Assembly: GCF_003384035.1 (NCBI RefSeq)
Contig: NZ_QQAK01000001.1
Coordinates: 1 to 64,000 of the forward strand
Reading direction: 5' to 3'
DNA length: 64,000 bases
From: Sporosarcina sp. BI001-red
Lineage (GTDB): Bacteria > Bacillota > Bacilli > Bacillales_A > Planococcaceae
Positions 1 through 64,000 of this stretch are shown in pieces. The notes under the pieces were generated by a model that did no database searches, was not told the origin of the DNA, and saw nothing but the letters and a program-made list of their open reading frames with translations. A program made the translations under genes and the position numbers. Position 1 is the first letter of the stretch. Every line of letters starts with the position of its first letter.

Positions 1-35
1 ATTTGATTCGACACCAATACAGTAGAGAAATTTTG

Positions 36-57
36 GAAGGCTGGCAAGCCTTTTTTT
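36..57 (+). terminator. Rho-independent terminator of upstream gene
   Basis: A six-base stem (AAGGCT/AGCCTT, loop GGCA) is followed by seven T residues. It presumably ends a plus-strand gene lying left of the window. Confidence 0.7.
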
Positions 58-368
58 ATTATTTTACAATTGCAGCGTTATGTACTTATTCCTTTCAAAA
101 CTCTGTACTTCTATCTTGCACTACACAGACCTATATTCCTTAATCCGTTTCGTTTCTTTTATCTGAAAAAAATTCAGGGTAAATGATTAACTTACAATCA
201 AAATGAAACATCAAAGGACATCGCATTTAGGGGTGTTTTCTTTTTTCATAAAGCTTAATTACATTGGTATAGTGTCAGCGAAGTACTAGGATAGTTCACT
301 TTACTATGAATACGAGCTGAATAATGGAATAAACTAAAAGCAAATAAGGATAGAGATTCCCTAAACTC
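58..368. other. Gap without a recognised gene
   Basis: No credible coding region is seen. A weak hairpin followed by a T-rich run near 219-246 resembles the terminator behind the next gene (1368-1398), suggesting that a related unit once lay here. The gap presumably also holds the promoter of the RCC1-repeat gene, but no convincing -35/-10 pair was found. Confidence 0.4.
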
Positions 369-381
369 AAGGAGGTATCGG

Positions 382-1278
382 ATGGATTATCTGTCATCGA
401 AAGAAGCGATGTTAAGGACGATACTGCGACCAAAAGTTACCTTAGCGGCGGGACGTCGTCATTCTGTTGGGCTTAAATCTGATGGCACTGTAACGGCTAT
501 AGGGGATAATAAATGTGGTCAATGCAATGTTAGTACTTGGTACGGGGTTGTAGAGGTAGCAGCTAGTAATGTTCATAAGGCGACGAATACAGGTAATGCT
601 CATACAGTTGGGCTAAAATCTGATGGCACAGCCATGGCAGTGGGGTGGAATAGACAAGGCCAATGCAATGTCAATGACTGGTGCAATATTGTAATGATTG
701 CGGCAGGGTGGCGTCGTACGATTGGACTAAAGTCAAATGGGACCGTCGTTGCTGTAGGAAGAAATAATGAAGAGCAATGCAACGTAAATGATTGGCAAAA
801 TATTGTAGCGATTACAGCAGGGGATTGGCATACCGTCGGTCTCAATCAAGATAAAACGGTTATAGCCGCAGGAAATAATCGATATGATCAATGTGATGTC
901 AGTAAGTGGAGCAACGTTATTGCGGTAGCAGCGGGTTATCTACATACAATCGCTCTTAAATCTGATGGGACCGTGGTGGCTTCAGGCTTGAATAAACATA
1001 ACCAATGTGATGTAAGCGGATGGTCAGGTATCCAGGCGATAGCAGCGGGCAGTTACCACACACTTGGCCTGAAATCCGACGGTACTGTGATGGCAGTGGG
1101 GTTGAATGTATATGGCGAATGTAACGTGAGTGATTGGCAAGACATTGTAGCGATAGCAGCGGGGTGTGCCCATACCGTAGGGCTTAAATCTGATGGCACA
1201 GTAGTTGCTGTTGGTGATGATGAATATGGACAGTGTGATGTAAGCGGCTGGCGTGACATCCAACTGCCAGCCTTTTAA
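382..1278 (+). CDS. RCC1-like seven-repeat beta-propeller protein
   Basis: From about residue 19 to the C-terminus the 298-residue protein consists of seven repeats of roughly 38-47 residues. Each carries the pattern AAGxxHTVGLKSDGTVVAVG followed by NxxGQCxVSxW and an I/V-rich strand. This is the RCC1 blade signature, and seven copies would close one propeller. Repeat 2 has a short insertion. There is no signal peptide or membrane segment, so a cytoplasmic binding scaffold is likely; the partner is unknown. The start is fixed by AAGGAGGT at 369-376, five bases before the ATG. It stands alone, with a terminator behind it. The RCC1 call is firm, the role is not. Confidence 0.85.
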   Translation: MDYLSSKEAMLRTILRPKVTLAAGRRHSVGLKSDGTVTAIGDNKCGQCNVSTWYGVVEVAASNVHKATNTGNAHTVGLKSDGTAMAVGWNRQGQCNVNDWCNIVMIAAGWRRTIGLKSNGTVVAVGRNNEEQCNVNDWQNIVAITAGDWHTVGLNQDKTVIAAGNNRYDQCDVSKWSNVIAVAAGYLHTIALKSDGTVVASGLNKHNQCDVSGWSGIQAIAAGSYHTLGLKSDGTVMAVGLNVYGECNVSDWQDIVAIAAGCAHTVGLKSDGTVVAVGDDEYGQCDVSGWRDIQLPAF

Positions 1279-1367
1279 GTTTCATCTCAGTACACGATAA
1301 TTAGTGAAGCTGAGAAGTACAAAAGTAAAAACCACAAGTTGATTAATATTCAATTACTACATCGTTC

Positions 1368-1398
1368 AGCATCGCATTCAGCGGTGCTTTTTATTTTT
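1368..1398 (+). terminator. Terminator behind the RCC1-repeat gene
   Basis: Hairpin AGCATCGC/GCGGTGCT (one G-T pair) with a five-base loop and a T-rich tail. Confidence 0.65.
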
Positions 1399-1511
1399 CA
1401 TAAATGTCTATAGAAGTATCTCTGATATACTGTTATTGGAGTGTTTGAAAGGTTCACAGTGTTACGAAAATTTATCGGAGTTCAATAATAAATTAAGAAA
1501 GTAGGAATTAG

Positions 1512-2285
1512 ATGATCTATGAAGCAAATGCAGAAGTAAGGAAAAAATTAGTACCCATGTTTGAAGGTTTTGATAGCACTATTGTTCTATCGTATCTACA
1601 AGGCCATATGGGTACAGCTTGGGTAGATAACCTTGAGAATCCGGTCGTTGCCCAGATCACTGTAGGGATTTTTGTGTTTTATGCTGGAGATTCAAGTAAA
1701 AAGGAAGCAGAAGAATTACTATATAATCTCCCTGAATTCACATTAGCAATTGTTGATTCGGATGAATGGAAAAAACGCTTAGAAACAGTTCATAGCGGTG
1801 CAGTTAATAAATTCCCGAGATACAGTTTTGATAAGAACCCAGATCACTTAAATAGGTTGCATATAGTACACTTAATGTCTTCGCTGCCCGAGGATTATGA
1901 AATTAAGAAGGTTGATCACCATATAGCAAATGCACCGTCTTTTAATGAGCTATCTGAGGACTTTGTAAGTCAGTTTGAATCCATAGATGATTTTATAAAT
2001 AGAGGTGTGGGCTATGCCATCCTTCACGAGGATGAAGTTGTTGCTGCAGCGACATCCTTTAGTATATATGACGATGGTATTGAAATTGAAATTGCTACAA
2101 ACCCCGAATACAGAAGGAAAGGTTTAGCGACTATAGTGGCCTCTGCACTGATCTTAGATTGCCTGGATAACGGGAAATACCCAAGTTGGGATGGGGCGAA
2201 TTCTGAATCTGTTGAATTAGCCAAAAAACTTGGGTACATGTTTAAAGAATCGTATGATACTTATTTTATTAACCATGTAAAGTGA
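1512..2285 (+). CDS. GNAT-family N-acetyltransferase (ZmaR-like type)
   Basis: The 257-residue protein has a poorly conserved N-terminal half and a C-terminal GNAT fold at about residues 150-250. The acetyl-CoA loop is visible as NPEYRRKGLATIVAS, followed by LDCLDNGKYPSWDGAN and SVELAKKLGY. That tail is typical of the GNAT_acetyltran group to which the ZmaR resistance protein belongs. Substrate is unknown; such enzymes usually acetylate small amines or antibiotics. The ribosome-binding site is weak (AGTAGGA at 1500-1506). It is monocistronic, with no partner gene nearby. Confidence 0.75.
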   Translation: MIYEANAEVRKKLVPMFEGFDSTIVLSYLQGHMGTAWVDNLENPVVAQITVGIFVFYAGDSSKKEAEELLYNLPEFTLAIVDSDEWKKRLETVHSGAVNKFPRYSFDKNPDHLNRLHIVHLMSSLPEDYEIKKVDHHIANAPSFNELSEDFVSQFESIDDFINRGVGYAILHEDEVVAAATSFSIYDDGIEIEIATNPEYRRKGLATIVASALILDCLDNGKYPSWDGANSESVELAKKLGYMFKESYDTYFINHVK

Positions 2286-2452
2286 TTTTTTGTTAGGAAA
2301 TGTATCTTGAGTATTGTTCTATCCACGAGAGGGTTTTGAAAAGGGGTATACCTCAATCGGGAAATTTAGTTGAAGAGCGTATATAATCCTACTGACTTTG
2401 TTTGGATTAAAATGGAAGTAGTAAGATCGAAACTTAAAATGGAAAATTATAA

Positions 2453-2599
2453 ATGCCGTTCACTGACCAGGAAATCGTTCAGAAGTACGGAATGTATTGG
2501 GACATAGAAGTCTTTTTTCTTGGAGCCGATGTTTCTCTTGAAAAATTCAAACGGAATTCAAAAAGCGCTCATATGATTTGCTATCCGTCCGACAACTAA
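2453..2599 (+). CDS. Small unrecognised ORF, 48 codons
   Basis: An ATG-started reading frame of 48 residues (begins MPFTDQEIVQKYG) lies in the otherwise empty 2286-2700 gap. There is no good ribosome-binding site and no family was recognised. It may be the remnant of a longer gene. The rest of 2286-2700 shows nothing else. Confidence 0.2.
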   Translation: MPFTDQEIVQKYGMYWDIEVFFLGADVSLEKFKRNSKSAHMICYPSDN

Positions 2600-2710
2600 T
2601 GTATTTGCTCGCTCTATTGTTTTATCAGGGTTAGTTTGAGGAGTTCCCTCTGCAGAAGTTGAGTCACAATGTGAATGTTAATATCTTTTTATAAGAATGA
2701 AACGAACTAG

Positions 2711-2739
2711 TTGCTTTTTAATCATATACCTGTTATTCT
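2711..2739 (+). promoter_or_regulatory. Candidate promoter of the cold-shock gene
   Basis: TTGCTT, 17 bases, TATTCT. This would give a 5' leader of about 115 bases, as is usual for cold-shock mRNAs whose long leaders control translation. No further leader structure could be proven by eye. Confidence 0.4.
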
Positions 2740-2859
2740 TAAGAAGTATTATTTTTGTTCTTTCTCAGATAGAGAAAATATTTTGTTTTTCGTCTAAGGT
2801 ATTTGAGCAAGCATAGTAACAGATTTGTGTGGATATCCACACACCAGGAGGTAATAATT

Positions 2860-3060
2860 ATGGAACAAGGTACAGTGAAATGGTTTAATGCAGAAAAAGG
2901 TTTTGGCTTCATCGAGCGTGAAGCAGGAGAGGACGTATTCGTTCACTTCTCAGCAATCCAAAGTGAAGGTTTCAAATCTTTAGACGAAGGTCAAAGTGTA
3001 ACATTTGAAATCGAACAAGGACAACGTGGCCTACAAGCTACAAACGTTCAAAAAGCTTAA
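2860..3060 (+). CDS. Cold-shock protein, CspA/CspB family
   Basis: A 66-residue single cold-shock domain that binds single-stranded RNA and DNA. RNP1 (KGFGFIE) and RNP2 (VFVHFSAI) are both present after the typical [10 protein letters not shown] start. The start at 2860 is chosen over an earlier in-frame codon because AGGAGGT lies at 2846-2852 and because family members begin exactly here. It acts as an RNA chaperone in the cytoplasm during cold or growth transitions. A long leader precedes it and a strong terminator follows at once. Confidence 0.95.
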
Positions 3061-3070
3061 TTATTGCTAG

Positions 3071-3103
3071 AAAAAGATCCTACGTGTAGGGTCTTTTTTT
3101 ATT
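3071..3103 (+). terminator. Terminator of the cold-shock gene
   Basis: Twelve-base stem AAAAGATCCTAC/GTAGGGTCTTTT with a two-base apparent loop, running into seven T residues. Confidence 0.85.
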
Positions 3104-3334
3104 TGCTTAAATTAATGTATTCTATTAGTAATCTGTGTCACACTGCTCAATCTTGTGTGCTGTTTGAAGTGGTTGTTTAAAATAAAGTCAAAATGGTTGT
3201 TAAAAATGCACCTTTTTACTCCTTTTGGACATGTAATGCCCAAAATGGACGAAAACTTACTTTTCATTAGGGAATAATCTTCTGCAGTAAGGATAGAAAG
3301 CCGTGTTTACTCAGGCCATTTTTTGAATAGAATC

Positions 3335-3370
3335 AAAAAAACGATCGGACAAGTGTCCAATCGTTTTTTT
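3335..3370. terminator. Bidirectional terminator before the MFS gene
   Basis: Symmetrical hairpin ACGATcGGAC/GTCCaATCGT flanked by A7 on the left and T7 on the right. It serves the minus-strand MFS gene and backs up the cold-shock terminator. Confidence 0.8.
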
Positions 3371-3416
3371 CAGTTAACCTGCGACGAAACCATCTTTGAT
3401 AAGGTTTTCAAGTAAA

Positions 3417-4622
3417 TCATTCAGTTGTAATGATGAAATCGCGACGACGAATAAATGCAAATAGAGCACCGAGTCCTAACAAAGTTGCTGCAAGGATAAA
3501 TGTGACCCTGACATCCCAAAGCTCTGCAATCGCCCCGAAACTTAGGGAGGATATACCGAATAACAGTGAAATTATGGCACTTTGAGCGGCGTATATTTTA
3601 GGAAGCTCGTCAGTAGTTGCAGACTTTTGAAGCATGGTCTCACTAACGATGGTTTTTAATTGTTGGACAATGCCATTCACTATAACTATTAGAATGGAAA
3701 CCCACGGAATGGTCGTCACTCCGAAAAGAAGAGTGACGCCGCTAATGCCAAGTGATAACAGAATGAGCAAGCGCTTTAGATTGTTTTCAATCCCAACTAC
3801 AAATCGAGAGCATATGACACCGCCAATTATCATGCCAAAGAAGAAGGCTGTATTCATGTACCCCCACCAAGCTTCTGTCTTACCGAGAATTTCTGTCACG
3901 AAGATGTAAAGGATTGAAGCGATCCATACAACATTGGCCATTGCCTCAAAAATAATGATCACATGTAAACTCCTGAAAAGCGGGTTTCTCCAGATGATCT
4001 GCCAACCTTCTGTTAGCTCACTCGTTCGTTTACCTTCCACTTCCTTTTTTCGAAATGGCGTAGGATCGCAAATGCCGAACATCATCATCGTTGCTATTAT
4101 ATACAGCACAACGGTACCGAAAATAACAAAATGCCCACTCGTTAATGCAACGGCTACCCCTCCGAGTGCCCAGCCTCCTAAATTCACTGTTTCAGAGACG
4201 ATGGAGAAGAAACTGTTCGCTTTGACGAGTTGTTCTTTTGGTACCAATCGTGGTAGCATAGCATGACTTGCCGGTGATGCCCAGCCATCCAAAAAGGCAA
4301 TACCACCCACAAAGGCCAGAATGATGAATAGACCAGACATTGTTTCGGATATCAAGAAAAGCGATAGAATAACTAGTAGCATGGTCTTGCTAACTTGTGA
4401 ATAAATGAGCAACGTCTTTAAAGGAAAACGATTCAACAACCACGGAGAGATGATTCCACTTATGAAACGGCCGAGCATATTGATGAAAGGTACCAATGCT
4501 AATGCAAAAGGCGATTCTGTAAGTGAATATAAAAAAGAAATGATCCCCACAATATAAAGAACATCGCCTAGATTAGCCATTGATTGGCCCATCCAAAGAA
4601 AACGAAATGATTGATTTTTCAT
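3417..4622 (-). CDS. MFS transporter, macrolide-efflux-like (MFS_3 type)
   Basis: A 401-residue integral membrane protein with about 12 hydrophobic segments. It begins with FRFLWMGQSMANLGD, a start common among MFS_3/MefA-like exporters, and has GWASPASHAMLPRLVPKEQL in the loop after TM4. Such proteins export drugs or metabolites in exchange for protons; the substrate cannot be read from the sequence. The start is preceded on the minus strand by AAAGGGG. It is transcribed alone, away from the next plus-strand gene, and ends at a bidirectional terminator. Confidence 0.8.
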   Translation of the reverse strand: MKNQSFRFLWMGQSMANLGDVLYIVGIISFLYSLTESPFALALVPFINMLGRFISGIISPWLLNRFPLKTLLIYSQVSKTMLLVILSLFLISETMSGLFIILAFVGGIAFLDGWASPASHAMLPRLVPKEQLVKANSFFSIVSETVNLGGWALGGVAVALTSGHFVIFGTVVLYIIATMMMFGICDPTPFRKKEVEGKRTSELTEGWQIIWRNPLFRSLHVIIIFEAMANVVWIASILYIFVTEILGKTEAWWGYMNTAFFFGMIIGGVICSRFVVGIENNLKRLLILLSLGISGVTLLFGVTTIPWVSILIVIVNGIVQQLKTIVSETMLQKSATTDELPKIYAAQSAIISLLFGISSLSFGAIAELWDVRVTFILAATLLGLGALFAFIRRRDFIITTE

Positions 4623-4964
4623 TCTTACTACCCCTTTACTATCAAATTGAAATCTGATTTCTTAGGGTAGTTTTACACTCGTAGTATTCCTCCTCTAAAT
4701 AAGAACAACTTCATAATATCAACACAGAAAAACCTTTAACTTTGAACTTTAGATTTGCTAACTAAAAGAAGAGTAGTAAGAATGAAAGATAGTTCACATA
4801 AATCACATTATATCAATAAGTTAAATATATTACTATCCTATTGGTATTGCTTTAAAAGTGTAACCAAATACTACATTATTTGTTGGAATAAAGGACGCGA
4901 ATATGGAATAGGGCTAAATAAGTTAAGATGGTCGACTCAGTATAATAAAAGGGGAACGGTACTA

Positions 4965-5414
4965 ATGAAAAGTATTTATAATCAAAAAGATATGGCAGAA
5001 GTTTTAGAGCGTATTGATAATTTGAGTCCAAATTCGCAGCCACAATGGGGAAAAATGGATGTTGCTCAAATGTTAGCGCATTGTTCCTCATTTCAAGACA
5101 TTGCTATGGGAAATTCTTTTCCACCAAGGAGCTGGTTAGGAAGAATAGTCGGGAGGTTTGCAAAGCAAATCTTTTACAATGAAAAGGCAGTACCCCGTAA
5201 TATGTCTACCATTCCAACTATTTTGATTGCGGATAATAGAGAACTTAGCATAGAAAAAGAAAAGCTTAAACAAAAAATTATCGAATTTCAACAGAGTGGA
5301 CCCTATAAGTGCACAACACATCCGCATCCTTTTTTCGGGAAATTTACTTCTGAGCAATGGGGGATAGGAATATACAAGCATCTTGACCATCATTTAAAAC
5401 AGTTTGAAGTTTGA
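4965..5414 (+). CDS. DUF1569 protein (DinB/YfiT-like four-helix fold)
   Basis: A protein of 149 residues starting MKSIYNQKDMAEVLERI. The segment WGKMDVAQMLAHC near residue 30 and the C-terminal HPHPFFGKFTSEQWG followed by KHLDHHLKQF match the DUF1569 family of the DinB superfamily, which usually binds a metal through three histidines. Function is unknown. The upstream in-frame extension to 4755 is rejected, because AAAGGGGAA at 4948-4956 places the ribosome at this ATG and the family begins here. Confidence 0.75.
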   Translation: MKSIYNQKDMAEVLERIDNLSPNSQPQWGKMDVAQMLAHCSSFQDIAMGNSFPPRSWLGRIVGRFAKQIFYNEKAVPRNMSTIPTILIADNRELSIEKEKLKQKIIEFQQSGPYKCTTHPHPFFGKFTSEQWGIGIYKHLDHHLKQFEV

Positions 5415-5520
5415 CCATTGAAAAACATGAACGATTTGCATCATTAGTTGCCGAAAGCATCTCTAAGCTTAATTTCTACTCTATTTCATTGGATGATCAG
5501 TTCTAGGAGGGGACAAGGTG

Positions 5521-5982
5521 ATGACGTCATATAAAATAAAGAAATTAACGATTGAAGACTATAATAAGTGCAGCAACATTTGGGATATGGTCAAACAACC
5601 AAAAATGGCGAAAATGTTTTATGATGAATTAGTAAGCGGAAACAGAATTACTTTTATTTATTTGGAAAAAAACGAATTTATCGGAGAAGGTTCATTGGTT
5701 TTTAACAACAATGACCCGGATTATACGATTCAAAATAAACGGATTTACTTATCTCGTATGATAGTTAAAGAAGGATGTCGCAATCGTGGAATAGGCGGCA
5801 TTATCCTTGATTACCTAATTGACTATTCTCAGCAACTTGGCTATGAAGAAATTACGCTTGGTGTTGATACGGATAATTTAAATGCTCGCCACCTATATGA
5901 AAAATTGGGATTTACTAACGTATTATTTGTTGGAGAAGACAACTATGGTGAATATGTGAAGCTTCTAAAAAAGTTAAAGTAG
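5521..5982 (+). CDS. GNAT-family N-acetyltransferase
   Basis: 153 residues forming one GNAT domain. The acetyl-CoA motif reads MIVKEGCRNRGIGGIIL near residues 80-97 and is followed by ARHLYEKLGF, the usual motif B. The substrate is unknown. AGGAGGGG at 5505-5512 is eight bases from this ATG; a GTG one codon earlier is possible but more poorly spaced. It precedes the peptidase gene by about 80 bases, so both may be on one transcript. Confidence 0.8.
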   Translation: MTSYKIKKLTIEDYNKCSNIWDMVKQPKMAKMFYDELVSGNRITFIYLEKNEFIGEGSLVFNNNDPDYTIQNKRIYLSRMIVKEGCRNRGIGGIILDYLIDYSQQLGYEEITLGVDTDNLNARHLYEKLGFTNVLFVGEDNYGEYVKLLKKLK

Positions 5983-6059
5983 TTTATCTCGAAAATAGTT
6001 CAGTAATGGATTATATATTATTTGTAGACGCTAATACCTTTTTTGGAAGGAGTACGCAG

Positions 6060-6755
6060 ATGAGACAAATAATCGCTCTTGGTGGTGGAGGGTTTTCAAT
6101 GGAACCAGATAATCCATTACTAGATTTGTATATATTGAAACAAGCAAAGAAAGTGAAGCCGAAAATTTGTTTTATCCCTACGGCCAGTGGAGATTCTGAT
6201 AATTATATTTCCAGGTATTATAACTTTTTCAATCAACAACACTGTGAGCCATCCCATTTATCTTTATTTAAACCTCCGAAAAGGGATCTTGGGAGCTTTA
6301 TTTTAGAGAAAGACATTGTTTATGTAGGTGGTGGAAATACTAAGAACCTTTTAGCTTTATGGAAAGAATGGGATTTAGACGGTATTTTAAGAAAAGCGTG
6401 GGAACAAGGCGTTATTTTAGCGGGGGTAAGTGCAGGATCCATTTGTTGGTTTGAAGAAGGGGTTACAGATTCGTATGGGGATGAACTTGAACCAATTGAA
6501 TGTTTGGGTTTTTTAAAGGGGAGTAATTGTCCGCACTACGATGGTGAAATAGAAAGAAGACCTGCATATCACAAGCTTATTAAATCAAAAAAAATACAGC
6601 CTGGGATTGCGACAGATGATGGGGTTGCAATTCATTATAAGGAGCAAGGAATTATTAAAATAGTTAGCTCGAGGCCAAATGCCAAGGCCTACAGTGTTTC
6701 TTTAGAAAGTGAGATTATAGAAACAGAGCTTCAAACTGTGTTTTTGGGTTCATAA
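6060..6755 (+). CDS. Peptidase E-like (S51) serine dipeptidase, YgaJ type
   Basis: 231 residues, the normal length for peptidase family S51, whose enzymes cleave Asp-X dipeptides in the cytoplasm. It begins RQIIALGGGGFSME. The nucleophile elbow is GVSAGS, with the serine at about position 124. A conserved NCPHYDGE block supplies a histidine near residue 175, and IATDDGVAI follows near the end. The start is set by GGAAGGA at 6046-6052; the earlier in-frame ATG at 6006 has no such site and adds residues foreign to the family. Confidence 0.85.
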   Translation: MRQIIALGGGGFSMEPDNPLLDLYILKQAKKVKPKICFIPTASGDSDNYISRYYNFFNQQHCEPSHLSLFKPPKRDLGSFILEKDIVYVGGGNTKNLLALWKEWDLDGILRKAWEQGVILAGVSAGSICWFEEGVTDSYGDELEPIECLGFLKGSNCPHYDGEIERRPAYHKLIKSKKIQPGIATDDGVAIHYKEQGIIKIVSSRPNAKAYSVSLESEIIETELQTVFLGS

Positions 6756-7235
6756 TGAACGAGCGGCGCTGCTGGACAAATTCTGTTGTAAGCGTTTATA
6801 CAAGAGATACAGAGGAGTATTTAATTGCTTTATAACTGATCAGAGTTCGGTAATGGGAGTGGAGGAACAGTTCCAGTCTGGCGGAATGGAAAATTATTTT
6901 CCAAGCGTTCATAGCACCGTTAGGGTAGGGAAGTGAGTATTTCCTAACGCGAGCTCTTAGTAGGAAGACATGAAGCGTCTATCGAAAATGATTATGTTAC
7001 CTATTTTATTAGGAAATATATTTATGATTTTTCAATTAAAAAAGACCCCGCAGAGATTTACCTCCACAGGATCATACTTTTACCAGATACTAAATTACTC
7101 TGTTGTAAGAGCAGTGTTTGAATTATGAGTTTCACAAGAATCACTCACGAATTCATTCCGATCACTCAATTAAAAGCTCGGAAAGTACCTTGTATTTTCA
7201 CTTTATTCTTGTGAGAGTTCTATATTCAATAGAAC
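6756..7235. other. 480-base gap, one weak small ORF
   Basis: No supported gene. A 52-codon frame at 6970-7128 encodes a short hydrophobic start (MKRLSKMIMLPILLGN) but has a poor ribosome-binding site and no family that I recognise. The rest shows nothing definite. Confidence 0.3.
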
Positions 7236-8951
<1,716 letters not shown>

Positions 8952-9590
8952 TATTACACCTCCCTCCCTTCCTATCTTATTCAGTGAAAGGAAGAAAGGA
9001 CGGGCTAGCAGGAATAGGCAGTTGAAAAGTGCAATTTAAAAAAACTGCTTATGGATGGCTGAAAAGTTATAACCTAGAAACTTCTCAGAATTAGATCTTA
9101 CACAGGTATCTAATACTAGAATTGGTAGGATGACATAAATCAGACTAACTTGTTGATGACAGTTCGCTTTATTTTGCAAATCATGATTAGGTCCCAGTGC
9201 AATTCTTGTATATTAAATTCCTATTTCGACTCCTAGAGATGTTACTTAAAGCATGTATGAAATTAAGTGGAGAGTAATGATACAGATCTTTGATCGAATG
9301 TCCAGCATGGATTAGTTACAGTGGGGGGAAAGGAGCTCATTTCAGACCATGGAGAATGGATGAGCATTCCAAAGAAAGTACTTTTCTTTTTGATAGAATA
9401 GCAAAAAATAGGGGAACAAATACAGAAGACACTACTAATGAGAATCCCCTTTCAGGAGAAGGCAAAACGCTTTACTAGAAACATTTAGACTCATGAAATT
9501 GAGCGCTGAAGATAGATAGACATCAAATTTGCTAACTAGTTATGTTTCATTCAAGCAACTATCTGTTATCCCTTTTTAGGGAATAAATAT
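8952..9590. other. 640-base gap upstream of the collagen gene
   Basis: It contains the divergent or upstream control region of the collagen-like gene. A 62-codon plus-strand frame starting TTG at 9290 was seen; its start is poorly supported, it matches no family I know, and it is not called as a gene. No hairpin terminator was evident. Confidence 0.3.
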
Positions 9591-10289
9591 TTACCTATGT
9601 AAACCTGCTATTTCCTCTTTAGTCAAGAAGCGCCAATGACCGGATTCTAATGAACCGAGATGAATGTGCTTAATTCGAATCCTTTTCAAGTGAGTAACTG
9701 TGTATTGAAATCGTCTGCACATTCTACGGATTTGTCGATTTAATCCTTGGGAAAGTGTTATGCGAAACGTATAATCATCCATTTGAACTACAGCGCAAGC
9801 ATTTGTTCTCGTAGTGCCTTTTTTTCTTGGATTATAAATCTCTACCCCGTTTGATAAATCTTCTATAAAAGAATCTGTAATCTTTTTATCGACGGTTACA
9901 ATGTATTCTTTTTCATGGTTATTTTCTTCTTTCATTAACTCATTTACAATGCTTCCGTCATTTGTTAACACAATAAGACCTTCAGTTTCTTTATCTAGGC
10001 GTCCAACAGGAAAAATACGTTCAGGATAGGAGACAAAGTCAATAATATTATCAACAACGTCAGGAGAAGCGGTACAAATAATCCCGCTTGGTTTGTTAAG
10101 TATCATATAGACCTTGTTAAAAGAATGTTTAATTTTATGGCCATCTACTACGACTAGATCATGATCTTCAACGAAACAAACGTGAGGTGCGATCTCGCCA
10201 TTCACTAAAACTTTTTCAGCAGTAATAAACCGCTCCGCTTGTCTTCTAGAACAGAAACCAGAAGAACTAATGTATTGATTCAATCTCAA
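9591..10289 (-). CDS. rluF: 23S rRNA pseudouridine synthase, RsuA/RluB/RluF family
   Basis: 232 residues. An N-terminal S4 RNA-binding domain (RLNQYISSSGFCSRRQAERFI, residues 2-22 and on to ~60) is followed by the synthase domain with the catalytic-aspartate motif FPVGRLDKETEGL. Further motifs are LNKPSG and LSQGLNRQIRRMCRRF. Length and the RMCRRF pattern fit the RluF subgroup (U2604), but RluB/RsuA-like specificity cannot be excluded. The start is TTG, seven or so bases behind GGGGCGGAG. It acts on ribosomal RNA in the cytoplasm and is monocistronic. Confidence 0.85.
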   Translation of the reverse strand: MRLNQYISSSGFCSRRQAERFITAEKVLVNGEIAPHVCFVEDHDLVVVDGHKIKHSFNKVYMILNKPSGIICTASPDVVDNIIDFVSYPERIFPVGRLDKETEGLIVLTNDGSIVNELMKEENNHEKEYIVTVDKKITDSFIEDLSNGVEIYNPRKKGTTRTNACAVVQMDDYTFRITLSQGLNRQIRRMCRRFQYTVTHLKRIRIKHIHLGSLESGHWRFLTKEEIAGLHR

Positions 10290-10573
10290 AGACTCCGCCC
10301 CTTATCTATCTGCAATTCACTTTCCTTATTGTAACATGTTCGCACTTTCGCTTAAGTTTAAGAAAAGTGGTGAAGTAGAGGGATACGCTTATTTTGAGAT
10401 ACAAGCCTAGTCCAAACTTTGCATATTAAGAGCCTTTTCTAACGGGATGAGGATGACCTAAATCCTCGCTGGAGTAGATAATCACGAACCTGTAACTTTA
10501 CTAGGGAGCAAGTGTAGGTGAATGATCGACTTGAATCAGATTCTCTAGACAGCCATTATGTTTTACAAGATAC
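10290..10573. other. Gap upstream of the pseudouridine synthase
   Basis: Non-coding; no promoter or repeat that I can defend. Confidence 0.3.
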
Positions 10574-10606
10574 GAAAAAGACAGTTCCGAAAGATTGGAA
10601 CTGTCT
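10574..10606 (-). terminator. Terminator of the Spo0E-like gene
   Basis: On the minus strand GACAGTTCC/GGAACTGTC forms a perfect nine-base stem followed by TTTTTC, about 50 bases behind the Spo0E-like stop codon. Confidence 0.65.
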
Positions 10607-10652
10607 CAGGCTAGCGATGTCTTATATGATAACGGAAATTCAATAACTAAAG

Positions 10653-10817
10653 TTATGTACAAATTCCCTGAAATCTGTTCAATAAGGTATCTAGTTCACA
10701 ACTACATTTTACAACGCTTGGATGTGTAAATCCGAAGTGTCCTGCTTTCTTATACATCACTATTCTTTTTACTCGTATTCTAAACAATAGAAGTTTCTTT
10801 GTGACAAAATTTTTCAA
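10653..10817 (-). CDS. Short Spo0E-family aspartyl-phosphate phosphatase
   Basis: A 54-residue protein that is easily missed, because a longer open frame runs through it and because it starts with TTG. GGAGGTG lies five bases before the TTG at 10817. The second half, GHFGFTHPSVVKCSCELD followed by TLLNRFQ, matches the Spo0E signature, usually SQELD with a preceding HPxV. Here the serine-glutamine is SC. Family members of this size remove phosphate from Spo0A~P or similar response regulators and so delay sporulation. A terminator follows. Confidence 0.75.
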   Translation of the reverse strand: MKNFVTKKLLLFRIRVKRIVMYKKAGHFGFTHPSVVKCSCELDTLLNRFQGICT

Positions 10818-11074
10818 TTCTACACCTCCATATGAAAGATTATTCTTCAAATCATGCAGCAAATTTCTTGTAAGTATAAAAGCAACGTGTTCATCATATA
10901 AAACGAGCAATGAAAAGTATGTCGCATTTTGGGGTGCGAAAAAATTGTTGTTGGGTTGTGACAAAATTGTGTACGGTGTTTGACTATTCAACTATCAATT
11001 CAACGAAATTGAAGGTTTTCTTCTCTTATCATGACTCCAGTACTATCTCGTTCGTATAGCTTAATATTTAAAAA

Positions 11075-11120
11075 GGTGCCAGTGTATGAAACAAGTAAGA
11101 ACGTTTCACGCACTGACACC
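11075..11120. repeat. Family A inverted repeat, short form (A1)
   Basis: GGTGCCAGTGTATGAAAC and GTTTCACGCACTGACACC pair around a ten-base centre. Compared with other A copies the stem reads CAGTG/CACTG instead of CTGTG/CACAG, so pairing is kept by a compensating change. It lies eight bases behind the stop of the toast-rack gene and may end its transcript. Confidence 0.85.
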
Positions 11121-11128
11121 TAAAATCC

Positions 11129-11848
11129 CTATTCTACAAGGTCCACCTTCAAACTTCCTACACCTATATCGACATCCAATTCGATACTTGTTTCGCTATT
11201 ATCATAAGCCTCGTTGATGTATACGTTATTACCTTGTGCGATAAAATCTTGCAAGTCTAGTTTACCAAGGCCTTTATCTATACTCAGTTTGATGCCGGTT
11301 TGTTTTGGCAGCAGTAGTGTCATTCGACCAACACCGATATCAATCTTCCCTTGAAAACTATTCTGCAATTCGCCTCCTAAGTCTATTGTAGAATCACTGA
11401 CGCCACCGTCAATTGTCAATTTGTTCAACTGAATTCCTTTCAAGTTCAATGTTGCTTTTGATACTCCCATGTCAACGTCCAGTTCTATAGGGATCGTATT
11501 AGTAAGTTGAATGTCCCAATGGTTTAGTTGATTGGTTCTATTCATACCGAAGAGCTTAGATTTTGGTTTAACCGTTAGGACACTTTTATCTTGTTTTTTA
11601 ACATACTTTACTTTGGGAATAGCGCTCTTATTCTTAAATTCAAAGATAGCATCTAACCAGTTTTCAGATCCGCCTTGAATATCTAAATCACCTGCATCAA
11701 AATTAATTTTCACGGCTAATGATTTTGTATCATCTTTTTCAATCGTAACTTCTTTTTCTTTTGAAGTGGCGATGAACCATTCATAGCCCAAGATACCTAG
11801 AGTAACTACCAATCCTGTGATTAACACTGCTAATATAGCCTTCTTCAT
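11129..11848 (-). CDS. Toast-rack/DUF4097-like membrane-anchored protein
   Basis: 239 residues. One N-terminal membrane segment (residues ~4-26, AILAVLITGLVVTLGILGY) is followed by an extracytoplasmic beta-helix-like domain. That domain has repeated glycine-aspartate turns such as VDMGVSKATLNLKG, IDGGVSDSTIDLGG, IDIGVGRMTLLLP and VDIGVGSLKVDL. This pattern is typical of the toast-rack N-terminal and LiaF-C-like families, which sense or scaffold at the membrane under envelope stress. No two-component genes are adjacent. It ends at an A-family hairpin. Confidence 0.7.
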   Translation of the reverse strand: MKKAILAVLITGLVVTLGILGYEWFIATSKEKEVTIEKDDTKSLAVKINFDAGDLDIQGGSENWLDAIFEFKNKSAIPKVKYVKKQDKSVLTVKPKSKLFGMNRTNQLNHWDIQLTNTIPIELDVDMGVSKATLNLKGIQLNKLTIDGGVSDSTIDLGGELQNSFQGKIDIGVGRMTLLLPKQTGIKLSIDKGLGKLDLQDFIAQGNNVYINEAYDNSETSIELDVDIGVGSLKVDLVE

Positions 11849-12101
11849 GATTCATACTCCTTTTAGATGGATTCTATTTTTATGTTCGTTTCAAACTTAC
11901 GGTCAATCTGATTTACATCTAATAATCTAGCAGGCTAACGAGATCTGTATGTATCATTATGAGAATCAGGACTTTGTGAATCAAAATTCATTATTACATA
12001 TTATACGGATTGAAAGCATCTTATCGGACAATAGATTGGATGATTCAGTTACAAATAATTTTATCCTTGTTTATGGATGGATAGGTAACGTTTTGAAGTT
12101 T

Positions 12102-12110
12102 TGCTATACT
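12102..12110 (+). promoter_or_regulatory. Extended -10 promoter of the HD-GYP gene
   Basis: TGCTATACT is an extended -10 element about 56 bases before the start codon. No good -35 hexamer is present, as is usual for extended -10 promoters. Confidence 0.5.
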
Positions 12111-12165
12111 AGCAGTGTAGTGATAGTTGAACATCGTATGTACTATTTCCTGGGGGTGTAAAAAC

Positions 12166-13098
12166 ATGAGGAACAATCGATCGTACAGCAATTATGATGA
12201 AAAAGGGTATCCCGAACTTCATCTGGGGTATGCGGATGTGATTTTACTCGGGCAATGGGATGGACTTTCCAACGCGTTGTATTCGTTACACGAAGGGGAG
12301 AATTTATGGGTTCAATTAAACTTAGATACAGATGTCGGAGTTGTTGAAACGTATACGCTTTTAACTGGAACTGTTGAAATTCAATATGAAGGAATACGTC
12401 GCAGTTTTCAACTGGGTGAAACCATTGACGCATCACAATATGAAAAAACTATTTTATTTCACGCGCTGTCAGATGCAGAAATACTCATTAAAACCACAGT
12501 GGAAATATTTGAACCTGGCTTTTTTGAAACGCAAGTTTTACAAGAAGAAGCAGATGCAATTGAAAAACTAGATGGCTATACATATATGCATTGCAATCGA
12601 ATAAAGAACTACTCTATCGAAGTGTGGACGGAACTCGATATGCCAAAGAGTCAATTACTGACGCTGAGATGGGGAGCTTATTTTCATGACATTGGAAAAC
12701 TTGCAGTTCCACTAGAAATACTCAACAAGCCAGGGCCTTTGACGTCTGCAGAATGGGACATTATGAAAGCTCATACAATTGAAGGTGCTAAAATGATTCG
12801 CAATCACAAAGTGGACATGCTTAGGGAATCAGCTTTCATTGTCGAACAACATCACGAACGATATGACGGTACAGGGTATCCGTATAGACTGAAGGGGGAC
12901 GACATATCACTGGAAGCATCGATTGTAAGTGTTGTCGATTCGTTTGACGCGATGACGACGGACCGTATTTACAGAAAAGCATTGCCCACTAAAGATGCCG
13001 TTCAAGAATTGGTTAAGGGAAGAGGTACACAATTCAATCCAGAAGTTGTGGACGCATTTCTTTCTGTTCTTAAGAAAAGGCGAAATAGATGGGAATAG
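12166..13098 (+). CDS. HD-GYP domain phosphohydrolase with N-terminal cupin-like domain
   Basis: 310 residues. The N-terminal ~125 residues resemble a small beta-barrel with TYTLLTGTVEIQYEG, as in cupin-like sensors. The C-terminal part is an HD-GYP domain with HDIGKLAVP, HHERYDGTGYP and a DSFDAMTTDRIYRKALP segment. HD-GYP enzymes hydrolyse cyclic di-GMP or related dinucleotides, and metal ligands HD, HH and D are all visible. The first conserved histidine of the domain appears as YMHCNRIKNYS. The start at 12166 follows GGGGGTG; an earlier in-frame ATG lacks one. A bidirectional terminator follows. Confidence 0.85.
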   Translation: MRNNRSYSNYDEKGYPELHLGYADVILLGQWDGLSNALYSLHEGENLWVQLNLDTDVGVVETYTLLTGTVEIQYEGIRRSFQLGETIDASQYEKTILFHALSDAEILIKTTVEIFEPGFFETQVLQEEADAIEKLDGYTYMHCNRIKNYSIEVWTELDMPKSQLLTLRWGAYFHDIGKLAVPLEILNKPGPLTSAEWDIMKAHTIEGAKMIRNHKVDMLRESAFIVEQHHERYDGTGYPYRLKGDDISLEASIVSVVDSFDAMTTDRIYRKALPTKDAVQELVKGRGTQFNPEVVDAFLSVLKKRRNRWE

Positions 13099-13221
13099 CT
13101 TTTAAAGTAAATGAGATATACAGAACGACTGATGTGGCTGATCAGCATCCTAAAAAGCTGCAGTCTTCTACTTTGCACGAAGCAATTTGGATACCCATCA
13201 GAATATCGTACTCCCAAGAGC

Positions 13222-13262
13222 AAAAAAGCCTAACAGAATTTTTAAATCTGCTAGGCTTTTTC
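13222..13262. terminator. Bidirectional terminator between convergent genes
   Basis: AAAAGCCTA with an inner CAGA pairs with TCTG and TAGGCTTTT, with A residues to the left and T residues to the right. It separates the HD-GYP gene from the convergent FAD oxidase gene. Confidence 0.85.
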
Positions 13263-13351
13263 AACTTTCGGCTTGCGAACTACCCAGATTCCAATTAGGA
13301 ATAAACTTCAACAGCGTAAGGAACAGTATTTGTAAACCACCTATTATAATT

Positions 13352-14716
13352 TTAACGCGGATGATTAAACGGAGGAATACTTTGAGGATAATTAAAGACG
13401 TTCGAAGGGTCATACTTCGTTTTTACTTTACGAAGTCTGTCAAAGTTTCTTCCATAATAGGTTGGACCGAAATCTTTAATGTTAAAGTCCGGAACGTTTA
13501 CATAAGAGCCTTTAATGAAAGGATCTAGATTCTCACGGGTTTTAGTCACTAATGCGATATTTTTACGCGCTTCAGAAGGGTCCATCCAGGAGGCACTCCA
13601 TTCTGTGTAAAATTTAGGCTTACGCCAAAAGAATGCTGTTTTATCCGATGGAATTTCGCTGACAGCACCGCCCCAGTTTAAAAAGTAGAAATTGGATTCA
13701 GTTCCAGTTGCTTTTTCAAGAAAACTGCGCATAGATCTGATGGCTCTATCCGGCCAAATTTCTTCTACCCAAGCGGATGAAAACTTTGAACTACTTGGAT
13801 CTGGTATAGGATCAGCTGGTAGCAAATTGTTGACAACTACACGCCACGGTAGGTTTTGAATGTTGACCTCTGTCGGTGTTCCTGTTGATGTTATTGGTTC
13901 AAGTAGGTTTGTTAACTCTGCTTTTGAACCAAGAAACAGCCCTGAAGCATGGAGTAAACCATTGCATTTACCGCCAATTTCCAGACTGGTACCCAACCGA
14001 TGATCTACAAAGGGAGCCCAATTCTGCCAGGCGTCAAAGACTTGCTCCAGCTGTTCCCATGGCCAAACAATTTCAAATGTCGTTGCTTTTGCTGGAGCAC
14101 AATGAAGATTGAACTCATATTCAGTTGCGATTCCGAAATTGCCTCCACCACCACCGCGTGAAGCCCACAGCAGATCGGAATTTTCTTCTTCGTTAGCTAT
14201 TAATAATTTCCCCTGGGCATCTACCATCTTTACGCCAATCAGATTGTCACTGATCAATCCTATCGAACGGCAAAGCGGTCCTATACCTCCACCAAGGGTA
14301 ATTCCACCAATTCCTACACTTGGGCTATCCCCAAAAGGAAACATTAACCCTTTTTGTGCCAAAGATTTAACAATTTGTCCTACAGTTCCTCCGGTTTCTA
14401 CAAAGGCCACTCCGTTTTCTCTGTCTAACCGGACGTGATTCATATCACTGACATCAATCACAATCCCATCTTTTACTTGAGACATCTCTCTTTCCAAAGC
14501 ATGGCGACCGCTTCGGGCACGGAGCGGCACTTTGTTTTCTTGAGCCCATATTATTGCGTTAGACACATCCAGATGATTTTGCGCGAACACAAAAACAAGG
14601 GGATAGGAATCAGAAAAGGGATTCCAGTTCTGTCGTGCTTCGTGATATCCAGGATCCCCTCTGAAAATAACACGGCCTGTTAAATATGTTTTTGATTGAA
14701 TGATAAACACCTCCAT
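13352..14716 (-). CDS. FAD-linked oxidase with BBE domain, CotQ/YvdP-like
   Basis: 454 residues. The FAD_binding_4 domain carries RARSGRHALE, in which histidine would hold FAD covalently, then VETGGTVGQIV and GGGIGPLCRSIGL. The C-terminal berberine-bridge segment is YYGRNFDRLRKVKTKYDP. Order and length match B. subtilis YvdP/CotQ, a spore-coat-associated oxidase; the substrate is unknown. The start is doubtful: a perfect GGAGGTG lies inside codons 2-3 of the long frame and is correctly spaced for a non-standard ATT codon, with no ATG, GTG or TTG further in. Confidence 0.8.
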   Translation of the reverse strand: MEVFIIQSKTYLTGRVIFRGDPGYHEARQNWNPFSDSYPLVFVFAQNHLDVSNAIIWAQENKVPLRARSGRHALEREMSQVKDGIVIDVSDMNHVRLDRENGVAFVETGGTVGQIVKSLAQKGLMFPFGDSPSVGIGGITLGGGIGPLCRSIGLISDNLIGVKMVDAQGKLLIANEEENSDLLWASRGGGGGNFGIATEYEFNLHCAPAKATTFEIVWPWEQLEQVFDAWQNWAPFVDHRLGTSLEIGGKCNGLLHASGLFLGSKAELTNLLEPITSTGTPTEVNIQNLPWRVVVNNLLPADPIPDPSSSKFSSAWVEEIWPDRAIRSMRSFLEKATGTESNFYFLNWGGAVSEIPSDKTAFFWRKPKFYTEWSASWMDPSEARKNIALVTKTRENLDPFIKGSYVNVPDFNIKDFGPTYYGRNFDRLRKVKTKYDPSNVFNYPQSIPPFNHPR

Positions 14717-14972
14717 TGTGATTTGCTAAAAATTATTTAGCAATCACTATAGTCTATGCATAGAACTAAATGCCCGAATGATGCAGAACCCTAGTAACAA
14801 CCATTGCCTGTACAAGAAGAATTGATGAGTGTGTAAATAGACAGTAAAGTTTGTACACGCCAAATGAGATATAGATTTGTCATTACTAGAACGAGAGATG
14901 CAACTTGCTCCATTAACAGCTATGATTAAGGTAGAAAAGAACATGCACCAGTTCGTAAAGGAGTGAAGATAC

Positions 14973-15893
14973 ATGCAAAGTTTCATAGTGATGCAAGGAC
15001 GTACCTATCACGAAGAGAAAGAATTAGGCATCCTCTGGTCACTGCAGCATGACAGCGCAGGCAATGTCCAGCATTTTTGGGAGCGAATGAAAGAAGTCAA
15101 TGAGGGAGATCGCATCTTCCATTACGTAAAAGGAGACATTGTCGCAATCAGCATTGTGAAATCTGGATACAGGGAAGAACAAAAACCCACCACAATCGAT
15201 CTGCCGGACAATGAAAACGATAGCGGCTATTTAATTGAGGCTGATTATTATGAACTCGAAAAGCCATTAACGGTCATTCATGTTTTCGATGATATCCTCC
15301 CACTGCTGCCCATAAAGTACTCTCCATTTCAAGAGAACGCTAATGGGAATCAGGGATACTTATATCCATGCAATGATGAGCTCACCATTAAACTAGTCGA
15401 GCTTATCAGAGATTTAACTATCTATGAAATTGACGATGAGCAATTAGAATTCGTGATGGGTACGGTACGAAAGAAGGAACATGATTTCCTCACCCCGCTC
15501 CTTGCTGAAACCGAAGCGGAAACGAAAACCAAGATACGTCTAGGACACCAGCTATTTCGTAAGGACCTCATGCCACTCTGGCACGACAAATGTGCATTGT
15601 GCGACATTGAGTTATCTGAACTGCTGCAAGCAAGCTACGCAAAACCATGGAAAGACAGCACCAACATCGAACGGCTTGATCCAAACAATGGGATTCTTCT
15701 CTGTCGCAATCACGAAGCTTTATACAACCACGGTTTAATTGCGTTTGATGGTCAAGGGAAGATCCATATATCATCGGGCATCCCTAAAGAGGATTACACG
15801 AAGTATGGGCTTGATGGGAAGATGAGAGTACATAGAACCGAGGAGAGTAAACCCTATTTGAAGTGGCATAAGAAGCATATATTTAAGGAATAG
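14973..15893 (+). CDS. EVE-HNH endonuclease, modification-dependent type
   Basis: 306 residues. The N-terminal ~150 residues (FIVMQGRTYHEEKELGILW, then FWERMKEVNEGDRIFHY) look like an EVE/PUA-like domain, which reads modified cytosines in known type IV enzymes. The C-terminal ~110 residues are an HNH_2-like nuclease. A structural zinc site is CALC with CRNH, and the segment ERLDPNNGILLC is standard. The usual SHIKPW motif reads SYAKPW, so the expected catalytic histidine is a tyrosine. If that is the general base, the enzyme may be inactive or use another residue. AAGGAGTG sits eight bases before the ATG. Confidence 0.75.
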   Translation: MQSFIVMQGRTYHEEKELGILWSLQHDSAGNVQHFWERMKEVNEGDRIFHYVKGDIVAISIVKSGYREEQKPTTIDLPDNENDSGYLIEADYYELEKPLTVIHVFDDILPLLPIKYSPFQENANGNQGYLYPCNDELTIKLVELIRDLTIYEIDDEQLEFVMGTVRKKEHDFLTPLLAETEAETKTKIRLGHQLFRKDLMPLWHDKCALCDIELSELLQASYAKPWKDSTNIERLDPNNGILLCRNHEALYNHGLIAFDGQGKIHISSGIPKEDYTKYGLDGKMRVHRTEESKPYLKWHKKHIFKE

Positions 15894-15901
15894 TTTTGGC
15901 G

Positions 15902-15974
15902 AGTACCTGTGTGAGAAACAATCATGAATGTTTCAACAAACACGAAAACGTGACACTCGGGGTTCCTGACACCA
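15902..15974. repeat. Family A element, right arm degenerate (A2)
   Basis: The left arm and core (GTACCTGTGTGAGAAAC, AATCATGAATGTTT, CAAACACGAAA) are clear. The right arm is eroded to CGTGACACTCGGGGTTCCTG. It starts ten bases behind the EVE-HNH stop codon. Confidence 0.7.
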
Positions 15975-16174
15975 AAGAACTTGCATACGCAAAAGAATAA
16001 ATTCTTGCACCTCTATACCACTTGCCGTATCTCAGGCAGGTGGCTGTTTGTCATAGCGGAACGTCAGGAGAGAGTATTTCACCTAGTTTCCAAATGATGT
16101 ATGATGAAGATATAGAGGATTTATAGAATAAACTAAATTATAAGGCTGTCTTTAAAAGTAAAGGAGTAGATATC

Positions 16175-16483
16175 TTGAACAAACGAATCAGAAATGGCGC
16201 ACTGTTTGGGCTAATTATTTCGATTGCCCTTGGTCTTTTGTTGGCAAACTATACTGCCACAACGTACGAAGGGGACCTCACAATTATCCACTACTTGCCG
16301 GTTTATGATTATGTGGTGGCTGTCTTGCGGTTCGGGGCAATCGGAACACTAATCGGGATGTTTATCGCCTGGCGGAAAAACAAGGCGGAAGACGAAGGAC
16401 CGAAAACTTATTACGGTGAAGTATTCCTCGGTGTCTTTTTCATGTTCTCAGCTATGGCCGCACTTACCTATTTGTGGAGTTGA
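16175..16483 (+). CDS. Small three-TM membrane protein, unrecognised
   Basis: 102 residues with three hydrophobic segments: about 8-24 (GALFGLIISIALGLLLA), 45-66 and 80-101. A charged loop KNKAEDEGPK lies between TM2 and TM3. The start codon is TTG, seven bases behind AAAGGAGT. I do not recognise the family. A degenerate second copy, including its upstream region, lies at 63588-63955, so the unit has been duplicated within 50 kb. The neighbours are a lipoprotein and small hypothetical genes on the same strand. Confidence 0.65.
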   Translation: MNKRIRNGALFGLIISIALGLLLANYTATTYEGDLTIIHYLPVYDYVVAVLRFGAIGTLIGMFIAWRKNKAEDEGPKTYYGEVFLGVFFMFSAMAALTYLWS

Positions 16484-16643
16484 GATTGAAAGCATACGGG
16501 AATGGAGGGCAGTTCATTCTGAGATAAGATTAGGGGCTCTCTGGTAGGTCAAATCGGGTTTGAAGATGAAAGATATGATTGAAGCGGCATTCGAGACGTG
16601 ACAGCATCCATTTACGGACAACATGCAAAGAAAGAGGTGACTT

Positions 16644-17075
16644 ATGATGAAATCATTAAGGAAAGCAATGTTTCTCTTGGCACTGGGCATCCTGCTAGCC
16701 GGTTGTTCCGCGTTGTCTGAAGAAGAGGGAAAGGGAAACCTTGTCCGGATTGATATGCAGCGGGTCGACAAGAACGGAACGAAAAGTGAAGAACGGATTC
16801 TTGTAGAAGATGATGACTTGGAAGTTGCACAAAAAGCAATGGGCAATACAGAGTGGCAGCCGAATACGAAACCAGACATGGCAAGGGTAGAAGACGTGCT
16901 TGCGATTTTCTTTTACAAGGAAGACAAGAACATGCCCGAAGCTCTCGTCCAATATCAAGTCTGGTTCGAAGTAGATGACTCCGCGACTATTATTAGCAAT
17001 GATGAAGACGAAAACTACGGCAAACTGAATCCGGAAAACGCCCAGATTCTGAAGAATCTTTTTCAAGTGGATTAA
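16644..17075 (+). CDS. Small lipoprotein, unknown family
   Basis: 143 residues. A signal peptide with lipobox LLAGC (cysteine at position 21) is followed by an acidic, soluble domain of ~120 residues with no family that I recognise. It should be anchored to the outer face of the membrane. The ribosome-binding site is AGAGGTG, and either of two adjacent ATG codons could start it. It lies 160 bases behind the small membrane protein gene. Confidence 0.7.
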   Translation: MMKSLRKAMFLLALGILLAGCSALSEEEGKGNLVRIDMQRVDKNGTKSEERILVEDDDLEVAQKAMGNTEWQPNTKPDMARVEDVLAIFFYKEDKNMPEALVQYQVWFEVDDSATIISNDEDENYGKLNPENAQILKNLFQVD

Positions 17076-17174
17076 GGTGAAAACCCATTGTTTTATGGTT
17101 CGAAGTCGGAATTGTCACTGAATTTATGATCATTAAAGTCCTAATGCAAATGAAAATTAGAGGAGGTTATACGA

Positions 17175-17771
17175 ATGAAAAAAATGCCTTTTGAACGACC
17201 AACGAACTATTATGAAGAACATTTGTACCCTATTGATGAACAGATTTGTGCGTTATTAAAACAACGTAAGGAACGGTCTGTTAAACAACCTGCTCTTCCG
17301 TCGGATGAGATTATATCTTACTTGGCTGCAAAGTACGATTTCTATGAAGATTATTTAAGCTCTTTATTCGGGACGTTGAAAATGGAGAACTTATTTAAAC
17401 CTCGTGTGGAGCCGTTTGGGTTTAGAAAGCATTTGCCTGTTCTGCAATCAGTTGAACTAGATGAACAATTATATTCCGTTACTTTTATTCGGCAGTTTGA
17501 GAATGCTAGCGTTGTGAACCTCAATATCGATTGGGATGGTACAAATGATCTTCCACACGAACTGGATCATAATAACTTTGAATTGTCAGTAGGAGAACCG
17601 TACGATTGCCGAATGGAAAGCGGAGGGGGCTCGACAGGGTATTACCACTACAATTATATTGTTTCTCCACCATTACCAGACGATTTTTCCGGAATGGACC
17701 TCGTGTTTACAGAGTATAGGGACCACTTTCGGGAGGAGCCGACAGGTGTCGAATTCGTTCTACATTTATAA
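17175..17771 (+). CDS. Hypothetical protein of a Bacillales-typical family
   Basis: 198 residues, soluble, no signal peptide. The N-terminal FERPTNYYEEHLYPIDEQICALLKQRKE forms a helix reminiscent of a chorismate-mutase-like start (IDEQI-LL-RK). The C-terminal half is beta-rich (VNLNIDWDG, GGGSTGYYHYNY, GVEFVLHL). I have the impression of similar uncharacterised proteins in Bacillus and Paenibacillus, but no function. AGGAGG precedes the ATG by nine bases. Confidence 0.65.
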   Translation: MKKMPFERPTNYYEEHLYPIDEQICALLKQRKERSVKQPALPSDEIISYLAAKYDFYEDYLSSLFGTLKMENLFKPRVEPFGFRKHLPVLQSVELDEQLYSVTFIRQFENASVVNLNIDWDGTNDLPHELDHNNFELSVGEPYDCRMESGGGSTGYYHYNYIVSPPLPDDFSGMDLVFTEYRDHFREEPTGVEFVLHL

Positions 17772-17827
17772 TGCATTTCAAGTAGTAGGCGGGTAGACAT
17801 TCAAATAATGGACAGGTGATGGAGCAT

Positions 17828-18280
17828 ATGATTTTCGAAATGAGAAAAATTGAAACAGCTGATATACCTTTCTTGCGTGACATGCTGTACGAGTCAGCGT
17901 ATGTTCCAGAAGGACAAGAACCTTTCCCGATATCTATTTTAGATGAGCCATCTGTCTCAAAGTTTATAGATGGATGGGGAGAGCGATGCGGTGATATTGG
18001 ATTGATTGCCGAGATAGATGATCAATCGATTGGTGCCATTTGGCTTCGTCTATTTGAGGAAACACCCGAGATTGGAATTGCCATTTGTAAAGAGTTTCGA
18101 GGTAATGGGGTTGGAAATGCGTTGATGCATGCGCTCGAAACAGAAGCTAAAGACAACGGGTATCGGAACCTTTTTTTAAGCGTAGATCCAAGAAATCCGG
18201 CTGTACGATTATATGAACGGGTTGGATATGTCCAGGTTGGTTGGGAAGATTCTTTTTGGAGAATGGAAAAGAGATTGTAA
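17828..18280 (+). CDS. GNAT-family N-acetyltransferase
   Basis: 150 residues, a single GNAT domain. Motif A reads GIAICKEFRGNGVGNALM near residues 77-94, and VDPRNPAVRLYERVGYV gives motif B. Substrate is unknown. The ATG at 17828 is preferred because AGGTGAT is seven bases upstream; earlier in-frame GTG and ATG codons overlap that site. An A-family hairpin starts three bases behind the stop codon and probably terminates both this gene and the convergent phosphatase gene. Confidence 0.75.
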   Translation: MIFEMRKIETADIPFLRDMLYESAYVPEGQEPFPISILDEPSVSKFIDGWGERCGDIGLIAEIDDQSIGAIWLRLFEETPEIGIAICKEFRGNGVGNALMHALETEAKDNGYRNLFLSVDPRNPAVRLYERVGYVQVGWEDSFWRMEKRL

Positions 18281-18283
18281 AAA

Positions 18284-18347
18284 AGTACCTGTGTAAGATC
18301 CAGTCTTGAATGTTTAAACAAACAAGAAAGTTTCCTACACAGGCACT
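18284..18347. repeat. Family A element between convergent genes (A3)
   Basis: 64 bp: AGTACCTGTGTAAGATC, core with GTTTAAACAAACAAGAAA, and TTTCCTACACAGGCACT. It fills the space between two convergent stop codons. Confidence 0.85.
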
Positions 18348-18362
18348 CAATAATAATTAAAT

Positions 18363-20300
18363 CTATTTTGTATTCCAAATTGGTTGTCCCTCTACAAAAT
18401 CAGGGGCTTGTAAACCTAATAACTCATATAGACTGGGTGCAATATCGGTCATTGTAATTCTACCGCTCAACTCACCAGGTGAAATATCAGGTCCTGATGC
18501 ATACAAAATAGGTCGTAATCTTGGACGCTCTGGATTTCCGCCATGACTCCCCAATTCCTGTGCTGGTTCAGCAGCAATTTTCGCTTCTTTTCCCATTAAA
18601 AATCCTGGAGCGGCAGACAAGAAGACATCTCCGCTATTTCCATTAATTATAGATGAATATTCTTCATCATCATCTGTCCAGATTTTTTCGTAAGGTGTAA
18701 CTTCTTTTGAATTATAAGTTGAAAACAACGTCACCTTGGGATATGGATAAGGTTTATAGGATGTAACACCATTTCCGGTCAACCATTGTAAAACTGGATG
18801 TGCTACTTTCCGTGGGTCTTGAGAAAGAGGCGTGAATACTGTACGATTTGTGAAAACCGATACAATTTCTTGTTTCACCTGTTGGAATTCTGAAGGCTCA
18901 ACAATTCCTTTTGTCTCTCGACCTTTTAAGTTTACATAAACATGAGCAATCGTTCCGCTCGCTTCGGCGTAAGCTTTTGTTTTGGACGAATCGATCGTAC
19001 CATGCTTATCTTTCACTAGGAGACCTGCTTTCTCGAGTTCCTCATTTGGAGATAATCGTGTATGGATCGGCTCCAATCCGTGGTCAGAGATGAGTAGCAA
19101 ATGATCGTCAGTGTTCAGATTATTTTTGATTCTTCCAATTGCTTGATCCGCTTGTCTGAATGCCCAACTCACGTACTTCTCTTTCTCTTGTACAGTTTCC
19201 AAAATATAGCCAGGCTGTTCAGGTTCTCTCAATAAAAATTGATGCAGTTCGTTATCCACAATAGGGTAATAGTAAAACAGCAGGTCGGGTTGATAGGTAT
19301 CTTTGATGTATAAACTGACATCTGTCACATACTTAGTAAACCGTTCTCCAGCCTGTTCATATTCTTCTCTTGTAATCGTTCCAGCAGTAAATGCACCTAA
19401 TTCATCAGCAGCTGGATAAAATCCGAATTTCGATTCTATTTGTTCCGCGAAATTATCTGGGCCACGGTAAATTCCAGCCATCACAGTGCCTTGGAATAAT
19501 TGAAGTTCGTCCTTATTTGCGATATCTCCTTTCAGCTTTACATAAAATCCTGCGCTGTCAAAAGGCGGTAAATCCAATTTGATGGCGTTCCAGTCGTTTA
19601 CCAAAAGCTCTCCTCCTATTTCCTTTGGATTCGTAGAAATATAGAGTTTCGGCTCTTTTTCATCTGTTCTCAGTAGGAATAGCTGCTGAGTGGGATAGTC
19701 TTTAATGTCCAATGTGATAACGGCCACTTCAACACCTATCGACCCCGCATCCAGCTGATGGACTCGTTCATCTTCTACAGTTGAAAACTTCAAATTGTGC
19801 AGCTTGGATTCCGCTAACGTTCCTCCTGAATAGACCGCATATGTAGCAGCAGAAGAATTGTCTGGATTAGAGTCTGGAAAAGCCACAGTCGCAGTGACTT
19901 TTCCTTGATCTTTCGCTTCTTTCCAAATCGGCGTCACACCAAGCGTCTGTGAAAATCCACTTTGATCGTCTTTTACTTTTTTTCTTGGATTATGAAATTC
20001 ATTGCTGACGATGCCAGTATTAGCCGGTCCAGCACCTGTTGCCATCGCTGCATGTGACGGGGCAGTTAATGAAGGCATGACGGTGATGAAATTAGTAGCG
20101 TAGGCTGCTTCTTGTTGAAACTCCTGCAAATTACGCATAATTCCTTTATTCATATAGCGCTGTGCGTCCATATAACCTAACCCGTCAAAAGAAACTACGC
20201 TGATCGTACCTGATGTCTCCGCCGCATAAGCAGGGTGAATGCTAAAAGAAATTATACTGATAAGAATAATGATACTAAAAACTTTTATGTACGTGTACAT
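18363..20300 (-). CDS. Secreted alkaline-phosphatase-superfamily phosphodiesterase
   Basis: 645 residues. A signal peptide (IKVFSIIILISIISFSIHPAYA, cleaved after AYA) leads into a type I phosphodiesterase/nucleotide-pyrophosphatase domain. VVSFDGLGY holds the first metal-binding aspartate, SLTAPSHAAMATGA the nucleophile threonine, then PIVDNELHQF and LLISDHGLEP complete the two-metal site. It would act outside the cell on phosphate diesters or phosphonates. The ATG at 20300 is preferred over a GTG five codons earlier because GAGGG is spaced for it. Convergent with the GNAT gene. Confidence 0.8.
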   Translation of the reverse strand: MYTYIKVFSIIILISIISFSIHPAYAAETSGTISVVSFDGLGYMDAQRYMNKGIMRNLQEFQQEAAYATNFITVMPSLTAPSHAAMATGAGPANTGIVSNEFHNPRKKVKDDQSGFSQTLGVTPIWKEAKDQGKVTATVAFPDSNPDNSSAATYAVYSGGTLAESKLHNLKFSTVEDERVHQLDAGSIGVEVAVITLDIKDYPTQQLFLLRTDEKEPKLYISTNPKEIGGELLVNDWNAIKLDLPPFDSAGFYVKLKGDIANKDELQLFQGTVMAGIYRGPDNFAEQIESKFGFYPAADELGAFTAGTITREEYEQAGERFTKYVTDVSLYIKDTYQPDLLFYYYPIVDNELHQFLLREPEQPGYILETVQEKEKYVSWAFRQADQAIGRIKNNLNTDDHLLLISDHGLEPIHTRLSPNEELEKAGLLVKDKHGTIDSSKTKAYAEASGTIAHVYVNLKGRETKGIVEPSEFQQVKQEIVSVFTNRTVFTPLSQDPRKVAHPVLQWLTGNGVTSYKPYPYPKVTLFSTYNSKEVTPYEKIWTDDDEEYSSIINGNSGDVFLSAAPGFLMGKEAKIAAEPAQELGSHGGNPERPRLRPILYASGPDISPGELSGRITMTDIAPSLYELLGLQAPDFVEGQPIWNTK

Positions 20301-20431
20301 AGCGTCATCCCTCACTTCAGAGAATTATTCCCCCTATAATTAAAAGGTAAACTGAGTTGGATGGATTACTCTATTTTTCGTTATTTCTTGATTGTCTTTC
20401 ATGCAAAGATTTGTGATGTTGTATAACTCCA

Positions 20432-20725
20432 CTAGGCCCTTTCGGAATTAAATACGGAAATGTTGTTGCCATTCTTATCTTCAAAGGCAACAGTGAACTC
20501 GTAGGTGGATTCTTCAAATTTATGGTAGGTGGTATCCGAATAGTTGTCGAAGATCAGTGCTTCGGTTTCCGTCTTTCCGAAAGGACTCACTTTCCGCACG
20601 AGGTTGATGAGAAAACGTACAGTAAACAAAAGGAAGAACAGAACGGTAACGCCGGCAATCCCCCAGCCTGCCTCTTTTTGTTTTTCTTTCTTGAGTTTCT
20701 TTACTTTGTTCCTTTCCCGTTTCAC
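20432..20725 (-). CDS. Small single-TM basic protein, unknown
   Basis: 97 residues. A very basic N-terminus (KRERNKVKKLKKEKQKEAG), one membrane segment at ~22-43 and an extracytoplasmic tail with FEESTYEFTVAFEDKNG. The start is GTG with a weak ribosome-binding site, 21 bases behind the next gene of the strand, so translation is probably coupled. No family recognised. Confidence 0.5.
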   Translation of the reverse strand: MKRERNKVKKLKKEKQKEAGWGIAGVTVLFFLLFTVRFLINLVRKVSPFGKTETEALIFDNYSDTTYHKFEESTYEFTVAFEDKNGNNISVFNSERA

Positions 20726-20746
20726 GTATCGCTTGGAAGATGTTTT

Positions 20747-21169
20747 TTACTCCAACCTATCGAGTGCTAGTATGGAAAGAACCGATGCGATGAGGCAGCA
20801 GAACGCCATAAACCCGAGTATGAGAATACTGGCCAGATAGAAGATACTGTCTGCGACAATATCATAGATCGTTGAAAAATTAGACCGACCTTCCGAGTAA
20901 CCGGAAAGTGAATCGCCCCTCTCAAGTTCCAACATTTGCTTCTTTGAAATCCGATTGAGGTATTCGGAATCCTCGCCGTTAGGCAATTCAATCCTCACAT
21001 AATAGGAGGGAATAGTGAATAAACCCTTCGCCCCGGTCTTTTCAGTAACCGTCACTGTCGCCTGCTCCGATGATAATAAGTTGTAATCTTCCAAGTAGGA
21101 GGACGCTTGATTTGACGACGATCTGTAAAAAGTAAAACTAAATCGCTTGGTCGCCGATACCTGTAACAA
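20747..21169 (-). CDS. DUF3592-like membrane protein, unknown
   Basis: 140 residues starting with TTG. The first ~95 residues are beta-rich (EQATVTVTEKTGAKGLF, YYVRIELPNGEDSEYL), loosely like DUF3592 extracytoplasmic domains. Two hydrophobic stretches follow at ~103-135. A DUF3592 protein would normally also have an N-terminal membrane helix, so this gene may have lost its 5' end. It is divergent from the lipoprotein gene only 42 bases away, leaving little room for separate promoters. Confidence 0.45.
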   Translation of the reverse strand: MLQVSATKRFSFTFYRSSSNQASSYLEDYNLLSSEQATVTVTEKTGAKGLFTIPSYYVRIELPNGEDSEYLNRISKKQMLELERGDSLSGYSEGRSNFSTIYDIVADSIFYLASILILGFMAFCCLIASVLSILALDRLE

Positions 21170-21211
21170 ACCACCTGTTTCTCCGTCTAACTTATCAGAG
21201 GGGGCTGAACT

Positions 21212-22371
21212 ATGAAAAAGATGGTTTTCATAGCTATTTTATCTGTTCTATTATTGATAGGCGGATGCGGGACAGAGGGGACAGACGGGAGAGCAGACGA
21301 CAGTTCTGCCGAACAGGATAACTGGGGTGCAATCAAAAACGTAAGCGACCGTGATATTATTGCAGAACTAAAGCAAACTGTTGAAGAGTCGCCGCAGCGG
21401 GAATTGGCATCTCAAGAGCAACTGACGAGTATGGAATACACAGAAGGTTTTTTCGGGGACCCTTCTAAGGAATTGGAAGAGGATATGACTGTTCAAGCGA
21501 TTGAAGGGCCAGCTGCAATAGAAGCGGTCCAAAAAGTGTACGGTGGTGATGACGGATTTGACAAAGAGGGTGTGCTCTTCTTCGAAAATCAGCAGAATGG
21601 TGCTACGCAGTCAGGAGTTTGGATCGGTTTGAAGGCTCCTGATGAGCGGTTGCAACAGGTTCTCGATATCTTGCAGCAGAAAGGAGAAGGGGAGAGATCT
21701 TATCAGAACCTATCTATATTTTCCTCAGTCCGCATACGCAGGTTGAATTACATGTTCAGCAAGACAAAGTAGCGAAAGCGGTGGATGGATTGATGGACGG
21801 ACGGGGTTCTTATACGGTATCCACAGACATAATTACAGGAGTCATCGAAATAGGTCACGATTTTTTGAAAACCGGACAGCAGAAAAAACTGGAAAAACAG
21901 TTTCCTGATTATGCGTTGAATTTCAAACAGGATGGCAGAATGGTTGCAGAGCCAGGACAGTCCGCAATTATCAAACCGAAAGAGAACGAAACTAAGACTC
22001 CTGCAGAAGAAGGTGGATTTGTATTGGAGACTTCAGACGGCAGTTTTTTTGTTGCGGGAGGTACGGAAGGTGCGACGGACTATTCTTTCCCTGAAGCTAA
22101 TCAGCTCACAGTCGGCCGGCGTGTGAGAGTCGAAGCAACTGGCGGAATTGCTGAGTCATATCCCGCGCAAGGTGCAGCGAAATTCGTTGAAATTCTTCCT
22201 GATTACCATCCGGTAAATGCAGTGCTTTCCGAATCACAAGCTGTTGCAAAAGCGATTCAGCAGAATACACGCGATTTTATCGTCATAGAAAAAGTGAGGT
22301 ATGAAGCAACGCGCAGTGTTTGGATACTGACACTTAACGATGAGCGTATGATAGAGATTGAAGATCGGTGA
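21212..22371 (+). pseudogene. DUF3221 lipoprotein gene interrupted by a frameshift
   Basis: The first frame (21212 on) encodes a lipoprotein with lipobox LIGGC. It stays sensible to LQQVLDILQQKGEGE, then becomes nonsense. Another frame takes over directly with ILSEPIYIFLSPHTQVELHV and continues to 22371, ending in a DUF3221-like domain (GFVLETSDGSFFVAGG, then GGIAESYPAQGAAKFVEIL). One base is missing in or near the GGGG run at 21689-21692. Restored, it would be a ~386-residue surface lipoprotein, like YobA-type proteins in its C-terminal domain. Whether the indel is real or an assembly error cannot be told. A 3' fragment of a second copy is at 23855-24044. Confidence 0.75.
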
Positions 22372-22516
22372 AAGAGGATTAGAAAGCATTCCTGCGCACG
22401 GCAAAACTTAGATGCAAATTGAAATTCATGGTGCGACTATTTGTTTTGTGAAGCTTGAAGGCTAGAATTACAAAAAAACACATAGTAAATACAACTTATA
22501 TAGAACTTATCAACTT

Positions 22517-22719
22517 CCATGCTATCTATTAATACCACTCGCATGTAGTTTGCTAGGAGTACCGAATGAATGTGCCAGGCAAGTCGTTGGTATAGGTTTA
22601 ATCATTGGTATGGTTCAAGACTTTTGTGAAACTGCACTGAATTCATAGATTGCGGACTACTATGCTAAAGAGTATAAGGAAAGTAAGGGTGGTTAAGCGT
22701 CTACTGTGAAATCTTTAAT
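22517..22719 (+). pseudogene. Remnant of the sstT 3' end
   Basis: The segment matches the last ~200 bases of the intact sstT at 25411-25609, base for base over long stretches, for example CTAAAGAGTATAAGGAAAGT. It includes an in-frame TAG where the intact copy has codons, and a deletion of part of the C-terminus. A terminator in the same relative place follows. It is an inactive duplicate. Confidence 0.85.
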
Positions 22720-22727
22720 AGTAAAGC

Positions 22728-22768
22728 AAAATCCACAACTACCGCGATTTGGTAATTGTGGTTTTTTT
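22728..22768. terminator. Bidirectional terminator after the sstT remnant
   Basis: CCACAACTACC pairs with GGTAATTGTGG with a seven-base loop; A-rich left, T7 right. It corresponds to the terminator of the intact sstT and now also serves the convergent hydrolase gene. Confidence 0.8.
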
Positions 22769-22793
22769 GCTTTACAAGTATTTTCACTTCTTC

Positions 22794-23573
22794 TTATAGA
22801 TACTCAATGATCGCTTTGCCGATCTGAGCAATTGTCTTCTGACCGTCATGGTTATAGTCCCAGTTGGACGTCAAAACGGCGATATCAACGCGTCTGTTGC
22901 CCTTTTCAAAATATGCGATGTCGTGCTCAACGCCGGGAAGGGTGCCGGTTTTGTTGCCGATGATCAATGTTTCGTCGAAAATTGGCTGATACGCAGGGAG
23001 CTTATCGATCAGCTGTTGGTCGCGCATTATCGTTTTCAGTTGCTGTTTGCTTGTCAGCGATAGAAATTCGCTCGCTGGATCCAAGCATGCTAGGAAGCGA
23101 ACCATATCTCTCGCCGTAGCGACATTTTCCAACCCTTTTGCCAAAGCATCATAGTCCATGAATTTCCGGCTTACTAGTGAGTGTTCGGCACCAACTTGTC
23201 TGAAAAACGCTTGGATGCGCTCAAGACCGACGTATTCGATAACGAGGTTGGCTGCTGTATTGTCTGAGACAATGATGGATAGTGTCAGTGCATTGCGCAA
23301 CGTCATGTGGTCCATGTCGGTCATATACGCCAAAACACCTGATCCGCCAACTGGCTCCTCGATCTTCAGTTGTGCATCCAAATCGATTTCACCTCGATCC
23401 GCTGCTGCGAGACAAGCCATGGCAATCGGAACTTTCAAGATGCTTGCTGACCGCTGCACCTCATCCGGACATATTGCAATCGGCCCGTCAGGAGTACTTG
23501 CATAAAGCGAGACGGCTCCAGATGCGTCACTAGAGATTCTTTGGAGTTCCTGTTTCAATTGTATGTAATTCAT
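22794..23573 (-). CDS. Class-A-beta-lactamase-like serine hydrolase, cytoplasmic
   Basis: 259 residues. SxxK appears as SILK (serine ~44), the SDN triad as VSDNTAAN, and KTG as NKTGTLPGVEHD. All three active-site motifs of the PF13354 beta-lactamase2 group are present. There is no signal peptide, so it is unlikely to be a secreted resistance enzyme; a peptidase or esterase role is possible. The ATG is chosen because AGGTGAAGG immediately precedes it; the GTG three codons earlier lies in that site. It sits inside the segmental duplication, between the two copies. Confidence 0.75.
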   Translation of the reverse strand: MNYIQLKQELQRISSDASGAVSLYASTPDGPIAICPDEVQRSASILKVPIAMACLAAADRGEIDLDAQLKIEEPVGGSGVLAYMTDMDHMTLRNALTLSIIVSDNTAANLVIEYVGLERIQAFFRQVGAEHSLVSRKFMDYDALAKGLENVATARDMVRFLACLDPASEFLSLTSKQQLKTIMRDQQLIDKLPAYQPIFDETLIIGNKTGTLPGVEHDIAYFEKGNRRVDIAVLTSNWDYNHDGQKTIAQIGKAIIEYL

Positions 23574-23696
23574 GTCCTTCACCTGCCCAGTTGAGTGTAG
23601 AGTTCCAAGATAAGTAAAAATAATAGGGAATTGATATTACTTTGCAAAGGGAATTCTGAATTGTGCATTAACCTTCGCTTTAATGGTAGCACTCGT

Positions 23697-23726
23697 CAAA
23701 CAAAAAAGCTCTTTCTTTTTTGTTTG
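23697..23726. terminator. Hairpin with A/T-only stem
   Basis: AAACAAAAAAG and CTTTTTTGTTT pair around CTCTTT. It is terminator-like on the plus strand, but no gene ends just before it. Confidence 0.4.
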
Positions 23727-23738
23727 GTAGAGTTAGGC

Positions 23739-23800
23739 GTACCTGTGTGCTAAACAATCATCAATGTTTATATCAACACGAAAATTCGCGACGTAGGTAC
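23739..23800. repeat. Family A element (A4)
   Basis: GTACCTGTGTGCTAAAC, the CAATGTTTATATCAACACGAAAA core, and CGCGACGTAGGTAC. It lies about 50 bases left of the truncated DUF3221 fragment. Confidence 0.8.
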
Positions 23801-23854
23801 ATTTCACCTTTTTATATAGGGCGATGTCGGCCAACGAAAACCGAGTGAAAGTAG

Positions 23855-24044
23855 AAGTTGCCGCAGTGCTGCTTAAATCACAGGTAGTTGAGAAAGCGAT
23901 ACAGGAGTGGGGGATTGGCTTTAACATCAAAGAAAAAGTGGGCTAGAATTACGGTGCGCAGTGCTTGGCCGCTAACACAGAACGATGAACTAGTGTTGAG
24001 GAGTGAAGATCAGTGAAAGTGAGATAGAATGCTTTCTCTGTGTA
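23855..24044 (+). pseudogene. 3' remnant of a DUF3221 lipoprotein gene copy
   Basis: Aligns with the end of the gene at 22217-22410. In translation AVLLKSQVVEKAIQ parallels AVLSESQAVAKAIQ, and at the DNA level GTGCGCAGTGCTTGG, ACGATGA, GAAGATCAGTGAAAG and GAATGCTTTCT recur in the same order. Stops and indels make it non-coding. It lies upstream of the intact sstT just as the longer gene lies upstream of the sstT remnant. Confidence 0.75.
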
Positions 24045-24116
24045 CGATACAACTCAAGAAAAGTTAGTGACTTTTCTGAAATGGAAAGGTTAGCATTTGG
24101 ATTTATGAAATGGAAA

Positions 24117-24153
24117 AGCTGAGATTACTAAAAATTAAATAGTAATTTCAGCT
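24117..24153. other. Strong hairpin upstream of sstT
   Basis: AGCTGAGATTACTA and TAGTAATTTCAGCT pair with one mismatch around a short A/T loop. There is no T tract behind it, so it is not a clear terminator. It may be the relic of one or a leader structure. Confidence 0.5.
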
Positions 24154-24240
24154 ATTTCAGCATATAATTATTTCAACACTTTCAATTAATAGAGAGGGAA
24201 TTGCGAGTTGGCTCGGAAATATTCTGATATTAAAAAACTA

Positions 24241-24270
24241 TTGTTCAATTATAAACCTATGTGCTAAAAT
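24241..24270 (+). promoter_or_regulatory. Promoter of sstT
   Basis: TTGTTC, 18 bases, then TAAAAT preceded by TGC (extended -10). Predicted leader is about 100 bases; no known riboswitch motif was seen in it. Confidence 0.5.
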
Positions 24271-24380
24271 TAATTCTCAGTCAACTTTGATGAAAAAATT
24301 GCATATGTTTACTTAGTGGATAGGGACGATTGCACGATTCTATTACTGGGGTTTTTAAAAAAGGTTTGGGGGGGAAAATG

Positions 24381-25610
24381 ATGAAGAATCTATTTACTAA
24401 ATGGAATCAAATCAGTCTAGTAAAAAGAATTATTGTTGGTATTATTCTTGGTGTTATTTTAGCTCTTACGGTTCCTAATGCAAGTTGGATTAATATTTTC
24501 GGTTCATTATTTGTCGGTGCTTTAAAAGCTGTAGCACCCGTTCTAGTATTATTTTTAGTCATGTATGCACTTGCTGCGCATAAGCGCGGTACGAAAACGA
24601 ATATGAAAACGGTTCTTGCTCTTTATGCAATTGGTACACTTCTAGCAGGGGTTGTCGCTGTTGCGGTAAGTTTTATATTCCCAGTCACACTAACGTTGAC
24701 TAAAGGCGCAGAAGGACTTACACCTCCAGAAGGCATTGTCGAGGTTCTTCAAACAGTCCTCTTTAATATGGTATCCAATCCAGTCGACGCATTACTAAAT
24801 GCGAACTATCTAGGCATTTTAATGTGGGCAGTTGTTCTGGGTCTTGCGTTAAAAAGTGCGAATCAAAACACGAAAGACATGTTAGGCAGTTTTTCAGATG
24901 CGATCACTAAAGTGGTACAGTGGGTCATCAGTCTAGCACCGATTGGTATTATGGGACTTGTATTTGATGCGATTGTAACAACTGGCCTTTCTTCTTTACT
25001 CGTTTACGGAAAGTTAGTAGTAATACTAGTTGGATGTATGCTGTTCATTGCACTTGTTGTGAATCCGTTGATCGTATATGTCTATATACGCAGAAACCCG
25101 TATCCACTAGTGTTCAAAGTGTTAAAAGAAAGCGGTATCACGGCATTCTTCACACGCAGTTCGGCTGCAAACATCCCTGTGAATATGAAATTATGTGAAG
25201 AACTTGGCTTGGATGAAGATACGTATGCCGTATCCATTCCTTTAGGAGCCACGATTAATATGGCGGGCGCAGCCGTTACAATATCTGTGCTTACACTTGC
25301 AGCAGTCCACACGCTTGATATTCATGTGGACTTCATGACTGCCATTCTGCTTTCTGTTATAGCAGCCGTTTCTGCAGCAGGTGCGTCAGGTGTAGCGGGT
25401 GGATCACTTCTATTGATTCCACTGGCATGTAGTTTGTTTGGTGTACCAAATGAGATTGCGATGCAAGTCGTAGGTGTAGGCTTTATCATCGGGGTTGTTC
25501 AAGACTCTTGTGAAACTGCATTGAACTCTTCGACGGACGTATTGTTCACAGCTGCAGCGGAGTATGCTAAAGAGTATAAGGAAAGTAAAGCTGCTACTGT
25601 AAAATCTTAA
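24381..25610 (+). CDS. sstT: Sodium/serine-threonine symporter SstT
   Basis: 409 residues, close to the usual ~414, with many hydrophobic segments of the DAACS (glutamate-transporter) fold. Diagnostic stretches are [59 protein letters not shown] and [20 protein letters not shown], which are the SstT-type hairpin loops. It imports serine and threonine with sodium. The start at 24381 is taken because the G7 run at 24368-24374 acts as ribosome-binding site; the 17-codon extension upstream is rejected. Intact partner of the remnant at 22517. Confidence 0.9.
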
Positions 25611-25631
25611 GGATAATAGGAATAAAAGAGG

Positions 25632-25671
25632 CTACAATTACCGGAGATAATCTGGTGATTGTAGTTTTTTT
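25632..25671 (+). terminator. Terminator of sstT
   Basis: CTACAATTACC and GGTGATTGTAG pair, followed by seven T residues. Confidence 0.85.
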
Positions 25672-25771
25672 ATTGTGGAATGCTGGTGAGTGAAACAAAC
25701 ATAATCGTTTTGATCAGGCTTTTTTATAAAGAGTGAGGCAGGGTATGAAAATCTAAAATAAGCTGTAACTG

Positions 25772-25805
25772 ACTATCCAACGGGTGCCATCACCTCGTTG
25801 GATAG
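25772..25805. promoter_or_regulatory. Perfect 11-bp inverted repeat upstream of the metal operon
   Basis: ACTATCCAACG and CGTTGGATAGT are exact reverse complements with a 12-base spacer containing GTG/CAC. There is no T tract, so it is not a standard terminator. It may be an operator or an mRNA-end hairpin. Confidence 0.5.
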
Positions 25806-25839
25806 TAGACCAATCATAAAAACATGTGAATATCAGAAT

Positions 25840-25882
25840 CTTGAGGAGCGTCAAGGTTTCAAATCAGAAACCCTCTTATACT
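25840..25882 (+). promoter_or_regulatory. Fnr/Crp-type box and -10 of the metal operon
   Basis: CTTGA-GGAGCG-TCAAG is a perfect five-base inverted repeat with the TTGA-N6-TCAA geometry of Fnr boxes. Its centre is 29.5 bases before the first base of TATACT (25877-25882), which places it at -41.5, the class II activator position. No good -35 hexamer exists. The operon's third gene encodes an Fnr-type regulator with ETVSR in its recognition helix, so autoactivation is the simple reading. Confidence 0.7.
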
Positions 25883-25925
25883 ACAGGTAGAAGATAAGTA
25901 ACCAACTCATAGGAGGATGAAGATT

Positions 25926-26147
25926 ATGAAAAAAGGTGTATTTACATTAGAACCACTTAGCTGCCCGTCGTGTATTAAGAAGATTGAAAGCGCGTTAGGA
26001 AAAATGGAAGGGATTCAAGAAGTGAAAGTCCTGTTTAACTCGAGTAAAGTGCGTACTCAGTTCGATGAAGACAAAGTCACAGCGGATGAAATCCAACAAA
26101 CGATTTCAAAGCTAGGCTATCCAGTACTTACACAAAAAGTATCTTGA
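25926..26147 (+). CDS. HMA-domain metallochaperone
   Basis: 73 residues, one heavy-metal-associated domain. The metal site CPSC lies near residues 13-16 (LSCPSCIKKIESAL), and the end IQQTISKLGYPV is typical. It is a stand-alone CopZ-like carrier. Since the ATPase next door lacks any N-terminal metal-binding domain, this protein probably serves that role in trans. The start at 25926 is chosen because AGGAGG (25911-25916) is nine bases away and touches the earlier ATG at 25917. First gene of a three-gene operon. Confidence 0.85.
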   Translation: MKKGVFTLEPLSCPSCIKKIESALGKMEGIQEVKVLFNSSKVRTQFDEDKVTADEIQQTISKLGYPVLTQKVS

Positions 26148-26175
26148 ACGACCACTCAGGAAAGGAGGACCCGTC

Positions 26176-28062
26176 ATGAATGCAAAAAGAACGTATCAAA
26201 TCACAGCTGTAACAGCGATACTACTGCTCCTCGCAATTGGGCTCCATTTTTCAGGCTTGGCAGAAAGTCAGAAATGGACGCTGATTACAGCGACTGTCAT
26301 TGCAGGGACACCTATCGCATGGAAAGCAAGTCAAGCACTTCGAATGAAAGCGTTCAGCATTGAACTGCTCGTAACCATCGCAGTCATCGGTGCCTTATTC
26401 ATCGGAGAATATGTTGAGTCCGCTGCGGTTACATTTCTCTTCTTGTTCGGGGCTTTTCTTGAAGTTCGGACACTCGAAAAAACTCGCTCGTCACTCAAAT
26501 CACTCATTGACATGGCACCACTTGAAGCAACGGTCATCCGGGAAGGCGAAACAATGACGATTTCAATTGAAGACGTCATAGAAGGAGACCGCGTGATCAT
26601 CCGCTCTGGAGAAAAAGTCGCAACGGATGGCGTCATCGTCACAGGAAACGCAACAGTCAACGAATCAGCGATTACTGGGGAATCAGTACCCGCTCGAAAA
26701 GCAATAGATGACCGCGTCTTTAGTGGGAGTATCGTCGATAACGGATTCATCGAAGTGATCGCTGACCGCGTAGGTGACGACACAACTTTCGCACAAATCA
26801 TAGAACTTGTAGAAGAAGCACAAGAAACGAAATCGAAAACACAAAAGTTCCTCGATCGTTTTGCAACAGTGTACACTCCAGCGATCGTCATATTATCTAT
26901 ACTTGTCTACATTTTTACACGAAATATTGAAATGACACTGACATTCTTAGTCGTCGCGTGTCCAGGTGCACTCGTCATCTCTGCTCCCGTATCCATCGTC
27001 GCAGGCATTGGAAATGGAGCTCGACACGGTGTGCTCGTCAAAGGCGGCGAAATCATGGAAAATCTAGCAAAAGTCGACACCGTTGTGTTCGATAAAACAG
27101 GAACACTTACAAAAGGACGTCCTGAAGTGATGGATATCTACACTGTCGAAGGCGATGAAAACAAATTACTGCGTCTTGTCGCTGAAGCCGAAATGATTTC
27201 CGAACATCATCTAGGTCAAACGATCGTGAAAGAAGCTCAAAAGCGAGGAATCACGTTAATCAATCAACCTAACGACGCTGAAATCATCGAAGGCAATGGT
27301 GTGCGCGTGACAATTGAAAACAAAATCCTCACAGTCGGCAATCGTAAACTAATGGCGGCTAGAGACATTGTCATAGAAGAATCCATCGAAGCGTACGCAG
27401 TTCAACGAGAAAAAGCTGGCAGTACAGCCATCTTCGCAGCCATTGACGGAGTCGTGCAAGGTATCATCTCCATTGCAGATCAGATTCGTCCGGAAGCAAA
27501 AGAAGCGATACAAGAGTTGAGAGACAATGGTGTCAAACAAGTGATTATGTTAACGGGTGACAATCGGCATACAGCCGAATTGGTCGGCAAACAGCTCGGA
27601 CTTGATCACATTCACTCAGAGCTATTACCGGAAGACAAAGTAGCGTGGATCAAGCAGTTAAAAGCAGCTGGCCACATCGTCGCGATGGCGGGAGACGGCA
27701 TTAACGATGCACCCGCAATCGCGACAGCAGACATTGGACTCGCCATGGGGGAAGGCGGAACCGACATCTCGATGGAAACGGCCGATGTTGTCCTTATGGC
27801 AGACCGACTCGACCAGTTCTCTCACGCCCATGCATTAGCAAAAGCAACCATCCTAAATATGAAGCAAAACACATATTTCGCAGTTACAACGGTATTCATC
27901 CTACTTGCGGGTGTCCTTTTCGGAAAAGTTTTTCTTGCTTCAGGCATGCTCATCCACGAAGTGAGTGTATTGCTCGTCATCCTCAACGCAGTTCGCTTAA
28001 TGCGGTATACGAAGAAGGAAAGGAAGCGAAATATACCGAATAGAGTACTACAACCGGAGTGA
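26176..28062 (+). CDS. Atypical P1B-type heavy-metal ATPase (CPG in the transport helix)
   Basis: 628 residues with the P-type ATPase core: TGES (actuator), DKTGTLTKG (phosphorylation aspartate), TGDN, and GDGINDAPA. Two hallmarks of heavy-metal pumps deviate. The transmembrane CPC/SPC motif reads CPG (ACPGALVISAPVS), and the nucleotide-domain signature SEHP reads SEHH. The last helix has HEVSVLLVILNAVRL, near the Zn/Cd/Co group. There is no N-terminal metal-binding domain. It probably exports a divalent metal or related ligand; the substrate is open. AAAGGAGG lies before the ATG, 28 bases behind the chaperone gene. Confidence 0.85.
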   Translation: MNAKRTYQITAVTAILLLLAIGLHFSGLAESQKWTLITATVIAGTPIAWKASQALRMKAFSIELLVTIAVIGALFIGEYVESAAVTFLFLFGAFLEVRTLEKTRSSLKSLIDMAPLEATVIREGETMTISIEDVIEGDRVIIRSGEKVATDGVIVTGNATVNESAITGESVPARKAIDDRVFSGSIVDNGFIEVIADRVGDDTTFAQIIELVEEAQETKSKTQKFLDRFATVYTPAIVILSILVYIFTRNIEMTLTFLVVACPGALVISAPVSIVAGIGNGARHGVLVKGGEIMENLAKVDTVVFDKTGTLTKGRPEVMDIYTVEGDENKLLRLVAEAEMISEHHLGQTIVKEAQKRGITLINQPNDAEIIEGNGVRVTIENKILTVGNRKLMAARDIVIEESIEAYAVQREKAGSTAIFAAIDGVVQGIISIADQIRPEAKEAIQELRDNGVKQVIMLTGDNRHTAELVGKQLGLDHIHSELLPEDKVAWIKQLKAAGHIVAMAGDGINDAPAIATADIGLAMGEGGTDISMETADVVLMADRLDQFSHAHALAKATILNMKQNTYFAVTTVFILLAGVLFGKVFLASGMLIHEVSVLLVILNAVRLMRYTKKERKRNIPNRVLQPE

Positions 28063-28075
28063 AGGGAGAATTCCA

Positions 28076-28783
28076 ATGACTGAACACAATTCCTGCGGAC
28101 ATGAAGCGGCAAGTAACGAGGAGATGCGTCATTCCTGTATCGCGACTGTACCGATTTTCAACCATTTAACTGCAGAGGAAATGAATGAAATTGTAAAAAC
28201 GACCAACTCCGTCGCGTATGCAAAAGGAGAAGCCATCTATCACGCAGGTGAACCTTCTATCGGACTGCAAATCGTGCACAAAGGACGACTCAAAATCTAT
28301 CGATTATCGGAAACAGGAAAAGAACAATTGGTTCGCATACTCGGTCCAGGAGACTTCACAGGGGAACTGTCGCTCTTCAGCGAATCCGTGAACGATGCAT
28401 ACGCAGAAGCCTTAGAGCCAATAGAAATATGTGCCATGAATCGCGAAACCCTCCAACAGTTTTTATTGAAATACCCACCCATCTCACTGAAGATGTTAAC
28501 CGAGTTTTCTTTACGACTGTTAAAATCCGAACAGCAATCGGCCAGTATCGCAATGGAGACCGTTGAAATGCGAATTGCGATGTATCTGGCAGACCAAACC
28601 GAAGAACAACGAAGTCAATTGATCACACTACCTATGACACGTAAAGACTTGGCTTCGCATCTCGGAACGACACCTGAAACGGTGAGCCGTAAGTTGACGG
28701 AGTTTGAGGAGGCAGGGTGGATTGAGCAAGAGACGCAGCGGGAAATTCGGGTGTTGGATTTGGATGCTTTGTTGTTGGCTTGA
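28076..28783 (+). CDS. Crp/Fnr-family regulator (Flp-like)
   Basis: 235 residues: a cyclic-nucleotide-binding-like domain at ~25-145 (GEPSIGLQIVHKGRLKIY, GPGDFTGELSLF) and a C-terminal winged helix with MTRKDLASHLGTTPETVSRK. The recognition residues E, S and R of ETVSR are those of Fnr, which reads TTGA half-sites. The N-terminal extension has two cysteines and histidines (NSCGHE, RHSCIA), which could bind metal or a redox centre as in Flp/Fnr relatives. It starts 13 bases after the ATPase stop and belongs to that operon, whose promoter has a matching box. Confidence 0.85.
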   Translation: MTEHNSCGHEAASNEEMRHSCIATVPIFNHLTAEEMNEIVKTTNSVAYAKGEAIYHAGEPSIGLQIVHKGRLKIYRLSETGKEQLVRILGPGDFTGELSLFSESVNDAYAEALEPIEICAMNRETLQQFLLKYPPISLKMLTEFSLRLLKSEQQSASIAMETVEMRIAMYLADQTEEQRSQLITLPMTRKDLASHLGTTPETVSRKLTEFEEAGWIEQETQREIRVLDLDALLLA

Positions 28784-28857
28784 AATCTTTTGAATAGCAA
28801 AAATTATTCTGATCAATGTGAGATTCAACCATGAAAAATTATTGCATAAGTGCCTTA

Positions 28858-28898
28858 ACTAGCTCCTTCCTATTCAGGAGGGGTCTAGTTGGTTTTCT
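28858..28898 (+). terminator. Terminator of the metal operon
   Basis: AACTAG plus CCTTCCT pair with GGAGGGG plus CTAGTT; a short TTTT tract follows. Confidence 0.6.
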
Positions 28899-28921
28899 GA
28901 TATAGCGACATGGTACAGATA

Positions 28922-28930
28922 TGATACAAT
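28922..28930 (+). promoter_or_regulatory. Extended -10 promoter of the hsd operon
   Basis: TGATACAAT, about 100 bases before hsdM. No convincing -35. Confidence 0.35.
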
Positions 28931-29031
28931 CAGAGGTAGAACCATCTTTTTTACAGGAACGAGGAAATGAAGCAATCGTAAGATGAATTCTACCAAAGAA
29001 CAATTACATACAGAAAAGTGAGGAACACATT

Positions 29032-30624
29032 ATGTCCGAGTTAAACTCAAGATTATTTAGTGCGGCAGATAATCTGCGCAGCAAAATGGATGCATCCGAA
29101 TACAAAAATTATTTATTAGGTTTGATTTTCTATAAATATCTATCCGACCTGCTGCTTGTAAAAGTTGTGGAGCTAGCAGATGAATCAATAGAAGAATTCG
29201 ATACTGCAGAAAAACAGACACAACTGTATACCGAGTTGTTGGCGGATGATGATGTGAAGAGCGACTTGATAGAGACATTAGTCGACACAGTGGGGTATGA
29301 CATTCAGCCGGAATATTTGTTCAGTTATTTAACGGAGCAGGCAAAGCAAAACACATTTCAGTTAAATGAATTAACAAAAGCGTTTACGGATCTATCAACA
29401 AGATACCTACAATTCTCAGGACTGTTCGATGACGTCGATTTGACATCGAAAAAGCTAGGTTCTGATCCCCAGCAGCGCAACATTACGATTTCAGAGGTCA
29501 TTAAAAAACTGAATCCGATTAATCTATTAGGTCATGGCGGGGACGTGATTGGTGATGCATATGAATACCTCATTAGCCAATTCGCATCTGAAGCTGGAAA
29601 AAAGGCGGGGGAATTCTATACCCCACACGAAGTATCTGTCATGATGGCGCGTATTGCCGCAATGGGGCAAGAAGACAAACAGTTGTTCAGTGTTTATGAC
29701 CCAACGATGGGGTCGGGCTCACTTATGTTGAACATCCGGAATTATCTCAATCATCCTGAAAACGTGAAGTATCACGGACAAGAGCTGAACACGACAACGT
29801 TCAACTTAGCGAAGATGAACCTGATTCTACATGGCGTTGATAACGAAGACATCCGTCTTAGCAACGGCGATACATTGAATAAAGACTGGCCGACAGACGA
29901 GCCGTATACATTTGATTCCGTATTAATGAATCCGCCGTATTCAGCGAAGTGGTCATCCGATGATACGTTCTTAGACGATTCAAGGTTCAACCGATATGGC
30001 CGCCTAGCACCAAAGTCAAAAGCAGACTTTGCTTTTCTATTACACGGTCTGTATCACTTAAAAGACTCGGGAACGATGGCAATCGTATTACCACACGGTG
30101 TGTTATTCCGCGGCGCTGCGGAAGGAATTATTCGAAAGAAACTACTAGAAGACGGCAGCATTGACGCAGTCATTGGCATGCCATCGAATCTATTCTTCGG
30201 GACGTCGATTCCTACGACAGTGATCATCTTGAAGAAAAACCGAACAACACGTGATGTATTATTCATCGACGCAAGTAGTGAGTTCACAAAAGGTAAAAAC
30301 CAAAACAAATTATCGTTGGAGAATCTCGATAAAATCGTTGAAACGTATGAAAAGCGAGAAGATGTTGAGAAGTATTCGCACGTTGCGAGTTTTGAAGAAA
30401 TTAAAGAGAATGAATTCAACTTGAACATCCCACGTTATGTCGACACGTTTGAAGAAGAAAAGCCTGTTGATATGGCGGCGGTTGGGGCAAGTATTAAAGA
30501 TATTCGTAAAGAGAAAGCTGAATTAGAGAAAAATCTATATAAGATGATTTCTTCATTGGAGTATGGTGAAGAGAATGAAGAATGGATTAAAGGTGCATTA
30601 GAGGTGTTTAATCGTGGGGAATAA
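29032..30624 (+). CDS. hsdM: Type I restriction-modification DNA methyltransferase HsdM
   Basis: 530 residues. N-terminal HsdM_N helical domain (LFSAADNLRSKMDASEYKNY) and an N6-adenine methyltransferase domain with SAM motif YDPTMGSGSLML and catalytic NPPY (LMNPPYSAKW). It methylates adenine in the target half-sites given by HsdS and is part of both the M2S methylase and the R2M2S nuclease. The gene heads an operon in the order M-S-R, overlaps hsdS by 11 bases, and is full length. Sequence character is close to the type IC group, but that subgrouping is inference. Confidence 0.93.
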   Translation: MSELNSRLFSAADNLRSKMDASEYKNYLLGLIFYKYLSDLLLVKVVELADESIEEFDTAEKQTQLYTELLADDDVKSDLIETLVDTVGYDIQPEYLFSYLTEQAKQNTFQLNELTKAFTDLSTRYLQFSGLFDDVDLTSKKLGSDPQQRNITISEVIKKLNPINLLGHGGDVIGDAYEYLISQFASEAGKKAGEFYTPHEVSVMMARIAAMGQEDKQLFSVYDPTMGSGSLMLNIRNYLNHPENVKYHGQELNTTTFNLAKMNLILHGVDNEDIRLSNGDTLNKDWPTDEPYTFDSVLMNPPYSAKWSSDDTFLDDSRFNRYGRLAPKSKADFAFLLHGLYHLKDSGTMAIVLPHGVLFRGAAEGIIRKKLLEDGSIDAVIGMPSNLFFGTSIPTTVIILKKNRTTRDVLFIDASSEFTKGKNQNKLSLENLDKIVETYEKREDVEKYSHVASFEEIKENEFNLNIPRYVDTFEEEKPVDMAAVGASIKDIRKEKAELEKNLYKMISSLEYGEENEEWIKGALEVFNRGE

Positions 30625-31822
30625 AAAAATTCCGGAAGTTAGTTTTTCAGGATTTGATAAGGAATGGAAAGTAGAAAAGTTAGGGGATTTAGTATCAATA
30701 AAATCAGGTTGGTCTCCATCGAACTTTAATGAAACTCATAATAAAAAGGGCTCTTTATTTATAAAAGTCGATGATTTAAATTATTCATCACGTGAACAAA
30801 TGAATTCTCGTATGAAAGTCGAAGATACTCAACGATTTATGAAAATGAAAAAAGGTAGCACTATCTTTCCGAAAAGAGGTGCTGCCATAATGACAAATAA
30901 GATTAGAATTCTAGGCTTGGATGCCTACATGGATACAAATATGATGGCTCTAGAACCATTAAGTATAAATGGAGAGTTTCTTTATACATTTATATCAAAA
31001 ACTGGATTATATAAAATTGCTGATACATCTACATTGCCACAAATCAATAATAAACATATTGAACCCTACATTATTTTTCTTCCTACTGAAAAAGAGCAAA
31101 AAAAGGTAGGAGAGTTTTTTAAAACACTTGATAAAATTATCACTCTCCACCAACAAGAACTAACTACCCTCAAACAAACAAAACAAGGGTTCTTGCAAAA
31201 GATGTTTCCGAAGGAAGGCGAGACAGTTCCGGAAGTTCGGTTTCCGAAGTTTAGTGGAGAGTGGGAAAATCGGACACTGGACCAAGTTTTCAAAGAATTT
31301 ATTGTACCAATGAGAGATAAACCAAAAGAATTTTCTGGTGATATACCATGGACGAGAATTGAAGATATTGAGGGCAGATATATTAATGGCACTAAAAGTG
31401 GCCAATATGTTTCTAAAGAAACCATCGACTTAATGAAATTGAGGATTATACCTAAAGGATCTTTAATTGTTTCGGCAAGCGCTACATTTGGAATCGTGGC
31501 TATAGTGAATAACGATTTAATAACTAATCAAACTTTCATAGGTTTAGTACCAAATACAAATAACAATATAGAGTTTTTATATGCTTTTTTCAAGTCGGCT
31601 AGCATCACCAAAAAATTAAAAAGAGAATCTGCAGGTTCAATCATATTTTATATATCAAGAAAGCAGTTTGAGAATTTAGATGGTAGCTTTCCAGGATTCG
31701 AAGAACAAACCCAAATCGGCAATTTCTTCAAACAACTAGACGACACAATCTCTCTCCATGAACAAGAACTTGAAGCATTGAAACAAACAAAACAAGCATT
31801 TTTGCAAAAGATGTTTGTCTGA
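30614..31822 (+). CDS. hsdS: Type I restriction-modification specificity subunit HsdS
   Basis: 402 residues with two target-recognition domains at about 1-165 and 205-375. Each is followed by a nearly identical conserved helix: LHQQELTTLKQTKQGFLQKM in the centre and LHEQELEALKQTKQAFLQKM at the end. The two TRDs differ, so a bipartite asymmetric target is expected; its sequence cannot be predicted. The GTG start overlaps the hsdM end by 11 bases, so translation is coupled. The ~75-bp DNA repeats coding the helices could recombine and delete or swap a TRD. Confidence 0.9.
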   Translation: MGNKKIPEVSFSGFDKEWKVEKLGDLVSIKSGWSPSNFNETHNKKGSLFIKVDDLNYSSREQMNSRMKVEDTQRFMKMKKGSTIFPKRGAAIMTNKIRILGLDAYMDTNMMALEPLSINGEFLYTFISKTGLYKIADTSTLPQINNKHIEPYIIFLPTEKEQKKVGEFFKTLDKIITLHQQELTTLKQTKQGFLQKMFPKEGETVPEVRFPKFSGEWENRTLDQVFKEFIVPMRDKPKEFSGDIPWTRIEDIEGRYINGTKSGQYVSKETIDLMKLRIIPKGSLIVSASATFGIVAIVNNDLITNQTFIGLVPNTNNNIEFLYAFFKSASITKKLKRESAGSIIFYISRKQFENLDGSFPGFEEQTQIGNFFKQLDDTISLHEQELEALKQTKQAFLQKMFV

Positions 31823-31845
31823 GTAGCTGGAAAGGAGGAGTACGG

Positions 31846-34800
31846 ATGTCAAAACTTCAGTATAACGATGAAGCCGAAGTGGAACGCCGCCTGATTGAAG
31901 TGTTAGGCGAAGGTCATAATCAGTGGAATTACAGGCCGGATTTGAAGTCGGAAGAAGATTTGTGGAACAACTTGAGAAAGATTATTACGCAAAATAATTT
32001 ATCTGAAATTGGAGAAGTGCCGCTTACGGACCATGAATTTGAAACGATTCAAACGGAATTGATGCTAGTGACGAAGACACCGTTTGAAGCAGCTAAATGG
32101 CTGAAAGGTGAAAATGGAATTGCGCGGATTACGATTGAACGAGAAGACGTGTCGCTTGGTTCCCTATCACTCGTGTTGTATTCGAATCAGGATATTGGTG
32201 GCGGCATCTCAACCTATGAAGTGGTAAATCAGATTGCGAAACAGAAAATAGACGATACGGGACGTGACCGTCGATTCGATGTCACGTTGTTAATCAATGG
32301 ACTGCCGATTGTGCAGATTGAGTTAAAACAAGTGACTGCGAAAGATGGCGTTTATCAAGCGTTTAATCAAATCAAAAAGTATGCCGAAGAGGGCGTATTC
32401 CGTAACAACATCTTTGCGACGCTTCAGTTGTTTGTTATCTCGAATGAACAAACGACGCGTTACTTCGCAAATGCAATGCCGAAAAATCTTCATCGGAAAT
32501 TCATTTTCAGCTGGCGCACACCCGACAATGAAAAAGTAGACAACTTGTATGACTTTTGTAAACAAGTACTCAACATTCCCGATGCACATCGTCTCATAGC
32601 GAACTATACGATCGTGAGTGAAGATCAGGACAATAAAGTGTTGATGGTCTTACATCCATACCAAATCCATGCGATTGAAGCGTTATTTGCTTCTGCCATG
32701 AAGCACGAATCGGGGTATGTCTGGCATGCGACTGGTTCTGGTAAGACGCTGACGAGTTTTGTGTCGACCAAATTGCTTGCTCGAAAACCGGGTGTCGATC
32801 GTACAGTCATGCTTATCGACCGGAAAGACTTGGACAATCAGACAACGAGTGAATTCACGAAGTTTGCGTCAGAATACAATACCGGAATTTCATCCGGTAC
32901 AGCAAGATCGAACAGCTTAATAGTCGGTACGGGAAGTTCAAGAGAGCTCAGTGAAACATTGCTATCGAGTGCAAACTCAAATGCGGTCATAGTCACGACG
33001 CGTCAAAAGCTTGAATCTGCATTGAAACATGCGAAGCGAGTAGAAGAAGAGCGAGGGACGAACCGATTTAAAAAGCTGATCGGTGAGCACATCGTTTTCG
33101 TCGTAGATGAATGTCACCGTGCGTTAAGCGCTGAAGGCATGAAGTCGATTCAAGAATTCTTCCCGAATTCCACATGGTTCGGTTTCACAGGAACACCGAT
33201 ATTTGAAGAGAATAAAAAACAAGCTCAAGGTAGTCTTGCGCGCACGACTCATGACCAATACGGAGAAGTACTGCATACGTATACCATTAAAAATGCATTG
33301 GAAGACGGTGCGGTATTAGGATTCCAAGTCGAGCATGAAGATACGATTGACGGAGACTCGCTATATGAAAATATCTATGACCAGCTGCGTCAAAAAGAGA
33401 AGTATGCGAATCTGTCGAGTGATGAATTGGCCAAATTTATTGACGAAATGGATCCGATTAAAAAAGAAGAGTTTCTGGAGACCACGACGTTTGAGACAGA
33501 TGATCATATTCAAGAGGTCCTTCATAAACTATTGAAACCAGACAATGCGTATACAAAGTTTGATTTTAAAAATGGGCGTCCGACGAAATCAGCTATTTTG
33601 ACAACGAGCTCCATTAATATGGCGAAGCGCTATTATCACGCCATTAAAAAGATGACGGCAACTCCAGAATGGATGGCAACGGAATTTGCTGCTCATCCAC
33701 TGCGTAAAGGACGGACGATGGATGATCCTGATTTTCCACGAATTGCGATTACGTATTCCCTTTCAGAAAACGAAGAGAATGCCAACGATTCCCAAGAGGA
33801 AATGAAAGCAATCATCAACGACTACAATGCCTATTATGGAACTGCCTGGTCGTTGGAAGACATTGACCGTTACAACGGGGACATTAACAATCGACTCGCA
33901 CGAAAACGAGCGGAGTTTAAAAAAGTCGGTAAGCAAGTCGATTTAGTCATTGTCGTCGATCGTTTATTGACTGGCTTTGACGCACCGACAGTTCAAACGT
34001 TGTTTGTCGATCGGAACCTTAGTTATGCGAATCTAATACAAGCCTTTTCCCGAACGAATCGGACATATCCAGATAAGACTAAAGGATTGATCGTCACGTA
34101 TCGTAAACCTGCGACTATGCAGAAAAACGTAGAAGAAGCGACGAAGTTATACTCACAAGCACAGGAAGAAACGATGCTTGTTTATCCGTCTTATGAGAAG
34201 TCAAAAAAACGCTTTGACACAGCACATCAAGAATTCAATACTTCTGTACCGGATATTGCAAATGTGGACGAACACTCCCCATTGGAACATCGTGTGGAAT
34301 TTGTGAAAGCGTTCCAGGAGTTAAACAATGCGTTCGAAGCACTTGTCACGTACGATGACTACAATGATGACATGGAGAAATCGGAAGTATTGCAAGAACA
34401 AGTAAAAACACTGGAAGAGTACGTAGGAATTTATAATACAGTGAAAGGTTCACTTATAAATGAATCTGACCCAGCTGACCCAGCAGATCCGATTGAGGAC
34501 TTCTCGGAAATCGAATTTTATGGCGATAACACAGCGAAACTCTATGACATCGATTCCGCGTACATTGACCAGTTGTTAGAAGCATATACACCGAATAATA
34601 AGGACACGCGCGAAGAAATTGAGCGAGCGCTGCAGAAGATGAACAAACCAGAAGCCGTTAAAAACATCTACCACAATATGCTGAACGAAATCGATACGAG
34701 ATTAGTCGAACCTGACGAAGACATCATGGCCATCAAACGGAAGTACTTCAAAGAGGCTTCCAATGCAGCCATCGAAAACTTATCGAACACGTGGTTCGTC

Positions 34801-35013
34801 AACGAAGACCAGCTGCATTTATCGGCTATTCAATATGTCCCGGGATCCGATGATATCCCAAACATCAGCGGTATTCTGGATAGTAAACGATTCGACAAGT
34901 ATAAAGAAATCCATCCAACAGCGAAGCCATTGAAATATGGGCCGCAGATGAAACGTGAGTGGTTAAAGATGTTGCAAGATGAGATTGTGCCTTATGGGGA
35001 TGAGTTGCGGTAG
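31846..35013 (+). CDS. hsdR: Type I restriction endonuclease/translocase HsdR
   Basis: 1055 residues, normal length. The N-terminal nuclease domain carries the PD-(D/E)xK-like RFDVTLLINGLPIVQIELKQ. The SF2 motor has Walker A HATGSGKTLTS, motif II VVDECHRA, motif III GFTGTPIF and motif VI QAFSRTNR. The C-terminal helical region binds the M2S core. It translocates DNA from unmethylated sites and cleaves on collision. AAAGGAGGAG lies before the ATG, 23 bases behind hsdS. No interruption is seen, so the system should be functional. Confidence 0.93.
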   Translation: MSKLQYNDEAEVERRLIEVLGEGHNQWNYRPDLKSEEDLWNNLRKIITQNNLSEIGEVPLTDHEFETIQTELMLVTKTPFEAAKWLKGENGIARITIEREDVSLGSLSLVLYSNQDIGGGISTYEVVNQIAKQKIDDTGRDRRFDVTLLINGLPIVQIELKQVTAKDGVYQAFNQIKKYAEEGVFRNNIFATLQLFVISNEQTTRYFANAMPKNLHRKFIFSWRTPDNEKVDNLYDFCKQVLNIPDAHRLIANYTIVSEDQDNKVLMVLHPYQIHAIEALFASAMKHESGYVWHATGSGKTLTSFVSTKLLARKPGVDRTVMLIDRKDLDNQTTSEFTKFASEYNTGISSGTARSNSLIVGTGSSRELSETLLSSANSNAVIVTTRQKLESALKHAKRVEEERGTNRFKKLIGEHIVFVVDECHRALSAEGMKSIQEFFPNSTWFGFTGTPIFEENKKQAQGSLARTTHDQYGEVLHTYTIKNALEDGAVLGFQVEHEDTIDGDSLYENIYDQLRQKEKYANLSSDELAKFIDEMDPIKKEEFLETTTFETDDHIQEVLHKLLKPDNAYTKFDFKNGRPTKSAILTTSSINMAKRYYHAIKKMTATPEWMATEFAAHPLRKGRTMDDPDFPRIAITYSLSENEENANDSQEEMKAIINDYNAYYGTAWSLEDIDRYNGDINNRLARKRAEFKKVGKQVDLVIVVDRLLTGFDAPTVQTLFVDRNLSYANLIQAFSRTNRTYPDKTKGLIVTYRKPATMQKNVEEATKLYSQAQEETMLVYPSYEKSKKRFDTAHQEFNTSVPDIANVDEHSPLEHRVEFVKAFQELNNAFEALVTYDDYNDDMEKSEVLQEQVKTLEEYVGIYNTVKGSLINESDPADPADPIEDFSEIEFYGDNTAKLYDIDSAYIDQLLEAYTPNNKDTREEIERALQKMNKPEAVKNIYHNMLNEIDTRLVEPDEDIMAIKRKYFKEASNAAIENLSNTWFVNEDQLHLSAIQYVPGSDDIPNISGILDSKRFDKYKEIHPTAKPLKYGPQMKREWLKMLQDEIVPYGDELR

Positions 35014-35044
35014 GAGAAAGCTAGAAGTTTTATTAATAATTAGA

Positions 35045-35088
35045 AGACCCAATCTGCTGAATTACAGGTTGGGTCTATTCTATTTTTA
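35045..35088 (+). terminator. Terminator of the hsd operon
   Basis: AGACCCAA and TTGGGTCT enclose a loop of 16 bases; the tail is T-rich but interrupted. Confidence 0.7.
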
Positions 35089-35276
35089 AAATGATTCGTT
35101 TTAAAATTGTTGTAGAATTCATACGTATTGTGTCAATTTTTAGAAAGTGGTATGATATGAATAAAGTGTAATTAAATTGGAAATTTCATATCTGTTTATA
35201 GATATCTCAACCATTGTTGAAAATAGCTATCACTTCGCAATTTAGAAGGAAGGAACACAAAAGGAGGAAATACAAG

Positions 35277-36128
35277 ATGATCACATCTACAGAATTTGAT
35301 GATTTGCCAGAGTTGCAATATGAAAAAAGATTAGTACTTTTTATCGATATTTTGGGTTTTAGTAATTTAGTATCAGAAAGTTCTTCAAATCAGATTAAGT
35401 TGCAAAAAATCAGACGCATTTTAAAAGTCTTGGAAAGGGAACTTCACAGAGATAAAGAATTTCAAGAATCTCATGAAATTTTTACGAGAAAACTTCGAGG
35501 TTCTTTTCCGCTATCTGTGGAGGCAAATGATAAGCATTATGTAAATCCAAGTAAAATTGAATACACTCAGTTTTCAGACAACATTATTATTAGTTCCCCG
35601 TATATTAATGCTCAATCACTTGTTTCATTAATTTCAAACATCTCTCTACTACAAGCTAGATTTTTACAAGAGGGTATTTTATTCAGGGGTGGAATTGCAT
35701 ATGGAGATATGTACCATAAAGAAAACTTATGTTTTGGGCCAGCATTTAACAGAGCATACTTTCTTGAAAGTAAGGTTGCTGAGTATCCGAGAATTGTAAT
35801 TGATACTGATATTATGAATGGACAAGCACAACCAACTAATTGGAGCAATCAAGAAAAATTTGAATTTAAAGTTCTGATTCAAGATACTATGAATTATTCA
35901 AACCCTTTTACTTTAAAACAAAAAGATAATTATGATAATGATGTACATTATATTAATTTTATGTTATTGCAAACATTTAAAAGTGCCGAAACAAAAATAC
36001 TTGAGATATTTAGCACTCAAAAGAAGGACTTAAACAGAAATCATGACGGTGAAGAAAGTATATATCTTAAACTTGATTGGCTAACATCTACTATTGAAAA
36101 ACACATGCGATCCTTCGAAGATTCGTGA
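35277..36128 (+). CDS. Class III nucleotidyl-cyclase-fold protein
   Basis: 283 residues. LFIDILGFSNLV near residues 21-32 and TQFSDNIIISSP near 97-108 carry aspartates (D24, D101) at the places of the two metal ligands of class III cyclases. ILFRGGIAYGD followed by FGPAFNRAYFLES matches the R-GI-G and GxxVNxAxRLE motifs. This fold is used by the uridylate and cytidylate cyclases of Pycsar anti-phage systems and by many signalling cyclases. Lying just behind a type I R-M operon and before a TIR relic and a TM protein, a defence role is plausible but unproven. The start is fixed by AAAGGAGG. Confidence 0.6.
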   Translation: MITSTEFDDLPELQYEKRLVLFIDILGFSNLVSESSSNQIKLQKIRRILKVLERELHRDKEFQESHEIFTRKLRGSFPLSVEANDKHYVNPSKIEYTQFSDNIIISSPYINAQSLVSLISNISLLQARFLQEGILFRGGIAYGDMYHKENLCFGPAFNRAYFLESKVAEYPRIVIDTDIMNGQAQPTNWSNQEKFEFKVLIQDTMNYSNPFTLKQKDNYDNDVHYINFMLLQTFKSAETKILEIFSTQKKDLNRNHDGEESIYLKLDWLTSTIEKHMRSFEDS

Positions 36129-36198
36129 AATCGAAACCAGTACATTACTTTGATGAATCTGCTGGATGATGTGCTGGCTTCTTTAATTAAAAAAACTT

Positions 36199-36266
36199 GG
36201 CTATGCACGACACAAATCCAGAACAGTTCTGAATAATGTTTAAGTTGTGCAGTGTACAGGCAACCC
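36199..36266. repeat. Family C element (C1)
   Basis: GGCTATGCACGACACAAAT, core TTCTGAATAATGTTTAAGTT, right arm GTGTACAGGCAACC. It lies 70 bases behind the cyclase-fold gene. Confidence 0.8.
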
Positions 36267-36288
36267 AATGCGAAAGGGGGACAAGGAA

Positions 36289-36330
36289 ATGAAAGTATTT
36301 ATAATTTGGTCTGGAGAGAGATCTCGACAG
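36289..36330 (+). pseudogene. 5' relic of a TIR-domain gene, cut by a B element
   Basis: Fourteen codons, MKVFIIWSGERSRQ, follow a GGGGG...AAGGA ribosome-binding region. K-V-F-I-x-W-S-G-E-R-S is the first strand of a common prokaryotic TIR-like family (usually MKVFISWSGERS). At codon 15 the sequence passes without a gap into element B1 and stops after ten more codons. The identification rests on a short but very characteristic start. Confidence 0.6.
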
Positions 36331-36403
36331 GAAATAACGTACCTGGACCACGCAATATTCTGAATAGACACCAAATTGTATATGATCCAGGTACCGATTA
36401 GTG
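36331..36403. repeat. Family B element (B1)
   Basis: GAAATAACGTACCTGGACCAC, core with TTCTGAATAGACACCAAATTG, right arm GGTACCGATTAGTG. It follows the TIR relic directly, and its right end is repeated imperfectly (GGTACCGACTAA). Confidence 0.85.
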
Positions 36404-36458
36404 GGTACCGACTAACTTTAATTGAGGCAACACTAGTAATATTGAAGCGAGGTAAAAA

Positions 36459-37037
36459 ATGGGGATTTCAAATAAGATAATTCAGTTTTTATTATCTATA
36501 TTTATTATTGTAGGATTCATAGGTTTAGTGTGGTATATCTTTAATCGGATTTGGAGTCTTTTTTCCAACTTGAATGATGGAGTACTTGCAGCAATTGTAA
36601 CCGCTATAACTACTTTTCTAGTAACTTTTATTTCAATTATTTCGGCAAAATATTATGAGCGCAAGTTATTAATAGAGAAAGAGATGCGAGACAAAAAAAT
36701 ACCTGCCTACAATGAATTTATAGAATTCATTTTCAAAATTTTGGATCAAGAGAATAAAAAGAAAAAAATAACAGAACAAGAAATGACACAATTCTTTAGC
36801 ACTTTTACAAGACAAATTTTGGTGTGGGGTTCTGATGAAGTTATTGCTCAATGGTCAAGTTATAGGAGGAGTGCTTTATCAGAAGTCAGTGATGGAGCTA
36901 GTAATAATTCAATGTTTGAACTGGAAAAGCTATTAATTGCTATTAGAAAAGATACTGGGCATAAAAACTCAAATATTAAAAAAGGTGATTTATTGAGATT
37001 GTTTATAAATGATATTGATAATTATATAGAAGAGTAA
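36459..37037 (+). CDS. Two-TM protein with cytoplasmic helical domain, unknown
   Basis: 192 residues. Two membrane helices (about 8-34 and 40-64) are followed by a charged helical domain of ~125 residues containing EMRDKKIPAYNEFIEFIFKI and RQILVWGSDEVIAQWSSYRR. I recognise the general pattern from uncharacterised bacterial proteins but know no function. The base composition is more A/T-rich than that of hsd and the metal operon. It is bracketed by directly repeated B elements on both sides. A membrane effector partnered with the upstream cyclase-fold protein is a possibility only. Confidence 0.6.
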   Translation: MGISNKIIQFLLSIFIIVGFIGLVWYIFNRIWSLFSNLNDGVLAAIVTAITTFLVTFISIISAKYYERKLLIEKEMRDKKIPAYNEFIEFIFKILDQENKKKKITEQEMTQFFSTFTRQILVWGSDEVIAQWSSYRRSALSEVSDGASNNSMFELEKLLIAIRKDTGHKNSNIKKGDLLRLFINDIDNYIEE

Positions 37038-37119
37038 GTTGCGGAACTTGAAAAAATCTTATTAATCAAAACCTGTGACTATGCGCGAAACAAACACATA
37101 AGATTCTGCATATACCGCC

Positions 37120-37192
37120 GAAATAACGTACCTGGACCACATATGATTCTGAATAGTGTCTGAATTGTATGTGGTCCAGGTACCGATTAGTG
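37120..37192. repeat. Family B element (B2)
   Basis: A well-preserved copy with GTACCTGGACCACATATG and CATATGTGG-type arms (GTATGTGGTCCAGGTAC). The last 14 bases (GGTACCGATTAGTG) are repeated immediately behind it. It directly precedes the EcsC remnant. Confidence 0.85.
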
Positions 37193-37226
37193 AGGTACCG
37201 ATTAGTGTGATTTGAAAGATGATTAA

Positions 37227-37562
37227 GTTCAAACTTTTGTCTATGCTTGCTTAACGGGGCAAAGTGCTGCAGAAGTAGTGAAATCCACTGGAGTAAAAAT
37301 AGGTTTAAAAGTCGGAGAAGCTCAAGTAAAAAGAATTACAGGAAAAGTTTTAGTGAAAATTAATCAAAAGGTTGGTTTTCGGTTGGTTACTAAATTCGAT
37401 CAAAAAGGCGTTATAAACTTAGGGAAGATGGTACCAGTTTTAGGTTGCGTAATAGGCGGTAGCTTTGATGCTGTAAGTACTAGAACTATTGCGAAAGCGG
37501 CTAAAATGACTTTTATAACAGAAGGATATAGTAAAGATAAAAGCATTATTGAATCGTTATAA
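37227..37562 (+). pseudogene. 3' remnant of an EcsC-family gene
   Basis: About 110 C-terminal codons remain open. LTGQSAAEVVKSTGVKIGLK is followed by INQKVGFRLVTKFDQKGVIN and LGKMVPVLGCVIGGSFDAVS, all characteristic of the EcsC C-terminal region. A stop lies just upstream at 37224 and nothing before it matches; the B2 element ends 20 bases to the left. A GTG at 37278 could start a fragment, but the N-terminal half of the family is missing. Confidence 0.75.
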
Positions 37563-37606
37563 GGTGTACGAGCTATGATGTATCGACAGAAATGAATTCA
37601 AGATTA

Positions 37607-37667
37607 GGTGTGTGCAAAACAAACATGAATATTTAAATAAACACGAAAGATTATTGCACAGGTACCT
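37607..37667. repeat. Family A element (A5)
   Basis: GGTGTGTGCAAAAC, AACATGAATATTTAAATAAACAC core, TTATTGCACAGGTACC. Confidence 0.75.
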
Positions 37668-37816
37668 CGAATTGGTAACACAATAAAACCTCGCTTTTGT
37701 TGAATGTAAAAAATAGACACATATTTCCATGCCTTTTTGATAGTATCCAAGTATAGGTCTTTTTGTAATAAATCCTATATTTTTTCATAAAAAATTTACA
37801 GAAAGCAGGGATTTGT

Positions 37817-38653
37817 ATGATAGTGTTTGGTGGACTTTTATTTCTTGTCGCACTCATTGCTAGTGTTATATTTGTAATCTTAACAGTCATGTCTTTAATT
37901 AAAAAAGATGGAAAAACAAAGAAAAGGCTAATAGGCATCGCAAGTAGTTTTGTGGTATTTGTTGTTTCCTTAATCATTATTGCGACATCTGTAGAAACAG
38001 ACACAGAAAGTGCCTCTGAAGGAGAGAAAACACCTGTCAGTAAAGAAGAGAAAAAAGATGAGCCAACTGCAGAAGACTTAGCAGTGAAGAAAGATGAGAA
38101 AGAAGCTCTAGAAAGAGAAAAAGCAGAAAAAGCTGAAGCTGACAAGAAAGCCAATGCAGAAGCGATAGCAAAGAAAAAAGAGGAAGCAAAGGCTACAAAT
38201 AAAGCAAAAGCAGAAGAAGAAGCAGAAGCAGAAGCAGAAGCAGAAGCAGAAGCGAAGGCTAAAGAAGACACTACTTGGGATGATTTGAAAGAGCATGATA
38301 AAATCGTAGGCAAAAGTGATAAAGATTTCAAAAAGGTTACAAAATCTAAGCCAAGCGAAGTGAGAAATGATAAAACAGGAAATTGGCGTATTCTAAAAAT
38401 GGCGGAAAATTTAGATATCGAGGAGTATGCTCTCTCTTATGCTGAATTATACATGAAAGACAGCGAAGTGCATTACATCGTTAATTTCAACTACAATACA
38501 ACAACGTGGTTGAATAAAATGGGCGGTCTTTTATATGTAGAGGTAAGAGAGTATGTAAAAAGAGAAGAGCATGACGCCAATAACCTAGGATCGGGTATGA
38601 CTCTGAAGGGTTATACAATTTATCCAGATGGAGATATCGAAGTGACGTACTGA
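37817..38653 (+). CDS. Two-TM protein with Ala/Glu/Lys coiled coil, unknown
   Basis: 278 residues. Two N-terminal membrane segments (about 3-26 and 38-57) are followed by a long Ala-Glu-Lys-rich helix (residues ~70-150), probably a coiled coil, ending in a run of AE dipeptides coded by a hexanucleotide repeat. The C-terminal ~120-residue domain (SYAELYMKDSEVHYIVNFNY, YTIYPDGDIEVTY) looks like a small secreted alpha-beta domain of unknown role. The stop is directly followed by element B3. The ribosome-binding site (AGCAGGG) is moderate. Confidence 0.6.
   Translation: MIVFGGLLFLVALIASVIFVILTVMSLIKKDGKTKKRLIGIASSFVVFVVSLIIIATSVETDTESASEGEKTPVSKEEKKDEPTAEDLAVKKDEKEALEREKAEKAEADKKANAEAIAKKKEEAKATNKAKAEEEAEAEAEAEAEAKAKEDTTWDDLKEHDKIVGKSDKDFKKVTKSKPSEVRNDKTGNWRILKMAENLDIEEYALSYAELYMKDSEVHYIVNFNYNTTTWLNKMGGLLYVEVREYVKREEHDANNLGSGMTLKGYTIYPDGDIEVTY
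38222..38253 (+). repeat. GCAGAA hexanucleotide microsatellite
   Basis: Five perfect GCAGAA copies in frame within the coiled-coil region. Slippage would lengthen the helix by two residues per unit without changing frame. Confidence 0.85.
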
Positions 38654-38658
38654 AGTTT

Positions 38659-38731
38659 GAAATAACGTAACTGGATCACATATAATTCGGCACTGTGTCC
38701 GAATTGTGTGCGGTCCAGGTACCGATTAATG
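38659..38731. repeat. Family B element (B3) at the end of the mazF relic
   Basis: AAATAACGTAACTGGATCAC to GCGGTCCAGGTACCGATTAATG. It abuts the broken 3' end of the mazF-like sequence on the other strand. Confidence 0.85.
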
Positions 38732-38882
38732 TTTCTGATTCGTGATTGGATAAAAGACAACAAGTCCAGTAATTTTATTAAACGATTTTGGTGGCAACAG
38801 AATTCCAGTTCTTCTTCCAGCTTGCTTGTGGATTGAAACTGATGACAATGAAATCACCTCTTCCAGGAATAGGTGCAAACAT
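38732..38882 (-). pseudogene. mazF: mazF-like toxin relic, frameshifted and truncated
   Basis: The ATG overlaps the mazE stop (TAATG), the normal mazEF layout. The frame reads MFAPIPGRGDFIVISFNPQA, a MazF/PemK start. It then shifts: AGRRTGILLPPKSFNKITG and LVVFYPITNQ continue in another frame. The usual GHEQ between them is missing, consistent with an ~11-base deletion. After ITNQK the sequence ends at B3, leaving less than half of a toxin. Confidence 0.7.
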
Positions 38883-39190
38883 TATATCATTTCACGTCCT
38901 TCACTACCCAAATCGATTTCCGCATGTCGATTCTCATCCGTGATCTGTGTTAACAATTCTTCAAGCGAATAGTTCTTTTTGGGTTTCTTAGTTTTTAAAG
39001 TAATCGTATTTTCATTCCCGAAAACTTGCAATTCAAGTTCAGAACCTGGTTTAATTCCGATGCTGTCTGCAGCTTCTTTGGGAATACGGATACCTAAACT
39101 GTTTCCCCATTTTTGAGCGGTTATGGTAGATATGAAATCAAACTCTTTATATTGGATTTGGTTAGTTCGTGTATACTTGTTTTCATCCAT
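38882..39190 (-). CDS. mazE: MazE/AbrB-type antitoxin
   Basis: 102 residues. The AbrB-like DNA-binding hairpin reads AQKWGNSLGIRIPKEAADSI, near residues 28-47, followed by GIKPGSELELQ. The C-terminal toxin-binding tail is SLEELLTQITDENRHAEIDL, as in MazE/ChpS. The start at 39190 has GGAGATG upstream; the longer frame reaches into element C2 and is rejected. Its toxin partner is broken, so it survives as an orphan antitoxin or as a plain repressor of its own promoter. Confidence 0.8.
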   Translation of the reverse strand: MDENKYTRTNQIQYKEFDFISTITAQKWGNSLGIRIPKEAADSIGIKPGSELELQVFGNENTITLKTKKPKKNYSLEELLTQITDENRHAEIDLGSEGREMI

Positions 39191-39213
39191 TATATCATCT
39201 CCAATTAAATATT

Positions 39214-39281
39214 GGCTGTCAGTGCACGACACAATTTCAGAGCGGTTCTGAATAGTGTTCGATTAGTGCAGTACAGGAAGC
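39214..39281. repeat. Family C element (C2) upstream of mazE
   Basis: GGCTGTCAGTGCACGACAC, core GGTTCTGAATAGTGTTCGA, right arm GTGCAGTACAGGAAGC. Only 23 bases from the mazE start, so the mazE promoter must lie in or beyond it. Confidence 0.8.
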
Positions 39282-39413
39282 GATTCTTAACTAAATATAA
39301 CCTCCTTTACTTTGCTTATTTTAAAATCATCCTTTCTTAGTTGCCAGAACAAATAGATTGCATATGAACTTTAGGATACGTAAAGTTAGAAATATAGGAT
39401 AGGAGTAGATACC

Positions 39414-40220
39414 GTGAAGAATATCACATTAAATAATGGCGTTGCTATGCCCATCATTGGAAGTGGCACCAATACGTACGGGAAAGAAGGAAACGAGTAT
39501 GTAGGTGCTTTAAGAGGAGACACGCAAGAAGTCGACTGGGCTATTGAAAATGGGTACCGTCATTTTGACACTGCTCAAGTCTATAATAATGAAGAAGTAC
39601 TTGGAGAGGGGATTGCGAAATCTTCTCTGCCGCGTGAAGATTTCTTTATTACGACAAAGCTGAATACATTCAAAGGATTTGCTGGTGCAGACTGGGCTCA
39701 TGCTGAAATTGAAAAGAGTTTAGAGAAACTGCAAACAGATACAATCGATCTATTTCTTCTTCACAGTCCGTGGGACAATTCTGATGAAATGTTGGAAGCG
39801 TGGGGGATTTTAGAAGACTATTATAAACGTGGCGTGTTTAAGGCAATTGGCGTTTCGAACTTTAAAGAAGCTGACCTCGATGTATTTCTTGAAAATGGGA
39901 CTGTGCGACCCGCGGTAAATCAAATAAAGTCTCAAGTCGGTACTTGGAATGACGCATTAATTGCGTATAACAAAAAGAATACTATTGAAGCTGTTGCCTG
40001 GTCGCCGCTCGGTGGTATCAATGAACCAGCTAAACAGATTTTAGAAGAGATTGGTAACCAATATGGGAAAACATACGCACAAGTTGTGTTGCGTTACAAC
40101 ATTGAGCGCGATGTAATTGTTATTCCTAAGTCTCATAATAAAGAGCGCCAAGCACAAAGTTTAGCGATTTTTGACTTTGAACTTACTGCAAACGATCGTG
40201 AACGAATAAACAAATTATAA
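39414..40220 (+). CDS. Aldo/keto reductase
   Basis: 268 residues forming the AKR (beta/alpha)8 barrel. The catalytic tetrad is seen as FDTAQVYNNEE (Asp, Tyr), TTKLN (Lys) and FLLHSPW (His); GVSNF and PAVNQIK follow, and IPKSHNKERQAQSL binds NADPH. It reduces aldehydes or ketones in the cytoplasm. It starts with GTG, eight bases behind AGGAG. The C-terminus stops after RINKL, about ten residues earlier than most relatives, and a B element starts 35 bases later. Other members of the family could give the same motifs, so the substrate is open. Confidence 0.85.
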   Translation: MKNITLNNGVAMPIIGSGTNTYGKEGNEYVGALRGDTQEVDWAIENGYRHFDTAQVYNNEEVLGEGIAKSSLPREDFFITTKLNTFKGFAGADWAHAEIEKSLEKLQTDTIDLFLLHSPWDNSDEMLEAWGILEDYYKRGVFKAIGVSNFKEADLDVFLENGTVRPAVNQIKSQVGTWNDALIAYNKKNTIEAVAWSPLGGINEPAKQILEEIGNQYGKTYAQVVLRYNIERDVIVIPKSHNKERQAQSLAIFDFELTANDRERINKL

Positions 40221-40255
40221 GAGTTTCGTTAGATTTGATGAAAAACACCACAGTG

Positions 40256-40328
40256 GAAATAACGTACCTGGACCACACATGATTCTGAGTAGTGTCTAAA
40301 TCGTATATGGTCCAGGCACCGATTAGTT
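40256..40328. repeat. Family B element (B4)
   Basis: GAAATAACGTACCTGGACCA to TATATGGTCCAGGCACCGATTAG. Confidence 0.8.
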
Positions 40329-40511
40329 AGTGAAATCAAAAAGAGTCTTACTAGGAGAATTCTATGTTCCTACAACAATTTATGACTCGTCAATTTCCTA
40401 GATTAGAACTTCTAGCGTCACTTTTCTGTTCTTGACCGTTCGGTATCCGTTTTGAACTTGGAATTAGTGACGGGTCAGCTAATATCCATGGGCAACCATC
40501 CTACTAATATT
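40329..40511. other. Gap between B4 and C3
   Basis: Non-coding on both strands. It may hold gene debris like the neighbouring gaps, but nothing could be identified. Confidence 0.3.
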
Positions 40512-40614
40512 GGCTGCCTGTGCATGACACAACTCTGGAGCGATTCTGAATAGTGTTCGAGTTGTAGGGTGCACAGGCAACCCAAAATGAAAAGGCTGCC
40601 GGTGCACAGGCAGC
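40512..40614. repeat. Family C element (C3) plus a partial second copy
   Basis: The full element (40512-40583) has GGCTGCCTGTGCATGACAC and GGGTGCACAGGCAACCC arms. It is followed at 40594-40614 by a compact GGCTGCC/GGCAGC hairpin that consists only of the element's two ends. Confidence 0.8.
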
Positions 40615-40703
40615 GCTGGCTAGAGTAAAAGCTAGGCCATGGTTATACTGTTGAGCTAAGGAATGTTAAATTAAGAAAACTTCTAAAATAAGGAGGAGAT
40701 CGG

Positions 40704-40904
40704 ATGGCAAAAAAAATTCATGTTTATGACATTACCGTTTCAACCGGAGAACAGTTTAAAAATGTACGAATTGAAGGCTCAATTAGCAGAAAATATACAG
40801 GCATTGCGACAGATTTCATTCCTGTAAAGAATGAGGAAGGTCAAACGGTCGAATTAACAAAATATCAAATCGTTAAAGCCGTATTGGTGAATGTTGAAAA
40901 GTAA
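40704..40904 (+). CDS. Small conserved-looking protein, unknown
   Basis: 66 residues, soluble and beta-rich: KKIHVYDITVSTGEQFKNVR, then FIPVKNEEGQTVELTKYQIV. A perfect AGGAGGAG precedes the ATG by about six bases, which is strong support for translation. No family recognised, no signal peptide. It stands between C elements with no operon partner. Confidence 0.6.
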   Translation: MAKKIHVYDITVSTGEQFKNVRIEGSISRKYTGIATDFIPVKNEEGQTVELTKYQIVKAVLVNVEK

Positions 40905-40977
40905 AGGATACAATTGTTCGCCGGACGAATGCTTTACTAATAAAATAGTAGTGCTTCAAACCAGCAATTTAAAATGA

Positions 40978-41087
40978 GCTGCCTGTGCACGACACAACTT
41001 CAGAACGGTTCTGAATAGTGTTCAAGTTGTGCGTTACAGGCAACCGAAAATTCGTGTTCGAGTTGTGAGGTACACAACAGGCAACTC
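40978..41087. repeat. Family C element (C4) with tandem right-half copy
   Basis: GCCTGTGCACGACACAACTT to TTGTGCGTTACAGGCAACC (40978-41045). A repeat of the right half follows (TTCGTGTTCGAGTTGTGAGG, ACAGGCAAC). Confidence 0.8.
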
Positions 41088-41121
41088 AAAACCCGATAGC
41101 AGATTTGCTATCGGGTTTTTG
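41088..41121. terminator. Bidirectional terminator of the DegV gene
   Basis: AAAACCCGATAGC and GCTATCGGGTTTT form a perfect 13-base stem. Confidence 0.9.
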
Positions 41122-41148
41122 AGTGGAAATTTATGATGAAGCAGCTAC

Positions 41149-42000
41149 TTACACTTCCAGCCCTGCAATACCAAATCCTCCAGGACCGGAATGCGTCGAG
41201 ATCATCGCTCCAGCCTCAATCCACATACTATTTTCGAATCCTTGTTCCATCGCAATTTCATCGATCCGTTGTTTGATTGTCTCGCTGAGTCCAATCGAAT
41301 AAATGAAATAAATCTGCTGTCTGTCGATGTTGTATTGCTGTAGATAATCATGAAACAGACTTACAGTGACCTTCTCCATCTTACCGCGGTATTTCCTAGT
41401 CGACATAAGCTTACCGTCCACTAATTCAATACACGGCTTGATTTTCAGCAACGCGCCGCCAAGATACGCCATATTGCTGACTCGTCCGCCAGCCCGCAGA
41501 AAATCCAGGCTGCCGGGAAGGAAGGCTAGTCGTGACTTCGGAACCTTAGCCTCAATCATCTCCACCAGACGTACAGGATCGATGTCAGGCTCTTCTTCGA
41601 GCAAGGCAGCCGCATACATCACAACTGCAATCAATCCGCCCGTGACGTTCAACGCATCAAGTAAATAAATATCCTTTATATCTTCCGCAGCCGTCAACGC
41701 ATTCTGATAGGAAACAGACGCTTTTGATGTATAACCTATATGAATAATGACGCTTTGAGGAAACTCCGTCCGGATAGTTTTGAAAAACTCCTGGTACTCA
41801 TGCATATTCGTAGCAGCAGTGGAAGGGATTTTTTTCGTGCGGTTATAAAAATCAAAGATATCTGCTACAGGCAAATGACCGTCCAAATAGTCTTTGCCGT
41901 CCATGATGACGTGCATCGGTACTATATGTATATTGTGCTTCTTCGCTAGAGATTCCGGCAGATCGGCACCGCTTTCGGTTGTTAGGATGATTCTTGCCAT
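41149..42000 (-). CDS. DegV-family fatty-acid-binding protein
   Basis: 283 residues with typical DegV features: RIILTTESGADLPESLAKKH at the start, STAATNMHEYQEFF, IIHIGYTSKASVSYQNA, LPGSLDFLRAGGRVS and GGALLKIKPCIELVDGKL, and a closing HSGPGGFGI. DegV/FakB-like proteins carry a fatty acid, which FakA phosphorylates for phospholipid synthesis; FakA is not in this window. GGAGGCGA precedes the ATG. It ends at a bidirectional terminator and is monocistronic. Confidence 0.88.
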   Translation of the reverse strand: MARIILTTESGADLPESLAKKHNIHIVPMHVIMDGKDYLDGHLPVADIFDFYNRTKKIPSTAATNMHEYQEFFKTIRTEFPQSVIIHIGYTSKASVSYQNALTAAEDIKDIYLLDALNVTGGLIAVVMYAAALLEEEPDIDPVRLVEMIEAKVPKSRLAFLPGSLDFLRAGGRVSNMAYLGGALLKIKPCIELVDGKLMSTRKYRGKMEKVTVSLFHDYLQQYNIDRQQIYFIYSIGLSETIKQRIDEIAMEQGFENSMWIEAGAMISTHSGPGGFGIAGLEV

Positions 42001-42118
42001 TATGTGTCGCCTCCAGTTTGTGTTGTGTGGGTTCGTGTATGTAGTTTCACTATACAGGATATGTGGGTCGGGGATGTTTGATTAATGAAATAAATGAAGT
42101 GTGCTTAAGAGGAATAGT

Positions 42119-42191
42119 AGTTGCTTGTGTGTATGACACAACTCCTGAACGGTTCTGAATAGTGTTCGAGTTTTGCGGTACAGAGGCAACC
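42119..42191. repeat. Family C element (C5)
   Basis: TTGCTTGTGTGTATGACACA, core GGTTCTGAATAGTGTTCGAG, right arm GGTACAGAGGCAACCC. Confidence 0.8.
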
Positions 42192-42308
42192 CAAATGCAG
42201 GCACACAAATTTAGTTTGCAAGAAGAGGTAAGTGTAATGTCTAAATGCTATATTATAATTACCATAACCTTGGAAATAGATTAAAAAATCAGAAAGTAGG
42301 CGATTATT

Positions 42309-43070
42309 ATGTTTACGATCAAAAACTTTGAAGACAATGAGAATGTAAAAGTCAGGGAAGAGCTAGGCCCTTTTAAAGTAGTAGAGTTTCAAAGAGAATT
42401 AAGTATCGATCGTGCTAGTGCTCAATCGGCTTATTATGCTTCTGAAATGAATGTACGAAGAAGATAGCTAGTATGCGATGTTAGTCAGTCGAACATAACG
42501 ATTCAGGCAGGAGCCATGCAATGGATGGCAGGAGATGTGAGAGCGACCACTGGCATTAAGGGTGTAGGAGACTTTATTGGAAAAACGATTAGGGGCAAAA
42601 TGACCAAAGAATCGGGCATCAAACCTGAATACACGGGAACCGGTACACTTGTTTTGGAACCGACGTTCAAGCATATATTACTATTGGATGTTGACGAGTG
42701 GAATCAGTCACTCGTCATTGAAGATGGACTCTTTTTGGCTTGTGATTCAGGATTAAAACATAAGGCTGTGATGCGCACTAATCTTTCTTCTGCTGCATTG
42801 GGCGGGGAAGGTCTTTTCAATCTTGGACTGACCGGACAAGGAACGATTGCACTGGAATCTTCCGTATCGAGAGATGAACTTATAGAAATCGAGTTAGAAA
42901 ACGATGAGTTAAAAATCGATGGAAATATGGCGATTGCTTGGTCCGGCGGTTTAGAATTTACTGTCGAGCGTTCTGGCAAAACAATTATGGGTTCGGCGGC
43001 TTCAGGCGAAGGATTGGTAAATGTCTACCGCGGAACAGGCAAAGTATTAATGGCGCCGTTCCTTCAGTAA
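42309..43070 (+). pseudogene. AIM24-family gene with an in-frame amber codon
   Basis: One frame runs from the ATG at 42309 to 43070 but is interrupted at codon 53 (42465-42467) by TAG. The context EMNVRRR-stop-LVCDVSQSNIT shows that a single CAG (Gln) to TAG change made it, since relatives read RRRQLVCDLS. The rest is complete: AGAMQWMAGDVRATTGIKGV, EPTFKHILLLDVDEWN, SGLKHKAVMRTNLSSAALGG, GNMAIAWSGGLEFTVERSGK, GEGLVNVYRGTGKVLMAP. AIM24 proteins are ~250-residue beta-helical proteins of unclear role. Re-initiation at 42516 could still give 184 residues; otherwise it is a young pseudogene or a base-call error. Confidence 0.8.
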
Positions 43071-43083
43071 AATCGGGTGTGTG

Positions 43084-43131
43084 ATACCTGTGTGAAAAAC
43101 AAACGAACCTGTTTGTTTCTTACGCAGGTAT
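43084..43131 (+). terminator. A-like hairpin acting as terminator (A6)
   Basis: ATACCTGTGTGAAAAACAAAC pairs with GTTTGTTTCTTACGCAGGTA; the element continues into a T-rich tail. Its ends are those of family A, but the core has been replaced by extended pairing. Confidence 0.75.
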
Positions 43132-43260
43132 TTTTATTCATAAACTTCCATGGAACCTCCGTGAAAGTTGAAGCTCGCAACTTTCAAACACCCTCCCTCG
43201 TCCATACTATGCTGTCCATTACGACTAAAACTTCGCAGTCAAAAAAGCAGGAGAATCGAT

Positions 43261-45309
43261 ATGAAAAGATCCGAATATAAAGAACAACATAAAAAAACAA
43301 TGAAAAAGAACCGCAGCATGAAGAAAAAGATCATTCGTTTCGTGTGTGTCGGTGTCGTGCTTGCTGTCCTTTGTGTACTACTTGTACTGAATCTCTTCAT
43401 CACATTCAGCGATGTCAGTAAACTCGAAGAACCCGCACCGCGATCGACGGTTATTTATGATCCGAATGGAGAAGTGATCAGCACGGTGTCGAATTCGAAA
43501 ATTGAGGGTGTATCGATCGACCAGATTCCGAAAACGCTGATTGAAGCTGTTATTTCCGTGGAAGATCAACGGTTCTACAAACATCACGGTATTAATTATT
43601 TGAGGATGGGGCGCGCGTTACTGGAGAATGCGTCCAAAGGAAAAATTGTATCGGGAGGCAGTACGATTACGCAGCAGCTTGCGAAAAATGTGTTTTTGAC
43701 GCAGGAGCGTACGTACTCTCGTAAGTTCAAGGAGCTGATCCTCGCAAAGAAGATTGAACGGGTGTATTCGAAAGAGGAGATCATGGAACGGTACTTGAAC
43801 CAAATCTATTTCGGGGATGGGGCATGGGGTGTCCAACGTGCGGCACAGACTTATTTCGGTAAAGATGTCAGCGATTTGACGTTAAGCGAATCTGCGACAC
43901 TCGCAGGGATCATTAAAGCTCCTTCGAATTTATCGCCTAAGAAAAATATGGAAAAGTCGGTGAAGCGGCGCAATTTAGTGTTGTCGCTGATGTTGCGTGA
44001 ACAGTATGTTAGTCAGGAAGAATATGATGAAGCGATTGGACAGAAGCTGGAACTGGCCGATTCGACAGTGCCGCATGATGAAGAGAACTATCCGTATTAT
44101 ATCGATCGTGTAATAGACGAAGCGGTGAATACGTACCAGTTGACGAAGGATCAAGTACTGTCCGGTGGATTGCATATTACAACTGAAATCAATCCGGTCG
44201 TTCAGAATGCGCTCGAAGACGTGTATGCAGACAACAGCAATTTCCCAAAGAGCACCCCGGATCAGCTTTTACAGAGTGCCTCTGTTTTCGTAAATCCTAA
44301 AACGGGCGGAATCCTCGCGTTAGTCGGTGGGCGAGGAGAGTATACGCAAGGACGCTTCAACAATGCGACCGATCTCATCCGGCAGCCTGGATCTGCGCTA
44401 AAGCCGCTTGCCGTTTATACTCCGGCACTTGAGAACGGGTACCATATGTCAGATTTGCTTATGGATGAACCGATCGATGTGGGTGGATACTCTCCGAAAA
44501 ACATAGATCAGCACTATAGAGGGGAAGTGACGATGTACGAGGCGCTTGCGCAATCGTATAATGTTCCTCCCGTCTGGTTGTTGAATCAGATTGGCGTGCA
44601 AGAAGGCGTGGATTCGGTGGAACGGTTTGGGATTCCATTGACAAAAAACGACCGTACGCTTGGATTGGCACTTGGAGGTCTGGACAAAGGAACCTCTCCC
44701 TTACGGATGGCGCAAGCGTTTTCCGCGTTTGCGAATGATGGCGTGATGGAGGAAGCTCATGCGATTACAGAAATTAAAGATTCGGAAGGAAAAGTGCTCG
44801 GGAAGTGGCAGGGAGAGTCCGTGCAGGTGACGGATGCGGAAGTTGCCGAGCAAATGACTCATATGCTGCAAGGCGTTGTAGAGGAAGGAACTGGGAAAAA
44901 GGCACAGATTTCCGGTATGGACGTAGCGGGGAAAACGGGCACCACACAGCTCCCGTTTGAAGGAGTGGACGGTTCCAAAGATCACTGGTTCGTCGGCTAT
45001 ACTCCTGACATCGCCGGTGCGGTCTGGCTCGGATATGATCATACAGACGCCGACCATTATTTAACCTCTACCAGTAGTTTTACCGCACCGCCCATTTTCG
45101 CGAAGGTTGTTTCACAATCAGCCAGTGAATTATCTACGAAGGACTTTGACTTGTCGTTAATTAAAGATGAACTAAAAGAGCTGGAGAAGCAGAAGAAAAA
45201 GACGAAGAAAGAAAGAGGAAAGAAAGAGAAGAAAAAAGAAAAGGACGAGAAGCGAAAAGACTTTTGGGAGAGTATCGAAGAGTGGGGACAGAAGTGGTTT
45301 AACGATTAA
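43261..45309 (+). CDS. Class A penicillin-binding protein (transglycosylase/transpeptidase)
   Basis: 682 residues. Cytoplasmic basic tail, one TM anchor (~22-46), then GT51 glycosyltransferase with [10 protein letters not shown] and [12 protein letters not shown]. The transpeptidase domain has SALK (active serine, [12 protein letters not shown]), SYN and KTGTT. It polymerises and cross-links peptidoglycan outside the membrane. The C-terminus ends in an extremely Lys/Glu-rich stretch ([20 protein letters not shown]) that may bind wall or partner proteins. The ATG at 43261 with GCAGGAGA upstream is preferred to a start 31 codons earlier. Size is like PbpF/PbpG of B. subtilis, whose roles are in spores. 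Confidence 0.9.
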
Positions 45310-45321
45310 AAAGTGGTACTT

Positions 45322-45391
45322 AGTAACGTACCTGGACCACGTACAATTCGGAATAGTGTCTGAATTGTATGCGGTCCAGGTACCGATTAGT
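45322..45391. repeat. Family B element (B5)
   Basis: AGTAACGTACCTGGACCACG to GCGGTCCAGGTACCGATTAGT, starting 13 bases behind the penicillin-binding-protein stop. Confidence 0.85.
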
Positions 45392-45528
45392 CATAAAAAA
45401 TGATAACTGTTGAGTTCTGTTACGACTTAATGCATTTCGTGTAGCGATGTGGGATTCAGGGTATAGATAACTTGAAGCATATTGAAGGAATCATATGAGA
45501 GTAATTACGAGAAGGAGTGTGTATTGAT

Positions 45529-46461
45529 ATGAAAGCAATTGTAATTGAACAATATGGCGGCTCGGATCAGTTAGTCGAGAAAGACCTCCCAAAACCAGAT
45601 ATAAAAGATGATCAAGTGTTAATTGAAATGCATGCGACGTCCATTAATCCGATTGATTGGAAAGTAAGAGAAGGCTATATGAAAGACGGGATGCCGTTTG
45701 AATTTCCGTTAATTTTAGGATGGGATGCAGCAGGAGTGGTCAGTGAAGTAGGAAGTAAGGTGACTACATTCAAAAAGGGAGATCAGGTATTTGCACGTCC
45801 TGCCATGGAAAATGGCACATACAGCGAGTATGTCGCTGTCGATGAAGACTTAGTCGCGTTAAAGCCAGATCACCTGAGCTTTGAAGAAGCAGCTTCTGTA
45901 CCGCTTGCAGGTTTGACGGCTTGGCAGTGTCTGGTAGACTTCGGACAAGTTAAAAAAGGAGATCGAGTGCTGATTCATGCAGGTTCTGGCGGTGTGGGGA
46001 GCTTTGCTATTCAGATTGCTAAAAGTTTCGGAGCGCACGTTTTGTCTACAGCGAGTGGTAAAAATGAAGCCTTTTTGAAAGAGCTCGGGGTTGATGAATT
46101 CATTGATTATAAAACAACTGATTTTACAGATGTTGCAAAGGACGTCGATTTGGTTGTGGACACAATGGGCGGTGACATTTTAGAGAAGAGTTTTGACGTA
46201 GTGAAAAAAGGTGGCCGTCTCGTCTCCATCGCGGGTCAGCCAGATGCTGAAAAAGCGAAAGACAAAGGAATCACTGCGGAATCTCTATGGCTGAATCCGA
46301 ATGGAAAACAACTCGCAGAACTTGGTGAACTGATGGAAGAGGGAAAAGTAAAAGCACATATTGGTCATACGTTTCCGTTGACAGAAAAGGGACTGCGGGA
46401 AGCGCATGATTTAAGTGCAACGCATCATGCCAAGGGGAAGATTGTGATTAAAATTCAATAA
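45529..46461 (+). CDS. NADP-dependent quinone-type MDR oxidoreductase
   Basis: 310 residues of the zinc-independent medium-chain dehydrogenase group. MHATSINPIDWKVREGYM and LGWDAAGVVSEVGSKV form the catalytic domain, and GDRVLIHAGSGGVGSFAIQI is the nucleotide-binding loop (GSGGVG). The end ATHHAKGKIVIKI is typical. It reduces quinones or enones with NADPH. The ATG at 45529 starts homologous MKAIVIEQYGG; AAGGAG is 11 bases away, a rather long spacing, and a GTG four codons earlier overlaps that site. Confidence 0.85.
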   Translation: MKAIVIEQYGGSDQLVEKDLPKPDIKDDQVLIEMHATSINPIDWKVREGYMKDGMPFEFPLILGWDAAGVVSEVGSKVTTFKKGDQVFARPAMENGTYSEYVAVDEDLVALKPDHLSFEEAASVPLAGLTAWQCLVDFGQVKKGDRVLIHAGSGGVGSFAIQIAKSFGAHVLSTASGKNEAFLKELGVDEFIDYKTTDFTDVAKDVDLVVDTMGGDILEKSFDVVKKGGRLVSIAGQPDAEKAKDKGITAESLWLNPNGKQLAELGELMEEGKVKAHIGHTFPLTEKGLREAHDLSATHHAKGKIVIKIQ

Positions 46462-46501
46462 GATTCCCTGCTGGAGTCTTTAACCGTTCAATTGTGCTGT
46501 C

Positions 46502-46540
46502 GGCCTTCTTTAGATACTGCTATCTGAAGAAGGCTTTTTT
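46502..46540 (+). terminator. Terminator of the MDR gene
   Basis: GCCTTCTTTAGATA and TATCTGAAGAAGGC pair almost fully, followed by T6. Confidence 0.85.
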
Positions 46541-46628
46541 CACGCAGACATTTAGTCTTATCGACAATCGCAAGCGGTTAAGCATATCCTTAAACTGCCT
46601 CCATACTCAGTGACGAATAATAGAATCG

Positions 46629-46669
46629 AAAAGACTGCCTCTGATGTATCAATAGAGGTGGTCTTTTTT
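46629..46669 (+). terminator. Second, tandem terminator
   Basis: AAAAGAC and CCTCT pair with AGAGG and GTCTTTTTT around a long loop. It lies 90 bases behind the first and insulates the transporter operon. Confidence 0.7.
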
Positions 46670-46795
46670 GTGTTTGCAAGATTGATGTGCAAAGTGAAGA
46701 ATCCCTTTTAACTTTGTCAGTACCTATTAGAAACGTTTACTGAACGCAAAGAAAATCGTCTGAAATAAAAGCTATGTATTTGAAATTCTATAGTC

Positions 46796-46801
46796 TATAA
46801 T
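46796..46801 (+). promoter_or_regulatory. Candidate -10 of the ECF transporter operon
   Basis: A perfect TATAAT, 88 bases before the start codon, with no good -35. The leader was searched by eye for TPP, FMN and cobalamin riboswitch cores, and none was found. Confidence 0.4.
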
Positions 46802-46888
46802 AGTCATGTCTTGTGTAAAGACAGCAGTAAATATAAATCGTTCTGCAAAGATAAAATAGTTTCACAAATTGAATGGGGGAATTACTCA

Positions 46889-47491
46889 ATGACGAAAAAA
46901 AGTATGTGGTCTTTAAAGTTTTCTACAGCTGCACTTGTCCTAATTCCAGCGGCAATCGGCATTAACTATCTTGGGAAGTTATTCGCTGAACTATTAAGAT
47001 TGCCACTATGGCTGGACTCGATTGGAACAGTGCTCTCCAGTATGTTAGCGGGTCCCATTATTGGCGCACTCACAGGGATCATTAATAATATCATCTATGG
47101 CTTTACCGCTAGTCCAGTATCGTTTGTCTATGCAATTACATCAGGGGTTATCGGCCTAGTTGTCGGAATCATGGCTTATAGAGGTTGGATCGCTTCCATC
47201 GGACGGGCGCTTGTTTTAGGGCTCGTGGTTGGCGTGATTGCTGCCACAGTTTCTACACCGCTGAATATCCTGTTTTGGGGAGGACAAACGGGTAACATCT
47301 GGGGAGATGCCTTATTTGCAACAATGATTGCGCATGACTTGCCTTTATGGTTCGCTTCGTTTGCTGACAGTCTTGCTGTAGATGTACCCGACAAAGTTGC
47401 GACAGTTATAATCGGCTTCCTGATATTCAGAAACTTGCCTAAAAACTTAACACATATGTATGATAGACGTTCAGAAATTGACCGACTGTAA
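46889..47491 (+). CDS. ECF transporter S component, substrate unknown
   Basis: 200 residues and six likely membrane helices. It has LPLWLDSIGTVLSSMLAGPI and GALTGIINNIIYGF, a pattern of ECF substrate-binding subunits. It gives specificity for a vitamin or similar micronutrient and works with the T and A subunits encoded behind it. There is no adjacent biosynthesis gene or riboswitch to hint at the ligand. The ATG at 46889 follows GGGGGA. The long upstream extension from 46811 is rejected, since it lies at the presumed transcription start. Confidence 0.8.
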   Translation: MTKKSMWSLKFSTAALVLIPAAIGINYLGKLFAELLRLPLWLDSIGTVLSSMLAGPIIGALTGIINNIIYGFTASPVSFVYAITSGVIGLVVGIMAYRGWIASIGRALVLGLVVGVIAATVSTPLNILFWGGQTGNIWGDALFATMIAHDLPLWFASFADSLAVDVPDKVATVIIGFLIFRNLPKNLTHMYDRRSEIDRL

Positions 47492-47506
47492 GCGAGGAGG
47501 AGTACC

Positions 47507-48274
47507 ATGAAGAATGGGACGTTCTATGTAGAGAAAGCTTCGATTGTTCATAACGTCGATCCATTATCCAAATTGCTATTCGTTTTTGTTTCCGTGGCGA
47601 TAACGTATATGTTATCCAATCAACCAGTTGTTTCAGGCGTCCTGGCCTTTACACTTTTGCTGTTGCTGCTTGGGAAAGTCCTGCATAATGTCCTTCCGAT
47701 TATCGGACTTAGTCTCGTTCTCATTTTCTCGATTATTGTCGTCCAAGGATTTTTCCACCCTGATCGGTCGACTGTCTGGTTCACGATTGGTTCTGTTCCT
47801 ATTTATAAAGAAGGTTTTTCTTATGCACTTTTGCTGACACTTCGCGTTTTGAATATGGTATGTGCGTTCGGAGTTCTGATTCTGACGACTAAGCCCGATG
47901 ATTTGGTCCAATCGCTCATTCGTAAAGGAATGTCACCCAAAATAGGTTACGTCCTTTTATCAGTACTACAAATCCTCCCTCAAATGATAGCAGCAACTGG
48001 CAAAATCACAGATGCACAGCGCGCTCGCGGAATGGAAACTGAAGGAGGATTATCAACACGTGTAAAATCATTCATCCCATTACTTACTCCCGTTGTATTG
48101 AATTCTATCAATGATACCCGGGATCGTTCGATAGCTCTTGAAATCCGAGGATTCAACTCAACAAGCGAACGGACCTTTCTTCATGAGACCAATCACTTTA
48201 AATATGGGTTCGTAATAAAAATTCTATTGGCGGCATCATTGGCCGCAGTAATTGCCTGGAGGATTTTCATATGA
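47507..48274 (+). CDS. ecfT: ECF transporter transmembrane subunit EcfT
   Basis: 255 residues. Five or so membrane helices and the coupling-helix motifs of the T family: MIAATGKITDAQRARGMETE and IALEIRGFN (Ala-Arg-Gly signatures). It links the S component to the ATPases. GAGGAGGAG precedes the ATG, 15 bases behind the S gene, and the end overlaps the next gene by four bases (ATGA), so the three genes form one translationally coupled operon. Confidence 0.88.
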   Translation: MKNGTFYVEKASIVHNVDPLSKLLFVFVSVAITYMLSNQPVVSGVLAFTLLLLLLGKVLHNVLPIIGLSLVLIFSIIVVQGFFHPDRSTVWFTIGSVPIYKEGFSYALLLTLRVLNMVCAFGVLILTTKPDDLVQSLIRKGMSPKIGYVLLSVLQILPQMIAATGKITDAQRARGMETEGGLSTRVKSFIPLLTPVVLNSINDTRDRSIALEIRGFNSTSERTFLHETNHFKYGFVIKILLAASLAAVIAWRIFI

Positions 48275-49932
48275 AAAGTATCAGAGTGGAACAGCTGAAA
48301 TACAAATATCCCGGGAGTGATCATTTCGTATTGGATGATATCTCTTTCGCAGTCGAAAAAGGGGAATTCATTGGGATCGCCGGTGAGAATGGAGCAGGAA
48401 AAACAACGCTTTGCTATGCCCTCAGCGGCTTAGTTCCTCATTTTTTCAAAGGGGGTTATGGCGGGAATGTTTTTATCGGAGATATGGAAGTGTATACACA
48501 TGCAATGAGTGAACTCACAGCGAGGGTTGGCCTCGTGTTTGAAAATCCGTTTTCACAAATGACGGGAGCCAAATTCACAGTCTACGACGAAATCGCATTC
48601 GGTCTTGAAAACTTAGGTGTGCCGCGTGGGGAAATGCATCGTCGCATACAAGAGTGTATGAAGCAATTGAAGATTGAAGAGTTAGGGGATGTAAATCCAT
48701 TTTCCCTTTCTGGCGGTCAATTGCAGCGTGTGGCGATTGCGAGTGTGATGGCCATGAAGCCTGATATCCTTATTTTGGATGAACCGACGTCGCAGCTTGA
48801 CCCTCAAGGCGCTGAAGAAGTCTTTCAAGTAGTTGAGCAACTGTCTGCGCAAGGCGTAACTATCATAATGGCTGAACAGAAAATCGAAAAACTGGCTGCG
48901 TATTCTGATCGGATCTTCTTAATGAATCAAGGGAAACTAATCCACAAAGGGACACCTGCAGAGATTTTTTCCCGAGACGATTTGGATGTCTATGGAATTG
49001 CGCCTCCCGTATATACATCAGCAGCCAGATCACTAAAATTTAGACAAGACCCTACAGCAAATCTTCCTGTTGTGTTAGAAGAGATGCCGACATCCGGTTT
49101 GGAAAAGTTTTCTTTGCCTACCCGGCATGTGGAAGTCGTTGATGTGAAAACTGCCGAAATTGTTGTTTCAGACCTTTGTTTTGGTTATGAAAAAGATGCT
49201 GAAATTATTAAAGGAATCGATCTGGAACTGAGCGGTAAACCACTTGCAATTATTGGACAGAACGGTGCGGGTAAAACAACGTTCGTAAAATTACTAAAGG
49301 CATTATTAAAACCTCATAAAGGAAAGATAACTGTTGTTGGGGTGAAAACGACAGACACTACTGCTGCAAAACTGGCTGCTGCTATCGGGCTTATCTTTCA
49401 AAATCCCAATGACCAGATTTTTAAAAGCAAGGTGATAGACGAAGTGATGTTTGGTCCATTAAACATTGGCCAATCCCCGGAAACCGCCGAAGCTAATGCA
49501 TTGAAAATGCTAGATCGTGTCGGCCTGGCGAGTAAAAAATATGAAAATCCTTATGATTTGAGTCTTGCTGAACGAAAACTAATTGCTGTAGCTTCGATTT
49601 TAGCGATGGATACGAAAGTTATCATATTCGACGAACCGACTATTGGTCAGGATGCCAAAGGAAAAGTGAAATTAGCTGCAATCATCAATGAGTTATATGC
49701 ACAAGGGAAGTTAGTAGTCTGTATTTTACACGATATGGATTTTGTCGCGGAAACGTTTGAGCGTACAGTTATTCTTGGGGATGGACGAGTATTGTTCCAT
49801 GGAGAAACACGCGCTGCGTTTGGTCAGGAAGAACTTTTGAGGGATGCTGGGCTTGAGCAACCTCATATTACACAACTCGCCCATCGAATGGGGTACCCGG
49901 GGATTCTATTAAGAAAGAGTGAATTGCATTAA
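48271..49932 (+). CDS. Fused two-domain ECF ATPase (EcfA-EcfA')
   Basis: 553 residues with two ABC domains. Domain 1 has Walker A GENGAGKTTL, signature LSGGQLQRVAIAS and Walker B LILDEPTSQLD. Domain 2 has GQNGAGKTTF, Walker B VIIFDEPTIGQD and an unusual signature, LSLAERKLIAVAS, in place of LSGGQ. One canonical and one degenerate site suggests asymmetric ATP use. Fusion of both ATPases in one chain resembles YkoD of the YkoEDC transporter. It energises uptake of the S-component ligand. Confidence 0.88.
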   Translation: MKSIRVEQLKYKYPGSDHFVLDDISFAVEKGEFIGIAGENGAGKTTLCYALSGLVPHFFKGGYGGNVFIGDMEVYTHAMSELTARVGLVFENPFSQMTGAKFTVYDEIAFGLENLGVPRGEMHRRIQECMKQLKIEELGDVNPFSLSGGQLQRVAIASVMAMKPDILILDEPTSQLDPQGAEEVFQVVEQLSAQGVTIIMAEQKIEKLAAYSDRIFLMNQGKLIHKGTPAEIFSRDDLDVYGIAPPVYTSAARSLKFRQDPTANLPVVLEEMPTSGLEKFSLPTRHVEVVDVKTAEIVVSDLCFGYEKDAEIIKGIDLELSGKPLAIIGQNGAGKTTFVKLLKALLKPHKGKITVVGVKTTDTTAAKLAAAIGLIFQNPNDQIFKSKVIDEVMFGPLNIGQSPETAEANALKMLDRVGLASKKYENPYDLSLAERKLIAVASILAMDTKVIIFDEPTIGQDAKGKVKLAAIINELYAQGKLVVCILHDMDFVAETFERTVILGDGRVLFHGETRAAFGQEELLRDAGLEQPHITQLAHRMGYPGILLRKSELH

Positions 49933-49954
49933 TCGGTTGCTAAAGTGTCTGTGC

Positions 49955-50019
49955 GGATACTTGTATGCAAAACAATCATGAATGTTTAAACAAACACGAA
50001 AGCTTCTTGCACAGCACCT
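49955..50019. repeat. Family A element (A7)
   Basis: GATACTTGTATGCAAAAC, AATCATGAATGTTTAAAC core, GCTTCTTGCACAGCACC; 22 bases behind the ECF ATPase stop. Confidence 0.85.
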
Positions 50020-50223
50020 AGCACGAATCTGGTGGGGGAACAGCAATCAATGCAATTGATCGTGATTGTTCAAAACATGATTATGAACTCCAAGGCTCAA
50101 ATCGAAAACCAAGATGTACTGCTCATAAAAACTAGATTAACTGTATGGATGGTTTAAAAGGGCCTGGAGATTCTACAATCCGTGCCGGGATCAGATATGA
50201 TGCATTTAGGAATGATTGCGGAC

Positions 50224-50532
50224 TTATTTAATAAGCAACTCGCGTATGAATGGGGAAACATACCCCAAGGCAATAAAAACGATGGCAACGTAAAGAACAG
50301 TTCCAGCTAATGGAAGATACCATTTTTTCTTCTTGGATTTGAATTGGAGCCAAAAATTAACTGCCCACAAGATGAATATAAAACCAGTAGAAATGTTTCG
50401 AGATACTTTATCGATGGGATCATCTATAGGTGCGCTAACACTAAAACTAGCGATTAGAAAAAAAAGACATATAAATCCCAGTAGTATAACATTTACGATA
50501 GCAACGAGAATCTGATAATTAAATTCTTTCAT
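50224..50532 (-). CDS. Three-TM protein, copy 1 of a duplicated gene
   Basis: 102 residues: KEFNYQILVAIVNVILLGFI (TM1), a loop with SAPIDDPIDK, TM2, a basic KSKKKKWYLP and TM3. No family recognised. GGAGGTG precedes the ATG, and a good promoter is visible. A paralogue at 53094-53396 shares the first 20 residues and the KSKKKKWYLPLAG block exactly but differs in the loops and C-terminus. Confidence 0.65.
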   Translation of the reverse strand: MKEFNYQILVAIVNVILLGFICLFFLIASFSVSAPIDDPIDKVSRNISTGFIFILWAVNFWLQFKSKKKKWYLPLAGTVLYVAIVFIALGYVSPFIRELLIK

Positions 50533-50570
50533 AAAATCTACACCTCCAGAGATTTTGAAATCCTATTCCG

Positions 50571-50599
50571 AATATACAGTAAATTACATTTATTCTCAA
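50571..50599 (-). promoter_or_regulatory. Promoter of three-TM gene copy 1
   Basis: On the minus strand TTGAGA, 17 bases, TATATT: a near-consensus sigma-A promoter about 40 bases before the start codon. Confidence 0.75.
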
Positions 50600-50653
50600 G
50601 GTTATATTTTATCAGAGTGATAAAAAAGGCTGACCTTCAAATGTGTATGATTT

Positions 50654-50699
50654 AACACTTACGATTGCAATTAAATGCACAATTGTAAGTGTTTTTTTA
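50654..50699 (+). terminator. Terminator hairpin within the duplicated segment
   Basis: AACACTTAC and GTAAGTGTT with an inner CAATT pairing, followed by T7 on the plus strand. Confidence 0.75.
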
Positions 50700-50810
50700 T
50701 ATGTTTTGTCACATATATCTCATATTATGCTTTTACGATAAATCCCCACCGGACTTTGGTTCCCTATAAAGTTATTAATGAACCATTATCATTTGAAGAT
50801 TCATAAAGTC

Positions 50811-50874
50811 GGTGCCTGTGCGTGAAACAATCATGAATGTTTAAACAAACACGAAAGTTTCATGCACAGGCACC
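50811..50874. repeat. Family A element, best-preserved copy (A8)
   Basis: 64 bp. GGTGCCTGTGCGTGAAAC and GTTTCATGCACAGGCACC pair with one mismatch; the centre contains the palindrome GTTTAAAC. Used here as the reference copy for the family. Confidence 0.9.
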
Positions 50875-50902
50875 ATAACAACTTCACGAGCGAATAACAA
50901 TA

Positions 50903-50938
50903 AACGGAACTCCTAAACTAAATGGAGGTCCGTTTTTA
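50903..50938 (+). terminator. Hairpin terminator
   Basis: ACGGAACTCC and GGAGGTCCGT, then TTTTT. No plus-strand gene ends just upstream, so it may be a leftover of a lost gene. Confidence 0.65.
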
Positions 50939-51004
50939 TGGTTGTTTACTTGTGAATTAGTAATTTGATCTTCAAGAAAAGACGGATACCATCTGGAAAG
51001 AAGA

Positions 51005-51013
51005 TGATATAAT
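51005..51013 (+). promoter_or_regulatory. Extended -10 promoter
   Basis: TGATATAAT, 120 bases before the small membrane protein gene. Confidence 0.5.
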
Positions 51014-51133
51014 AGAGTGTGAAGGGAAGACTTGGAATATTTGTGAATAACCATCCTTTCTCTTGTGAGCAGGTATCTGTTGCGGGTAAAAGTCATGAAT
51101 GTGATTGTAACTCAGTTGAAGGGGGAAGTGTCA

Positions 51134-51376
51134 TTGAATCTGTTTCTATGTATGCTCACAGCCGGCGTTTTAGGTATCTTGGTGCTAACTGGACCGATTG
51201 GAACTTTTGTAGCCGCTATACTACTTGTCGGTATCCTGTTCCGTACCTGTCTTTTGGTAAAAGATATCCATACACAGACCGTACCAAAGAAAAGTAAAGA
51301 AAAAGTGCAGGACAAAGTGCAAGACGCATATGAACGGTACATAAAAGAGAGGGACGCAAAAGAGATGGAAAGATAA
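51134..51376 (+). CDS. Small membrane protein with charged tail, unknown
   Basis: 80 residues starting with TTG. Two close hydrophobic helices (NLFLCMLTAGVLGILVLTG and FVAAILLVGILF) are followed by a highly charged helical tail (KKSKEKVQDKVQDAYERYIK). AAGGGGG at 51119-51125 is eight bases before the TTG. Longer starts in two frames were considered and rejected because they lack such a site. No family recognised. Confidence 0.5.
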   Translation: MNLFLCMLTAGVLGILVLTGPIGTFVAAILLVGILFRTCLLVKDIHTQTVPKKSKEKVQDKVQDAYERYIKERDAKEMER

Positions 51377-51548
51377 TGTATTAAAATAGGTGTTGTGTAA
51401 GATAAGACACAACTGTTTTTCTCACAACGTACCTGTAGGTGGAATTTACGTTCAAAGGCGTCAGTTCTTGTTGACGGGATAAGAAAACGAGCCTATTTGG
51501 TGAATATAGAAGGTACAGCCAAGATATGAAATGAAAGTGGGAATGAGC

Positions 51549-52163
51549 ATGAAAAAAAGTTATATAGTTGCAGTGCTACTAGCTGTGATCATCTTCATTT
51601 CTGTATTGGTCGTAGATAGTGGCGGTGATATGAATCCTGAGTTAGAAAATACGATTGTACACGAGGCTCCTTCAGGACCAGGTGAGGTATCCGATTATAC
51701 GGATCCACCTGCTTTGACTGAACACCAAGTGGCACTGAACGATCTTTACGTGAAGATCCCAAATCAAAAAAGTGATGTAGATCTGACGAAGAGAACAACA
51801 GATAAGTACATCATTGTGGACATTACTGACAAAGAAACCGGGGAGTTGTTATACACGTATGGTGAGTCAGCAGGTCATGGGAATGAGAAATTGGTGTTCA
51901 GAGAGGTTCCGACGAAAGAGGGGAAGGTTCGCCTGCAGATGGTAGTGGATATTGATTCTGTGGACTCGTTAATAAGTAAAGTCGTTGAAACGAAAGTAGT
52001 GTATGACCCTAAACCCAAGAAAGTTGAAAACGAAGCGATCACCGCTATTTCGCGGTCTGGAGAGCTTCCGGCAGAGAATATTGAAGTCTCGGCGAGACTC
52101 TATTTGAATTGGGGAAACGAAACTCAGGATTTGTACGAAGGTTATGAAATTGGCATTATTTAA
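51549..52163 (+). CDS. Membrane-anchored extracytoplasmic protein, unknown
   Basis: 204 residues. A single N-terminal membrane segment (KKSYIVAVLLAVIIFISVLV) serves as signal anchor, with no lipobox cysteine. An acidic, Pro-rich linker and a beta-rich domain follow, with YIIVDITDKETGELLYTYGE and ENIEVSARLYLNWGN. No family recognised. The ATG at 51549 has the best-placed, though weak, GTGGGA site. An A element follows 11 bases after the stop. Confidence 0.55.
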   Translation: MKKSYIVAVLLAVIIFISVLVVDSGGDMNPELENTIVHEAPSGPGEVSDYTDPPALTEHQVALNDLYVKIPNQKSDVDLTKRTTDKYIIVDITDKETGELLYTYGESAGHGNEKLVFREVPTKEGKVRLQMVVDIDSVDSLISKVVETKVVYDPKPKKVENEAITAISRSGELPAENIEVSARLYLNWGNETQDLYEGYEIGII

Positions 52164-52174
52164 AAATGAACGTC

Positions 52175-52237
52175 AGTGCCTGTGTGTGAAACAATCATGA
52201 ATGTGTAAATAAACACAAAAGTTTCATGCGCAAGCGT
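52175..52237. repeat. Family A element (A9)
   Basis: AGTGCCTGTGTGTGAAAC, AATCATGAATGTGTAAATAA core, AAGTTTCATGCGCAAGCGTC. Confidence 0.85.
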
Positions 52238-52265
52238 CATAACAATAGAAAGGAGGGCTTTGCCA

Positions 52266-53027
52266 GTGGCCTTACTGACAAAGGATACACAATACATACG
52301 AAACCTTTATCTGAAAAGAGACCAAATCAAGTCCTATGCGCGCTATCCGCTCAATCTCCCGTTCATCCGCGGCTTGGAGGAGTTGGCATTCCATCCGAAT
52401 GTCACCTATATCATCGGGGAAAATGGGATGGGGAAATCCACGCTATTAGAGGCAATCGCAATCAGCCTGGGTTTCAATCCTGAAGGAGGCACGCGCAATT
52501 TCAATTTTTCGAGTTATGACTCGCATTCCAATCTGGACCAGTACCTTCGTATTGTTAAAGGTGTTCATCGGGCGAATGATTCTTTTTTCTTCCGTGCGGA
52601 GACGTTTTACAATGTCGCCACCCACATAGAAGAATTGGATTCAGAACCATTGGGAGGACGAAGGATCATTGATTCCTTCGGTGGCAAGTCTCTTCATGAG
52701 CAATCGCATGGGGAATCATTTTTTGCGGCGTTCATCGAGCGTTTCCAGGGGGATGGACTGTACATACTGGACGAGCCGGAAGCAGCACTGTCGCCAACCC
52801 GGCAACTTGCGATGCTTTCAAGAATCCATGAGCTCGTGACAGAAGGTTCGCAATTCGTCATCTCCACTCATTCGCCGATTCTGATGGCATATCCGAAAGC
52901 ATTAATCTATCAGTTGGAAGACGAAGGGATGAGGGAAGTCGAGTTGGAGGATACCCCACACTTTTCGATCATGAATCAGTTTTTCAGCGACCGAGAACGG
53001 CTACTGCATCACCTATTTAAGCGTTGA
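52266..53027 (+). CDS. AAA/ABC-type ATPase of the AAA_21/AAA_23 group
   Basis: 253 residues. Walker A GENGMGKSTLLEA at about 50-62, a Q/S region, a degenerate signature SHGESFFAAF, Walker B GLYILDEPEAALSP and a switch histidine in FVISTHSPIL. This RecF/OLD-like P-loop arrangement occurs in single-gene ATPases of unknown function; no TOPRIM or nuclease domain is attached. The GTG at 52266 is taken because AGGAGG is nine bases upstream. The A9 element separates it from the previous gene. Confidence 0.75.
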   Translation: MALLTKDTQYIRNLYLKRDQIKSYARYPLNLPFIRGLEELAFHPNVTYIIGENGMGKSTLLEAIAISLGFNPEGGTRNFNFSSYDSHSNLDQYLRIVKGVHRANDSFFFRAETFYNVATHIEELDSEPLGGRRIIDSFGGKSLHEQSHGESFFAAFIERFQGDGLYILDEPEAALSPTRQLAMLSRIHELVTEGSQFVISTHSPILMAYPKALIYQLEDEGMREVELEDTPHFSIMNQFFSDRERLLHHLFKR

Positions 53028-53093
53028 AAGACAAATTGTTCATACGTATGAGATCCTGAATATAGGAAAAATAGGTATTCAAACACGCTTTCT

Positions 53094-53396
53094 TTAAGAA
53101 ATAAAAAAATTGTTTATAAATGGAAAAACAAGCAGTAAAAAAAACGAAACGATGGCAACGTAAAGGACGGCTCCAGCTAATGGCAGATACCATTTTTTCT
53201 TCTTGGATTTGTATTGGAGCCAATAATTAGCTGCCCATAGGACAAACATAAAAATAAACATACAGAATTGAGTTAACTTTAAGATGGGGTCATCTTCGAC
53301 TGGGCTAACACTAGGAAAAAGCCAGAAAAGACATATGAATCCCAAAAGTATTACATTTACGATAGCAACGAGAATCTGATAATTAAATTCTTTCAT
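53094..53396 (-). CDS. Three-TM protein, copy 2 of a duplicated gene
   Basis: 100 residues. It shares KEFNYQILVAIVNVILLGFI and SKKKKWYLPLAG with the paralogue at 50224 but has a different first loop (PSVSPVEDDPILKL) and tail. Its promoter, leader and ribosome-binding site are almost identical to those of copy 1, so both should be expressed alike. Function unknown. Confidence 0.65.
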   Translation of the reverse strand: MKEFNYQILVAIVNVILLGFICLFWLFPSVSPVEDDPILKLTQFCMFIFMFVLWAANYWLQYKSKKKKWYLPLAGAVLYVAIVSFFLLLVFPFINNFFIS

Positions 53397-53434
53397 AAAA
53401 TCTACACCTCCAGAGATTTTGAAATCCTATTCCA

Positions 53435-53463
53435 AATATACAGTAAATTACATTTATTCTCAA
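53435..53463 (-). promoter_or_regulatory. Promoter of three-TM gene copy 2
   Basis: TTGAGA, 17 bases, TATATT on the minus strand, as in copy 1. Confidence 0.75.
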
Positions 53464-53516
53464 GGTTATATTTTATCAGAGTGATAAAAAGGCTGACCTT
53501 CAAATGTGTATGATTT

Positions 53517-53561
53517 AACACTTACGATTGCAATTAAATGCACAATTGTAAGTGTTTTTTT
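53517..53561 (+). terminator. Terminator hairpin, duplicate copy
   Basis: AACACTTAC and GTAAGTGTT plus T-run, identical to 50654-50699. Confidence 0.75.
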
Positions 53562-53671
53562 ATATGTTTTGTCACATATATCTCATATTATGCTTTTACG
53601 ATAAATCCCCACCGGACTTTGGTTCCCTATAAAGTTATTAATGAACCATTATCATTTGAAGATTTAAGTAC

Positions 53672-53727
53672 AAAAAAAAGTAATCACCCACCGCTAACGA
53701 CTATGAGAGCAGGGTGATTACTTTTTC
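53672..53727. terminator. Bidirectional terminator
   Basis: AAAAGTAATCACCC and GGGTGATTACTTTTT form a 14-base stem with a long loop. It separates the duplicate segment from the convergent hydroxylase gene. Confidence 0.85.
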
Positions 53728-53855
53728 ATATCTTTTTTATATTAAGTTTAACGCAAATATAAACAATCAGAGAATAAACTTGTTCTATGGAGTAGAAATC
53801 TATATTTTTCCATCATTCAGATAAGGAAAATTACAAATGAATTAAGTAAAACCAT

Positions 53856-54491
53856 TTACCGTATTCGCTGTTTCCGCATCCATTGTGTTGCTACCCACTT
53901 TTCGCCAATCTCCACAGGTGCTCCGCCATGCAGCGTGATATCATTTAACGTTGGATCATTATAGAAATACTCAAAGTAGACGGCCATCCCTTTTTTGGGC
54001 GAGACGGAAAAGTTTAGGTGGGGGAAGAACGTTTCGCCACCTTGCTCTACATCATTCAGATACATGATCAGCGTACTAATTCGGTTGTTTGTTACCTTAC
54101 TAGTCGATGAGAAGAAATCGTGATGTGCTCTGTATTCTTGACCCGGCTTGTACTGAAGAATTTGCAGTCCTTCCCCATGTTCAATCGGGATATTCATAAC
54201 CGCTTCAATTCTTTTCTCGATTCGTGCAACAATTAGATTTTCGCTTTCTTCAATAAACATACTACTGCTTGTTCTCAACTCATTTTCTTCACGTACTGTG
54301 CCGATTTTTGAACGTTTCATCTTGTCTGTAGATAATCTGATCAGTTCATCGCACTCTTCATCACTTAACATATTGCCTAAAACGACGATCAATGGTTCTT
54401 CGATTTTCGCGACTATGTCAATCTCTCTATCCGTCAGTATCTTTTTACCAACGTGATTAAATATCGTTTGCTCTTTATTCTCCGCTATCAA
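53856..54491 (-). CDS. Prolyl 4-hydroxylase-like Fe(II)/2-oxoglutarate dioxygenase
   Basis: 211 residues, very like bacillar P4H. LSDEECDELIRLS and RTSSSMFI open the fold. The iron facial triad is HHD (RAHHDFF, H-x-D) plus the histidine of LHGGAPV, and the lysine of GEKWVATQW binds 2-oxoglutarate. VYFEYFYND and GGETFFPHLN are also typical. Proposed substrates are collagen-like or elongation-factor prolines, and a collagen-like protein is indeed coded at 7.2-9 kb. The TTG at 54491 is preferred because GAGGGG precedes it; an 11-codon longer frame lacks a site. Confidence 0.88.
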   Translation of the reverse strand: MIAENKEQTIFNHVGKKILTDREIDIVAKIEEPLIVVLGNMLSDEECDELIRLSTDKMKRSKIGTVREENELRTSSSMFIEESENLIVARIEKRIEAVMNIPIEHGEGLQILQYKPGQEYRAHHDFFSSTSKVTNNRISTLIMYLNDVEQGGETFFPHLNFSVSPKKGMAVYFEYFYNDPTLNDITLHGGAPVEIGEKWVATQWMRKQRIR

Positions 54492-54766
54492 CTTCGAACC
54501 CCTCTTCAATTGTTTGATTTTCAAATCAAATATGCCCTGGGGCTATGAGTGTACAGCTAATATCGGACTTCTTGTTCGGTTCACACTTCCTCTTTGGATG
54601 TAAAGTTAATTTATTTTAGCATGCTGGAATAGTTATCGTAAATTAGGAATGTAGTCAAAAAGGTAGTTAAATATTCCTGTTTTTCGTGATGTCTTCGCCA
54701 TTCTGTCAAATCTTAACTGACATAATAAATATTGGTGAAGGAACAGTCTTCATCGGTTAAAAAATA
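54492..54766. other. Gap upstream of the hydroxylase
   Basis: No gene. It must contain the hydroxylase promoter on the minus strand, but none is convincing. Confidence 0.3.
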
Positions 54767-54816
54767 GGTGCCTGTGTGCGAAACGACTATGAATTTTTAA
54801 GCAAACACGAAAGTTT
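54767..54816. repeat. Family A element lacking its right arm (A10)
   Basis: GGTGCCTGTGTGCGAAAC and the core down to AAACACGAAAGTTT; the CACAGGCACC end is missing. Confidence 0.75.
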
Positions 54817-54944
54817 AAAAATAATACTACGTCATCCGGAACATCTTACTACTTTAGTAATGCAGACTATTTGTAATATTGGATAAAGGGGCGTAACATT
54901 ATTACAAATTCATGACAAATAAAAAGAAAAGGGAGTTGAATAGG

Positions 54945-55457
54945 ATGAGTTTACACAAAAAAGTTATATTGGGGTTCGCACTTAGCGGAAGTTTGTTAAT
55001 CGGTGCTTGCAGTAATGGCGATGAAGCCAGTAAGGAAGCCCAGTCTGAAAATAATAATATCCAAGTCTTTGGTGATGTTGTTTCTGAGAATGATGGGTGT
55101 GTCTTACAGAGTCAATTTGAATCGGGGGATAATATAGTTTTCCGTATGGATGCTATCGATCCTAATACCAATGAGCAAATCAGTAAAGACGCCAAGATGA
55201 CTGTACATCTCTCGACAGGGGAAGATTTAGAAATGCACCATGCGCAGCATCCCTCTGGAGATACGGATCCGGTGCCTGAATTTTGGACAGTCATGTATAA
55301 AGTGACTGACGATACGCCAACAGGGATTTTAAACTATTCCGTTACAGCTGAAACAGACGGCAAAAAAGGAGAGTTTGCCCCATTTGATGTAGAACCTTCC
55401 CTATTAACGATAGTGGACCCAGCCGAGGAAGGAACAGGGGACGCAGGAGAGAAATAA
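54945..55457 (+). CDS. Surface lipoprotein, unknown
   Basis: 170 residues. Signal peptide with lipobox LIGAC, then a beta-sandwich-like domain with IQVFGDVVSENDGCVLQSQF, KMTVHLSTGEDLEMHH and GILNYSVTAETDGKKGEFAP. It would be tethered to the outer membrane leaflet. AAGGGAG lies nine bases before this ATG; the longer frame to 54912 adds a basic stretch and is less likely. It is 96 bases from another lipoprotein gene, probably one operon. Family not recognised. Confidence 0.7.
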   Translation: MSLHKKVILGFALSGSLLIGACSNGDEASKEAQSENNNIQVFGDVVSENDGCVLQSQFESGDNIVFRMDAIDPNTNEQISKDAKMTVHLSTGEDLEMHHAQHPSGDTDPVPEFWTVMYKVTDDTPTGILNYSVTAETDGKKGEFAPFDVEPSLLTIVDPAEEGTGDAGEK

Positions 55458-55553
55458 GTCCCTCAGCTAATCTTCTTCCCTCTATCAACTTTCGGAAAAT
55501 ATCATAACCCCACCAGTTTATATTTAGAATTCCAGAAATGGAGAGTGATTAGA

Positions 55554-57023
55554 TTGCCGATAAAAAAAGAGATTGTCATAATTGGTTTATTTTTGATAAC
55601 GATTCTCTCAGCATGTACGAATACGGAGCCTGCCGAGAAGTCATCCAATGACAATAATGAAAAAGAACCTGCATTAAAAAACAACATCGAACTGTCAGTT
55701 AAAGAAGCGGCTATCAATGAAGAAGTGCACTTTACAATCGACGATCTCGATGCCAACACAGATGTCCAATTAGAATGGACCGAGGTCGAGGGAACGTACA
55801 AAATAGAAAACTTATATGAATTCATTGGAACCAAGTATTCTTCAAAAGATGTACCTTTGGTGACAGGGACTAGCGATGAGAATGGAAAGTGGGAAGGAAC
55901 ATTCAAAGTACCCCAGGGTTTCGGCGGGAATCATACCCTCTATATAACTAGTGATAATAAAAAGATTGGGCAGAAAGGGTTCTTTGTACGGCCGAAATTT
56001 TCGATTACACCTGAATCGGGTCCTGTCGGAACAGAAGTGGCGCTTGAGGCTGAAGGGTTAGACTGGAAAACGTATAAGTCTATGTGGAACTTAACGTATG
56101 ATAATAAATATACAGGTATGGTTTCAGGCGTTTCCACGCAAGGGAAGACAAAAGCAATTTTCCGTGCGTCAGGAAGCGTAGGCAAACACTTTTTAAGTCT
56201 TCGTTCTGGGTATTTGGGGAGCCCATATATCAACCATGAATCCTCTCCTCACACCGGATGGCCAGCACCAGATTTCGTTTTTGAAATCACGGATGAGGAT
56301 CCAATTGCAGCACAGTATGTCGAAAAAACACCAAAGGCCGCAAGTGGCGGCGTTGAAATGCCAAAATTAAAAAACAAAAAAAACGTAGAAGTATCAATGG
56401 ATAAAGAAGAAGGGATTGTTGGCGAAAAAGTGGCTCTGAAAGCTAGCAATTTACCAAAAAATAAAGAAGTAGAGCTTGTCTGGAATACGATGAAAGGTAG
56501 CAGAGTAACTGATTCTGGATTCGATGAAGAAAGCGCTGTATTAGATACTATAAAAACAGACGCAGAAGGAAATGCGGAATATAAGTTTGAGATTCCTGAT
56601 GACCTAGGGGGCCTTCCGCATCGAATCGACTTGCAAATCGGAGATGAGATCTATGGTCAAACTTATTTGCGTATCACACCATCGATTGTTGAAATTACAC
56701 CGTCTTCAGGCCCTCAAGGAACAGAAATAAGTGTAACGATTAAAGGCGGTGGTTGGACGGAATATGACAACGCCTATTATTTAACTTATGACAATGCGTA
56801 TTCTGGCTACATGTGTGCATTCAATAGTCAGGGCACCTTGGAATACAAAATCATTGCAACTGGAGAACTGGGTTATCACGTCATTGATATGTACCCAGGC
56901 ATTTACCAGCAGCAAGAAATTGAAACGGATATGACACTTATTCCACAATTAACTTATAGAGAAGATCATCCTGGTTCGGCTATGCCAGCAATTCGGTATG
57001 GATTCGAAATAACGGAGAAATAA
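55554..57023 (+). CDS. Lipoprotein with two TIG/IPT-like repeat units
   Basis: 489 residues. Lipobox TILSAC, then an internally duplicated body. Each ~210-residue half starts with a beta domain (NIELSVKEAAINEEVHF, NVEVSMDKEEGIVGEKV) and ends with a TIG-like unit (ITPESGPVGTEVALEAEGLD, ITPSSGPQGTEISVTIKGGG) plus a YNLTYDNKYTG-like strand (NLTYDNKYTG, YLTYDNAYSG). It is probably a cell-surface adhesion or wall-binding protein. The TTG at 55554 is preferred; GGAGAG at 55540-55545 overlaps the alternative GTG. A strong terminator follows. Confidence 0.75.
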   Translation: MPIKKEIVIIGLFLITILSACTNTEPAEKSSNDNNEKEPALKNNIELSVKEAAINEEVHFTIDDLDANTDVQLEWTEVEGTYKIENLYEFIGTKYSSKDVPLVTGTSDENGKWEGTFKVPQGFGGNHTLYITSDNKKIGQKGFFVRPKFSITPESGPVGTEVALEAEGLDWKTYKSMWNLTYDNKYTGMVSGVSTQGKTKAIFRASGSVGKHFLSLRSGYLGSPYINHESSPHTGWPAPDFVFEITDEDPIAAQYVEKTPKAASGGVEMPKLKNKKNVEVSMDKEEGIVGEKVALKASNLPKNKEVELVWNTMKGSRVTDSGFDEESAVLDTIKTDAEGNAEYKFEIPDDLGGLPHRIDLQIGDEIYGQTYLRITPSIVEITPSSGPQGTEISVTIKGGGWTEYDNAYYLTYDNAYSGYMCAFNSQGTLEYKIIATGELGYHVIDMYPGIYQQQEIETDMTLIPQLTYREDHPGSAMPAIRYGFEITEK

Positions 57024-57028
57024 GACGG

Positions 57029-57064
57029 AAACCGCCCTTTACAAGTTGTAAGGGGCGGTTATTT
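57029..57064 (+). terminator. Terminator of the lipoprotein pair
   Basis: AACCGCCCTTTAC and GTAAGGGGCGGTT, then ATTT. Confidence 0.85.
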
Positions 57065-57157
57065 GTACATTGCAAAGCTAATTAGGTGTTCGACAGTATC
57101 TGACAGCTTATAACTACTCGGAAAATGGTAATGTGACATGACAGGTTGAGAACATCT

Positions 57158-57219
57158 ATAGGCGAGTGAAACAATCATGAATGTTTAAACAAACGCGAAA
57201 GTTTCTTACGCAGGAGTGT
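57158..57219. repeat. Family A element, eroded left end (A11)
   Basis: GGCGAGTGAAAC, AATCATGAATGTTTAAAC core and AAGTTTCTTACGCAGGAGTG. Confidence 0.75.
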
Positions 57220-57240
57220 TTTACAATGACTGTATACTGA

Positions 57241-57891
57241 TTACTCCTTAAATTCCCCTGGAAGAACGGCGTAGGAAGTAAACTCGGATTCATCTTCACT
57301 AGACACCGCTCGGATATGAAAATGGCCCTCCTCAGAAGGGAATCTTTGTTTAAATATTTCGCTTGTAAATTCAAAGATCGGCAAGCCGTTTTCCATTTTC
57401 ACCTCACCCGTCATTTTAGAATCGGTAGGGATGTGATTTTTAGCATGCGCTAGAACTTCATCCTTGTTGGGCAACGGTTCATCACCGTTGAAGTGTACAT
57501 TGGTTCCAAAGATGACCATTTTATCGTCCGCTTGTACAGAGAATCTGTCATAGTTTGATTCCAAAATTGGGTGTACGTACCCTTCACCTTTTTCATGAAA
57601 TGCGATAACTTCGTCTATTCTAGCGTTCCAGTCATGCTCGCCATCCGATCCCATAATGTTTTCAAGAACAGGCAATGTATCACCTAACCCTCCGTCCTTC
57701 GTTACTTGTTCTTCATAAATCGCAGAATCGATGGAATCGTCAGTCTCATCGATATCTGTTTTTTCTACTGATTTATCCACCGATTCTTCTGATGATGGTT
57801 TCTCTTCTGTTTCTTTTGGTTCGGAAGACTGACAGCCTCCGAGTAAAAGTCCCCCTAGAATAAGCGGCACCATTGCATAAGTTAACTTCAA
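57241..57891 (-). CDS. Lipoprotein, unknown
   Basis: 216 residues. TTG start behind GGAGGGG, lipobox LLGGC, a Glu/Ser-rich spacer (EEKPSSEESVDKSVEKTDID) and a compact C-terminal domain (MVIFGTNVHFNGDEPL, EEGHFHIRAVSSEDESEF). A 24-codon longer frame is rejected because it lacks a ribosome-binding site and would bury the signal peptide. No family recognised. Confidence 0.65.
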   Translation of the reverse strand: MKLTYAMVPLILGGLLLGGCQSSEPKETEEKPSSEESVDKSVEKTDIDETDDSIDSAIYEEQVTKDGGLGDTLPVLENIMGSDGEHDWNARIDEVIAFHEKGEGYVHPILESNYDRFSVQADDKMVIFGTNVHFNGDEPLPNKDEVLAHAKNHIPTDSKMTGEVKMENGLPIFEFTSEIFKQRFPSEEGHFHIRAVSSEDESEFTSYAVLPGEFKE

Positions 57892-58000
57892 AATTAGTCC
57901 CCTCCAAAAATATTTTTTTGAAAAATTTATTTCAACGCAATCAAACTTAAACATGTATAGCAACTAATTACCGTTCTTGAAATTAAAATAAAAGTAAAAC

Positions 58001-58053
58001 TTCTGTGTGTGAATTCATGCTAATTATTTAAACAAACAAAAACAGTCTCTTGC
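58001..58053. repeat. Degenerate family A element (A12)
   Basis: TTCTGTGTGTGAATTCATGC, ATTATTTAAACAAACAAAAA, TCTCTTGC. Recognisable only by its core. Confidence 0.5.
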
Positions 58054-58077
58054 TTGATGATCATGAACTATTTTCTA

Positions 58078-59160
58078 TTAATATCTGACGTCTACATCAC
58101 TAAGCTCAGATTCTATTTTCTTTCCATCCAGGTTTTCATTGTCGCTTATCGATAATTCTCTTAAATTTGGAAGAGCTGTAATAGGCTTTATATCTGTGAC
58201 TTTTGTTTTGGATAGATCCAAAATCTCTAAATTTTGTAACTTTTCAAGGGAAGTCAAGTCACTAATATCTGTATTAGATATGTTTAGCCAAGTGATGTTT
58301 GATAACTCTTCAACAAAGTCAATACTCGTTAACTTATTCTCATTCACACTTAACACTTTCATCTTTTTTAAGTCCTCGATCATATTAGCATCGGTCAGGT
58401 TGTTATAAGATACATCGAAATATTCTATGTTGGTTAAAGTGCGTAACGATTCGAGGTCATCAATGTCATTAGTAGCAAGATATAATTTTTTAACACTGGT
58501 TAAGTTTGCTAATGGTGAGACATCCGATATCTTATTACGTCCGAGATTGATATCATCTAAATTTTCTAAATCAGCAAGAGGGGATAAGTCGTGAACGTCA
58601 TTACCATGTAATTGGATGAAACGAAGTTTTGGTAAACTTGCCAAGACACTTATGTCTTCTATTTCGTTACCATCTAATCTGAGATTTTCTAATATATTTA
58701 AATTTTTAATAAACGAAATATCCTGTAACCCATTAGAAGATAAATCAAGAGAATAAAGTTTTGTTAAGTTTGTCATCGGCGTATAATCGGTAATTTCGTG
58801 ATTTCTGAGTTCGAGAGCTTCCAGGTTTATTGCATATTCTAATCCTTTCAAAGATGTAATCTTTTCATCATCTTCTAAAATCGTACTGCTTGTTTTCACG
58901 AAGTGGAGTTCCTCCATGTTTTCCTGAGTGGGTTTGGACTTGTCTCCAGCTGCATCTTCCATTCCTAGCTCGTCTAAGATAAGTGTACGCAAATGCTCAT
59001 CTTCAATCCCTTCGAAAGGCTCACTCGGCTTAGATACAGATGTTTCAGCCTCATCTCCAGACACGACTTCAACGTCCTCAGTAGATTCATCTTGCGTTGT
59101 ATCACTGCACCCTATTAATAACCCAAGGGGGAGTATCATCATAAATAATAACTTCTTCAA
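58078..59160 (-). CDS. Leucine-rich-repeat lipoprotein, internalin-like
   Basis: 360 residues. Lipobox LLIGC, an acidic linker, then about eleven 21-22-residue leucine-rich repeats from ~105 to the end, for example LENLRLDGNEIEDISVLASL and LDDINLGRNKISDVSPLANL. The repeat consensus LxxLxLxxNxIxDIxPLxxL is that of internalins and related Firmicute LRR proteins. A protein-binding role on the cell surface is likely. It starts with TTG, eight bases behind AGGAGA. No sortase motif; the lipid is its anchor. Confidence 0.85.
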   Translation of the reverse strand: MKKLLFMMILPLGLLIGCSDTTQDESTEDVEVVSGDEAETSVSKPSEPFEGIEDEHLRTLILDELGMEDAAGDKSKPTQENMEELHFVKTSSTILEDDEKITSLKGLEYAINLEALELRNHEITDYTPMTNLTKLYSLDLSSNGLQDISFIKNLNILENLRLDGNEIEDISVLASLPKLRFIQLHGNDVHDLSPLADLENLDDINLGRNKISDVSPLANLTSVKKLYLATNDIDDLESLRTLTNIEYFDVSYNNLTDANMIEDLKKMKVLSVNENKLTSIDFVEELSNITWLNISNTDISDLTSLEKLQNLEILDLSKTKVTDIKPITALPNLRELSISDNENLDGKKIESELSDVDVRY

Positions 59161-59318
59161 TTCGACATTCTCCTGTCATTTTTTTTATTTTTAAACATTT
59201 GAAGGTACAACACTAATGCAAATAGATTGAAAATACAATAAACCGAAGTAGCTATTTACCTTCTTGTCCACGTGTTACTTAAGTACAAGGGATTGTTTAG
59301 AAAAAGGTGACTATAACT

Positions 59319-59375
59319 GGTGACGGTATGTAAAATAATCATGAATGGTTAACTAAAGACATAAGTTTAATACAC
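59319..59375. repeat. Degenerate family A element (A13)
   Basis: GGTATGTAAAATAATCATGA, TGGTTAACTAAAGACATAAG, TTTAATACAC. Confidence 0.5.
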
Positions 59376-59396
59376 TATTACAAAAATAGAATCATA

Positions 59397-59443
59397 GAAA
59401 AACACCCAATCTGTTGGCAATATAACGGATTGGGCGTTTTTTC
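59397..59443 (+). terminator. Orphan strong terminator
   Basis: AAAAACACCCAATC and GATTGGGCGTTTTTT. No plus-strand gene ends before it. On the minus strand it would precede, not follow, the LRR gene, so it suggests a lost gene. Confidence 0.75.
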
Positions 59444-59563
59444 TTCCAACATAAGTGTGGAAACTCCATAGCAAGAAAATGAAAATCTTGGCACCTAAAA
59501 ATTCTTATTACTTTAGTAATGGGGACTATCTGTAATATTGAATAAATTGGCGAAATATAAAGG

Positions 59564-59611
59564 AGGTATCTGTCCGCGGAACAATCATGAATGTTTCTTG
59601 TACAGACACCT
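59564..59611. repeat. Family A element with central deletion (A14)
   Basis: GGTATCTGTCCGCGGAAC, AATCATGAATG, TTTCTTGTACAGACACC; the AAACAAACACGAAAG part is missing while both ends remain. Confidence 0.75.
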
Positions 59612-59732
59612 AGCCTAGGAGCGTTATTTTATTTGTCTCTATTCGTTTCGGACATCATATGGAATAATTGTGTATATATTCGTTACTAAATTTAGAAATC
59701 TGTGTCTATGTATATAGAAGAGAGGTGACATG

Positions 59733-60248
59733 ATGTCCGCAGAACAATGGTTTGAGGATTATGCCAGTGCCGTATACAGCTATATCCTCATGCAAGTGCG
59801 AAACCGGCACACAGCAGAGGAACTAACACAGGAAACATTCGTGAAAGTCGTGGAAAAAGCGCATCAGTTCGATGGCCGTGCCGCGGTGAAGACGTGGATC
59901 TTCCGGATCGCCTACACGACCACATTGAACTACTACAGGAAAAAGCATCCCCTAACGCACTATTTAGATAAGGACTTTCAACTATTTGGCAGCCAGCCGT
60001 CATCCGAAGAAACAGCCGTCCTTAATGCGCAGGAGGCAGATTTTTATGAAGCGCTCCGCCGCCTTAAGAAGAGCCAGCAGCAAGTCATCTTGCTCCGTCA
60101 TATCCAGGGATTCTCAACGAAAGATACAGCTTCTATTCTGGGTAACACGGAAGGCAAGGTGAAGATGAGCCTGAAACGCGCATTGGACGCATTCAAAAAA
60201 GAACTTGAGAAAGGAGGCATGTCACATGAAACTATATACCGACGATGA
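59733..60248 (+). CDS. ECF-type RNA polymerase sigma factor
   Basis: 171 residues. Sigma2 domain (HTAEELTQETFVKVVEKA and KTWIFRIAYTTTLNYYRKK) and sigma4 domain (LRRLKKSQQQVILLRHIQGF followed by STKDTASILGNTEGKVKMSL). It directs polymerase to a stress regulon of its own, probably envelope stress given its partner. GAGGTGA lies five bases before this ATG; an adjacent ATG at 59730 is possible. It overlaps the anti-sigma gene by 23 bases. No typical ECF promoter was found upstream. Confidence 0.88.
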   Translation: MSAEQWFEDYASAVYSYILMQVRNRHTAEELTQETFVKVVEKAHQFDGRAAVKTWIFRIAYTTTLNYYRKKHPLTHYLDKDFQLFGSQPSSEETAVLNAQEADFYEALRRLKKSQQQVILLRHIQGFSTKDTASILGNTEGKVKMSLKRALDAFKKELEKGGMSHETIYRR

Positions 60249-60843
60249 ACTGACTCAAAAACTCGGATCCCTTAGTGAACCGTTCCAGCCCACGCAAGAA
60301 CAAAAAAAGACCATGCATCAATCGGTCTTCCACGGGAAAAACGTACGAACCAATCGCCGTACTTTACACTGGAAACCAGCTTTCGTTTCGATGTTGATGC
60401 TCATCTCAATCGCTTTTATCGTGACGATTCTAATCGGCAAAACGTACTCGCTCAGTTCTGGCTTTTTTGCTAAAGATGTAACCGATTCATGGGAAGGCAT
60501 CATTATGAAGCAGCAAGATTCGTTTGAAGTGACAAATTACTCCATTGCTTTCGATGGAGAAACAATGGGCATCCAAAACAATTTTATGGGGGAGTCCTTC
60601 ATTGGGACTGATAAGAGCGATATGGAAATCAGAAAGGCCGCAGATGATTATCAAGCGAAACTGTCCAAAATGAAGCTGCATGAAGGAAAATTCCAAAATT
60701 ACACGGTCAAAAAAGAAAAAGAACGGTACACCATTACCGTACCCGGCGAAAATGGTTTCACGTACACCTTGGAAAAGACTGCACCACGCCAATACGTAGG
60801 GGAAGATGGCATTCGATATAGCGTGAACAACTATACCGACTAA
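60226..60843 (+). CDS. Membrane-bound anti-sigma factor
   Basis: 205 residues. A short cytoplasmic part with YTDDELTQKLGSLSEPF that would bind the sigma factor, one TM helix (FVSMLMLISIAFIVTILIG, ~54-72), and an extracytoplasmic domain of ~130 residues with an amphipathic DDYQAKLSKMKL helix. No zinc motif is seen. The 23-base overlap with the sigma gene and AAGGAGG eight bases before the ATG support coupled translation. The assignment rests on topology and gene context rather than on a named family. Confidence 0.75.
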   Translation: MKLYTDDELTQKLGSLSEPFQPTQEQKKTMHQSVFHGKNVRTNRRTLHWKPAFVSMLMLISIAFIVTILIGKTYSLSSGFFAKDVTDSWEGIIMKQQDSFEVTNYSIAFDGETMGIQNNFMGESFIGTDKSDMEIRKAADDYQAKLSKMKLHEGKFQNYTVKKEKERYTITVPGENGFTYTLEKTAPRQYVGEDGIRYSVNNYTD

Positions 60844-60850
60844 AATTGAC

Positions 60851-60918
60851 GTTCCCTGCATACGATACGACACTGAATCATTTATGAATAGTGTTCGATT
60901 TCCACGGTGCGCAGGCAG
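60851..60918. repeat. Family C element (C6)
   Basis: GTTCCCTGCATACGATACGA, core TTTATGAATAGTGTTCGATT, right arm CGGTGCGCAGGCAGC, ten bases after the anti-sigma stop. Confidence 0.75.
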
Positions 60919-60928
60919 CAATCACGGG

Positions 60929-60965
60929 CTCGAAACAAACAAGAACTTTTATTGCACAGGGACCT
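60929..60965. repeat. Right-half fragment of family A (A15)
   Basis: CTCGAAACAAACAAGAACTT, TTATTGCACAGGGACC. Confidence 0.55.
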
Positions 60966-61010
60966 AGCACAGAATCGTGTTGAAGTTGTGATGTGAACAG
61001 TGATGAACAA

Positions 61011-61052
61011 AGTTAGATGAAAAGCTATGAGTAGCTCTCATCTAACTTTTTT
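61011..61052 (+). terminator. Terminator behind the sigma/anti-sigma pair
   Basis: AGTTAGATGA and TCATCTAACT with an inner AGCT/AGCT pairing, then T6. Confidence 0.85.
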
Positions 61053-61085
61053 AATTTCATCTACATTCGGGAACTTAGAAATAGG

Positions 61086-61142
61086 TATCGGTGTATGACA
61101 CAACTCTAATTAGATTCTGGATTTTATCGAAATCATACATCT
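61086..61142. repeat. Degenerate family C element (C7)
   Basis: TCGGTGTATGACACAACT and TTAGATTCTGGATT remain; the right arm is eroded. Confidence 0.45.
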
Positions 61143-61148
61143 ATAGTA

Positions 61149-61185
61149 GAAAGCTTACTTGGTTAGCTTTAACAGTAAGCTTTTC
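61149..61185 (+). terminator. Hairpin before the FadR-type gene
   Basis: GAAAGCTTACT and AGTAAGCTTTTC pair around a 14-base loop. Confidence 0.6.
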
Positions 61186-61202
61186 AGTGGAGACTTCTCA
61201 TA

Positions 61203-61231
61203 TTTACATCTAATTATTTTAGTGTTATATT
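61203..61231 (+). promoter_or_regulatory. Promoter of the fadR-type/cynX-type operon
   Basis: TTTACA, 17 bases, TATATT with TGT before the -10. The segment just after the predicted start (TGACTAAGTCCAATCATCC) could hold the operator of the repressor, but no clear palindrome proves it. Confidence 0.6.
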
Positions 61232-61284
61232 GACTAAGTCCAATCATCCTACAACTTTTCAAAAAAACCTTTGGAGGTGCACTC

Positions 61285-61974
61285 ATGCTGAAAAAGACAG
61301 AACGTTTGTCGTTGGTTGAACAAGTGGTGATTCAAATTGAACACCTAATCGAAAGTGGTCATTGGCAAATTGGTGATCATTTGCCTGCTGAGATGCAATT
61401 GATGAAAGAGTTTGATGTGAGCCGGAATACACTAAGAGAAGCGATCCGTGCTCTCGTTCATGCAGGATTACTGGAGACCAAACAAGGGAGCGGTACGATT
61501 GTGAAATCGTCTAGTGCCTTTGGTGTAGCGCTTCATAGACAAGTTGAAAAGTCGAGCATCATGGAAACTTTAGAGGTGCGTCTTGCTTTAGAAAGAGAAG
61601 CAGCACAGCTTGCAGCCATACGGCGTGATGATGTTGATTTGGAAGCGATGACGGAGTGCATTCAGTTATGCAAATCGGCATCAGAAAAAGGAGATGTACA
61701 AGAATTTATACAGGCAGACATTTTATTTCATAAAGCAATGGTTAAAGCATCCCATAATATGATGTTAGAACGTCTTTATGAGCATATAACTGAACCCCTG
61801 CAGTCTTCGATTGAAGAAGTGATGGTGGCAGATGACTACTTTAACTATAGCAAAGAGATTCACTATGAATTATTAGAAGCCATCAAGAAGCAAGATGTTC
61901 ATGCAGCAATTAGTTATGTAAATCAATACATAAACGATTTCAGAGAGAAGATTAAACGCATTCAGGAGGACTAA
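61285..61974 (+). CDS. GntR-family regulator, FadR subfamily
   Basis: 229 residues. The winged helix has LPAEMQLMKEFDVSRNTLRE and GLLETKQGSGTIV. The all-helical FCD effector domain follows from ~90 (EVRLALEREAAQLAA), with FHKAMVKASHN giving the usual metal-binding Asp/His set (ADILFHK). It should repress the transporter gene two bases behind it and respond to a small carboxylate or similar ligand. GGAGGTG precedes the ATG. Confidence 0.85.
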   Translation: MLKKTERLSLVEQVVIQIEHLIESGHWQIGDHLPAEMQLMKEFDVSRNTLREAIRALVHAGLLETKQGSGTIVKSSSAFGVALHRQVEKSSIMETLEVRLALEREAAQLAAIRRDDVDLEAMTECIQLCKSASEKGDVQEFIQADILFHKAMVKASHNMMLERLYEHITEPLQSSIEEVMVADDYFNYSKEIHYELLEAIKKQDVHAAISYVNQYINDFREKIKRIQED

Positions 61975-61976
61975 AC

Positions 61977-63209
61977 TTGCAAAAAGATACAACATTACAA
62001 CAAACAAAAGCAGATTCAAAGAAAAAATGGCTTTTAATGATTGGCGTCATCTTAATTGCTGCCAATTTAAGAGCGCCACTCACATCGATTGGTTCGTTAA
62101 TTACATCCATACGAACAGATCTAGGGATTAGCCATGCGCTGGCGGGAACGATTACAACGCTTCCCTTACTCGCATTTGCCATCCTTTCACCTTTCGCACC
62201 GAAAATAGCTCATAAAATAACGATGGAAAAGACAATTTTCCTATCATTAGTCGTCTTGGCAATTGGTATTGTCATAAGATCATTATTTGGAACAGGGGCA
62301 TTATTTACAGGAACTATTCTAATTGGTATTGCGATTGCGTTTGGTAATGTGTTGCTGCCTGGATTTATTAAAATGAACTTTCCATTAAAAGTTGGGATTA
62401 TGACCGGTATGTATGGGGTGTTTATGAACGTCTTTGCAGCTTTAGGGTCGGGTTTAAGTGTACCGTTAACAACTGTCGGCGCAATTGGTTGGAAAGGATC
62501 TCTCGCATTTTGGGCCATTCCTGTTATTATTGCGATTGCGGTTTGGGCTCCACAAATGAAAAAGGGGAAAGATCCAACTGACTATTCAAAAGCCACACCA
62601 AAAGAGAAATTATCGTTAGCTCGTTCACCGCTTGCGTGGTCGATTACGATTTTTATGGGACTACAATCTTTAATTTTTTATACGTTAGTGACGTGGTTGC
62701 CGGAAATCCTACAAGGCATTGGGTATAGTATGAGTGCAGCTGGATGGATGTTATTTTTAATGCAATTTGCTATTATTCCATTTACATTTATTATTCCTTT
62801 ACTCGCCGAACGTTTGAAAAATCAAATCCTACTAGGTGGGGCGACTGCGGTTTTGTTTATTCTCGGTATAACTGGCGTCTTAATTGGAAATCATTCTTTG
62901 ATGCCTCTATCAGTAATTATGATCGGTATGGGAGCAGGTAGCGCATTTAGCTTATCGATGATGTTTTTCAGCATGAGAACAAGCAATGCCGTTGAAGCAT
63001 CTGATATGTCAGGTATGGCACAATCGTTTGGCTACTTACTAGCAGCTACTGGCCCAATGGTATTCGGTGCTTTACACGATAGGACAGATAGTTGGACAAT
63101 GCCTCTTATTATGTTAATAGCTTTGGCTGTGGTCATCTTAATAGTCGGTATTGTGGCTGGAAGAGATCGAGTAATTGGAAATACAATTTCAAAAGAGTCA
63201 CAGATCTAA
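61977..63209 (+). CDS. MFS transporter of the CynX/NimT family
   Basis: 410 residues and 12 predicted helices. IAANLRAPLTSIGSLITSI near residues 27-45, IAIAFGNVLLPGFIKMNFP and YTLVTWLPEILQGIGYS are hallmarks of the CynX/NimT (cyanate, nitroimidazole) group, like B. subtilis YycB. The true substrate is unknown. It starts with TTG behind AGGAGGA, two bases after the FadR-type stop, so the two genes are one operon under their own regulator. Confidence 0.85.
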   Translation: MQKDTTLQQTKADSKKKWLLMIGVILIAANLRAPLTSIGSLITSIRTDLGISHALAGTITTLPLLAFAILSPFAPKIAHKITMEKTIFLSLVVLAIGIVIRSLFGTGALFTGTILIGIAIAFGNVLLPGFIKMNFPLKVGIMTGMYGVFMNVFAALGSGLSVPLTTVGAIGWKGSLAFWAIPVIIAIAVWAPQMKKGKDPTDYSKATPKEKLSLARSPLAWSITIFMGLQSLIFYTLVTWLPEILQGIGYSMSAAGWMLFLMQFAIIPFTFIIPLLAERLKNQILLGGATAVLFILGITGVLIGNHSLMPLSVIMIGMGAGSAFSLSMMFFSMRTSNAVEASDMSGMAQSFGYLLAATGPMVFGALHDRTDSWTMPLIMLIALAVVILIVGIVAGRDRVIGNTISKESQI

Positions 63210-63230
63210 GAGTGGTTACTGTTAAGAATT

Positions 63231-63300
63231 CGGTGCCTGTTTACTTTACACCTCACTTGCAGTTCTGAGGACTGTCTAAATTTCGCGCTGCACAGACGTG
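63231..63300. repeat. Divergent family C element (C8)
   Basis: GGTGCCTGTTTACTTTACAC, TTCTGAGGACTGTCTAAATT, GCTGCACAGACGTG. It carries A-like outer ends with a C-like core. Confidence 0.6.
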
Positions 63301-63587
63301 AAAAAATAAAAGGCTAGTTGAAAGCTGTTATTGCAGCTTGTGACAGCCTTAAACTAATGAGACAACTAAAAACACCTTCCGTTGAAAATAGGGTAGTAAC
63401 CTTATTCAATCAATGTGGAGGTGTTTTTCTAGTGCAACACGAGATAGTTTTCCTACAGAACTGTTACCTAAGACACCTCGCAGACCGTAAAGTAAGAATC
63501 TACGCATCTTTAAGCTGCTAACCGCAACTGAGGAAAGCGGCACTTTTGAGTGTAGTCAACCGGTGGAGAAATGTATTCCGCACAGTT
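63301..63587. other. Gap with a possible relic
   Basis: A 67-codon frame at 63318-63521 has no good start and no recognised family. AAAACACCTTCC and GGAGGTGTTTT at 63368-63430 pair across ~35 bases. No gene is called. Confidence 0.3.
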
Positions 63588-63955
63588 ACCAAGTGATGTA
63601 TGATGAAAGTACAGAGAATTCTCACAATAAAACATGTCTTATAATCTGACCTCAAAAGTAAAAGCGATTCCAAAAACAAACGAAACTGAAACAGCGCGCT
63701 GAAGGAATTCATTATTTCACTTACGCTCGGCCTGCCGGTGGTGAACTATATTGTTACAATCTACGAAGGGGATTAACAATCATTAACTACTTACCTGTTT
63801 ACGAGTATGTAATTGCGGACTTGAGCTAAAAAGTACTATCACAACATGAATCGGGAAGTTCATCACCATAACGATTGACCAACAACATACTGACGTGAAG
63901 TATGACTCGGCTTCTTTTTCCCCATAGCTATATTCCTACTTGCTAGTCTGTTGAG
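63588..63955 (+). pseudogene. Degenerate copy of the three-TM gene at 16.2 kb
   Basis: Matches 16091-16490 in order: GTGATGTATGATGAA upstream, AAAAGTAAA, AACAAACGAA, ATTATTTC, CTACGAAGGGGA and ACAATCATTAACTACTTACC (intact: ACAATTATCCACTACTTGCC), then GTTGAGTTGAGATTGAAA at the end. Stops and deletions throughout; the intact gene is at 16175-16483. Confidence 0.75.
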
Positions 63956-63997
63956 TTGAGATTGAAACTATGCGAAAACTTTAGGAGGATTAACAGT

Positions 63998-64000
63998 ATG
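63998..64000 (+). CDS. Start codon of the next gene (cut by window end)
   Basis: AGGAGG at 63983-63988 is followed nine bases later by ATG as the last three bases of the window. Nothing can be said about the product. Confidence 0.5.

Follow-up and report, generated by a model that had tools for sequence, protein, structure and literature searches.

A three-gene metal operon in the window (the whole 64,000-nucleotide stretch of Sporosarcina sp. BI001-red DNA analysed here) is probably switched on by its own third product: we propose that an FNR-like regulator of the FLP class activates the operon from a class II site at −41.5, with a P1B-type pump as its output. Comparison of orthologues brings out the operator, its spacing, the missing −35 element, the wiring, the Cys pair and the pump motifs. 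What we infer from them, namely binding, activation, the switch, which metal is moved and in which direction, would run as follows. The regulator would bind TTGA-N6-TCAA at −41.5 and recruit RNA polymerase to a promoter with a −10 hexamer and no −35, giving class II positive autoregulation. The output would be a small soluble HMA protein together with a P1B ATPase whose most likely task is the export of a divalent metal, with iron(II) or zinc as our best guesses; the trigger would be a change in redox state or in metal load, and the switch a thiol pair, possibly together with a metal or cluster held on a His/Cys-rich tail. We consider class II self-activation likely because the box, the spacing and the wiring are conserved and because the regulator has the E..SR helix of FNR.

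The operator and its promoter

The operator, CTTGA-N6-TCAAG, occupies 25840–25855 on the forward strand (CTTGAGGAGCGTCAAG); this full box adds the C/G flanks to the core TTGAGGAGCGTCAA at 25841–25854, which is centred at 25847.5. The −10 hexamer TATACT (25877–25882, forward strand, centre 25879.5) starts 22 nt past the core, so that the distance from the box centre is 29.5 nt to the first base of the hexamer and 32 nt to its centre. With the hexamer set at −12 to −7, from which the transcription start follows, the box falls at −41.5. An earlier note on this DNA had read the same box 29.5 bases before TATACT, in class II spacing, and as a reading of the sequence this was exact; its statement that there is no good −35 agrees with the sequence AGGTTT that stands 17 nt upstream of the −10, where a −35 would lie, and with a consensus scan that found no sigma-70-like promoter on the + strand at the operon. 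No Rfam match was found in 25560–29060. In the stretch separating the operon from the symporter-like gene upstream of it we noted two hairpins by eye, at 25636–25668 and 25771–25807; the latter is without a T-run in the window, a T-run is present in the close relative L039, and it looks like a decayed terminator.

Conservation of the box and its spacing

By itself the box proves nothing, because the 60 matches with at most one mismatch in the window equal the number in shuffled sequence (expectation 60.8). Once orthologues are compared, the box is not a chance match. An exact TTGA-N6-TCAA lies within 200 nt of the HMA gene in all 40 co-directional operon promoters (35 from the window's own genus g1 and five from genus g26), TCAAGG is found in 40/40, and the best −10-like hexamer starts 22 nt past the box in every one, ties having been resolved toward 22 nt; in five of the promoters this hexamer is GATAAT rather than TANNNT. 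Control dyads and spacers (4, 5, 7 and 8) gave 0 or 1 of 40. Since the bases inside the box and within the 22-nt gap vary across these promoters, the box and its spacing are a footprint and not mere kinship. The conservation counts come from related sequences and are not independent; loci L120–L122 are almost identical, as are several of the plasmid loci described below. Dropped before counting were L062 (a pump match of only 38 residues, with no HMA), L067 and L068 (regulator only), L056 and L057 (remnants), and L058 and L071 (distant regulators); L055, which has a frameshifted regulator, was left out of the 77-sequence Cys count and kept in the HMA alignment and the 40-promoter analyses. Of the named relatives in which the operon was found, Sporosarcina sp. 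ZBG7A is the nearest, with a regulator 93% identical. Locus L043 has the HMA gene tandemly duplicated along with its boxed promoter (3005–3550).

We examined 19 further loci, from genera g36, g37, g41 and g29 and from divergent members of g1, in which the HMA and pump genes are often divergent or separated. The count was made by rule, setting the first module gene on each strand against later ones. Each of the 30 first module genes is preceded by an exact box, and TANNNT follows it at exactly 22 nt, whereas genes that follow another module gene have a box in five of 14 cases and none in nine, two of these nine lying past gaps of 234 and 346 nt.

Among plasmids, 460 records encode a protein related to the regulator (E 1e-20 or better), with Enterococcus (246), Lactococcus (78), Leuconostoc (37) and Listeria (26) as hosts, among others. 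Fourteen of the 460 were analysed with 6 kb flanks, and 12 of these encode a pump, an HMA protein, a protein annotated as Dps-type or 'DNA-binding', and the regulator. A box precedes 36 of the 48 plasmid module genes (12/12 pumps, 12/12 HMA genes, 6/12 dps and 6/12 regulators), and the 12 boxless genes are dps and regulator genes situated behind HMA. Thirty-five of these boxes are perfect and one has a single mismatch; a gap of 22 nt separates 35 of them from the −10, and one has a gap of 21. An expression table for Staphylococcus equorum (PMC9477809) lists the four plasmid genes side by side.

In Alcaligenaceae, where the regulators are 50–55% identical to that of the window, TTGTC-N4-GTCAA is found in 6/6 loci, with TANNNT 22 nt (two loci) or 23 nt (four loci) on. 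The six loci (L063–L066, L069 and L070) have the same three-gene order, with pumps 63–68% identical to the window pump, which suggests that the operon was transferred across phyla.

Genes of the operon

The three genes lie close together, with gaps of 28 and 13 nt, and the domains of their products (PF00403 (HMA), E1-E2_ATPase, cNMP_binding and HTH_Crp_2) each score above the Pfam cut-off. The first gene (25926–26147, forward strand) encodes an HMA-domain metal-binding protein of 73 aa with the motif SCPSC (PF00403, 3.9e-14), in which both CxxC cysteines are kept in 63 of 64 alignment rows, the remaining row being a gap. An upstream ATG at 25917 would give 76 aa; the start at 25926 is more likely, because AGGAGG (25911–25916) abuts 25917 and because L042, L044, L047 and L048 have the second ATG only. 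Downstream of the operon, at 29032–35013, we recognized by eye type I restriction-modification genes for methylase, specificity and restriction subunits.

The second gene (26176–28062, forward strand) encodes a P1B-type heavy-metal ATPase of 628 aa (TIGR01525, 562.6 bits against a cut-off of 346.25), with CPG and with HEVS in the last membrane helix. CPG, the HE pair and a Ser three residues past the His are each present in 63/63 orthologous pumps, and DKTGT and GDGxND are likewise invariant. Compared along its full length, the pump is closest among solved structures to copper ATPases, with 7qbz close behind (364.6 and 358.9 bits); for the last 140 residues 7qbz comes first, and HExS falls on HEGS at its residue 657. 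We take 7qbz as sCoaT because PMC8880997 numbers HEGxT from H657, and the same paper gives the P1B-4 site as HEGxT plus SPC. Set against HEGxT, the HE and Ser are kept in 63/63 and the Gly is not retained in most; neither the SPC of P1B-4 nor the CPC of the P1B-1 copper pumps occurs among the 63, which all have CPG. The last helix thus resembles P1B-4, but we do not file the pump as P1B-4 because the SPC test failed. Given this P1B-4-like helix, metal export by the predicted pump is plausible. A role in copper supply, as an analogue of CcoI/FixI, was considered and placed below export given the CPG/HExS motifs. At residues 344–345 the usual P1B HP motif is HH in 59/63 orthologues.

The third gene (28076–28783, forward strand) encodes the regulator, 235 aa with matches to PF00027 and PF13545. 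Its cNMP_binding (78.2 bits) and HTH_Crp_2 (75.3 bits) scores, both over cut-off, place it in the Crp/Fnr superfamily, and the Fnr recognition residues ETVSR that the earlier note had pointed out are there, in the helix PETVSR (E201 in 62/64, S204 in 62/64, R205 in 63/64). A profile search of the home genome gave one strong HTH_Crp_2 match (77.4 bits) and a second, partial place (27.4 bits against the Pfam cut-off of 27); a search with the protein itself found no second relative in that genome at E 0.001.

Cys21 and Cys119 are invariant in 77/77 regulators. They are the only invariant ones, where canonical [4Fe-4S] FNR has four cluster Cys, and the score for NCBIfam Fnr (PRK11161) is 64.8 against a cut-off of 228 bits. 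Two conserved Cys instead of four is the mark of the FLP class, as defined in PMC5039431, and in the number of its Cys the regulator fits this two-Cys class. In the distant relative L058, whose tail reads CxxC-x3-C, the last tail Cys and the EVC Cys align with C21 and C119, so that two of four Cys positions remain in the window regulator. According to PMC5039431, FNR-like proteins of Gram-positive bacteria often have two Cys, their cluster formation is disputed, and L. lactis FlpA is described as having an oxygen-labile iron-sulphur cluster ligated by N-terminal residues other than Cys; if so, two Cys would be compatible with a cluster in an FNR-like regulator.

The tail before Cys21 is five times richer in His and Cys than the rest of the protein (16.4% versus 3.2%); 65/77 tails have at least two such residues and 5/77 have none. 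The tail may be a loosely defined stretch that binds a metal or a cluster. The earlier note had placed the sensor in an N-terminal Cys/His cluster, and of this the His/Cys-rich tail does recur in relatives, but the individual residues are not fixed, C7 being Cys in 34/77 and H9 being His in 38/77. A structure model of the regulator was of moderate quality (pLDDT 75.7, pTM 0.52); a fold search with it placed mycobacterial CRP at the top and A. fischeri FNR at rank 26, and the fold therefore cannot separate FNR from CRP.

The putative regulon at home and in relatives

TTGA-N6-TCAA with 21–23 nt to TANNNT occurs at 18 places in the home genome, compared with 11 for a reversed-pattern control, and CTTGA-N6-TCAAG at 13 sites, compared with seven. 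Eleven of these 13 lie within ORFs of at least 150 aa and one is the window site; the last, C12:15063, is about 340 nt from the next co-directional ORF. Among the 18, one other intergenic place precedes a gene, C11:457008 before one that by eye is mnmE-like; it does not have the Y/R inner bases and was left uncounted. The stricter pattern TTGAYN4RTCAA-N22-TANNNT has no match in the home genome, and the window box, with G at position 5, also misfits it. No box was found at the home oxidase genes, and no relative of the Big_14 lipoprotein was found in this genome. By these pattern searches the home regulon seems to consist of the window operon only. The search for more TTGA-N6-TCAA boxes at −41.5 that the earlier note had proposed thus turned up no second convincing site in this genome, and relatives have several.

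Because the home regulon seems to be one operon, we draw our functional hints from relatives. Boxes there precede a flavodoxin gene (L201 and several g37 loci), a Big_14 lipoprotein gene (L203 by Pfam, L209 and L210 by similarity, L205 by eye) and, in g37, haem-copper oxidase genes (COX1 and COX2 over the Pfam cut-off), which in L199 lie beside HMA and the regulator. By eye the oxidase is of type ba3, and a Dps gene follows the pump in L148. In the plasmid modules dps (as annotated) is boxed, and cadD with ArsR, fetB or VIT1 genes lie near the module on some plasmids. In L198, a box at 4606–4619 with its −10 at 22 nt points away from the oxidase genes. Of the 37 genomes of genus g1, 18 match the regulator at E 1e-51 or better, and a pump scoring >900 bits occurs in precisely these 18; in one of them, G003, the promoter is intact and the regulator gene next to it is frameshifted. 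Only remnants of the regulator are left in G006 and G023, and in G027, a draft of about 320 contigs, boxes and divergent pumps are present and an intact regulator was not found.

Alternative readings

The companion genes hint at iron or zinc as the metal, under redox control, and our guess of iron(II) or zinc is made because Dps with a P1B pump resembles MrgA with PfeT and because zinc is reported for L. lactis FLP (PMC9964109). Against the main reading, the companions point in two directions, to oxygen and respiration (oxidase, flavodoxin) and to iron and peroxide (dps). Also counting against it are the nine boxless follow-on genes of the rearranged loci and the genomes G003, G006, G023 and G027, where the regulator is frameshifted, reduced to remnants or not found intact.

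A variant of the main reading differs in the signal: the His/Cys-rich tail and the Cys pair would bind the very metal that is pumped, in the manner of a dedicated resistance operon. The enrichment of the tail, the apparent single-operon regulon at home and the cadD with ArsR, fetB or VIT1 genes near some plasmid modules speak for this variant, but the tail positions vary, five tails have neither His nor Cys, and the oxidase, flavodoxin and dps among the relatives' regulon members suit a redox signal better, so that we hold it to be rather unlikely.

Distinctly less probable, in our view, is a low-oxygen regulon in which an oxygen-responsive FNR drives a pump that supplies metal to a high-affinity terminal oxidase, as FixK/FnrL does with CcoI/FixI in proteobacteria. 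The boxed promoters before haem-copper oxidase genes in g37 would suit this, as would the regulator gene lying beside moaA- and narK-like genes (by eye) in two g37 genomes, the role described for CcoI/FixI in published abstracts, and the oxygen-labile cluster of FlpA, without Cys ligands, described in PMC5039431. However, the pump lacks the copper-type CPC and has a P1B-4-like C-terminus, the oxidase genes at home have no box, and the 12 plasmid modules carry dps, with no oxidase annotated in their 6 kb flanks.

The regulator might instead be an autorepressor that covers the −35 region from its site at −41.5 and keeps polymerase off until a signal releases it. Metal-pump operons are often repressor-controlled, and the position of the box would permit occlusion too. 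Yet there is no −35 to occlude, and the 22-nt gap, fixed in 40/40 and 30/30 promoters, is needed by an activator that touches polymerase and not by a repressor, which makes autorepression quite improbable. That the box is a chance match, as its shuffle-like frequency in the window would allow, is practically excluded by its fixed spacing and its conservation in 40/40 promoters. For self-activation, which the earlier note had also put forward, comparison provides the support: the box, its spacing and the FNR-type regulator encoded in the operon are conserved together.

Relation to known systems

E. coli-type FNR combines an E..SR recognition helix with a TTGA-N6-TCAA box and class II spacing at −41.5; the window regulator equals it in helix, box and spacing, but has C21 and C119 alone as invariant Cys. 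Gostick (1999) reportedly announced in its title a flp regulator gene within an operon of Lactococcus lactis, and may already describe boxes before lactococcal flp operons; Scott (2000) is said to have dealt with zinc and L. lactis FLP. The FLP class (Lactobacillus casei FLP, and flpA/flpB of L. lactis) is like the window regulator in having two key Cys instead of four, a likeness that goes by description (PMC5039431). PMC9964109 and PMC6196286 link FLP to zinc and to oxidative stress, respectively, and PMC3547956 states that the region upstream of flpB lacks a motif that had been proposed for FlpA, and reports another motif. In contrast to what is described for FLP systems, the window has an operon for an HMA protein and a CPG pump; neither this operon nor its series of boxes was found described in the open literature searched.

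The P1B-4 ATPases sCoaT and PfeT share with the window pump the HE-x-S of the last helix and the lack of a fused metal-binding domain; they have SPC (PMC8880997) where the window pump has CPG, and the window encodes a separate, adjacent HMA protein. No description of a P1B subclass with CPG/HExS was found in the literature searched. The PerR regulon of B. subtilis (MrgA/Dps and PfeT; PMC9993123) also couples a Dps-type protein with a P1B pump, but PerR is a Fur-family repressor and the window protein belongs to Crp/Fnr, with Dps paired to it in relatives and on plasmids and not in the home operon.

FLP has been associated with zinc and oxidative stress from about 2000 onward, its targets and signal being still open in the literature searched. 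A box 22 nt before a −10 would mark the target units, and FLP targets would thus be readable from sequence; the FLP question could then be tested as which metal, which redox signal and what cargo for the CPG pump. The comparison also draws attention to a self-regulating module for metal and redox stress that is common on plasmids in bacteria of food and gut. More broadly, these may be parts of a portable metal/redox regulon comprising a two-Cys FNR-like activator with a His/Cys-rich tail, near-identical −41.5 boxes, a P1B pump of the CPG/HExS kind, an HMA protein and, outside the home genome, Dps, a tentative idea that we lean somewhat against as it stands. If true, a Crp/Fnr activator would here run a defence against peroxide/iron or zinc in parallel with PerR and Fur, and the regulon would have been exchanged among Planococcaceae, lactic acid bacterial plasmids and Alcaligenaceae.

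The two analysed plasmid loci without the module, L235 and L236, were left out of the 12; there the related regulators adjoin nrdI or nrdE/F. The box facing the nrd side is perfect in L235, where it faces nrdI, and has one mismatch in L236, where it points away from the regulator.
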